DNA of 32,804 bases from a virus. A program made the translations under genes and the position numbers. The stretch covers positions 1 to 32,804 of the IMG/VR virus record IMGVR_UViG_3300042691_008455. The stretch is one strand, 5' to 3'. How positions within the stretch are numbered: position 1 is the first letter of the stretch; every line of letters begins with the position of its first letter. Of this stretch, positions 1 to 32,804 are shown one piece after another. The notes under the pieces were generated by a model. It was not told where the DNA came from, did no database searches, and was given only the letters and a program-made list of their open reading frames with translations.

Positions 1-73
1 TGGCAAGGTCATCCATGTTATCATCTGTAAGTATTCGTGCTTCAACTATGACTGGCTTCTTACGGTACTTAAT
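1..73 (-). CDS. partial phage protein with MKYRKKPV-like start, probable ATT start codon
   Basis: Only the first 24 codons lie in the window; the gene continues past the left edge. Reading from position 73 gives (M)KYRKKPVIVEARILTDD. That resembles the N-terminus of small phage proteins starting MKYRKKPVVIEA, whose function is not established. The reading frame has a TGA (the stop of the 2OG gene) two codons before residue 1, and no ATG, GTG or TTG lies between that stop and the conserved block. The only plausible start is ATT at 71-73, preceded by a GAGG about 5 nt upstream. AUU starts are rare but known, as in infC. A sequencing error or a different start is the alternative. Confidence 0.45.
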   Translation of the reverse strand, partial: MKYRKKPVIVEARILTDDNMDDLA

Positions 74-79
74 GTAACC

Positions 80-640
80 TCACAACTTTCTGATAAATGA
101 AACGATAGTTAATCTTCCAGTTTGCATATCATCACCAAAATAAGAGTTTGCTCTATGAAAAACACTAGCATCATAAAGAACAAAGCGATTGTAAACATTA
201 CTTATCTTATCGACTTCTTTGTGTGGTTGTTTAGTGTAGAGAGTTGTTCCAGAGTCCAAAGGTGCATCAGGTGTTAAGTATATCACACCGGCCAATACGA
301 TACCTGGATCAAATGAATTATCTGTGTGTATGTTTGCCATATCAATATCATCTTTTCTGGTTAGATGAAAGCTTGATACAAGATCAATGTTACCTTGTAG
401 ACCGAAAACATGTCGACCTATTCTCGCAGTACTATTCATTATCGCTTCTGAATAGGGTGATTTGAGTTTTGTTAAAGGTAACGTTCTAAGACCAGGAAAA
501 TAGTTTGGCGACTCTGACACCTTTGATGTTATCTCGGTGAGTTCTTTTGTGTCATAGTATTTCTCACTCAAAGCCCATTTTCTGATAACATCAGGATCAG
601 AAAAGAAGTTATCAATGACAACTAGTTTAACTGTATTCAT
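80..640 (-). CDS. 2OG-Fe(II) oxygenase-like protein
   Basis: A 186-residue protein with the facial-triad pattern of 2-oxoglutarate/Fe(II) dioxygenases. H105-x-D107 lies in the segment IHTDN, H162 in the segment FHRANSYFG, and R176 (GRLTIV) is positioned to bind the 2OG carboxylate. The order and spacing fit the small prolyl-hydroxylase-like phage proteins (DUF6445-like) that are frequent in marine T4-like phages. The substrate cannot be read from sequence; protein, nucleobase or sugar hydroxylation are all possible. Its ATG overlaps the gp41 stop (TGATG), so translation is probably coupled to the helicase gene. Assignment to the fold is good; any specific reaction is unproven. Confidence 0.72.
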   Translation of the reverse strand: MNTVKLVVIDNFFSDPDVIRKWALSEKYYDTKELTEITSKVSESPNYFPGLRTLPLTKLKSPYSEAIMNSTARIGRHVFGLQGNIDLVSSFHLTRKDDIDMANIHTDNSFDPGIVLAGVIYLTPDAPLDSGTTLYTKQPHKEVDKISNVYNRFVLYDASVFHRANSYFGDDMQTGRLTIVSFIRKL

Positions 641-2016
641 CAGACTACCTTCAACTTCTTGAACTTGTCGCGATTATTAAAGTTACCTTTTTCAAACACA
701 GGAGTTTGACCACTATCAATAATATCTACCTGAGCCGCATCTTCTACATCGTAAAGTCTCATCTTCGCTCTATCAATACCAATAACAAATCTCTTGTTTG
801 ATGTTGGATCATTATAGCGGTTCTTCAATTGCTTCACTTGAATTTGATTTAGCTGCTCAAGGGTTTCATTGGTGATCAACGCAAACATCAAGTCTGCGGT
901 GGCTGGGAGACCGAAGGACTCTGAGGTGTCTGTGAGTTCAACGTCTGAGCTTGCGTATCCGCTTCTGGTTGTTTGAGTGGCACTAACAAGAGGTACGTTG
1001 AATTCCACAGCAAGTCCTCTAAGCTCTTCGGCGATTGATTTGATGTAGGTGTATGAGTTGACATTTCCGCCTGCCTTAATTCTGCTGCTTGAGCAGATGT
1101 TGAGATAATCAATATAGATGATGTCGGGAACAAAACTGCGCTTGAGACGCAATTCGTTCAGTAGATTTCTAAAGTGGTTTGCACCTGCGGCCGCTGTTGG
1201 GTATTCTTTGATGATAAGTTTACCATGAGCCTTTGCTTTGGCCGCTTCAATCTTCTTATCATACATGTCTTTGCTCATCTTCTCAAGATCAGCGATATCT
1301 ACATTCAGAAGGTTTGCGTCAATACGTTCTGCAATCTTTTCTTCTGACATTTCCATGGTGATATACAGAACATTGAAACCAGCCGAGATGTTTGCAGCCG
1401 CACAATGACACATGAACAATGACTTACCAACACCAGTGCCAGCAAGAGCAATATTCAAAGTCTTCTTAGGTAAACCTTCTTTGGTGATTTTATTAAAGAA
1501 CTCAAGATCGAATGGAATCTTTTCTTCAACACGGTGATAAAACTCGAAACGGTCATCAGCATTATCAAAGTAATCATGACCAATGTTTGGATCAAAAGAT
1601 ACAGATAGAGCCTCTGTGAGAAGAGATGGAATGGCACCTTTTTGTAGAGTACCATTCTTATCATTCATAATCTCAATAGCCTTCATCATCGCTTGATAAA
1701 TGGCTTTTTCTTGACAAAACTCTTCGGTTGATTTTAGCAGCCAATCTTCATTGGACTTTTCTGAGAAATCAAAAGAAGCCAAGGCGTTTTTACACGCCTT
1801 AGCCTCATCTTCTGAAACACCACGAAGTGCATCAATATCAATCGTCAGAGCTTCAACAGTAGGTCTCTGATTATACTCTGCAATGAATTGATTGATCTGT
1901 GAGAAAAGTATCTTGTCTTCACCAGAGAAGTATTCTTCTTTGATGAATGGAAGAACTTTACGGCAGTAATCCTCGCTGCTGAGTAGGTTCTTCAGAATAG
2001 TTTTTTCCAGTGTCAT
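640..2016 (-). CDS. 41: replicative DNA helicase (T4 gp41, DnaB-like)
   Basis: This is the hexameric 5'-3' helicase that unwinds the lagging-strand template in the T4 replisome and works with primase gp61. The N-terminal half matches the gp41 pattern, including SVSFDPNIGHDYFD before the RecA-like domain. Walker A is AGTGVGKS (about residues 192-199), followed by LYITMEMSEE and Walker B IIYIDYLN (about 299-306). The later ESFGLPATADLMFAL and KNRYNDP segments closely parallel T4 gp41. I choose the ATG at 2016 (MTLEKTIL), which has GGAG about 10 nt upstream, over the TTG at 2040. The gene start overlaps the preceding small gene by about 60 nt. A candidate internal promoter lies at 2199-2227. Confidence 0.95.
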   Translation of the reverse strand: MTLEKTILKNLLSSEDYCRKVLPFIKEEYFSGEDKILFSQINQFIAEYNQRPTVEALTIDIDALRGVSEDEAKACKNALASFDFSEKSNEDWLLKSTEEFCQEKAIYQAMMKAIEIMNDKNGTLQKGAIPSLLTEALSVSFDPNIGHDYFDNADDRFEFYHRVEEKIPFDLEFFNKITKEGLPKKTLNIALAGTGVGKSLFMCHCAAANISAGFNVLYITMEMSEEKIAERIDANLLNVDIADLEKMSKDMYDKKIEAAKAKAHGKLIIKEYPTAAAGANHFRNLLNELRLKRSFVPDIIYIDYLNICSSSRIKAGGNVNSYTYIKSIAEELRGLAVEFNVPLVSATQTTRSGYASSDVELTDTSESFGLPATADLMFALITNETLEQLNQIQVKQLKNRYNDPTSNKRFVIGIDRAKMRLYDVEDAAQVDIIDSGQTPVFEKGNFNNRDKFKKLKVV

Positions 2017-2305
2017 CCTTCTCAGTCTCCGCAGCTTCAAGTATCATATGATTAAGAATTAGTCCAATATGGTTAGTAAATCTCTGGTCGTTCCTTAACG
2101 AAGTTTCAGAAAAGTTACCTGTGTCGAGTAGATCATAGAGGAATTGAAGAACAGCCTCACCATCATCTTTCTCTTTGACACCAACCTTGACATAACGATA
2201 TATAACATTTTTATAAGGCCCTGTCAAGACTTCAATTGGTACCGTTTGAACATCATCTGTTTTTACTAAATCATCACGAAAGCGGAAATCATTTTGTTCA
2301 ATCAT
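1958..2305 (-). CDS. conserved hypothetical protein between uvsX and gp41
   Basis: A 115-residue acidic protein of unknown function. It occupies the position T4 gene 40 has between uvsX and 41, but it shows no transmembrane segment and no visible similarity to gp40. The ATG overlaps the UvsX stop (ATGA), and its C-terminal coding region overlaps the gp41 start by about 60 nt, so it sits inside one translationally coupled replication and recombination operon. The core ([17 protein letters not shown] and [16 protein letters not shown]) looks like a folded alpha/beta domain; the last 25 residues ([19 protein letters not shown]) are low-complexity and probably disordered. A helicase-loading or recombination accessory role would fit the position but is only inferred. 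Confidence 0.75.
2199..2227 (-). promoter_or_regulatory. candidate internal sigma70 promoter upstream of gp41
   Basis: On the minus strand, TTGACA (2222-2227) is followed after 17 nt by TATATA (2199-2204). It lies inside the 115-residue gene and would drive gp41 and the genes after it. The -35 is perfect and the -10 has one mismatch. Being intragenic it could be chance, but other consensus boxes in this window occur in similar positions. Confidence 0.4.
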
Positions 2306-3360
2306 GCTGCGTCTTCCTCTTCTACTTCAACAGCAGTCTCACCACCATAAAGAAACTCTTTCTGGCAGGCTTCGTCAATCAGTTGAAGGATATCTTGGGT
2401 GAAATACTTTTCAGGATTCTTCTTGATCTGGCTTTCAAAGGCCTTCTCACCATTAGGCAATTCATAGCGAGTAGATACTTTCTTGAAGATGCCTGCTCTT
2501 TCCGCGATATCAAGTAGACCATAATAAGGGTCAAGACCCTTGGCATAGTTTAGCCAAGTTTCAACCTTCTTATCTTCGATTGTCAGACGAGCCTTCTTGG
2601 TGTGTGCGGTGATTACTGCACCAGTACGACCGTCATCATCATCAAGTGTCTTGTCTTTCTTCTTTGAGAGGAAGATGATTGTGGATGCGGCATACTCAAG
2701 CCCAGAACCACCGCCCATCTTCTTTGTTGGCATATATGCACCAACAACATCATAGATGTGATTTGTGACAATCAGAGGAACATTGGCCTTACCAAGCTTC
2801 AGTGTAAGAACACGGAAAGCACCGCGAATAAGTTGCGCTCTTGTCATATCACGGGTGTCTTTACCATCCGCAATATCTTGCATTTCTTTCTCAGTTGAGA
2901 GATTGCCGAGTGAGTCAAGCACGAACATCATAGGCAACTTCTCACCTTTCTGTTCAAGATACTTGTCGAGGATCTTTACGGCCTGTGTACGAAACTCTTG
3001 AATGGTCGCAACAGGCATGATAGCAATGCGCTTCACGTCCACACCACGATCTTCAAGCATTTGCTTTGAGATAGCAGATTCAGATTCAAAGTAGAATACA
3101 AAGCCTTTTGGATTGTCTTGTAAGAATTGTCTTACAATATTGATTGCATAGAATGTCTTGCCTGTAGAAGGTTCACCTGCTAGAGCGGTAACTTTATTCC
3201 CAGGAAGCCCTCCAAAAATGGACCCAGAAAGTAGAGCGTTAAGACTATAGCTGCCAGTTCCAATAAAACCAGAAACATCCCCAGCTTCAATACCTTCTTC
3301 AACAATGCTCGCATATTCATTACCAGTTTCCTTTATGAGTGATGCAAATATGTCTGTCAT
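2302..3360 (-). CDS. uvsX: UvsX, RecA-like recombinase
   Basis: This is the strand-exchange ATPase of T4-like phages. It forms filaments on ssDNA for recombination-dependent replication and repair and works with UvsY and gp32. The 352-residue protein has Walker A GEPSTGKT (about residues 62-69), the FYFESE segment (about 89-94) near the position of the RecA catalytic glutamate, and Walker B MFVLDS (about 145-150). A TNH segment followed by a Gly-rich loop ([14 protein letters not shown]) corresponds to the DNA-binding L2 region. The start has a strong AAGGAG about 6 nt upstream. The acidic C-terminus ([10 protein letters not shown]) resembles the regulatory tails of RecA-family proteins. It lies 10 nt after the cupin gene and overlaps the next gene by ATGA. 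Confidence 0.95.
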
Positions 3361-3370
3361 AAGTTTCTCC

Positions 3371-3703
3371 TTACTTACCCAGCCTCACGATATCGTTTTC
3401 TTCGGTAATCTCACCGCATTGAACTTCGATTATGATTAACTGGATGTTTGAAATGTTGGTGATTTTATGTACTGCACCAATTGGTACTACAAAGGTATCA
3501 CCTTGTTTTACCTGAAACGTATCACCATCAAGTCGAACTTCACCTCGACCCTGTGTGATGGCCCATGTCTCACTTCTATGTATGTGATATTGAAGTGAGA
3601 TACTCTTATTCGGCTCAACAATAAGTCTTTTTACTTTATACCATGGACCTTGATCAATGACTTCCCAAGTTCCCCATGGTCGTTGACAAAAGGTTTCACT
3701 CAT
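3371..3703 (-). CDS. cupin, mannose-6-phosphate isomerase type II C-terminal domain
   Basis: A stand-alone 110-residue cupin matching the C-terminal PMI domain of bifunctional ManC/AlgA-type enzymes. It carries the RPWG opening, [12 protein letters not shown] with metal ligands H40 and H42, the PIGAVH motif with H79, and the closing IEVQCGE...DIVRLGK. The metal (usually zinc) binds at the His cluster, and the fold interconverts mannose-6-P and fructose-6-P. It lacks the GDP-mannose pyrophosphorylase domain usually fused to it. Its placement between gp43 and uvsX is unexpected, but it could support the GDP-mannose-dependent enzymes encoded at 13598-15546. It overlaps the gp43 stop by 4 nt. Family confidence is high; the exact substrate is uncertain. 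Confidence 0.82.
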
Positions 3704-6249
3704 GAAAAGAATGCCTCCAAACTACTGACATGCTCAGTCTTCCATCCGATACTATCAAGCACAATCTTCAAAGGCTCAACGAAAGACTTTTCATATTGTG
3801 TATCATAGTCGATAAACTTCACAATGTCAAGCTCTTTAGGTATAACATTAGTAAAAGAAATGATATCGCTTTGAATGGTGTTTGGTTCTTTCAGATAGAT
3901 GAACTTGATCTTCTCACCTTCCTTGATAAGCTCATACTTCTTATCTAGCTTGTTCTTACTGATAAGGTTGTTATAGATCAAAGAACCACGAACATGGATG
4001 GGTGTGCCTTTGTCAAAGATAGCACCGTTCTTGCCTTTGTACTTGGTGAGACCATTCACACCGCGAGGAAAAGCAATGTTAACAGGCTCAAGTGTGCGAA
4101 ACTCTTTGCGGAACTTTTCGATGAACTCAATGACCGCAGCTTCATCTTTGTTAAAGATGATATCAATGGCTTCCCAAAGTTTCTCTTTACAGGCCGAAGG
4201 TGTAGATGACTTGATCATCTCAAGACCCATCACCTTCAATTTAGGCTTTGCGTATTGCACACCTTCGTTATTATGAACGCGGAGAATGTAACGCTTCTTG
4301 GCTGTCCAGATACCTTTATCAGCCAGAGCCTCACGCTTCATCATCATTTTTTGGTCGAAAGCATGAACATATCCAGCAAGTTCACCATAAGATTTGTCAA
4401 TGAACGGTTGAATTTTAGCCTCACAGATTTTGTCCATGAAGGCGATGATTTGTTCTGTTCCAACAGAAGGATTCTCTTCTCTAATAGTCTTGCTGATAAG
4501 TCTATCAAGAGTAAGGTAGATCGAATCCGTATCGCTTGCAATAACATAATCTTCATTCTCCGTTTTAAGAACACGGTTCATGTATTCGTTTAGTTTCTTT
4601 TCTATCCAGCGAATAGATAGCTGACCTGAAGTAGTGATGGCAGACGCTTGACGTATATCGAAGAAGCGGAAGTATTCATTGCCCAAGGCACCATAAGCTG
4701 AGTTAAGACATACTTTTTTGGCAAGTTGGAGATTGTTATATCTCGCAATCCTCTTCTCAATATCAAATCTCTTCGCTTGATCTTTTTCCAGTTCAAGTTC
4801 TTTTTTAGCTTCAATGGCTTTCTTTTTATACTTTGAGCGGTCATTGTACATAGTCTCCATCATCTCAGGTAGAAAGCCTTGCTTATCTGTTCTAAAGAAT
4901 TGACCGTTTGGTGTCAGAGTGTGACCATTCAGCCCATCTGTAACCACAGACTCCCCAAGAAGCCGATCAACATCAACACCACGAACGATAATATTGCGAT
5001 GAACATCTTCATAATTTTCAGGCTCCAAGAATGTTTCAGGTGAAATGTTATACTGCATGATAAGATGCGGATACAGACTGTTCAAGTCGAACGAAGCGAC
5101 CCAATTATAGAGACCAGGTTTTGGTTCTTTGACATATGCACCAACATATGCAGCATCTTTACTATGCTTAGTAACTGGTGGGAGAACCATATTCTTCTCA
5201 CGCAGATGATTATAGATCAGAGCATCCCACATGCGGACTTGTGCGAACACATCATCATAGTTGGTTTTGCTATCATAGGCTAGCGTCAGAGCCAGTTCGA
5301 TGAGTTTCAGCTTATCATCAAGGCGTTCGATGAGTTCAACGTCTTTGATATTATACTCAATGAAGAGTTGATAGTTGTCTCTATAGAGTGTGTGTAGATT
5401 ACCATACTCTTCATATGAAAGCTTGCGTTCACCAAGTTCCACATGTGCGATGTTGTCGAGTTTATAGGACTCTTGAGACTTACCTTCAGGAGCATATCTC
5501 TGATAAAGATCAATATAGTCAAGTGCAGAGATACCTAGAATAATGTAGGTATTGAATTGACGACCAGGCCCAAAGTTGACTTCTCGTTGATTGAGAACAC
5601 CCCAAGGCGAAAGACGTTTAGCCACATCTTCACCAAGCAGGCGAGTGATACGATTGACAATATAGGGAATATCGAAGAGTTTAACATTCCAGCCTGTGAT
5701 GATATCAGGATAATCACCAGACCATTCGTCAATGAACCGCTTGATCAAGTCGATCTCATCACGGCACTTGATATATTGAACATCATCTCTGGTGTTATTG
5801 AAGTCACCACAACCGAAAACAACGAACTTCTCACCCATCTTGTATGTGATGGCTGTGATAGGTTCGTTTGCATCATCAGGTTCAGGGAAGCCGTTCTCAC
5901 TACCCACTTCGATGTCAATATTACAGACACGAATGTGATCTAGATCCCAATCAACATCGTTCGAGAACCGATCAGCAATGAATGTATATTCGTACTTCTG
6001 ATTACCATAAATCTTGAAGCCTTGTACTTCATCATACTGCTTCACAAAGTCACGACATTCACGAATAGTGCCTGGCTTGATTTCAGCCACATACTCACCC
6101 TTGACTGTTGTGAATTGTGTAGGTTTGTTAGACGGCACAAACAAGGTCGGGAAATAATCAGAGCGGAGATTTACTCTCCGCCCCTGATCAACACCACGAT
6201 ATAAGATTTTAGAACCGTAAACTTGTACGTTGGTGTAGAATGTTTTCAT
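3700..6249 (-). CDS. 43: DNA polymerase (T4 gp43, family B)
   Basis: Replicative family B polymerase with 3'-5' proofreading. Positions below count from the in-frame GTG at 6252. Exo I is DIE (113-115), Exo II NVKLFDIPYI (189-198, D194) and Exo III YNIKDVEL (300-307, D304). Pol A is DLNSLYP (389-395), Pol B lies around K513 and NSAYGALGN (517-525), and Pol C is SDTDSIYL (573-580, catalytic aspartates). The extreme C-terminus (SSLEAFFS) looks like the clamp-binding tail of T4/RB69 gp43. The length of about 849 residues is slightly below T4's 898, and no intein, intron or split is visible. The ATG at 6249 shares one base with the previous stop and has no strong RBS, so translational coupling is likely. 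Confidence 0.97.
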   Translation of the reverse strand: MKTFYTNVQVYGSKILYRGVDQGRRVNLRSDYFPTLFVPSNKPTQFTTVKGEYVAEIKPGTIRECRDFVKQYDEVQGFKIYGNQKYEYTFIADRFSNDVDWDLDHIRVCNIDIEVGSENGFPEPDDANEPITAITYKMGEKFVVFGCGDFNNTRDDVQYIKCRDEIDLIKRFIDEWSGDYPDIITGWNVKLFDIPYIVNRITRLLGEDVAKRLSPWGVLNQREVNFGPGRQFNTYIILGISALDYIDLYQRYAPEGKSQESYKLDNIAHVELGERKLSYEEYGNLHTLYRDNYQLFIEYNIKDVELIERLDDKLKLIELALTLAYDSKTNYDDVFAQVRMWDALIYNHLREKNMVLPPVTKHSKDAAYVGAYVKEPKPGLYNWVASFDLNSLYPHLIMQYNISPETFLEPENYEDVHRNIIVRGVDVDRLLGESVVTDGLNGHTLTPNGQFFRTDKQGFLPEMMETMYNDRSKYKKKAIEAKKELELEKDQAKRFDIEKRIARYNNLQLAKKVCLNSAYGALGNEYFRFFDIRQASAITTSGQLSIRWIEKKLNEYMNRVLKTENEDYVIASDTDSIYLTLDRLISKTIREENPSVGTEQIIAFMDKICEAKIQPFIDKSYGELAGYVHAFDQKMMMKREALADKGIWTAKKRYILRVHNNEGVQYAKPKLKVMGLEMIKSSTPSACKEKLWEAIDIIFNKDEAAVIEFIEKFRKEFRTLEPVNIAFPRGVNGLTKYKGKNGAIFDKGTPIHVRGSLIYNNLISKNKLDKKYELIKEGEKIKFIYLKEPNTIQSDIISFTNVIPKELDIVKFIDYDTQYEKSFVEPLKIVLDSIGWKTEHVSSLEAFFS
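3802..3830 (-). promoter_or_regulatory. candidate internal sigma70 promoter upstream of cupin-uvsX
   Basis: TTGACA (3825-3830) and TATGAT (3802-3807), 17 nt apart, lie on the minus strand near the 3' end of the gp43 gene. They are placed to transcribe the cupin, uvsX and gp41 genes. The -10 has one mismatch. Being intragenic, it needs transcript mapping. Confidence 0.4.
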
Positions 6250-6557
6250 CACACAATTAGTTTAGAGGAGGGAGGGGCAATGATGCCACCGAACATGGAG
6301 TTATATTGATTGATAAACTCCTGCACAGGCTTAGATGTTACTATAACATGGGCCTTATGAATTGTAAACTCTTTCTGTTCAGAAAAATCAAACCATGGTG
6401 CAAAACCAACGGTAGGAGTTTTCGGATCAGTCTTGCTTGGCATGAGAACAACACGAACAGGATTCTTCAGTTCGATAGTTGTATCTGTTTCATTCAAAAC
6501 TTCAGACATGAGTTCTTCGCCACTGATAAGGCGAATGAGTTTAAGATTAGTAGCCAT
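6249..6557 (-). CDS. small phage protein, possible Sm-like fold
   Basis: A 102-residue protein beginning LKLIRLISGEELMSEVL, followed by alternating beta-strand stretches (TIELKNPVRVVLMP, PTVGFAPWFDF, EFTIHKAHVIVTSKP) and a final helix containing INQYNSMFGG. The 'I+L.SGEE.ISEV ... NP..V ... FAPW ... I....V' pattern recalls Sm-like proteins seen in marine phages, in which a small barrel may bind RNA or oligomerise. That reading is from memory of the pattern and not established. It lies immediately before gp43 and shares a base with it, so the two are probably co-expressed. T4 has no equivalent in this position. Confidence 0.7.
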   Translation of the reverse strand: MATNLKLIRLISGEELMSEVLNETDTTIELKNPVRVVLMPSKTDPKTPTVGFAPWFDFSEQKEFTIHKAHVIVTSKPVQEFINQYNSMFGGIIAPPSSKLIV

Positions 6558-6769
6558 TATTCTTCAATCTCCATAAGATAGTCATAAACACCGAGAGTGA
6601 CCCACTTCTCAGGGATCAAACTAACACGGCTACCTGATTCCGTGCTATAAGTGTACTTGTTGTCGTAATCGACAATCTTTGCGATGCGTTCCCACTTGCC
6701 ATCATAGGCACGTTGCTTGAACTGGACCTCAAGAACATTGAGCCCATATTCACTCAGTCTATTAGCCAT
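6557..6769 (-). CDS. small hypothetical protein
   Basis: A 70-residue protein I do not recognise. It is rich in aromatic and charged residues and predicted mostly beta (LNVLEVQFKQRAY, WERIAKIVDYDNKYTYS, SRVSLIPEKWVTLGVYDYL), with an acidic end (MEIEE). There are no cysteines, membrane segments or known motifs. An AGGAT lies a few bases upstream of the ATG. It overlaps the next gene by one base and lies 11 nt after the zinc-ribbon-like gene, within the small-gene run upstream of the polymerase. The promoter at 6854-6882 would place it first on a polymerase transcript. Confidence 0.65.
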   Translation of the reverse strand: MANRLSEYGLNVLEVQFKQRAYDGKWERIAKIVDYDNKYTYSTESGSRVSLIPEKWVTLGVYDYLMEIEE

Positions 6770-6780
6770 AATATATCCTT

Positions 6781-7047
6781 TCAGAGATAGTTATCTGTGG
6801 AGATTAATTTGAAGTGAAAGTTTTCTAGTCCTGTCTCAATACAGGAATCACAGATTATACCAGGTCTGTATGCAGATGTCAAGACCTCATACATGTTACC
6901 ATCGGCGATTGTTGAACCATAGAAACCAATAAGGCGTAGGCTACCATCCATCCAGTGTGTAATTTCAGATGCACATTGCATGGCTTGAGTATTGTTATCA
7001 TCAAAGAGTGGTTCATACTCTTTCTTACAGTGATTACACACAACCAT
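6781..7047 (-). CDS. small protein with paired CxxC motifs (putative zinc-binding)
   Basis: An 88-residue protein with CNHC at residues 4-7 and CDSC at 66-69, a paired knuckle arrangement typical of a four-cysteine zinc site. The region between is beta-rich (SLRLIGFYGSTIADGNMYEVL). I choose the ATG at 7047, which follows the upstream stop directly (TGATTATG), over the TTG 12 nt earlier. The function is unknown; nucleic-acid or protein binding is possible. Its coding sequence contains a perfect sigma70 consensus promoter at 6854-6882, so part of its sequence may be constrained by that signal. Confidence 0.68.
   Translation of the reverse strand: MVVCNHCKKEYEPLFDDNNTQAMQCASEITHWMDGSLRLIGFYGSTIADGNMYEVLTSAYRPGIICDSCIETGLENFHFKLISTDNYL
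6854..6882 (-). promoter_or_regulatory. consensus sigma70 promoter inside a gene, upstream of gp43
   Basis: TTGACA (6877-6882) and TATAAT (6854-6859) are separated by exactly 17 nt on the minus strand, matching consensus at all 12 positions. It lies within the zinc-ribbon-like gene, and predicted initiation is near 6847. It would transcribe two small genes and then gp43. The perfect match argues against chance despite the coding context. Confidence 0.6.
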
Positions 7048-7049
7048 AA

Positions 7050-7628
7050 TCAGTCCCAAAGACCGCGGAAATATTTACCAAAGAGACGAAGACCATTCTT
7101 AATGCGTTCTTCGTGTGCGTTCATAGCTTCACGGTCCCAACCTTTTTCTTCGGTATAAAACAGTTCATAACTATCATCATTCTTGATGTGTTCAAAAGTC
7201 CAGATCATTTCATCCATGATCCAATTATAACGATCTTCAGCCTTTGCATCATTAGTAAAGTCGGCACCCTCATCTTGACCAATGTGAGGAGCATCCTCAG
7301 GATCAGAATGAAAGTAACCATGATTTTTTTCTTTAAGTTGAAGAAGCATTGGATGAATGATCAATGCGAGGGTATGATCCATCGACCATGTATCATAGTA
7401 GTCGATGCGAACTTTTACTTTACGTTCACCATCTGTGATTTTATTGATTGTCTTATCAAGAATCCATTGAAGACCAAGAACAGTCTTTTCGATGAGAGTG
7501 TCCCACTTGTCATAATTTTCAGGCTCAAGACTCCACCAAACTTCTTTGGTGTGGCGTTTTTCCATTAACCAATCTTGTATGCCAAAAGCTGTAAAGCGAT
7601 GACCATAACCACCAATATAAACTTTCAT
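7050..7628 (-). CDS. conserved phage hypothetical protein
   Basis: A 192-residue soluble protein. The blocks KVKVRIDYYDTWSMDHTLA and HPMLLQLKEKNHGY followed by an acidic DPEDAPH segment are, to my knowledge, a recurrent pattern among uncharacterised proteins of T4-like and other large phages. The C-terminal half (AEDRYNWIMDEMIWTFEHI...EERIKNGLRLFGKYFRGLW) is predicted helical. No catalytic motif is obvious, although conserved Asp and His residues in the central block could bind metal. A structural or DNA-metabolism role cannot be decided. The stop lies 2 nt before the next ATG and the start lies 1 nt after the preceding stop. Confidence 0.8.
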   Translation of the reverse strand: MKVYIGGYGHRFTAFGIQDWLMEKRHTKEVWWSLEPENYDKWDTLIEKTVLGLQWILDKTINKITDGERKVKVRIDYYDTWSMDHTLALIIHPMLLQLKEKNHGYFHSDPEDAPHIGQDEGADFTNDAKAEDRYNWIMDEMIWTFEHIKNDDSYELFYTEEKGWDREAMNAHEERIKNGLRLFGKYFRGLWD

Positions 7629-7629
7629 C

Positions 7630-7830
7630 TCAACATCCTACGTTGTCATCAACTTCTTCATTCAGAATATCTTTGGCTGCATCAGTCAAGACTTTCAGTA
7701 GGCCAACTTTAGCGAAAGCAATAACTGATTCATGATCCATGTCAAAGGTGACATTCATAGAACCATCATCATTTTCAACAACACTCACAACTTCGATTTG
7801 AGGTGCTTTCTTTATAACAACATCACTCAT
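7630..7830 (-). CDS. small hypothetical protein
   Basis: A 66-residue acidic protein with a central pattern (MNVTFDMDHESVIAFAKVGLLKVLTDAAKDIL) suggesting a strand followed by an amphipathic helix. Similar tiny proteins occur beside the larger conserved gene downstream in other phages as I recall them, but no function is known to me. It lies 1 nt upstream of that gene and 7 nt after the secreted protein gene, so it belongs to the same transcript. Confidence 0.6.
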   Translation of the reverse strand: MSDVVIKKAPQIEVVSVVENDDGSMNVTFDMDHESVIAFAKVGLLKVLTDAAKDILNEEVDDNVGC

Positions 7831-7837
7831 GTTTCAC

Positions 7838-8125
7838 CTATTGACAGTAACGTTCCCACACTTGACGACCATAGCGATCATAGCCAATCATTTCATCCCA
7901 ACAACGAGGTTGATGAACAGGTCGACCCCATGCGTCATATGTCATTGCACCCAGAACACCTAAAGCAAGACCACCAGCAACCCAAGGCAAAACATTATGT
8001 TGCTTAGGTCTGTGGTGATGATAATGCCTAGGTGGCGGGTTATAACGATGACGATGGTAATTTTGCGCTTCAGCCACCGTCATCATACCAAGTAGCGCGA
8101 CAGATGCAACAAACATTCTACGCAT
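7838..8125 (-). CDS. secreted or membrane-anchored His-rich small protein
   Basis: A 95-residue protein with a clear N-terminal signal sequence: MRRM, a hydrophobic core VASVALLGMMTV, then AEA-Q as a likely signal peptidase I site near residue 20. A His/Pro/Arg/Tyr-rich stretch follows (NYHRHRYNPPPRHYHHHRP), then a second hydrophobic glycine-rich segment (VLPWVAGGLALGVLGAM) and a C-terminal domain with two cysteines. The His cluster could bind metals. Export to the periplasm or inner membrane is likely, suggesting interaction with the host envelope. A good GGAG lies upstream of the ATG, and the gene begins just after the tRNA-Gly. It matches no family I can name. Confidence 0.65.
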   Translation of the reverse strand: MRRMFVASVALLGMMTVAEAQNYHRHRYNPPPRHYHHHRPKQHNVLPWVAGGLALGVLGAMTYDAWGRPVHQPRCWDEMIGYDRYGRQVWERYCQ

Positions 8126-8138
8126 TGGTTTCTCCTAT

Positions 8139-8213
8139 TGGAGCGGATGGTCGGATTTGAACCGATCTTCACTAGCTTGGAAGGCTAGGGCACAACCCTT
8201 ATACCACATCCGC
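8139..8213 (-). tRNA. tRNA-Gly (anticodon TCC)
   Basis: A full cloverleaf reads on the minus strand. The acceptor stem pairs GCGGATG with CATCCGC, and the anticodon stem CTAGC/GCTAG encloses the loop CTTCCAA with anticodon TCC. The T arm (TCGG-TTCAAAT-CCGA) has one unpaired first position, and the CCA end is encoded. It decodes GGA and possibly GGG. It is embedded between protein genes without a promoter of its own and is probably processed from a longer transcript. Confidence 0.93.
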
Positions 8214-8222
8214 AATTCTATT

Positions 8223-8456
8223 TTAGCCCTTCTTGGCGCGAGGCTTACGAACCTTCTTGACTGCTTCAACAGCGTCAGCAACATTTACCTTGCCGTCCTT
8301 ATTGACATCAGCCGCCTGCTTAATTTCTTCTGCGACCTTAGCAGCAGCAGAAGCACCAGCTGGATCTGTCATGTCAGCAGAGGCAGGCTTTGGCCAGTAT
8401 CTCCAAGCCACATAACCCAAAGCACCAACAACGATTAGAGTAATTACGATATCCAT
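8223..8456 (-). CDS. membrane-anchored EF-hand/dockerin-like small protein
   Basis: A 77-residue protein with a single N-terminal hydrophobic segment (MDIVITLIVVGALGYVAW) ending in a WRYW cluster, probably a membrane anchor. An Ala/Pro-rich linker follows, then one calcium-binding-type loop D50-x-N-x-D-G-x-V-N-V-A-D61, followed by an amphipathic helix and a very basic tail (KKVRKPRAKKG). The loop matches EF-hand/dockerin spacing with Asp, Asn and Asp at the ligand positions. Paired EF-hands are the rule, so dimerisation or a dockerin-like role is possible. The start shares a base with the preceding stop. Function is unknown. Confidence 0.68.
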   Translation of the reverse strand: MDIVITLIVVGALGYVAWRYWPKPASADMTDPAGASAAAKVAEEIKQAADVNKDGKVNVADAVEAVKKVRKPRAKKG

Positions 8457-8671
8457 TATTTTTCTCCTACAAGTTTGCTAATACCATATAATTCTGGATA
8501 AATTCTCTCCAGAATTATCATTGCATCCTGTATATATCCGTTTCTATAGCGCCAGATGACATCTTCCATACTTGGTTCAAGATCAATGTCATAGCCGCGA
8601 TATCTAAGTTCTTTGATCAAGTCTTCATCATCAAAGTCTGCAAGATCAACTTCGGCATATACGATAGGCAT
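8456..8671 (-). CDS. small acidic hypothetical protein
   Basis: A 71-residue protein opening with PIVYAEVDLADFDDEDLIKELRYRGYDI, a motif (V-D-L-x-D-F-D-D-E-D-L-I-x-E-L) I associate with short uncharacterised phage proteins. The remainder is predicted helical (MEDVIWRYRNGYIQDAMIILERIYPELYG). There are no cysteines, signal or membrane segment. The ATG is 2 nt beyond the galE stop and has GAGGAG about 6 nt upstream. No function can be assigned. Confidence 0.65.
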   Translation of the reverse strand: MPIVYAEVDLADFDDEDLIKELRYRGYDIDLEPSMEDVIWRYRNGYIQDAMIILERIYPELYGISKLVGEK

Positions 8672-8673
8672 GT

Positions 8674-9606
8674 TCAGCTCCTCATTGACTTTATAATGGA
8701 CACTATATCGTGTTCCGGCTCAAAAGTCAATAGGGTCTTCATTCTTTCAACGTCAGAAATCAGGCAGTCCACATCTCCTGCTCTACGGTCATGGAAAGAC
8801 AAATCGACATTTATTCCTGTAACTTCAGCTACCGCATCAACTACCTGCAATACGGAATAGCCTTTACCTGTTCCTATGTTGCAAAGTATTCCTTTATTCT
8901 TTTCTTCCATATATTCATAGGCTTTGATATGAGACTTGCAGATATCAATCACATGAATGTAATCACGAATAGGTGTTCCGTCTGGTGTGTCGAAGTTGTT
9001 ACCATAAACATCAAGCTTATATTCTTTCATGATGTTTGGAATCAGATGAGTTTCTGGATCATGCTCTTCATATAGATTGGCTTCAACATTACGGCCAGCA
9101 GCATTAAAGTACCGAAGAATACCTGCACGGATGCCACGTTCTCTCTCAGCAGCCTGTAGAATTTCTTCACACATGGCCTTTGACTTCGCATACACGCTCT
9201 GTGGATTGAGAGGCATAGTTTCGTTTACAGGTTTTCTAACAGGACCATAAACAGCACAGGTACTAGAGAAGATAAAGTTCTTGACGTTTGCATAGATACA
9301 CTCATCAAGAACCTTATTCAAAGACATAATGTTATTGTAGTAATAATGATAAGGATTCTCTTCGCCTTGAGGTACTAAGGTGAGGGCGGCAAAATGAAAT
9401 AGACAGTCTGGCTTCTCACGCTCAAAGACATGAAAGTTACTCTTCGCTAGATCCATTATAAAGAAATCATCATAAAGGTGGTTCAACTTGTGTTTCTGAA
9501 CCCTATCTATTGCTATAATCTTACAATCAGGATATGCTTGGCGAAGTTCATAGCACATATGAGAACCAATATAACCACTGGCTCCGGTGACAACGAATGT
9601 CTTCAC
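8674..9606 (-). CDS. galE: UDP-glucose 4-epimerase-like (GalE family)
   Basis: An extended short-chain dehydrogenase/reductase that probably interconverts UDP-glucose and UDP-galactose or their N-acetyl forms. The Rossmann NAD motif GASGYIG is at residues 8-14. The SSTCAVYG block (114-121) and the catalytic pair Y139-x-x-x-K143 (YAKSK) follow, then RYFNAAG, DGTPIRDYIHV and IGTGKGYSVLQV, which are GalE signatures. At 310 residues it is slightly shorter than bacterial GalE (about 338). It is the last enzyme of the sugar cassette and would supply galactose or GalNAc-type donors to the adjacent glycosyltransferases. C4 epimerase identity is well supported, but the exact sugar is not. Confidence 0.88.
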   Translation of the reverse strand: MKTFVVTGASGYIGSHMCYELRQAYPDCKIIAIDRVQKHKLNHLYDDFFIMDLAKSNFHVFEREKPDCLFHFAALTLVPQGEENPYHYYYNNIMSLNKVLDECIYANVKNFIFSSTCAVYGPVRKPVNETMPLNPQSVYAKSKAMCEEILQAAERERGIRAGILRYFNAAGRNVEANLYEEHDPETHLIPNIMKEYKLDVYGNNFDTPDGTPIRDYIHVIDICKSHIKAYEYMEEKNKGILCNIGTGKGYSVLQVVDAVAEVTGINVDLSFHDRRAGDVDCLISDVERMKTLLTFEPEHDIVSIIKSMRS

Positions 9607-9794
9607 GTTACTTTCCTTTTTTCGGCTGAGATTTTGATTTCGAGTTTTCTTTCGTTGCTGGCTTTATACCACTCGGTGATTTCTTCAGCCGTGCGGCCGC
9701 ATCCGCTGCATATTCTTTCAGAGTTTTTCTCGTTTTGGGTGGTTTCACCATAGCTACAAACTCCTATACAAGGCGACTCAATTGTATCCAGCAT
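9603..9794 (-). CDS. DUF1289-family cysteine-rich protein
   Basis: A 63-residue protein with the DUF1289 signature: SPCIGVC (C9, C13) and ICSGCGRTAEEITEW (C29, C32), then a charged C-terminus. The four cysteines probably bind a metal or an Fe-S centre. Host DUF1289 proteins are widespread in proteobacteria and have no firmly established reaction known to me. It overlaps the glycosyltransferase gene upstream by 17 nt and galE by 4 nt, so it is an integral part of the cassette's translation. It may have been acquired from a host; its role here is unknown. Confidence 0.78.
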   Translation of the reverse strand: MLDTIESPCIGVCSYGETTQNEKNSERICSGCGRTAEEITEWYKASNERKLEIKISAEKRKVT

Positions 9795-10578
9795 ACATTC
9801 TTCTACGCATTAAGTCAACCGCCAGAGTGCCATGAGGTGGTGGTCTATCTGCATTTTTAAGTGAACACATTTTTGCATTATCACCATGACAGATCCACAT
9901 CTCATCACGAAGACGCCAAGTTAAAGGATTTACATCAGGATGCCTTTGACACTCAGAAGCCCACCAGGCATCATCATTGATGTGTGCGATGTTCTTGATG
10001 TATTCGGACTTCGACCACCAGTAGTTGCCACTGAAGTGTTTCATTGGCCATTCAGAATAATTACAACCGACCACATCAAAACGTTCAAGTAAACTATTGC
10101 ATTCTTGCCAACGCTCAACAACAGCCCATTCAAGGAACTTGCGCCAGTAAAGATAGTTGCGAAACTCCTCGTATCGACCTGCACGAAGACACCTCTCGTA
10201 AGAGGTGACTCCTTTGGCGTGCATATACAAGAAGTGAGCATCTTCCCGACGAGCATGGTCAGCAATGAGACAAAGTGTACCATATTCGGTCATTGGTCTT
10301 TCATTGCGACCATGCAAGTCGGTGTCAAGAGTGTGAAGGTCCTTGTCACTCTTGAACTTATCCTCGAAAGTGTGAATCTCCAGTTTTGGAATAAGCGCAC
10401 TTGCGAGGCGGGATGCCATCTCTATGTTCTTGGGTTTGCCCACAAGAACCAAATGAAACTTATCAACAGCGTCGATCAGAAAGTTATCTTCGATTGGTTT
10501 GTATTGTTCTAGAAGATAATTTGACCAAGCAGCATGTTCATCTGGTAGATAGAGATGGTAATAGATATGCTTCTTCAT
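9778..10578 (-). CDS. putative glycosyltransferase
   Basis: A 266-residue protein with features of a glycosyltransferase group found in bacterial polysaccharide loci and giant or large phages. It has an alpha/beta N-terminus, the ARREDAHFLYMHAKGVT segment and the FSGNYWWSKSEYIKNI block typical of transferases that retain an acceptor-site loop. Toward the C-terminus there is RLRDEMWICHGDN. A clear DxD is not obvious, so the metal dependence is uncertain. It overlaps the next gene by 17 nt and the C-methyltransferase upstream by 4 nt. Transfer of a sugar onto a host or virion glycan is inferred from the cassette. Confidence 0.65.
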   Translation of the reverse strand: MKKHIYYHLYLPDEHAAWSNYLLEQYKPIEDNFLIDAVDKFHLVLVGKPKNIEMASRLASALIPKLEIHTFEDKFKSDKDLHTLDTDLHGRNERPMTEYGTLCLIADHARREDAHFLYMHAKGVTSYERCLRAGRYEEFRNYLYWRKFLEWAVVERWQECNSLLERFDVVGCNYSEWPMKHFSGNYWWSKSEYIKNIAHINDDAWWASECQRHPDVNPLTWRLRDEMWICHGDNAKMCSLKNADRPPPHGTLAVDLMRRRMYAGYN

Positions 10579-11810
10579 GATGATGTTACCACAGATGGGA
10601 AGTAAGTAATGTATCTGTCATAGATTTTATTTGAATTGTCTTCTCGAATTTTCTTGATCTTTGTTACAATCTCATCATAAAAGTTCCATGCAAGAGGTAC
10701 AAAAACAAGAGCGTCTTTATACTTTTCTAGTTCCTCTGATGAAACAATAGGAATACTAGAACCAGGTGTGAAACGACCTTGCTTCAATGGGTTATCATCA
10801 ACAATGAAGTCTAGACGAAGACCGGAGTAGTTTAGTAACGTCATACCTTTTGCTGGTGCACCATAACCAACAGCCAACCAACCCACATCACTTCTGGTAT
10901 ACTGACAGACGGCCATAACCAATTCATCTACGATTTGCTTACAGCGATTGGCATACTTAACATAAGTCTCTGGATTGTAGAGACCATTCTTTTCTTCTTC
11001 TGCAATAACGAAATCAACATTACCTTTACGCTCTTTCTTACTGATCGTAAAGATATAGCTTGTACCATGAATAGGCATCTTATCAACATTCACAAGATGA
11101 AGTCCTGCACGTTCACATAATTTCTTCATAGACTGTGAGTTGAAGAATGAGATATGTTCATGATAGATCGTATCAAACTCATTGTTCAAAATCATATTAG
11201 CTTGAGAAGTCTGAACAAAAAGTAAACTATCATCGTTCATCACATTCTTTGCTGTCTTGAGAAAAGATAATGGATCGGCTGTATGTGCAAAGACATTCTG
11301 TGCGGTGATGATATCGAAATACAATTTTTCAGACTGACCAAGGCTCATAATCCAGTCATCATTGAAATAGTCACACCAGACATGATGGTTCTTTGCAGCA
11401 AGTTCAAAAAGGTTCTTTGCTGGATCAACACCATATGTTGTCAGGTCAAGTTCTTTGAAGTAATCAAGCTGAGTACCATCATTACAACCAACATCAAGAA
11501 TGGTCTTTGCGGAACCATGAAGATCGGAAGTAAACTTGGCAAATTGCTTGAAATGTTCACGACCAGTTTGTGTCGTACCACTCACATAGAGATAATCCTC
11601 AAACATGAGATCAGGATTAACAGCATGAGTAAGTTGTACATGATGACACTCTTCACAGCGATTGATAGCCAGAGGAAACTCCGGCTGCCAATCATCTTTC
11701 TTCAGTTTGTATGAATTTGCTAGAGGTTGCTTATTCAAATCAAGAACAAGCTTCAACTTGTTTGAGCCGCAAGCCACACATTCGGTAAGTTTCTTACAAT
11801 CAGACATCAT
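10575..11810 (-). CDS. SAM-dependent sugar C-methyltransferase-like protein
   Basis: A 411-residue three-domain methyltransferase of the TylC3/NovU type. The N-terminal zinc module has four cysteines (C11, C14, C52, C55), the QPLANSYK segment and the YLYVSGTTQTGREHF linker. The SAM domain carries DVGCNDG (106-112). YHEHISFF and the C-terminal domain with GYGAPAKGMTLLNY and the IVDDNPLKQGRFTPGSSIPI block follow. These enzymes C-methylate dTDP- or GDP-keto-sugars. It sits next to a dTDP-glucose 4,6-dehydratase-like gene, whose 4-keto product is the usual type of substrate, so a branched methylated deoxysugar is a reasonable inference. The start has two consecutive ATGs; GAGGTG supports either. 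Confidence 0.85.
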   Translation of the reverse strand: MMSDCKKLTECVACGSNKLKLVLDLNKQPLANSYKLKKDDWQPEFPLAINRCEECHHVQLTHAVNPDLMFEDYLYVSGTTQTGREHFKQFAKFTSDLHGSAKTILDVGCNDGTQLDYFKELDLTTYGVDPAKNLFELAAKNHHVWCDYFNDDWIMSLGQSEKLYFDIITAQNVFAHTADPLSFLKTAKNVMNDDSLLFVQTSQANMILNNEFDTIYHEHISFFNSQSMKKLCERAGLHLVNVDKMPIHGTSYIFTISKKERKGNVDFVIAEEEKNGLYNPETYVKYANRCKQIVDELVMAVCQYTRSDVGWLAVGYGAPAKGMTLLNYSGLRLDFIVDDNPLKQGRFTPGSSIPIVSSEELEKYKDALVFVPLAWNFYDEIVTKIKKIREDNSNKIYDRYITYFPSVVTSS

Positions 11811-11818
11811 GTTTCACC

Positions 11819-12847
11819 TCAAGCAAGAAGCCAATGATTATTTTCAAGTGTCCAGTGAACAACTTCTTCGATACGATCACGAAGACGAATACGAGGTTCC
11901 CAACCAAGGCTCTTCATATATTCACCGCTGAGGCTATAACGCAGATCATGACCAGGTCGTGACTTGTTGAAGTCAATCAACTCATAGTTGACCTTCTTGT
12001 TCATGACCTTACCGATAATCTGGATCAGTTCAAGGTTGTCAATCTCTTCATTACCTACTATGTTGAACTTAGGGCACTTTGCACCACCATAGTCTGGTTC
12101 AAAGCGATGTTCGTCAAGATTAAGAATGTGCATGAGAGCATCAGCCACATCAGAAACGTGGACATAGTAACGTGAACCAGGTTGACCAGAAACAGGATCA
12201 GCATGAACGGTAATGATACCACCATCACGAATGTTCTTGATGCTCTTTGGCACATACTTTTCTGGATGCTGACGAGGACCAAAGACATTCATTGTATGGC
12301 AAATATAGATCGGCATTGAATAAGTGTTGTGGAAAGAAACAGCTAGTTCTTCACCACCAGCCTTTGTAGCTGAATAAGGATTGGTCGAGTTGTAGCGGGC
12401 CCGTTCATCATACAGAACACCTTTTGGAGCAGGACCAAAGACTTCATCTGTAGAGAAGTAAACAAAACGCTCAAGGTTCTTACACTTGCGAGCATAGTTG
12501 AGAATGTTACAAGTACCAACAACGTTGTCAAGAACAAACTCAAGAGGATTCTCAATAGCACGATCAACATGAGAACCAGCCGCAAGATGCAGAACGTAAT
12601 GGCAATCACCGATGTTGTTGAAAGTCAAAGGGCTAATCTCAGCCTTGAGATCATGAAATACAAAACGCACACGGCGACGAGTAGCCTCGTCTTTTGTTGC
12701 CATCAATTCATGAAGTCTGTTGAGATTACCTGAGAAATCTAAGCGGTCGAGAGTAACGACATCCCAATCGGTTCTCTCAAGAATAGTATCAATAACATGA
12801 TGGGCGATGAAACCTGCACCGCCCGTAACGAGGACCTTCTTCTTCAT
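11819..12847 (-). CDS. dTDP-glucose 4,6-dehydratase-like NAD-dependent dehydratase
   Basis: A 342-residue extended SDR enzyme close to RmlB. It has GGAGFIA (9-15) for NAD, HLAAGSHVDRAI, the signature STDEVFG (132-138) and Y158-x-x-x-K162 (YSATKAG). NVFGPRQHPEKYVPK and a C-terminal region with DLRYSLSGEYMKSLGWEPR follow. RmlB-family enzymes make the 4-keto-6-deoxy intermediate that feeds rhamnose, fucosamine and branched deoxysugars. It lies 8 nt upstream of the C-methyltransferase gene, consistent with a two-step branch. The nucleotide specificity (dTDP, UDP or CDP) is not settled by eye. Confidence 0.85.
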   Translation of the reverse strand: MKKKVLVTGGAGFIAHHVIDTILERTDWDVVTLDRLDFSGNLNRLHELMATKDEATRRRVRFVFHDLKAEISPLTFNNIGDCHYVLHLAAGSHVDRAIENPLEFVLDNVVGTCNILNYARKCKNLERFVYFSTDEVFGPAPKGVLYDERARYNSTNPYSATKAGGEELAVSFHNTYSMPIYICHTMNVFGPRQHPEKYVPKSIKNIRDGGIITVHADPVSGQPGSRYYVHVSDVADALMHILNLDEHRFEPDYGGAKCPKFNIVGNEEIDNLELIQIIGKVMNKKVNYELIDFNKSRPGHDLRYSLSGEYMKSLGWEPRIRLRDRIEEVVHWTLENNHWLLA

Positions 12848-12849
12848 AA

Positions 12850-13605
12850 TTATTCACCTTTCGCTTTCATATAGGCTCTCAGTGTCTCCTGAGAATCGTC
12901 ATATTTATACTCTTTGTTAAACTTGTCTTTCATGTACTTAGGGAACCAATCGCGCATCAGATATTCCATTTCAGCAAAGGCATTGTCTTTACTATACCAG
13001 CTTTCACGGCGCATATGCTTGATTGATGATTCATGAATGACATGAGCGGTATGTCCTAGATAGTGACACATGATCTTGTCGATTCCCCATTCGCTCTCAT
13101 TATACACATAATCGGTCAGTAGTGTCAAGACCTTTCTGAAAATATCTGCACGATAGAAAGGAACACCCATCTCGGTGAAGTTAGTTTCAGCAAAGACCCA
13201 TTCAAGATTTTGTTCAAGACAAGGATAAACTGTCCATGATGTAAGAGATTGCTGAAACAATCTTGCATCTAAGGCACGGGCCAAACCTAGTGCGTTCTCA
13301 ACAGATTGAATGTCGGTACAATAATCATCATCCCAATAACCGATATAGTCGTAATCCCACCACTTGATACCTTTCGTAACAAGGAAATCACACAGTTCAG
13401 GTAGGTGTTTCCACTTGTAGCGGACAGGATAGTGAAAAAAGTAATCATATGAATTGGGTTCTGGAACATAGTCTTCTTTGAAGCCAATTACACAGACCTC
13501 AAATGAACGACCTGGTTTATTGAAACGCCAATGATTGTCCTTATCATAAGCATCATCAAAGAACATTGGGCAACCGGTTGGTGTAATGATCAGAGATTTA
13601 AACAT
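12850..13605 (-). CDS. putative glycosyltransferase with YWDDDY motif
   Basis: A 251-residue protein whose central segment (WWDYDYIGYWDDDYCTD) looks like the metal-binding DDD/DxD site of GT-A transferases. It recalls the DUF707-type family in which a DDD motif sits at the end of a predicted strand. A W/Y-rich hydrophobic core, FAETNFTEMGVPFYRADIFR and VIHESSIKHMRRESWYSKD follow. Donor and acceptor are unknown. It overlaps the GT10 gene by 8 nt and lies 2 nt from the dehydratase gene, inside the cassette. Its coding region contains a candidate promoter at 13099-13128. Confidence 0.6.
   Translation of the reverse strand: MFKSLIITPTGCPMFFDDAYDKDNHWRFNKPGRSFEVCVIGFKEDYVPEPNSYDYFFHYPVRYKWKHLPELCDFLVTKGIKWWDYDYIGYWDDDYCTDIQSVENALGLARALDARLFQQSLTSWTVYPCLEQNLEWVFAETNFTEMGVPFYRADIFRKVLTLLTDYVYNESEWGIDKIMCHYLGHTAHVIHESSIKHMRRESWYSKDNAFAEMEYLMRDWFPKYMKDKFNKEYKYDDSQETLRAYMKAKGE
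13099..13128 (-). promoter_or_regulatory. candidate internal sigma70 promoter in the sugar cassette
   Basis: TTGACA (13123-13128) and TATAAT (13099-13104) lie on the minus strand with an 18-nt spacer, both hexamers perfect. It is within the DDD-motif glycosyltransferase gene and would transcribe the dehydratase, C-methyltransferase, glycosyltransferase and galE genes. An intragenic chance match is possible. Confidence 0.45.
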
Positions 13606-14491
13606 TAGTTAGCACACCTTTATAAACATTCTTTTCAAACCAATCCAGAAAACGATCTTTGTCAAAGAACTTGTTCACTTTCTGATAGTCGGCAAACATA
13701 GGTTGTAAATACATTTCTTCATATAAATCTGGATTCTCATCAATCTCTTTAATAGCCTCAAAGAAAGCATCATCATCACCATAATCGTGCCAGTTAAGGA
13801 AGGCTTTTGTATTGAAGTCAACTTCGATTGTTGGGCTACCCCAATAGATAGGAACGGTTTTTGTGGTCAGTGCCTCATACAACTTCTCGGTTGCATAACC
13901 AGGATAACTTGAGTTTTCAAAGCACAGATTGAACTTATAGTTGTTGAGAAACTTTGTTTTAGCCGAGACGGATTCTTCACCGCGAGGCAAGACATAACCA
14001 ATGTTATTGAACAAAGGCCCACCAGATGCGACTGGCTTATACTCATTCAATTTATGAAACCACTGATTGCGTTTCTCACAACCACCGTTCTTGACAACGA
14101 ATGAGCAGAAACCTTTCTTTTCTAGAAGATCCTCTGGCTGTCTATTTACATTGCTAGTATTCGGCGCATCCCTAAAATGATTGTCGTAATCATACAACAC
14201 ATAAAGAGGTAGACGATAGTTGCGACCATCAAATTCAAAGTGGTCAAATGTAATGGAATAATGGCAACGATAGTCCCAAGGACGAGCGTTTTCACCCGTG
14301 TAGAAAATCTTAATACATGCCCTGTCATCAAATCTGACGTTATCATTGCCAAAATTGCTGTCGCCAAAGATGAGATAATGTGGATTATCATGATCAACGA
14401 CCACATCAAATCTCTCCGATAATATCGTGGTAAAAAAGTTTACAGGTCCACTGAAAGTATCAGTGAACCCAAGTTTCAATAAAGGCTTCAT
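13598..14491 (-). CDS. GT10 alpha-1,3-fucosyltransferase-like glycosyltransferase
   Basis: A 297-residue protein with the hallmark GT10 C-terminal block: YKFNLCFENSSYPGYATEKL followed by YEALTTKTVPIYWGSP (about residues 185-220). The family uses GDP-L-fucose as donor and needs no DxD metal site. It has a GT-B fold with the donor contacted by residues of this block. The N-terminal region (FYTGENARPWDYRCHYSITFD) is the variable acceptor domain. The gene starts at an ATGA overlap with the GDP-mannose 3,5-epimerase-like gene upstream. That coupling suggests its donor could be a GDP-hexose made by that enzyme rather than GDP-fucose. Confidence 0.87.
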   Translation of the reverse strand: MKPLLKLGFTDTFSGPVNFFTTILSERFDVVVDHDNPHYLIFGDSNFGNDNVRFDDRACIKIFYTGENARPWDYRCHYSITFDHFEFDGRNYRLPLYVLYDYDNHFRDAPNTSNVNRQPEDLLEKKGFCSFVVKNGGCEKRNQWFHKLNEYKPVASGGPLFNNIGYVLPRGEESVSAKTKFLNNYKFNLCFENSSYPGYATEKLYEALTTKTVPIYWGSPTIEVDFNTKAFLNWHDYGDDDAFFEAIKEIDENPDLYEEMYLQPMFADYQKVNKFFDKDRFLDWFEKNVYKGVLTNV

Positions 14492-15546
14492 AATGTAATT
14501 GCATCTTTCGCAAATGAGTTCTTACATTTGATCTGACTTTCAATCCAATCATATGTATGTTCAAGCCCCTCACGCAAACCATAATTTGGTTTCCAATGTA
14601 ACTTTTCCCAAATCAAACGGTTGTCTGAATTACGACCACGAACACCTGTAGGACCTCCAACATAAATCTTGGTCAAGTCTTTACGACCAATCTCACAGGC
14701 GATATCAACAAGATCATTGATTGTTACCATTTCTTCAGAGCCAATATTTACAGGACCCATGAAGTCTGATTGCATGAGAAGTCGAACAGCATTGATACAA
14801 TCATCAATGTAGAGGAATGATCGTGTTTGTTTACCATCACCCCAGATTTCAATGGTTCTATCGTTCTTAATTACCTTACGACAAATTGCTGCGGGCGCTT
14901 TTTCTCTACCTCCGTCCCAGGTTCCGAACGGACCGTAGATGTTATGGAAGCGAGCAATGCGTACAGGAATATTGTAATTGCGATAGTAGGCAAGATAAAG
15001 TCTTTCACTGAATAGTTTCTCCCATCCATATTCACTGTCTGGATTTGCAGGATACGCACTGTCTTCAGCACAGTTTGGATTGTTTGGATCCAACTGATTA
15101 TGTTCAGGGTACATACAAGCAGACGAAGAATAAAAAATCTTAGTTGTATTCTGCTTGAAACGATTGTTCTTTTCACGAACAGCATCAAGCAGATTCAAAT
15201 TGATTGTGGCTGAGTTGTGCATAACATCAGCATCATGTTCACCTGTGAAGATATAGCCAGCACCACCCATGTCAGCCGCAAACTGATAAATCTCATCAAA
15301 TGGTTTATCAAACTGTAACGCAAAAATCTGGTGTGGGTCACGATTCACACCGGCCCAACCAATCATATCATACATGACATCAGCATGACGAAGATCACGA
15401 AGTACAAAGTGATCTGCTTCGGTCTTACCATATTCAGGATACTTGAGGTCAACACCGCGAACCCAATAGCCTTCTTCCTTCAATCTCTTGACCATATGAT
15501 TGCCGATGAAACCACCGGCACCAAGAACGAGTGCAGTCTTTGCCAT
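14488..15546 (-). CDS. GDP-mannose 3,5-epimerase-like protein
   Basis: A 352-residue extended SDR enzyme strongly resembling plant and bacterial GDP-mannose 3,5-epimerase. NAD motif GAGGFIG is at residues 9-15, ADMGGAGYI at 91-99 and SSSACMYPE near 140-148 with C144 at the proton-transfer Cys position. Catalytic Y173-x-x-x-K177 follows, then the long diagnostic block RFHNIYGPFGTWDGGREKAP. The known enzyme converts GDP-D-mannose to GDP-L-galactose (and GDP-L-gulose). It is directly upstream of, and overlapping, the GT10 gene. The gene starts 2 nt after the preceding methyltransferase-like gene. Confidence 0.87.
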   Translation of the reverse strand: MAKTALVLGAGGFIGNHMVKRLKEEGYWVRGVDLKYPEYGKTEADHFVLRDLRHADVMYDMIGWAGVNRDPHQIFALQFDKPFDEIYQFAADMGGAGYIFTGEHDADVMHNSATINLNLLDAVREKNNRFKQNTTKIFYSSSACMYPEHNQLDPNNPNCAEDSAYPANPDSEYGWEKLFSERLYLAYYRNYNIPVRIARFHNIYGPFGTWDGGREKAPAAICRKVIKNDRTIEIWGDGKQTRSFLYIDDCINAVRLLMQSDFMGPVNIGSEEMVTINDLVDIACEIGRKDLTKIYVGGPTGVRGRNSDNRLIWEKLHWKPNYGLREGLEHTYDWIESQIKCKNSFAKDAITL

Positions 15547-15548
15547 AA

Positions 15549-16055
15549 TTACCTCTTATACCAGAACCAGATTGCGCGATTAGCAACCTGAATAGGAGTA
15601 CCTATCTTACTATTTCTTCTGAAAGAAGTCAAGGCCTCTTTCACTTTTTTTGTTTCATGCCCGTTACCACAGAAGATACCATTACTAGGAACAAGATCAT
15701 AATACTTCTTCAAAGTTTCTTCGGTGCAAGAATGTTCATTGATACAAACAACATCGAAGGATTCTTCTAAGTTAGTATCTATGATCTCATCACGACCTTT
15801 TGTATTCTTAGCATAGATAGCCTTGATAAGGTCATCATCACTATCTCTAATAGTGCAAAGCTTTTGAAGTTTATCACCACATAGATCAAGAAGATCAATC
15901 GTCTGTTCACCTTTATTGTCACCAATGATAAGAACAGAGACTTTATCTTTTCTGATACGCTTGATGTAAGGTGAGATGCCGCGAGAGATGAAACTCTGGT
16001 GCGGCCACATACCAAACATCTTTAAGTTTTCAATATCAAAGTATTCGGGGTTCAT
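15549..16055 (-). CDS. putative SAM methyltransferase-like protein
   Basis: A 168-residue protein with a loosely Rossmann-like pattern: VSVLIIGDNKGEQTIDLL at a motif I position, an acidic strand end FDVVCINEHS, and VPSNGIFCGNGHE, which resembles the post-motif III loop of class I methyltransferases. The glycine-rich SAM loop is degenerate, so it may be a divergent or non-catalytic relative. It starts with an ATGA overlap with the glycosyltransferase upstream and ends 2 nt before the GDP-mannose epimerase-like gene. The family call is tentative. Confidence 0.5.
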   Translation of the reverse strand: MNPEYFDIENLKMFGMWPHQSFISRGISPYIKRIRKDKVSVLIIGDNKGEQTIDLLDLCGDKLQKLCTIRDSDDDLIKAIYAKNTKGRDEIIDTNLEESFDVVCINEHSCTEETLKKYYDLVPSNGIFCGNGHETKKVKEALTSFRRNSKIGTPIQVANRAIWFWYKR

Positions 16056-16939
16056 CCATAAATCCTTTCAATCTGTTCTCTCAAACCGTTCACACGATCA
16101 TATTGGTGAACGATGCAGTATGATTTACCTTCAATAGTCTTTACAACACCATCTTCAATGACAGGTTGGTTGTCTTCATAGATTTCTTGATACTTAGAAG
16201 GATCGTTCATGAACATCTGACCAAGGTCACCTTTACCAGATTCAACAGCACCAATAGTTGTACCAAGCTGAATAGCCCAAGCATCATTATTATTGGTGAA
16301 GAGAGTATCAAAAGAGAAAGGTGGTTGGTTGATGATAAAATTAAAGACGGCCTGATCGACAATAGGAATAGGTCGATTAACACTAAGATGAAAGATGAAA
16401 GAAAGAAGACCTTTTACAGTTTCAAATTCACCTGCAAGAACACCAACATTATAGATAAGATTATCTTTAAGTTTATTATGGAAGAAAGGACCGAAAGCTT
16501 CGAGTAAGTTCTGATTACCCCAAGGCTCGTTCTTATAACGCATACCCTCTGAAGAAGCTACAAGCAAAGGTCCCATCATATTGTCTTCAAGCCAATCAGA
16601 AGGGTTGGTCTGAAACACAACATCACGAACATCTGTAGTGATCACATTGCTATATTCGTCTGAGTTGAGTTGATTGAGATAGTTCCAGAGATAGAAGAAA
16701 CGTTCGACATGAGGAGCATTGTTGGTTGGTGCAGTCACATCACCATCAGCGTTCACACGACCATAAAGAGAAAGCGTCACACCTTCTTCATTCAATTTAT
16801 CAATCGTGGCCTTCTTGAGGTTGGTGCCGACGATGACAATATCACCAGTAAAACCAGATTTCTTGATTGAGTTGACCCAATACTTCAACTGGTCCCATGT
16901 ATAGTTACTCGCACCACCAATAATCAAATCTTTTTTCAT
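16052..16939 (-). CDS. putative glycosyltransferase (DVRD motif)
   Basis: A 295-residue protein of GT-A-like architecture. It has an N-terminal nucleotide-binding pattern (DLIIGGASNYTWDQLKYWVNSIKKS with GDIVIVG), then the strand-end motif VITTDVRDVVFQTNPSDWL, where D-x-R-D takes the place of a DxD. A Gly/Asp-rich acceptor region containing IYNVGVLAGEFETVKGLL and a C-terminal VHQYDRVNGLR follow. This pattern occurs in uncharacterised phage and bacterial glycosyltransferases that act on oligosaccharides. The donor is unknown. It lies 1 nt from the FkbM-like gene and overlaps the methyltransferase-like gene. Confidence 0.62.
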   Translation of the reverse strand: MKKDLIIGGASNYTWDQLKYWVNSIKKSGFTGDIVIVGTNLKKATIDKLNEEGVTLSLYGRVNADGDVTAPTNNAPHVERFFYLWNYLNQLNSDEYSNVITTDVRDVVFQTNPSDWLEDNMMGPLLVASSEGMRYKNEPWGNQNLLEAFGPFFHNKLKDNLIYNVGVLAGEFETVKGLLSFIFHLSVNRPIPIVDQAVFNFIINQPPFSFDTLFTNNNDAWAIQLGTTIGAVESGKGDLGQMFMNDPSKYQEIYEDNQPVIEDGVVKTIEGKSYCIVHQYDRVNGLREQIERIYG

Positions 16940-16940
16940 A

Positions 16941-17648
16941 TCAATTCACTTTCACATAGAAGTCGTCCCAACGTGAGATTGGTTCAAACTTGCGCTGATA
17001 ACCATACTTAGTCAACAATTCATGAAGCTTATCCCGCATCGTAAAATTATGTTCAACTGTAATAAGCTTCACATCATACTTATTGTTCTTCTGGAAGAAC
17101 GCATTAAGTATCCCGTATTCACTACCTTCTGTATCGACCGAAAGATAATCAATAGTCTCTGGCGCATTGGCTTTCTCCAGCAAATCGTAGAGAGAAATCG
17201 TATTGACCTTAATGACCTCAGACTTCTTTCTTTCTTCATTAAATTCATCATTACCGAAACCTTTGATCGTTGCAAGATCGGCGGCATCGGTTTTCAAAAA
17301 TTCTAGTGTCTGACCAGTTTCAGTGAAGACACAATCGTGCGAAATAAAAGCACTGCGGTTCTTAGCAAGGTCTTCATGCCATGTTGGATTTGGTTCTGCG
17401 AGAATACCTTTCCAATCAAATTCTTTTTCAAGAGCATAGGTATTGCTGCTTGTCTTACCGTCAGTAGCACCAAATTCAACAAAGAAACCACCAGCTTTTG
17501 ATTTGGTTTCCCATAAAGCCCAAACATCTTGATAGTTCTGTGCTTCAGAATGATGAGCGTGTTGTAAACAGAAACCAATAAACTGAAACAGTTCTTCTTT
17601 ACGAATTGGTTCTTCTTTGATTGAATAGATTAGTTGACCGAGATCCAT
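16941..17648 (-). CDS. FkbM-family methyltransferase
   Basis: A 235-residue SAM methyltransferase of the FkbM family. Signatures are GGFFVEFGATDGKTSSNT (motif I), WKGILAEPNPTWHEDL (acidic loop after strand 2), IDYLSVDTEGSEYGIL (the conserved D-x-E-G-x-E) and the C-terminal VEHNF segment. The family O-methylates hydroxyls on macrolides and on surface sugars; in sugar cassettes it commonly methylates an oligosaccharide residue. It lies 3 nt after the GT-2 gene stop and 1 nt before the next glycosyltransferase. Methylation of a glycan made by these enzymes is the inferred role. Confidence 0.85.
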   Translation of the reverse strand: MDLGQLIYSIKEEPIRKEELFQFIGFCLQHAHHSEAQNYQDVWALWETKSKAGGFFVEFGATDGKTSSNTYALEKEFDWKGILAEPNPTWHEDLAKNRSAFISHDCVFTETGQTLEFLKTDAADLATIKGFGNDEFNEERKKSEVIKVNTISLYDLLEKANAPETIDYLSVDTEGSEYGILNAFFQKNNKYDVKLITVEHNFTMRDKLHELLTKYGYQRKFEPISRWDDFYVKVN

Positions 17649-17651
17649 AAT

Positions 17652-18416
17652 TTAGTCCTTTATCCAAGGGAATTTATCACCGTAAATAGTCTTCATTGCT
17701 TCGTTACCTTGATCGAAGAATGTTGAGGTAACGGAGTTTGGATTACCATCCAAACGATAGCAGAGTGTGTGCTTACCGTTGGTGTCGTATTTAGCATAGT
17801 CTTTTACATTGTAGAAGAAGTGACGATCACCACCCCAACCGTGGTGCCAGAATTGTGAAGTCTTGATTAGAAACTCACGGCGAAACGCAAATGAAGATGT
17901 ATCAATTAGAAAGTGTTCTTCTTTACCATATGTGAAGTAGATTGGCCATTTACCAAGACTTTCACAGTTATCATCACAGAGATAGTTCTTGTCTTTATCA
18001 TAGACTTTGCGAAGTGAGAAGGCAAAGTCATTACCTTCTTCTAAAGTCTTGACAAGAGTTTCTACATGGTTTGTATCATACCAGTTATCATCATCTAGTA
18101 AGAAGATATAGTCATGATCGACAAGATGAGCGAAAGCCGCATAGACACGATGACCATAGAAGCCTTGAGCGCCATGACCTGTATTGAAAGGAATGTTTGT
18201 AATATTGATAGTGTGGTTTTTTGGAGAATCAAACTGAAGTTGCTTTAATCTCTCCCAATGTTCCATACCATCACAAACAATCAGATGTTCGACATTCTCA
18301 TATGTCTGTGCATCGACGCTTGCGATAGCATCTTTGAGCTTCTCAGATCCTACTGTAGGGGTAATTACGATAGCCTTCTTAGGCCGAGGGGGTTCAATTA
18401 CAAAGTTATATTTCAT
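17652..18416 (-). CDS. glycosyltransferase family 2-like
   Basis: A 254-residue GT-A transferase with an IVITPTVGSEKLKDAIASVDAQTYENVEHLIVCDG opening typical of GT2. The DxD-type motif YIFLLDDDNWYDTNHVETLV and a later FAFRREFLIKTSQFWHHGWGGDRHF acceptor-side block follow. The ORF can be extended upstream to a codon at 18470. I choose the ATG at 18416 because the extension overlaps the small membrane protein gene, whose TGA shares a base with this ATG (TGATG). The residue pattern MKYNFVIEPPRPKK then forms a natural N-terminus. Donor and acceptor are unknown. Confidence 0.8.
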   Translation of the reverse strand: MKYNFVIEPPRPKKAIVITPTVGSEKLKDAIASVDAQTYENVEHLIVCDGMEHWERLKQLQFDSPKNHTINITNIPFNTGHGAQGFYGHRVYAAFAHLVDHDYIFLLDDDNWYDTNHVETLVKTLEEGNDFAFSLRKVYDKDKNYLCDDNCESLGKWPIYFTYGKEEHFLIDTSSFAFRREFLIKTSQFWHHGWGGDRHFFYNVKDYAKYDTNGKHTLCYRLDGNPNSVTSTFFDQGNEAMKTIYGDKFPWIKD

Positions 18417-18565
18417 CACCAATGCCTTATCACACCTGCCACGATAAAGATATTCGTTATTATATAGCAAAGCACGATGGCGGTTCGAATGAGAGCAATC
18501 TTGTCTGCTTCTTTATCATTCTTGCCGTGTTTTTCACCAAGAGCTTTTGCCCATAATCTCCACAT
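18416..18565 (-). CDS. small single-pass membrane protein
   Basis: A 49-residue gene too short for most callers, reading MWRLWAKALGEKHGK-NDKEADKIALIRTAIVLCYIITNIFIVAGVIRHW. It has an amphipathic basic head, a hydrophobic segment of about 18 residues (TAIVLCYIITNIFIVAGV) and a short RHW tail. I recognise this layout (WxxWAKALGEK ... ADxxAxIRT ... IAGVIRHW) as recurring in small proteins of T4-like marine phages, with no known function. The stop overlaps the next ATG (TGATG). GGAG lies about 11 nt upstream of the ATG, a rather long spacing. A promoter-like -10 overlaps the start codon, so the gene may depend on read-through from upstream. Confidence 0.72.
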   Translation of the reverse strand: MWRLWAKALGEKHGKNDKEADKIALIRTAIVLCYIITNIFIVAGVIRHW

Positions 18566-18591
18566 TATAGCATTATCTCCAATAAAGTCAA
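18564..18591 (-). promoter_or_regulatory. candidate sigma70 promoter heading the sugar cassette
   Basis: TTGACT (18586-18591) and TATAAT (18564-18569) lie on the minus strand, 16 nt apart, directly after a GC-rich hairpin. Predicted initiation near 18557 falls inside the small membrane protein gene, so this promoter would serve the downstream glycosylation genes, not that small gene's own start. One -35 mismatch and the short spacer make it weaker than the others. Confidence 0.45.
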
Positions 18592-18612
18592 GAGGGGGAT
18601 TTCTCCCCCTCT
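18591..18612 (-). terminator. GC-rich hairpin after the DUF1127-like gene (terminator-like)
   Basis: An 8-bp perfect stem (AGAGGGGG with CCCCCTCT) encloses a 6-nt loop, 2 nt after the stop codon at 18615. The following sequence (TGACTTTATT) has only a weak T run. It could be a leaky terminator or an mRNA stabiliser separating the Hsp20 genes from the sugar cassette. Confidence 0.5.
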
Positions 18613-18614
18613 AC

Positions 18615-18809
18615 TTAGTCTTTCTTCAGAGCATCGTTTTTCAGAGCAGACATATGACTAACATATGGAATATCCATTCTTGTCATCTGTAGCTCTTCTA
18701 ACTCCTTATCAGTCAGTCGAGAAAGCTCGTATGCTGTACGATGAACATAGCGGGTTTTATCAAACATTCTCTGAAAGAAGTTTGTCATTTCGTCAATTAG
18801 AATGTACAC
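18615..18809 (-). CDS. DUF1127-like small protein
   Basis: A 64-residue protein whose core RTAYELSRLTDKELEELQMTRMDIPYVS matches the DUF1127 pattern (R-x-x-x-E-L-x-x-L-x-D-x-E-L-x-x-L-x-x-x-R-x-D-I). That family is abundant in alphaproteobacteria, where some members bind RNA or phosphate-related regulators, although the phage role is unknown. The start is a GTG at 18809 supported by AAGGA with 6-nt spacing; a downstream ATG at 18788 has no RBS. It follows Hsp20 by 2 nt and precedes a strong hairpin. Confidence 0.66.
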   Translation of the reverse strand: MYILIDEMTNFFQRMFDKTRYVHRTAYELSRLTDKELEELQMTRMDIPYVSHMSALKNDALKKD

Positions 18810-18811
18810 GA

Positions 18812-19294
18812 TTAGTCCTTTAGAAATTGTTTCTCCGACTTACCACCTTCGTTGATATTGATCTTCTGTGGCTTCTTATCTTCTGGGATAAAACGCTCAA
18901 GCATGATCTTCAACATACCATTAACAAGATCGGCGTTCTTTACAACAACCGTGTCGGCCAGTGTGAATTGTCTTGTGAAAGCACGGTCTGCAATACCCTT
19001 GAAGATATACTCTGAACCAGGATATGAAGACGATACTGTGTTACCCTTTACTGTAAGGGTACCTTCTTGCAGTTCAAGCTCAAGGTCTTGAGTACCAAAG
19101 CCCGCAACAGCAATTTCGATCACATACTTATTCTCATCAACCTTACGAATGTTATAAGGTGGATACGTTGGAATCTTAGGAAGGTTCTCTGTGATCTCAC
19201 CAATCTTTTTGAAAATTTGGTCGAAACCAATTGCATTCTTTGAGAGATCAGGAAAAGAGAATGGATCGAAATAAGGAACTTTATTGAGTGTCAT
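18812..19294 (-). CDS. small heat shock protein Hsp20 (IbpA-like)
   Basis: A 160-residue alpha-crystallin chaperone. The N-terminus (FDPFSFPDLSKNAIGFDQIF) is the usual flexible arm. The crystallin domain starts at YPPYNIRK and contains AGFGTQDLELELQEGTLTVKG and the FTRQFTLADTV strand region. A C-terminal KPQKININ carries the I-x-I oligomerisation motif. The proteins form oligomers that hold denaturing proteins without ATP. Phage Hsp20 genes are common in marine T4-like phages. I use the ATG at 19294 with AGGAG 7 nt upstream; the longer ORF to 19348 would begin inside the tRNA terminator. It lies directly after a self-contained tRNA unit. Confidence 0.88.
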   Translation of the reverse strand: MTLNKVPYFDPFSFPDLSKNAIGFDQIFKKIGEITENLPKIPTYPPYNIRKVDENKYVIEIAVAGFGTQDLELELQEGTLTVKGNTVSSSYPGSEYIFKGIADRAFTRQFTLADTVVVKNADLVNGMLKIMLERFIPEDKKPQKININEGGKSEKQFLKD

Positions 19295-19325
19295 GTTTAA
19301 CTCCTTTGTAAGCAAGTTAGGTTTA

Positions 19326-19353
19326 TGAAAAACTCTTCCATTAGGCAAGAGTT
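19326..19353 (-). terminator. rho-independent terminator abutting the tRNA-Met
   Basis: On the minus strand AACTCTT and AAGAGTT form a 7-bp stem with a 9-nt loop, followed immediately by T's (TTTTTC counting the stem end). The stem begins at the final A of the tRNA CCA, so it would end a tRNA-only transcript. The stem is AT-rich, so its strength is moderate. Confidence 0.5.
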
Positions 19354-19428
19354 GGTTGCGGAGGGCGGACTCGAACCGCCGTTTTCCAGCTTATGAGGCT
19401 AGCGAGATGACCTCTTCTCTACTCCACG
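19353..19428 (-). tRNA. tRNA-Met (anticodon CAT), initiator-like
   Basis: A full 76-nt cloverleaf with encoded CCA. The acceptor pairs CGTGGAG with CTCCGCA, with a C1-A72 mismatch as in bacterial initiator tRNA. The D stem is GAGA/TCTC, including the initiator-type A11-T24 pair. The anticodon stem is CTAGC/GCTGG with loop CTCATAA (anticodon CAT), and the T arm is GGCGG-TTCGAGT-CCGCC. The three G-C pairs (29-31/39-41) of canonical fMet tRNA are missing, so elongator or Ile2 (lysidine) identity is not fully excluded. It has its own promoter and terminator. Confidence 0.9.
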
Positions 19429-19434
19429 ATTGTA

Positions 19435-19463
19435 TTTATATCACCTTTGTGTCTTTTTGTCAA
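19435..19463 (-). promoter_or_regulatory. sigma70 promoter for the tRNA-Met
   Basis: TTGACA (19458-19463) and TATAAA (19435-19440) lie 17 nt apart on the minus strand. Predicted initiation is at about 19428, the first base of the mature tRNA. The -35 overlaps the TGA stop of the PAAR gene. The -10 region also reads TATAAATA, the T4 late-promoter box, so early and late recognition may coincide. Confidence 0.65.
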
Positions 19464-19789
19464 CCACCAGCAAAAACTGATGGTGATCCTTGGGCTACCG
19501 CCGTGCATATAGGTGGTACTCCTGCTGATATTAAAAGGTCGGCCACTCTACCAACACCTCTTGAATCCGAAAAAACCGTTGTGCTTCCAACGGCGATATA
19601 AGCAACGTGCATAGGTGATGCAGCACCAAAGCAATATTTTCCTATAGGTGCTTTATGTGGTGTATTCAAATCAAATTGTCTACTGACAGGTCGACCATTA
19701 ACAAACACACTACCAGATCCGGTTGATCTAAACATAGGAGTGCAGTGAGGAACGTCAGCATCACCTATTCTAGTTACAGGTCTACTCAT
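19460..19789 (-). CDS. PAAR-domain tail spike tip protein
   Basis: A 109-residue PAAR-repeat protein. PAAR proteins cap the central spike trimer of contractile tails (and T6SS VgrG), sharpening it for membrane piercing and binding a zinc ion near the tip. Visible features are MSRPVTRIGDADVPHCTPMF, repeated Gly/Pro-rich turns and HKAPIGKYCFGAASPMH. The candidate metal ligands are His and Cys: H15, C16, H45, C53, H61 and C95. The protein ends in Gly-Gly at a TGA that overlaps a promoter -35. It follows a beta-rich protein gene by a 4-nt overlap, grouping it with spike components. Confidence 0.85.
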   Translation of the reverse strand: MSRPVTRIGDADVPHCTPMFRSTGSGSVFVNGRPVSRQFDLNTPHKAPIGKYCFGAASPMHVAYIAVGSTTVFSDSRGVGRVADLLISAGVPPICTAVAQGSPSVFAGG

Positions 19790-20289
19790 GGATAAATTGA
19801 CCTCACATATGCGGCTGTCGAATATACATTTCTTACCACATCTCTACTAATCGACAAAGTATCATTAGAGACATTAGCATCTGAGTATTGAACTTCTAGT
19901 GTGTATGTAACATTAGCCCAGAATTTATTATCGGTGTTGAACTGATAGATTAATAAGTTATTTGTGTTTACCGTATTAGCATCTAATGAATACATATCTG
20001 TTGTGACAGGCGGATCCAACCAATAGTATGAGTTAAGAGTATTTGATCTAATCTTTGTATATATAACGTTATCGCTAAAACCTGTATTGCATGTTCCTGA
20101 GAAACGTATGACATGATTGCTTACGTTCACACTCACGTTACCAAAAGGTGTGTTAGAAGTAACCGTGACGTTTCTGACATCAGCATTAACTACAGAAACT
20201 CCATCGTTGGCCTGAACCCAAACTTCATCGCTAAAGTAGTCTCTAAAAGTTACTTCAGGTAATTGAGGTGGATATAATTCGGCTGTCAA
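19786..20289 (-). CDS. beta-rich putative virion protein
   Basis: A 167-residue protein made mostly of short Ser/Thr/Asn/Val-rich strands with regular hydrophobic alternation, such as VSVVNADVRNVTVTSN, VSVNVSNHVIRFSG and VTYTLEVQYSDANVSNDT. This fits an immunoglobulin-like or beta-sandwich virion domain. It lacks catalytic motifs, signal peptide and membrane segments. It is flanked by the PAAR tip and another beta-rich protein, both with 4-nt overlaps, so a baseplate or tail-tip role is inferred. I do not recognise the family. Confidence 0.62.
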   Translation of the reverse strand: MTAELYPPQLPEVTFRDYFSDEVWVQANDGVSVVNADVRNVTVTSNTPFGNVSVNVSNHVIRFSGTCNTGFSDNVIYTKIRSNTLNSYYWLDPPVTTDMYSLDANTVNTNNLLIYQFNTDNKFWANVTYTLEVQYSDANVSNDTLSISRDVVRNVYSTAAYVRSIYP

Positions 20290-20645
20290 GTTTCATCTCC
20301 TAATGGATGACAGAATCTTGGTGAATCTGGTATCTTTCTTTCTTTACGAAACTTCTCAACCAATTCTTTATGCTCAATATATCTAAGGTCATTTGTTTCT
20401 GGATTCAAATCAATACGAGGCGCAAGGTGTATGAGGTGCATCTTGGATTCTACCATCACTTCATCTGAACCTGTCATATTGATCTTCTTAGCATTGAAAG
20501 AGAGATCACCATTACAGTTGAAGTCAATGTTGTTCTGACCTTCAATCTTGATGTTATTATTTTCATCTACGAAGATAGTAAGCCCACCTTCGAACTCAAT
20601 CGCAGCGGGCTTAAAATCAACTTTTACGGATGTATAGTTCTTCAT
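20286..20645 (-). CDS. putative baseplate/spike beta-helix protein
   Basis: A 119-residue protein with short repeated strand segments of 8-12 residues (SVKVDFKPAAIEFEGGLTI, NNIKIEGQNNIDFNCNGDLSFNAKKINMTG, DEVMVESKMHLIHLAP). The periodicity resembles the triple-stranded beta-helix needle region of T4 gp5-type spikes. A helical C-terminus (IEHKELVEKFRKERKIPDSPRFCH) follows. It sits between dUTPase and the other spike-like genes. A hub or needle component is a plausible inference, not a recognised homology. Confidence 0.55.
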   Translation of the reverse strand: MKNYTSVKVDFKPAAIEFEGGLTIFVDENNNIKIEGQNNIDFNCNGDLSFNAKKINMTGSDEVMVESKMHLIHLAPRIDLNPETNDLRYIEHKELVEKFRKERKIPDSPRFCHPLGDET

Positions 20646-21211
20646 GCCGTCTTCTTTGGTCGACCTCTACCACGCTTGACTGGTTCTACTGGATCTGTCT
20701 TGATAACAACTACACCGGTTGAACCCATACCACCAACACGATCTGTTTTCTGACCAGGCTTCTCATTGATTTCATGAATAGCATATGTTAGCTTTTCAAC
20801 AAGTTCACCTTGAGCAAGACGATCACCAGGATTGATCCAAAGCCCATTTGTAGATTTGTTTGTCATGAGAAGAAAAAGTTCTTCGACATAATCAGAATCA
20901 ATTACACCTTCAGCATTGGCTAAAATTAGACCTTGCTTGAGTGAGAGACCTGATCTTGGATGGATTCTGACTGAATAGCCTTTGGGAATGTCCAGTATAA
21001 GCCCTGTAGGTACCAGAACGCGGTCACCTGGATTGATGTAGATACGGCCATTATGTAGAGGTCGCTCAAACTTGGCGTTCTGTTCATTGTAGCCGCTATA
21101 CACATTTTTACCTGCGTTTGAAAAAGCTAAGTCGAAACAAGCTGACTGTTTAGTTGCAAAGTCCGGAGCAACAACATCCGGATGAGTTTTATACACATTC
21201 AATCTTAACAT
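20642..21211 (-). CDS. dut: dUTP diphosphatase with AT-hook-like C-terminal tail
   Basis: This trimeric dUTPase hydrolyses dUTP to dUMP, preventing uracil incorporation and feeding dTMP synthesis. The five motifs are visible in order: I ACFDL (24-28), II PRSGLSLK (85-92), III around EGVIDSDYVEEL (101-112), IV GDRLAQG (129-135) and V RVGGMGSTG (158-166). The 189-residue length exceeds the roughly 150 typical of bacterial enzymes, partly through an insert (GYNEQNAKFERPLH) after motif I. A basic tail KRGRGRPKK (179-187) has the GRP core of an AT-hook. It overlaps the beta-rich gene by 4 nt and sits between virion genes, an unusual place for a nucleotide enzyme. Confidence 0.93.
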   Translation of the reverse strand: MLRLNVYKTHPDVVAPDFATKQSACFDLAFSNAGKNVYSGYNEQNAKFERPLHNGRIYINPGDRVLVPTGLILDIPKGYSVRIHPRSGLSLKQGLILANAEGVIDSDYVEELFLLMTNKSTNGLWINPGDRLAQGELVEKLTYAIHEINEKPGQKTDRVGGMGSTGVVVIKTDPVEPVKRGRGRPKKTA

Positions 21212-21227
21212 AATATACTCCCATTAT

Positions 21228-22550
21228 TTAACGTGAAATTTCTTCCCAATCCATAGAGGCATAGATATCTGCGCCGTTAGTATCTGCCGCAGCAGTTAGT
21301 GTAAGTTCAAAAGGTGTTGACGTAAGACCATTACGTTCTAGCTGGAACTTGAACAACGCTTCTTTTAAAATGTCAACTGGCGATGAACCTTGATTTGATC
21401 CGTTCAAGAATCCGCTAGCCATAACGCGGCCGCCAGCAAAACTCGTTCCTGAAATATTATACTCAACAGAACTATCATCACCGGCACTTACCCAGGTACC
21501 GCCTGTTGTTGTTCCATTTGTAACAACTCTCCAGTTATAGTTTGCGTTGTTTGTAATGGCCAAAATAGAAAGTGCTGTAAGAATAGCAATAGCATCTAGT
21601 CTATTTGGTGAAGTTTTTAATCTAATAGAAACTACAGGATAGTATGTTCCGGCTGTAGTGAGATCGCGAGGTGAACCTATCGCAGTTTCTATAGCTTGTT
21701 GAGCACCACGCAGTTCGTACCCGCCTTCAGAAATAACAGTTGAACATATCTGTTTCAATATACTATTACTTGTTGTAGTTCCTGTATTAAATATCTCATA
21801 TCTTATAGGTAGAGATGCTGTGGTTATATATGTTGATCTAATAAGATTTGAATGGTGAAATGAATGACAATGTATGAGTTGACCATCAATTACAAATCCA
21901 CATCTCACTGTACCGAGCCCAAGCCATTCAATATCTGTCCACAAGATTTGTGCTTTGCCTAGGTCTAAAGTTATCTGCGAAGGGCTTGTTGATGTATTAC
22001 CTAGAAGAGTATCTGAATTCCAATTAGCTTGATCAACTCTTGTTTCAACAACATTTCCAGAAACGGATGATCTTTCAACAAATGAAATTGTATTGCCTTC
22101 TTGTTCAAGATAGATACCGTTGTTTGCACCATAATAACCAATTCTTTGTGTGAGATTAGCTTTGGCTGGTTCCATAACGAATGTATTGAGAGTTAGAAGT
22201 GATTTACCTGGTTGATAAGAAAATACCTTGGTTGTTTCTCTTACTATATTAGCACTATTTGCGGTGCTAATTGTCAAGTTCATTACACCTTCATTTTGAA
22301 TGAATGTTACTGTGCTGTTTGTTGCTGCACTATTTGATGTAACCCAAAGACCGTTATCAGCAAATCTAAAAGAAGAATCAAAAAGAGTTAGCGGTGTAGA
22401 TACTCTTGATCTACCAAAAGCATCAACAGCAACGCCTGTAGGATTGGCAGGACCGACCCTGTTACCATACTGGTCAGCCAGCATGACCACTTCGAATAGT
22501 GTCTTCTCTTGTGGTAGATACTGGTGTGAGTCGATTCTAAACTGAGCCAT
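21228..22550 (-). CDS. virion structural protein
   Basis: A 440-residue protein rich in Ser, Thr, Asn, Gly and Ala with regular beta-strands and no catalytic or targeting motifs. Notable segments are RVGPANPTGVAVDAFGRSRVSTPLTLFDSSFRF near the N-terminus, GIYLEQEGNTISFVERSS, and a C-terminal repeat-like ISGTSFAGGRVMASGFLNGS. I recall the GRSRVSTPLTLFDSSFRF-type opening from structural proteins of marine T4-like phages and giant-phage particles, but the exact virion position is unknown; tail sheath-associated or capsid decoration are both possible. The ATG overlaps the RegA stop (TAATG). Confidence 0.72.
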   Translation of the reverse strand: MAQFRIDSHQYLPQEKTLFEVVMLADQYGNRVGPANPTGVAVDAFGRSRVSTPLTLFDSSFRFADNGLWVTSNSAATNSTVTFIQNEGVMNLTISTANSANIVRETTKVFSYQPGKSLLTLNTFVMEPAKANLTQRIGYYGANNGIYLEQEGNTISFVERSSVSGNVVETRVDQANWNSDTLLGNTSTSPSQITLDLGKAQILWTDIEWLGLGTVRCGFVIDGQLIHCHSFHHSNLIRSTYITTASLPIRYEIFNTGTTTSNSILKQICSTVISEGGYELRGAQQAIETAIGSPRDLTTAGTYYPVVSIRLKTSPNRLDAIAILTALSILAITNNANYNWRVVTNGTTTGGTWVSAGDDSSVEYNISGTSFAGGRVMASGFLNGSNQGSSPVDILKEALFKFQLERNGLTSTPFELTLTAAADTNGADIYASMDWEEISR

Positions 22551-22954
22551 TAATCTTCCCTACGTTTCTTGCCTATATTATATTTAGTGACAAGAATCCA
22601 GTCGTTCTTTTCTTTATGTGAAAGAACTTTTATCTGACTTAGAGATGCTACTGGATCACTGCTTTTCTTTGGATCAACCAGACCAAGAAGATTCCACTCG
22701 GCCAACAGGTTGACGATAGTGTGCAGGCGGGCCCGATCTTCGTCGGAGAAGTCAGATTTTTTTCCATCTAATAAGAATAATTGCTTAAAATGTACGATAT
22801 AATACTTACCCTGCTTATGCAAGATATGACATGATTGATATAGGGTGCGATCCTTCTTTGACGCAACCCCGATACGAGAAAGTGTTTCTCTTATCTTTAG
22901 GAAATCGTCAGGTTCTGGAAGCGTCACCTCTATGAGTTCGCTTAGATTTACCAT
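22550..22954 (-). CDS. regA: RegA translational repressor
   Basis: RegA binds AU-rich sequences over the start codons of early mRNAs, including its own and clamp-loader messages, to shut off their translation. The 134-residue protein matches T4 RegA along its length: LIEVTLPEPDDFLKIRETLSRIGVAS, the KDRTLYQSCHILHKQGKYYIVHFKQLF block, and a C-terminal NDWILVTKYNIGKK. It has a 10-12 residue insertion or extension relative to the 122-residue T4 protein. The start overlaps gp62 by 47 nt, as in T4 order (44-62-regA). In T4 the next gene is 43; here a virion gene follows. Confidence 0.93.
   Translation of the reverse strand: MVNLSELIEVTLPEPDDFLKIRETLSRIGVASKKDRTLYQSCHILHKQGKYYIVHFKQLFLLDGKKSDFSDEDRARLHTIVNLLAEWNLLGLVDPKKSSDPVASLSQIKVLSHKEKNDWILVTKYNIGKKRRED
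22581..22587 (-). promoter_or_regulatory. possible late promoter box (CTAAATA)
   Basis: The minus-strand heptamer CTAAATA followed by TAATA lies in the regA 3' end, about 30 nt upstream of the virion gene ATG. It resembles the T4/cyanophage late box (TATAAATA or CTAAATA). Position fits a late promoter for structural genes, but the match is short and coding (VTKYNIG). Confidence 0.28.
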
Positions 22955-23327
22955 TCAAACCACCTTTATCTAATTTTCTTTTTATCTCATTGATCTGACC
23001 ATCCGACAGAACCAATAGGGCTTCCTTGGCCTTCTCGTTAGAGTACTTATAATACTCTTTAACCGCTTCCAGGTCTTCGGTAGTCTCAAGTTTCTGCCAT
23101 TTCTGAAACGGGCGCTTATAGCCTCGGATGGTATTTAGATAATAGTGGTATTGAAGGATACCGTCGGTGTTCGGTACCTTGTTCATCTCATTGGAGAATA
23201 GAACACAATCATAGTGAAATGAGAGAGCCTTATTAACGACGAACGGGACATAATCTTTCTCGTTCTCAACCACATTCTTCTTGGTCTGTAAGATAGAAGG
23301 AATAATTTCTTTGAATAGGTCAGTCAT
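22908..23327 (-). CDS. 62: clamp loader small subunit (gp62)
   Basis: A 139-residue homologue of T4 gp62, the non-ATPase subunit that with gp44 loads the gp45 clamp. It is recognised by location between gp44 and regA, size class of the cyanophage-type short gp62, and a pattern starting LFKEIIPSILQTKKNVVENEKDYVPFVVNKALS. A charged C-terminus (GLNGKSKRTHRGDASRT) overlaps the regA frame. It is shorter than T4's 187 residues. It begins with a 4-nt overlap with the GIY-YIG-like gene. Confidence 0.82.
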   Translation of the reverse strand: MTDLFKEIIPSILQTKKNVVENEKDYVPFVVNKALSFHYDCVLFSNEMNKVPNTDGILQYHYYLNTIRGYKRPFQKWQKLETTEDLEAVKEYYKYSNEKAKEALLVLSDGQINEIKRKLDKGGLNGKSKRTHRGDASRT

Positions 23328-23965
23328 ACGAAATAATCCACAAGACTGGTTTCTCTAACTTCTTGTTTCTTAACCTGAGCATGACTGTCTTCTATCACAC
23401 GATTGTTATGCTCATAGCTATGGTCAATATTCATCAAGGTGTTTCTACCGAAGTTATATTGAAATCTGAGAATAAAGTAACTTTCCATAGCCGACAACCA
23501 AGCCTTAACCGAATGATTGGGTATCTCATACAAAGGTGTGATCATACAGACATTAACTTTAGAAACAACATCTTCACCAGAACCGAACTTCTCAAAGAAC
23601 TTTGTGTAAGATACTTCTCTGTCTATATTGGCATTTTTGTTTGTGAAATTATGACGATGTGTTTTGATACGTCTGGCTGGTAGAGAGTATGTATGAAAAT
23701 AAGATTTCTCATATATACTCTCATCAACAACATTTACTTTTTTCTTGACAGACTTTCTATCATAGAAAAAGTCGTTATATGATATACCAGATTTACCGAA
23801 GTAAACCGTTCTATCATATTCATGAGGAACAATACTGGATGGTGGAATCATATCTGTTGGTTCAGATATAGCATAGATTCCAAAAGGTACTTGATTGAAT
23901 AAAGCACAATCAGTAATTCTTACCCATTGGGTAACAGTATAGTTGTCCATCATATGCTTAGACAT
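23324..23965 (-). CDS. possible GIY-YIG-type nuclease inserted between gp44 and gp62
   Basis: A 213-residue protein with a plausible GIY-YIG layout. GIYAI occurs about residue 29 and YFGKSG about 55, with a basic region (SLPARRIKTHRHNF) following. A conserved Glu in AMESYFILRFQYN and an Asn in LMNIDHS are positioned like the metal Glu and terminal Asn of the nuclease fold. The spacing between GIY and YFG is longer than usual (about 23 residues). T4 has gp62 directly after gp44, so this is an insertion typical of a homing-endonuclease-like gene. The ATG at 23965 has GGTGG upstream; a GTG at 23971 is the alternative. Activity is unproven. Confidence 0.5.
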   Translation of the reverse strand: MSKHMMDNYTVTQWVRITDCALFNQVPFGIYAISEPTDMIPPSSIVPHEYDRTVYFGKSGISYNDFFYDRKSVKKKVNVVDESIYEKSYFHTYSLPARRIKTHRHNFTNKNANIDREVSYTKFFEKFGSGEDVVSKVNVCMITPLYEIPNHSVKAWLSAMESYFILRFQYNFGRNTLMNIDHSYEHNNRVIEDSHAQVKKQEVRETSLVDYFV

Positions 23966-24896
23966 ATTCACAATCCACCATGATTTCGGTTAGACAAGCG
24001 ACCAAGTTGATCTCTTGGTCAGCGACGAAAGCAGACTGATACTGATACTTTGCAATGATCACCACAGCCTGAGGGATGCTGGTTGGCTTGAAATACTCAT
24101 ACAGACTATCATAGATTTTACGATAGATGCGGGCGGGATCAATATCGGAGTTTGCGACAACCCACTTACGCATCTCTGCAAAGTTTTGGTTTTTCAAGAA
24201 GCCGACAAGATCGGCAATCTTTCTTACATCCGATACTTGAGCAAGAGTACCAGCATCAATACTTCCGCCACTAGAATACCGCTGAAGCTCGTTGAGAGTC
24301 CTGCGATAATCTGGGAAAAACTTACCGACAATTTGAACCAAGACTTTCTTATCATAAGATACTCCTTCTTTCGACAGGATATTTTCAAGTCTCTTTGTTA
24401 ACATGATGGCCATGTCTGGCTTCTCATCAGACTTGAGAGTAAAGTCAATAACAGAACAGCGAGAGTGCAAGGCTTCGATTAGTCTTGCTTTAAAATTACA
24501 AGTAAAGATAAAAGAACAATTATCAGAAAACTCTTCAATCGCACCACGAAGACCAGCCTGTGCTTCTGGTGTTAGGTAGTCAGCCTCGTCTAGAATGATG
24601 ACCTTACGACCACCAGTCAGAGAGATTGTAGAAGCATAACCTTTGATCCTGGTGCGTAGCATGTCAATGCCACGTTCTTCTGAAGAATTGATGAAAAGAT
24701 AGTTCAGACCAATCTCTTCACACATCGCGATAGCAACAGTTGTCTTACCGACACCTGCGCTACCGGTCAGCATGAGATTTGGTATAGAACCCTTATCAAC
24801 ATATTCTTGAAAAGACTTTTTGATACGATCAGGAAGAATACACTCATTCACCTTTCGTGGGCGATACTTCTCGACCCACAGAAATTCATCATTCAT
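23958..24896 (-). CDS. 44: clamp loader large subunit (gp44)
   Basis: The AAA+ ATPase of the T4-type clamp loader; four gp44 with one gp62 open the gp45 clamp. Features of the 312-residue protein are EKYRPRKV near the N-terminus, Walker A GSAGVGKT (45-52), Walker B with DEAD (103-106) and the SRC arginine-finger motif LHSRC (143-147). The C-terminal collar domain (KIYDSLYEYFKPTSIPQAV...) is present. It begins with an 8-nt overlap with the preceding small gene and ends by overlapping the GIY-YIG-like gene. Confidence 0.96.
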   Translation of the reverse strand: MNDEFLWVEKYRPRKVNECILPDRIKKSFQEYVDKGSIPNLMLTGSAGVGKTTVAIAMCEEIGLNYLFINSSEERGIDMLRTRIKGYASTISLTGGRKVIILDEADYLTPEAQAGLRGAIEEFSDNCSFIFTCNFKARLIEALHSRCSVIDFTLKSDEKPDMAIMLTKRLENILSKEGVSYDKKVLVQIVGKFFPDYRRTLNELQRYSSGGSIDAGTLAQVSDVRKIADLVGFLKNQNFAEMRKWVVANSDIDPARIYRKIYDSLYEYFKPTSIPQAVVIIAKYQYQSAFVADQEINLVACLTEIMVDCEYV

Positions 24897-25101
24897 ATTT
24901 TAGATCCTCTACAACTTTTTCCAAAACTCTGATTGCACCTTCTTTACCAAGTTGGTTCTTGAAGATGTTCTTCGAAGTTACCATCATGATTGAGGCTAAT
25001 GCAAACAAGTCTTGAACATCATCGCACATCATGATCTGTCTGTCAATAGGTCGCATCAATTCTTGCATTCTCTTTTGACGTTCAGATGGATCATATGCCA
25101 T
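24889..25101 (-). CDS. small helical hypothetical protein in the clamp operon
   Basis: A 70-residue protein predicted nearly all helical: DPSERQKRMQELMRPIDRQIMMCDDVQDLFALASIMMVTSKNIFKNQLGKEGAIRVLEKVVEDL. It has many Met residues and no catalytic or membrane motif. It begins 1 nt past the DsbA-like stop and overlaps gp44. The position in the clamp-loader operon suggests a replisome or late-transcription accessory. I know no function for it. Confidence 0.65.
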   Translation of the reverse strand: MAYDPSERQKRMQELMRPIDRQIMMCDDVQDLFALASIMMVTSKNIFKNQLGKEGAIRVLEKVVEDLKYE

Positions 25102-25391
25102 TAGTTTTCCTTGATGATTGCGTCATAGAAATCTTGGAAGTTTTTTTCTTCTTCTACAACAGAGTTGTAATTGGCCATGAAATAGGCTTTCGCCATCTTA
25201 CGGACAATCTTTTTGTCGATACCGAGTTCATCAAAGATTTCGTTGATAGCCTCTTTCTGCAAATCACGTTCCGCAGCCACACGGGTCATGGAGTCGTTGA
25301 GTGCATAGATAACATTCTTCAACTTCTTCTTATCTTCGTTCGACAATGAATTGGGTGAAACGAAAGGCTTATTGTGACCGATACCAGACAT
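25101..25391 (-). CDS. DsbA/GapR-like small DNA-binding protein
   Basis: A 96-residue protein whose central helices (MTRVAAERDLQKEAINEIFDELGIDKKIVRKMAKAYF) resemble T4 DsbA, a small dsDNA-binding protein of late transcription, and GapR/DUF2312 proteins of alphaproteobacteria. The opening MSGIGHNKP is a common start of GapR-family members. An acidic end (YDAIIKEN) follows. GapR marks overtwisted DNA near replication and transcription; DsbA binds upstream of late promoters. In T4, dsbA is next to gene 33, not the clamp. Its ATG overlaps the gp45 stop (TAATG). Family membership is likely but the role is not decided. Confidence 0.6.
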   Translation of the reverse strand: MSGIGHNKPFVSPNSLSNEDKKKLKNVIYALNDSMTRVAAERDLQKEAINEIFDELGIDKKIVRKMAKAYFMANYNSVVEEEKNFQDFYDAIIKEN

Positions 25392-26047
25392 TACTTCTTC
25401 TCCAGTGCGATGAAATACTTGAGGGTGCCAGTCTTGTTAGTCCAGCAAGTGAAACCACCAACCTTGATCTCAACGGTGTAATCATCAGGAATCAACTTCA
25501 AGTTTTCAACCTTGAACATGACATTGAAATCTGCACCTTGATAGTCAGCAATCTTAGAAGATGCGGAATTAGATGTATCATTCTTTGCATCATGCGTCTT
25601 GATGTGAATACCACCGTCTTTACCAATCACAGAGAGATTAGAAAGATCATTCATAGCCGCCAACTTCAACAACTTCTGAAGTGTGGTATAACTGAGATTG
25701 AAAGAAACATCAGGATCTTTCATCACAAGCTCTTTACCTTCAGGCGGTGAATTGACAAGATTAGGTGAACATGAATAGTAGTTCAACTCAAGATCACCAT
25801 CCTTCATCAAAACATTTGTATCACTGAAGTTGAGTTCAGGACTATTCAGAGTTGTGACATTACCGAGAAACTGGTTAAGGTCATAGATACCAAACGTAGT
25901 GACGAAATCATCTTCAAGATGAGCCTCAACAAGAATGGTATTCTCTGGCGATACTGTCTTCTGAACCTTGCCTGGACGAAGAACAAGACCAGAATTGATA
26001 CCAGCAAAGTTCTTCAAGACGGTAAGGGTACGCTCATTCATCTTCAT
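25391..26047 (-). CDS. 45: sliding clamp (gp45)
   Basis: The trimeric processivity clamp of T4-like phages; it tethers gp43 to DNA and also activates late transcription with gp33 and gp55. The 218-residue protein has the gp45 N-terminal MNERTLTVLKNFAGINSGLVLRPG. TFGIYDLNQFLGNVTTL and YYSCSPNLVNSPPEGKEL blocks follow. The ORF extends upstream to 26071, but the ATG at 26047 has AGGAG about 10 nt upstream and matches the T4 N-terminus. A sigma70-type promoter sits at 26080-26108. Confidence 0.93.
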   Translation of the reverse strand: MKMNERTLTVLKNFAGINSGLVLRPGKVQKTVSPENTILVEAHLEDDFVTTFGIYDLNQFLGNVTTLNSPELNFSDTNVLMKDGDLELNYYSCSPNLVNSPPEGKELVMKDPDVSFNLSYTTLQKLLKLAAMNDLSNLSVIGKDGGIHIKTHDAKNDTSNSASSKIADYQGADFNVMFKVENLKLIPDDYTVEIKVGGFTCWTNKTGTLKYFIALEKK

Positions 26048-26063
26048 AATATAGACTCCTTTT

Positions 26064-26702
26064 TCAAGCAACTTCGTTCATTATATCAGAGCCGGTGAAA
26101 ACTTTCAACATGTGTTTCACATCCGACTCTAACATTATTAAGCTTCCGTTGTTAGGCAGTTGATAATCGAAAGTGCTTCCGATCCATGCCCATTCAGAAT
26201 AGTGAATGTTATTCTTGATCATTTCAGAATGGTCTTTTGTTTTGTTTGCGGTTCTTGCAGTTTCAAACCACTTAGGATCTTTGCCGCGAGAAACACGAAT
26301 AACAAAGCCACCACTATTCCTGATATACTCTATCTCATTTGGAAAACGAACATCAGGAATAACAACATTCTTATATTGTTCCGCTTTACGAGCCAAAGCA
26401 TGAACCCAAAGCTGATCATGAAAGACCTCACGCCCAGCCTCGGTTCCCATTTTCTGCATCATAAAACGTGGTGTTACTTCATAGCCAAACTTCTCGCTCC
26501 ACCATTCATCTTTAGTTTCACGAAAATCTCGACTCTCGGAAGTATCACCTTCTAATAAATGTCGCGGCCATCCGAAGATAACCGCGACTGCATCCTTTAC
26601 ACCATCAGCAAAGGACAATCGGTGAAAATCATAATCACGAATGAGAATGTCACCGACTGTGCCTTTACCTGAACCGGCAAAACCAACAATACCGATAATC
26701 AT
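26064..26702 (-). CDS. deoxynucleoside monophosphate kinase (T4 gp1-like)
   Basis: The kinase phosphorylates dNMPs (in T4, dGMP, dTMP and hydroxymethyl-dCMP) for DNA synthesis. The 212-residue protein starts MIIGIVGFAGSGKGT, giving a P-loop at residues 7-15 (GFAGSGKGT). It continues with YDFHRLSFADGVKDAVAVIFGW, MMQKMGTEAGREVFHDQLWV and NVVIPDVRFPNEIEYIRNSGG, the substrate and sensor segments of the family. The ORF reaches further upstream, but the ATG at 26702 follows the preceding stop by 1 nt. T4 gp1 is 241 residues. The substrate set cannot be read by eye. Confidence 0.85.
   Translation of the reverse strand: MIIGIVGFAGSGKGTVGDILIRDYDFHRLSFADGVKDAVAVIFGWPRHLLEGDTSESRDFRETKDEWWSEKFGYEVTPRFMMQKMGTEAGREVFHDQLWVHALARKAEQYKNVVIPDVRFPNEIEYIRNSGGFVIRVSRGKDPKWFETARTANKTKDHSEMIKNNIHYSEWAWIGSTFDYQLPNNGSLIMLESDVKHMLKVFTGSDIMNEVA
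26080..26108 (-). promoter_or_regulatory. sigma70-type promoter for gp45
   Basis: TTGAAA (26103-26108) and TATAAT (26080-26085), 17 nt apart on the minus strand, lie in the last codons of the kinase gene. Predicted start near 26073 is about 26 nt before the gp45 ATG. One mismatch in the -35. The location just upstream of the clamp supports it. Confidence 0.55.
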
Positions 26703-26703
26703 A

Positions 26704-27522
26704 TTAGAGGTTTCCTGTGATCTCCGCAATCTTAGGCATGTCACCTGTGAAAGCATAGGTACCAACGTGCTGGGTTTTCATCCATGGGCAAAGCCAGATG
26801 TTACCACCGATGGCTCGCCAATACTGACAGAACATGTAGTCTTCAGAAAGATAACGATGACTATCAGGGTCAATCACGGTATCAAAATACGCATGAATGT
26901 ATCTTGAACCGTCAAAGTTAGCCTGACCAACGTGGTCTGGCTTGTAGTTGAGATGTGGATATTCTTCTTTAAACTTATCGAATACATGACGTTTGACCAT
27001 CATGAAACCGGTGCCAATCTCCATAACCTCAAGAGGTTCTGTTACGCGAAACTGTGTGGTGCCAGGAACAGGATTGAAAACATAATCACCAGTCAGACCT
27101 TCAAGCTCACCTGGATTCCAGGTAGCCTTGTCGATCTTATCGTTTTCAAGAACACGTTTGGCACCATTGAAAACGTTGCGCCAGTTGATCGACTTCTTTG
27201 GATAAGGACCACCAATAACATCTTTATCAATAGCCATCAATGCAAGAACATCTTGTGGATTGAAAAGAATATCGGAGTCGATGAAAAGAAGATGAGTATA
27301 ACCTGAGCGCACAAACTCATCAACAAGATAGTTGCGAGCGCGAGTGATCAAGCTTTCATTGAAAAGAAAAGAGAAACGAATTTCAATGCCGTATTGCTGG
27401 CAGATACCTTGAAGATCAAGGCAGGCCTTCATGTAGAGACCGTTACATTGACCACCATACATTGGTGTAGCCACAAACAATCTGTTTTTGCGAAGTTCTT
27501 CAACGCTTATTGATAGTTCCAT
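26704..27522 (-). CDS. putative glycosyltransferase (GT-A, DSD motif)
   Basis: A 272-residue glycosyltransferase-like protein. It opens NRLFVATPMYGGQCNGLYMKACLDL, has HLLFIDSDILFNPQDVLALM with a D-x-D metal site near residue 85, and a C-terminal EIGTGFMMVKRHVFDKF plus YLSEDYMFCQYWRAIGG segment. These place it with GT-A transferases that are common in phages and act on nucleotide-sugar donors; the acceptor is unknown. The ATG at 27522 with GGAG 9 nt upstream is preferred over the GTG at 27531. It is isolated from the main sugar cassette and lies just before the kinase and clamp genes, after a terminator. Confidence 0.75.
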   Translation of the reverse strand: MELSISVEELRKNRLFVATPMYGGQCNGLYMKACLDLQGICQQYGIEIRFSFLFNESLITRARNYLVDEFVRSGYTHLLFIDSDILFNPQDVLALMAIDKDVIGGPYPKKSINWRNVFNGAKRVLENDKIDKATWNPGELEGLTGDYVFNPVPGTTQFRVTEPLEVMEIGTGFMMVKRHVFDKFKEEYPHLNYKPDHVGQANFDGSRYIHAYFDTVIDPDSHRYLSEDYMFCQYWRAIGGNIWLCPWMKTQHVGTYAFTGDMPKIAEITGNL

Positions 27523-27542
27523 AATTATCACTCCGTAAATAG

Positions 27543-27577
27543 CAAAAAGGGATGCTACAGATATATAGCACCCCTTT
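27543..27577 (-). terminator. rho-independent terminator after the winged-helix gene
   Basis: On the minus strand a 12-bp stem (AAAGGGGTGCTA with TAGCATCCCTTT, one G-T) encloses an 8-nt loop and runs into a five-T tract. It lies 20 nt after the gene stop at 27597 and should separate the early transcript from the replication genes, possibly leakily. Confidence 0.75.
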
Positions 27578-27596
27578 AAGTCAAGTTATTGAAAAA

Positions 27597-27809
27597 TTAC
27601 GAGGCAATACGATAGAACATCTTGCGCTGGCCATTGACCAAACGATAGTTGCTGTAGATGGCCTTTCCTTCGAGTACACGAAGGTCATAGATACGCTTGT
27701 AGACGGACTCAACAGGGATGTGAGCCAGATTTGCAAGCTTCTTAGCCGAGATACCAACGCCCTTTGAGTTACGACGGAGGTGCTTTGCAACCTTAGAAAG
27801 CTGAGACAT
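27597..27809 (-). CDS. small winged-helix/HTH protein
   Basis: A 70-residue basic protein. Helices KVAKHLRRNSKG and ISAKKLANLAHIPVESVYKRIYDLRVLEGKAI form a helix-turn-helix, and the following YSNYRLVNGQRKMFYRIA looks like the wing hairpin. It is small enough to be a stand-alone DNA-binding domain. The gene has its own consensus promoter with a 14-bp palindrome over the start site and is followed by a terminator, giving a monocistronic unit. Autoregulation at the palindrome is a natural inference, not shown. GGAG lies 9 nt upstream of the ATG. Confidence 0.78.
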   Translation of the reverse strand: MSQLSKVAKHLRRNSKGVGISAKKLANLAHIPVESVYKRIYDLRVLEGKAIYSNYRLVNGQRKMFYRIAS

Positions 27810-27851
27810 ACTATTTTCTCCATAATATAAGTCACTTTTTATGTGTGAATA

Positions 27852-27890
27852 GCTCCACAGTGGTAAGTGACCGATCTACCACTGTGGAGC
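27852..27890. repeat. 14-bp perfect palindrome (candidate operator or leader hairpin)
   Basis: Arms GCTCCACAGTGGTA (27852-27865) and TACCACTGTGGAGC (27877-27890) are exact inverted repeats separated by 11 nt. The right arm begins directly at the -10 box of the promoter at 27891-27919, covering the expected start near 27884. No T run follows, so it is unlike a terminator. A repressor site or a 5' RNA hairpin are the options. Confidence 0.75.
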
Positions 27891-27919
27891 ATTATAGCAG
27901 AGGTATTACCCTCTGTCAA
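27891..27919 (-). promoter_or_regulatory. consensus sigma70 promoter for the winged-helix gene
   Basis: TTGACA (27914-27919) and TATAAT (27891-27896) with a 17-nt spacer on the minus strand, matching consensus fully. The -10 abuts a 14-bp palindrome. The leader before the ATG at 27809 is about 75 nt. Confidence 0.8.
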
Positions 27920-27924
27920 CCGCC

Positions 27925-29097
27925 TTAGAAGGCGATTTCTTGGTCAGAGGGTGAAGCCGCAACGGGCGTTCCTTCTGTAACAGGATTGATTGTTTCGTCC
28001 AACTTCTTGTAGAGGTCAAGGAACGAGTTCTTTGTGTCAACATCAAAACGGTTCAAGCAAAGCTGAATTGCTTTTTCGCGGTTCTGATTGAAGATGGCAA
28101 AGGCCTCGCAGATATGAACGAGACGGCGGGTCGAGATGATTTCGCTAACAGCGCCTTCATAGAAGGACTTGCGGATCACTTCAGCCCATTGCACAAGCTT
28201 TTCAGTGAAAGCAGGATCAACAATGCCAGAAGTACCGAGAACATTATTCAGGATCTTCTGTTCGACCTTAGCAGCAGGATATTCCTGTTCCATGGTGATG
28301 CTGAAACGTTCAAGGAAGGCTTCGTTCATCACGTTGGTACCGATGAAGCGGCCATCTTCAGAACCCTTACCCTTGGTGTTCGCGGTAGCCACGATGTTGA
28401 AACCAGGAGCAGGTGTGATCACCTTGTTGATCTTCTTGAGATAGATCGGCTTGCCTTCAAGGACGGGTTGCAAGCACATAAGCTTGTTAGAACCAAGGTC
28501 AACTTCGTCAAGGAGCAAGACAGCACCACGTTCCATCGCAACGATCACAGGACCATTTTGCCAGACAGTCTTACCATCTTGCAAACGGAAACCACCGATC
28601 AAATCATCTTCATCCGTTTCGATGGTGATGTTGACACGAACCATCTCACGCTTTTCTTGGGCGCAGACCTGTTCGATCATCATGGTCTTGCCGTTGCCAG
28701 AAAGACCTGTGATATACATGGGATAATATTTACCAGACTTGATAATCTGGCGAACATCATTGAAGTTGCCGAAGGGAACATAACCCTTCGCTTTTTCAGG
28801 AACAAGATCCACAGGAGCAGCCACATTCAGTTGAACAGCAGCCACAGCCATGGCTACAGTAGTTTCAGGATTAGTAACAGGAACAGGATCAGACTTCACA
28901 ACAGTCTTGACGGCATCATACAGATTGTAAATACCACGACCGGCGCGGCGGGTGGGATCATTCACAAGCCAATTTGGATAATCCAACTTAAACTTTTTAC
29001 ACACCGCCTTGACTTCAGGGCGGGTAATCGTCTCAACATTTCCGTACATCTTCTGAACGGCATTGAGGAACTGAGAACGGTCAACGAGCTTAGGCAT
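27925..29097 (-). CDS. MoxR/CobS-like AAA+ ATPase
   Basis: A 390-residue AAA+ protein of the MoxR/CobS type. After an N-terminal helical region comes Walker A GLSGNGKT (131-138), DEDDLIGGFRLQDG (the CobS/MoxR insert), Walker B LLLDEVD (194-200) and FNIVATANTKGKGSEDG with sensor N. NEAFLERFSI carries the arginine finger. CobS loads cobalt in B12 synthesis with VWA partner CobT; cyanophage homologues are named cobS by similarity. The neighbouring upstream gene encodes a VWA protein, the typical partner, so a remodelling pair is likely. I use the ATG at 29097 (AAGGAA, 9-nt spacing). Confidence 0.88.
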   Translation of the reverse strand: MPKLVDRSQFLNAVQKMYGNVETITRPEVKAVCKKFKLDYPNWLVNDPTRRAGRGIYNLYDAVKTVVKSDPVPVTNPETTVAMAVAAVQLNVAAPVDLVPEKAKGYVPFGNFNDVRQIIKSGKYYPMYITGLSGNGKTMMIEQVCAQEKREMVRVNITIETDEDDLIGGFRLQDGKTVWQNGPVIVAMERGAVLLLDEVDLGSNKLMCLQPVLEGKPIYLKKINKVITPAPGFNIVATANTKGKGSEDGRFIGTNVMNEAFLERFSITMEQEYPAAKVEQKILNNVLGTSGIVDPAFTEKLVQWAEVIRKSFYEGAVSEIISTRRLVHICEAFAIFNQNREKAIQLCLNRFDVDTKNSFLDLYKKLDETINPVTEGTPVAASPSDQEIAF

Positions 29098-29135
29098 TTC
29101 GGTCACTTCCTTGCTTGATCATCAACTATGGATGG

Positions 29136-29164
29136 ATTATAGGAGGTTTAGGTGGCTTTGTCAA
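29136..29164 (-). promoter_or_regulatory. consensus sigma70 promoter for the MoxR gene
   Basis: TTGACA (29159-29164) and TATAAT (29136-29141), spacer 17, full consensus. The -35 overlaps the VWA stop codon and sits at the centre of a dyad GGTGGCTT-GACA-AAGCCACC (29151-29170), which could be an operator or a hairpin. Confidence 0.8.
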
Positions 29165-31317
29165 GCCACCTTGTCGATAAACCGTCTCAGCAAGACACGG
29201 TTAACGGCTTTTTTCTCGGAAAACTTCATAAATTCCTTAGCAATCTTTGCTTTGGTCATTTCCGAGTTTACTTCCAACTTGTTTTCCGTATTCATCATCG
29301 CCTTGGTATTGATGATGTAATAGTCATCGTAACCATGGGATGTAACAGGGATAAACTTGTTTTCAGACCACGATTTCTTCAATGTGTCTTCAAACTTACT
29401 GTCAACGGAATAACCATAGAAAGTACGCAACACAGAAGGGAAGCTGGCAGTATCATACAGATAGAAACCAAGCAGGTTTGCACCTGTTCGATCCTTGAGG
29501 CGCTTCAAAAGATTGATCGTTACTTCATTAGATGGCATATATGATGAATTTGAATATTCATTAGACTTGAAGTGGTATTCTTTACCAACTTCTTTGTCTT
29601 GCAGAATAAACACATTCTTCATATGTTTACCATTTGCATCCCAGCGAGAGACGGTACTATCATATACTCTTTCGATAGGATTGGATTCACCATCGGTCAA
29701 GAAGATCACGTTGACGATCTGAGCCTTGCTAGAAGCCTTGAACCGCTTCACGATTTCTTCGGTAACAACAATGGCCTGATTGAGTGGTGTGCCACCCATG
29801 CTTTCAGCACCATTGTAGTGTGAGTTAGAAATGGCCCAAAGCATTGCGTATGCTTCAAGCAATTCGTGAGACTTCATGCGAGAAGACAGAACATTACGCA
29901 TGGTGAACGAACCAAACATAAGATCATTCTTCTTATAGTCAAATTGTAGACCAGTATCATATTCTCTTTGTGTACGATCACGGAAGATATAAACCTCAAA
30001 CGGGATTTGAGTCCGTTTGCAGAATGAGGTCAGACTGATCAGTTGCTTGACCGTTTCACGGATGTTACCAAGCATTGAGCCAGACCAGTCAAGCACCATA
30101 ACGAAGCCATGGTTCTTACCTTGAGGCACAATAGATTGACGACGGAAAATATCATCATTGTATTTGTAAGAATACAATCTGTTGGTATCAATCACGCCAG
30201 TCTTAGCAATCGAAATGCGAGAGAAGATGTCCGCAGACTTCTTCATTTCAAACTCTTTGACCATGAAAGAGATTGTTGCATTGTCTTCGTTGCGGAACTT
30301 AGTAACCGCTTCACGAACCTTTTCCATCCATTCTTTAGAAGTGTTCTGCAAGAAAGACTTGCGGTTTTCTTCCAAGAAAGATTTGTAATCACGAACAACC
30401 GAATTATAGTTGAATTTCGGCACGGTAACATAATGATACTCTGTATTGTCCGTGCTAAGAATTTCGCTTTGACGGGACTGCCAAGCCTTTTCAGTTTGAG
30501 ATTCCGGAACGAAGTCATCGCCCGCAGAACCAGACTGACCTTTCTTAGGCTTCTCGTCAGTTTCTACTTCTTCTTCACCTTCACCTTTGGCAAAACCTTT
30601 AGACTTGCCTTGATCGCCATCATCATCGGCTTCTTCGAGGTCATCATCACCAAAATCAAAATCATCACCCTCTTCACCGTCTTCATCGAAGCCGGTTTGG
30701 ATCATGTCTTCTTTGTTTTGAAGTTGATCTTCACCTTTTTCCTTAGAATACTTGAAGAGTTCTTCGGTGAGTTGAATAATTTCTTCAAACGTTTCAGCCG
30801 CCTCAATACGCTTGACAAAAGGCATTTCTTCGTTTGAGAATTTGATACCAGCATTGAAACCGCCCTTGAAATACATATTCAAGCGGTCAATGAAAGAGAA
30901 AGAGTTGATATCGCGGTTCGCCGTACCAAAGAAGTCACGTTCGATCAGTTCTTTGTAACCGATCAAATAATTACGGCGTGAACCAGGATAACGGCGCTTT
31001 TGGCGCTTGTCGATACGGGCATCTTCGATAACATTCATGAAGCCTTTGATAGCATCAATAGCCTCATCATTCTCTTTGCCGTAAACTTTCTTACAGATAT
31101 CTTTGATTGCGACAAGCCACTTGTCAGCCGGTGTATCAAGAGCATGGCCAACTTCGTGAACAACCAACATATCTTCAAGGTCTTCTGAGATGCCTTTCCA
31201 CACAGGAAGGATCAGAACACGGTTCTTGATATCAAAAGCAGCGGTCGAAGCCGAGGCCGACCGCTGAATTGAGATGTTTTCCGTTGCGAGTAGTTTTGCG
31301 AGAAGAGATTTAGACAT
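29161..31317 (-). CDS. HExxH metallopeptidase-like and VWA-domain protein (CobT-like partner)
   Basis: A 718-residue two-domain protein. The N-terminal domain has HEVGH (54-58) and NVIEDARID (95-103), the zinc-peptidase-like layout seen in CobT/VWA proteins. A strongly acidic linker (about 208-255, DEDGEEGDDFDFGDDDLEEADDD) follows. The C-terminal VWA domain has MIDAS DWSGSM (410-415), GGTPLNQA (509-516) and TDGES (541-545). VWA proteins of this kind are remodelled by MoxR ATPases, encoded next. Whether it cleaves proteins or acts as an adaptor is open. The ORF could start at 31371, but the promoter at 31343-31371 shows that the ATG at 31317 (GAGGA upstream) is the start. Confidence 0.85.
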   Translation of the reverse strand: MSKSLLAKLLATENISIQRSASASTAAFDIKNRVLILPVWKGISEDLEDMLVVHEVGHALDTPADKWLVAIKDICKKVYGKENDEAIDAIKGFMNVIEDARIDKRQKRRYPGSRRNYLIGYKELIERDFFGTANRDINSFSFIDRLNMYFKGGFNAGIKFSNEEMPFVKRIEAAETFEEIIQLTEELFKYSKEKGEDQLQNKEDMIQTGFDEDGEEGDDFDFGDDDLEEADDDGDQGKSKGFAKGEGEEEVETDEKPKKGQSGSAGDDFVPESQTEKAWQSRQSEILSTDNTEYHYVTVPKFNYNSVVRDYKSFLEENRKSFLQNTSKEWMEKVREAVTKFRNEDNATISFMVKEFEMKKSADIFSRISIAKTGVIDTNRLYSYKYNDDIFRRQSIVPQGKNHGFVMVLDWSGSMLGNIRETVKQLISLTSFCKRTQIPFEVYIFRDRTQREYDTGLQFDYKKNDLMFGSFTMRNVLSSRMKSHELLEAYAMLWAISNSHYNGAESMGGTPLNQAIVVTEEIVKRFKASSKAQIVNVIFLTDGESNPIERVYDSTVSRWDANGKHMKNVFILQDKEVGKEYHFKSNEYSNSSYMPSNEVTINLLKRLKDRTGANLLGFYLYDTASFPSVLRTFYGYSVDSKFEDTLKKSWSENKFIPVTSHGYDDYYIINTKAMMNTENKLEVNSEMTKAKIAKEFMKFSEKKAVNRVLLRRFIDKVA

Positions 31318-31342
31318 AAGATCCTCACCAGATTTGAATAGT

Positions 31343-31371
31343 ATTATAGGAGGATTCGGCGCCTCTGACAA
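31343..31371 (-). promoter_or_regulatory. sigma70 promoter for the VWA gene
   Basis: TTGTCA (31366-31371) and TATAAT (31343-31348), spacer 17, on the minus strand. One mismatch in the -35. Predicted start near 31336, about 19 nt before the ATG at 31317. Confidence 0.72.
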
Positions 31372-31430
31372 CCTCTATTTTTGCATAGCTGGTATGCACT
31401 GGACGCAGGTCTATTATGTAACAGAAATTG

Positions 31431-32711
31431 TTACCTTCCAACTTGTGAAAGATACTTTTCCTTAGCTTCTGACCAGTCCATATAGATGAGGTCATCATAG
31501 AACAAGGTTTCCGTAGAGACGCGGTTCTGTTCCTTCAAGGAACGAATACGTTTGGAAGCATACTTGTCTTTCCATAAATTGGCAAGTGCTTCATAGGAGG
31601 TGTCAAAAGACTTTATCAGTTGATCTTCTTTGATATCACCACGAAGGAACTCATTGGTGTTATTATATAGTGGAGAAAAATAGATACCGCGTTGATGCTC
31701 AGAACGAATGAGTTCTTTTGGAATATCAAGTTTAGAATAGGCAAACGTGTAAGAGCGGTTCTTATGATCGCGTTTGTATGGCTGGCCTGATTGCTTCTTA
31801 GCAGCATACCACTCAAAATACTTTCTTGTGTGGTTCTTTTTCAACCATGCACGGATCATATCGACAGTAGGTTTCGTAGTTTCATATGACACAGAACCAG
31901 AGGAGAAACCCATCTTCTTCCAATGTTTCAGATTATCATATTGAGACAGACCACCCATCTTATTCTTACCATAGAGTGAAGTTGTGGTCACACCAGCAAG
32001 AACATCACCATACTGTTTCTTCCACTGATATTGTACTTCATCAGACAGACAGAGCAAAGCAAGGAGTTTACCACCAACATAGTTGTAACCGAGAGGTTGC
32101 AAAGGTACAATCGTAGAACCGATTGCGGTGAAGTTGATCATGTGACCTTGTGTCTTCTTTTCACGCTGCCAACCAATATACTGGTCACGCGGTGTCAGAT
32201 CAAGGAAGTCAGAAGAGATGCAGATAACACCAAGATACTTACCAGTCACTCTGTCAACAACAATATAGTTGAGGTTGCGACCAATGTTAGAGTTGTTCTT
32301 CATAGTAGAAGTGAACGTGCGAATACAATTCCAAGTTTCAGACAACTCAGCATCTTTAGTATAGATCAATTCAGGTTGAAGGTTCATGAAATCATCTGGA
32401 CTTTCTGGTCGCCAGATGTTAGACTTGATCTGCTTGATGAACATCTCATCGTCTTTGCTTTCCATTTGAACTTCTTCACCAAACAGAGTAGAAACAAGAC
32501 GAGTAGGATAACGTTCATGAATTTCACACCACTTCTGAAAGAGTGTGTATTCTTCCACAGTCATCTTAGACACATTGGTCAGATCATTGATAACAGTATT
32601 ACGCAAAGTATCATCATCTACCGCTTCAAATGTACAAGGATCATTTGCAGCAAGCCATTCATTCCACTGACGCTCAAGGTCAGGATCTTTCACTTCAATT
32701 TCTTCGGTCAT
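31431..32711 (-). CDS. DUF4338/DruA-like protein
   Basis: A 426-residue protein. Its central block (about residues 145-280) carries NLNYIVVDRVTGKYLGVICIS, DQYIGW, LGYNYVGGKLLALLCLSDEV and the GVTTTSLYGKN segment. HWKKMGFSSGS follows. This pattern recalls DUF4338 proteins, the family containing Druantia DruA, an anti-phage component. The flanking N- and C-terminal regions are unrecognised and charged. I use the ATG at 32711 with AGGA 6 nt upstream. It is early-promoter-driven and upstream of the VWA and MoxR genes. A role in DNA modification, inter-phage exclusion or takeover is speculative. Confidence 0.6.
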   Translation of the reverse strand: MTEEIEVKDPDLERQWNEWLAANDPCTFEAVDDDTLRNTVINDLTNVSKMTVEEYTLFQKWCEIHERYPTRLVSTLFGEEVQMESKDDEMFIKQIKSNIWRPESPDDFMNLQPELIYTKDAELSETWNCIRTFTSTMKNNSNIGRNLNYIVVDRVTGKYLGVICISSDFLDLTPRDQYIGWQREKKTQGHMINFTAIGSTIVPLQPLGYNYVGGKLLALLCLSDEVQYQWKKQYGDVLAGVTTTSLYGKNKMGGLSQYDNLKHWKKMGFSSGSVSYETTKPTVDMIRAWLKKNHTRKYFEWYAAKKQSGQPYKRDHKNRSYTFAYSKLDIPKELIRSEHQRGIYFSPLYNNTNEFLRGDIKEDQLIKSFDTSYEALANLWKDKYASKRIRSLKEQNRVSTETLFYDDLIYMDWSEAKEKYLSQVGR

Positions 32712-32739
32712 AATCATTCCTGAATTTAGAGAACTGTGT

Positions 32740-32768
32740 ATAATACCACGGATAGATCAAGATGTCAA
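32740..32768 (-). promoter_or_regulatory. sigma70 promoter for the DUF4338-like gene
   Basis: TTGACA (32763-32768) and TATTAT (32740-32745), spacer 17, on the minus strand. One -10 mismatch. It lies across the last codons of the upstream gene fragment and about 22 nt before the predicted start near 32733 precedes the ATG at 32711. Confidence 0.72.
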
Positions 32769-32804
32769 CACCGAGAAGTTCTTTATCTTACCAAAACGAT
32801 AAAC
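32757..32804 (-). CDS. C-terminal fragment of an upstream gene
   Basis: The right edge reads VYRFGKIKNFSVLTS then TGA at 32757-32759. The open frame, ending on the -35 of the next promoter as seen for other genes here, suggests the last 15 codons of a gene. It is too short for identification and could be noncoding. Confidence 0.35.
   Translation of the reverse strand, partial: VYRFGKIKNFSVLTS

What the first reader, a model, noticed from the sequence alone, without database searches (positions are those of the whole stretch)
27852..27919. Palindrome abutting a perfect promoter of a small winged-helix gene: candidate autoregulated switch
A 14-bp exact inverted repeat starts at the last base of a consensus -10 box and covers the expected start site. 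The gene it controls encodes a 70-residue winged-helix protein and is closed by a strong terminator. This compact self-contained unit looks like an early repressor controlling itself, and possibly other phage or host promoters. T4 has no equivalent known to me.
Basis: partly seen in the sequence, partly recalled or inferred. Interest (0 to 1): 0.72.

Follow-up and report, generated by a model that had tools for sequence, protein, structure and literature searches.

The report
Conserved RNA pseudoknot before phage gene
The "palindrome" next to a phage promoter is one stem of a folded RNA (a pseudoknot) in the leader of a small winged-helix gene; its letters change freely between related phages while its folding is kept, so it most likely controls the gene through RNA structure and is not a fixed DNA binding site.

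Summary
In detail: a perfect 14-bp inverted repeat (loop 11) directly follows a 12/12 sigma70-type promoter of a 70-aa gene whose predicted structure is a confident winged helix, and the gene ends in a terminator-like hairpin. The operator reading does not hold. In relatives both repeat arms change sequence together, and the hairpin loop pairs with a segment about 21 nt before the ATG: an H-type pseudoknot (S1 + S2). It scores above every shuffled control in 67 of 79 distinct upstream regions; of the other 12, five have imperfect versions, four are interrupted by a tRNA-like insert, three show none. Across 26 divergent representatives S1 is 90% and S2 94% Watson-Crick, against 29% and 35% when arms are swapped. 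The 17-nt promoter spacer also encodes a covarying hairpin (P0), with about 15 G.U to 1 A.C non-Watson-Crick pairs. The leader is absent from seven syntenic loci without the winged-helix gene, stays with that gene across a 1.1-kb insertion, occurs once per genome, and matches no Rfam family. Best reading: a new family of cis-acting phage mRNA leader, most likely setting translation. T4 precedents: the gene 32 pseudoknot and gene e/soc hairpins. Function is untested.

The parts
27914..27919 (-). -35 hexamer TTGACA
   Evidence: identical in all 18 aligned promoter-bearing sequences
27891..27896 (-). -10 hexamer TATAAT
27898..27915 (-). P0: hairpin inside the promoter spacer, CAGAGG-GTAATA-CCTCTG
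   Evidence: covaries in 23 distinct promoters (mean stem score 6.2 against 3.0 +/- 0.2 with shuffled spacers); absent from the cobS promoter of the same contigs
27877..27890 (-). S1 5' arm of the pseudoknot
27866..27871 (-). S2 5' strand (GTCACT, in the S1 loop)
27852..27865 (-). S1 3' arm of the pseudoknot
27831..27836 (-). S2 3' strand (AGTGAC), ending 21 nt before the ATG
27818..27821 (-). Shine-Dalgarno GGAG (ATGGAG invariant in aligned relatives)
27597..27809 (-). 70-aa basic winged-helix protein gene
   Evidence: ORF; AlphaFold2 pLDDT 93.6; PDB winged-helix matches
27546..27577 (-). intrinsic terminator-like hairpin closing the unit
27925..29106 (-). upstream cobS-like AAA gene; its read-through transcript would carry P0 and the whole of S1

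Best explanation
The palindrome is stem S1 of an H-type RNA pseudoknot that forms the leader of the winged-helix mRNA, preceded in most lineages by a hairpin (P0) encoded within the promoter spacer. Shown by comparison: S1 and S2 covary, S2 ends a nearly fixed short distance (median 21 nt) before the start codon, the element belongs to this gene and occurs once per genome. Inferred: it acts in cis on translation of the winged-helix message, because a coaxial S1/S2 stack ending about 10 nt upstream of the Shine-Dalgarno would sit at the upstream edge of the 30S site. Inferred further: because the promoter overlaps the structure, transcripts from the gene's own promoter start inside S1 (part or none of S1 can form) while read-through transcripts from cobS carry P0 and full S1, so the two mRNAs would fold, and probably be translated, differently. 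Whether the winged-helix protein itself binds the pseudoknot is open.
For: Pseudoknot above all 474 shuffles in 67 of 79 distinct upstreams. In 26 divergent representatives S1 is 90% and S2 94% Watson-Crick, against 29% and 35% with arms swapped. All pair types at nearly every S1 position. Geometry is that of a coaxial pseudoknot: L1 mostly 2-5 nt, L2 0-1 nt, L3 mostly 7-18 nt. G.U intermediates on the coding strand, e.g. L020 T-A, L026 T.G, L025 C-G at one S1 pair. P0 non-Watson-Crick pairs about 15 G.U to 1 A.C after spurious fits are set aside. No pseudoknot in seven cobS-GT loci without the gene; pseudoknot and promoter stay with the gene across a 1.1-kb insertion in L157. Single copy in the window, in 1.8 Mb of related loci (both strands counted) and in two 164-167 kb phage contigs. 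In a divergent clade the -10 box lies inside the S1 5' arm. S1 hairpin energy falls from about -17 to -26 kcal/mol (full) to 0 to -11.5 from the expected start site.
Against: No transcript, start site, probing or reporter data exist. The Shine-Dalgarno is not inside the pseudoknot, and predicted Shine-Dalgarno accessibility does not differ consistently between read-through and own-promoter RNA. About five lineages (L030, L036, L037/L047, L069, L073) keep S1 and S2 but have no consensus promoter and no P0 next to them, so an origin-dependent switch cannot be universal. L123, L136 and L154 keep a winged-helix homologue without a convincing pseudoknot.
Confidence: 0.6

Rival explanations
1. RNA stability or processing element: S1/S2 shields the 5' end of the winged-helix mRNA, P0 protects the 3' end of cobS mRNA, and the A/U-rich linker between them (UAUAAU) is where a nuclease separates the two messages.
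For: P0 lies just after the cobS stop codon, S1 at the 5' end of the next message, A/U-rich linker between. No sequence conservation is needed. A few lineages without a consensus promoter still show a P0-like hairpin (L109, L115, L120). A cloverleaf tRNA-like element in L3 of one clade could be a processing site.
Against: The nearly fixed distance between S2 and the ATG (10-90% range 18-28 nt) is more natural for a translational role. P0 is missing in several lineages that keep the pseudoknot.
Confidence: 0.2
2. Autogenous translational control of gene 32 type (a specific form of the best explanation): the basic winged-helix protein binds its own leader pseudoknot by shape and blocks its own translation.
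For: Single-copy element tied to this gene only. Small protein with about 15 basic and 3 acidic residues (sequence). T4 gene 32 is a direct precedent for a leader pseudoknot under autogenous control (PMC3014915).
Against: No RNA-binding evidence for this fold here; no conserved unpaired recognition bases seen.
Confidence: 0.25
3. DNA operator: the winged-helix dimer binds the palindrome at the -10/start region and represses its own promoter.
For: Position over the start site; the protein is a predicted winged helix with DNA-binding structural neighbours.
Against: Operator sequence not conserved while the protein is. Second covarying helix S2. G.U bias in P0. Element kept where the promoter is lost.
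Confidence: 0.07
4. Ligand-sensing riboswitch: the pseudoknot is an aptamer for a metabolite.
For: Compact pseudoknot upstream of a ribosome-binding site; a cobS-like gene next door.
Against: No Rfam match, and I saw no strongly conserved unpaired nucleotides in the leader (sequences). The gene order cobS-GT exists without it.
Confidence: 0.05

Closest known systems
T4/T2/RB69 gene 32 leader pseudoknot (gp32 autogenous translational operator)
   Same: Pseudoknot in the 5' leader of a T4-like phage gene for a nucleic-acid-binding protein, followed by an A/U-rich stretch and the ribosome-binding site (PMC3014915).
   Different: Different gene and protein fold; S1 is long (mostly 11-17 bp); it ends about 21 nt before the ATG rather than lying some 67 nt upstream; hypervariable sequence; overlapped by a promoter and preceded by P0; no gp32-like cooperative binding shown.
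T4 gene e, soc, 49 and I-TevI leader hairpins (early read-through RNA silenced; late promoter in the 5' part of the structure)
   Same: [quoted passage not shown] here).
   Different: Here the Shine-Dalgarno and AUG are not in the helix, the promoter is sigma70-like rather than late TATAAATA, the structure is a pseudoknot, and some lineages lack the promoter.
Ribosomal protein S15 (rpsO) and S4 (alpha operon) autoregulatory pseudoknots
   Same: Leader pseudoknot near the ribosome-binding site controlling translation of its own gene (from memory, a lead and not a test).
   Different: The cellular pseudoknots include the ribosome-binding site; different proteins; binding not shown here.

Membership tests
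H-type RNA pseudoknot leader | two helices S1 and S2 with the loop of S1 pairing downstream, kept by compensatory change | tested here: met
H-type RNA pseudoknot leader | sterically allowed coaxial geometry (short L1, L2 about 0, L3 long enough to span S1) | tested here: met
   loop lengths; no 3D model was built
[quoted passage not shown]
gene 32-type autogenous pseudoknot operator | the gene product binds the pseudoknot and represses translation | not testable with these tools
   needs purified protein and a reporter
T4 gene e-type origin-dependent hairpin | promoter within the 5' strand of the structure | tested here: inconclusive
   Expected start inside S1 in the main clade, -10 inside S1 in the L131-L157 clade; not met in about five promoter-less lineages
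T4 gene e-type origin-dependent hairpin | Shine-Dalgarno or AUG sequestered in the helix | tested here: not met
   GGAG lies 2-17 nt downstream of S2
DNA operator of a winged-helix repressor | conserved half-site sequence across orthologues | tested here: not met
Known Rfam RNA family | match to any of 4227 covariance models | tested here: not met
Winged-helix fold | three helices and a beta wing | tested here: met
   PDB neighbours TFE-alpha, PadR, Stf76, MarR at 10-23% identity, best E 1.1e-3; no Pfam or PHROG family

The most novel reading that the evidence does not exclude
A phage regulatory unit in which one DNA stretch serves twice: the promoter spacer and start region encode, in read-through RNA, a hairpin plus pseudoknot that distinguishes transcripts by origin, and the winged-helix protein binds this pseudoknot by shape to control its own translation. 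That would be a winged-helix protein acting as an autogenous RNA-binding repressor on a sequence-hypervariable target.
Probability: 0.15. Interest if true: 0.82.

Novelty: new variant of a known kind. Interest (0 to 1): 0.62.

Why it matters
A 2010 review called the gene 32 pseudoknot possibly the only viral example of a pseudoknot used for autoregulation of translation (PMC3014915). This is a second, unrelated leader pseudoknot in T4-like phages, recovered in dozens of uncultivated contigs, with almost no sequence conservation but near-perfect structural conservation, and physically merged with a consensus promoter. That makes it a clean system for asking how one DNA segment is selected both as promoter and as RNA. 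It also warns that palindromes next to phage promoters need not be operators.

Tried and rejected
Operator reading: rejected on arm variability, S2 and the G.U bias. Known RNA family: none in Rfam. Riboswitch: no conserved unpaired bases seen. Regulon of several pseudoknots: scans of the window, 1.8 Mb of loci and two near-full-length phage contigs found strong copies only before this gene; a handful of weaker hits elsewhere look like chance. Element of the cobS 3' end: rejected because loci without the winged-helix gene lack it and because it stays with that gene across an insertion. Spacer hairpins as a general promoter feature: mostly rejected; the cobS promoter has none and other promoters only occasionally do. 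Universal origin switch: not universal, some lineages lack the promoter. Direct Shine-Dalgarno sequestration: not supported by folding. Homologues in sequenced phages: tblastn of two divergent members against 50,697 records found none. Homologues in bacterial genomes: none confirmed. A generic hairpin search for P0 without promoter anchoring was too noisy to use alone.

Full report
What is there. On the minus strand a 12/12 sigma70-type promoter (TTGACA 27919-27914, TATAAT 27896-27891) is followed directly by an exact 14-bp inverted repeat with an 11-nt loop (27890-27852), then an A/U-rich stretch, GGAG (27821-27818) and a 70-aa ORF (27809-27597) closed by a terminator-like hairpin.

Relatives. 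Searches of IMG/VR with the protein and with the neighbouring glycosyltransferase-like gene (GT) gave about 155 loci, many of them overlapping pairs from one contig. Gene order is peptidase-like phrog_459, cobS-like AAA, winged helix, GT, dNMP kinase, sliding clamp: a T4-like replication cluster. The small protein is unknown to Pfam and PHROGs, gave no tblastn hit among 50,697 sequenced phages and none confirmed in bacterial genomes. Cultured phages with the GT gene show no such gene in front of it in their annotation.

The palindrome is RNA. In relatives the arms change but stay complementary: GCTCCACAGTGGTA here, GCTCCACGATGGTA in L004 (protein 89% identical), ACTCCATCAAGGTG in L005, ATACCGAGAATGG in L011. 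All Watson-Crick types occur at nearly every one of 12 stem positions. [quoted passage not shown] In 26 representatives that differ at four or more of nine arm bases, S1 is 90.2% and S2 93.8% Watson-Crick, against 29% and 35% when arms are swapped between sequences; no swap of 2000 came near. The S2 helices were chosen as the best fit in each sequence, so that figure is partly by construction; against shuffled downstream sequence the longest S2 run is 6.5 bp on average, null 3.7 +/- 0.15. Of 79 distinct upstreams, 67 exceed all 474 shuffled controls. Of the remaining 12, five (L017, L088, L109, L112, L116) have imperfect pseudoknots in the right place, four (L144, L146, L151, L152) have the pseudoknot interrupted by an insert, and three (L123, L136, L154) have none that convinces me.

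The spacer hairpin. The 17-nt promoter spacer is itself a covarying inverted repeat (P0): mean stem score 6.2 in 23 distinct promoters against 3.0 +/- 0.2 with shuffled spacers. The equally consensus cobS promoter of the same contigs has none. Scored without favouring either mismatch, P0's non-Watson-Crick pairs are 11 G.U to 0 A.C in the main set and about 15 to 1 in the wider set after spurious fits are set aside (raw count 15 to 3). These counts are not independent events, but they point to RNA of the coding strand, i.e. to transcripts that read through from cobS. In the lower half of S1 the same test is even (7 G.U, 7 A.C), in the upper half 4 to 0, so it decides nothing for the lower half.

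Whose element is it? Seven loci with cobS and GT but no winged-helix gene have no such pseudoknot there. In L157 a 1.1-kb insertion separates cobS from pseudoknot, promoter and gene, which stay together. Strong copies occur nowhere else in the window, in 1.8 Mb of loci, or in two contigs of 164 and 167 kb. It is therefore a cis element of this gene.

Overlap with the promoter. In the main clade S1 begins within about three bases of the end of the -10 box, so the expected start lies inside S1 and own-promoter RNA keeps 6-10 of 12-17 pairs. In the L131-L157 clade the TATAAT lies inside the S1 5' arm, so own-promoter RNA can form no S1. About five lineages keep the pseudoknot without a consensus promoter. 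The structure is thus not a by-product of the promoter. Start sites are predicted, not mapped.

Mechanism. Shown by comparison: a conserved pseudoknot leader ending at a median of 21 nt before the ATG (10-90% range 18-28). Inferred: translational control of the winged-helix message, possibly depending on transcript origin, possibly involving the protein itself. Rivals and tests are listed separately. The direct T4 parallels are the gene 32 pseudoknot (autogenous) and the e/soc/49/I-TevI structures (in gene e, late promoters in the 5' strand and silenced read-through RNA), both in PMC3014915. Membership in either is not claimed: gp32-type binding is untested, and e-type sequestration of the Shine-Dalgarno is not met.

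The protein. AlphaFold2 gives a confident winged helix (pLDDT 93.6). PDB neighbours are generic winged-helix regulators and archaeal TFE-alpha at 10-23% identity, which does not identify a specific function.

Noticed in passing
L146, L148, L151, L152 (about 70-75 nt just 3' of the S1 3' arm); L144 in part: A tRNA-like cloverleaf (7-bp acceptor ending in CCA, TTCGA T-loop) with abnormal 4-6 nt anticodon loops sits in loop L3 of the pseudoknot, while S1 and S2 are kept around it.
   Followed up: partly
window 29169-29150 (minus strand), upstream of cobS: GGTGGCT-TGACAA-AGCCACC: the -35 box of the cobS promoter sits in the loop of a 7-bp inverted repeat at the end of the peptidase-like gene; conservation not tested.
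   Followed up: no
L186 6092 (minus), L173 6313, L181 2762: A few other promoters in near-full-length relatives have palindromic spacers, e.g. TTGACAGGGGCCTCGGCCCCTGTTATAAT.
   Followed up: no
window 27562-27568 and relatives: The terminator hairpin after the winged-helix gene has a recurring CTATATA-type loop directly upstream of the next gene, possibly a promoter element.
   Followed up: no
window 18591-18612: A strong inverted repeat AGAGGGGGA/TCCCCCTCT (terminator-like on both strands) abuts a TTGACT-TATAAT promoter.
   Followed up: no
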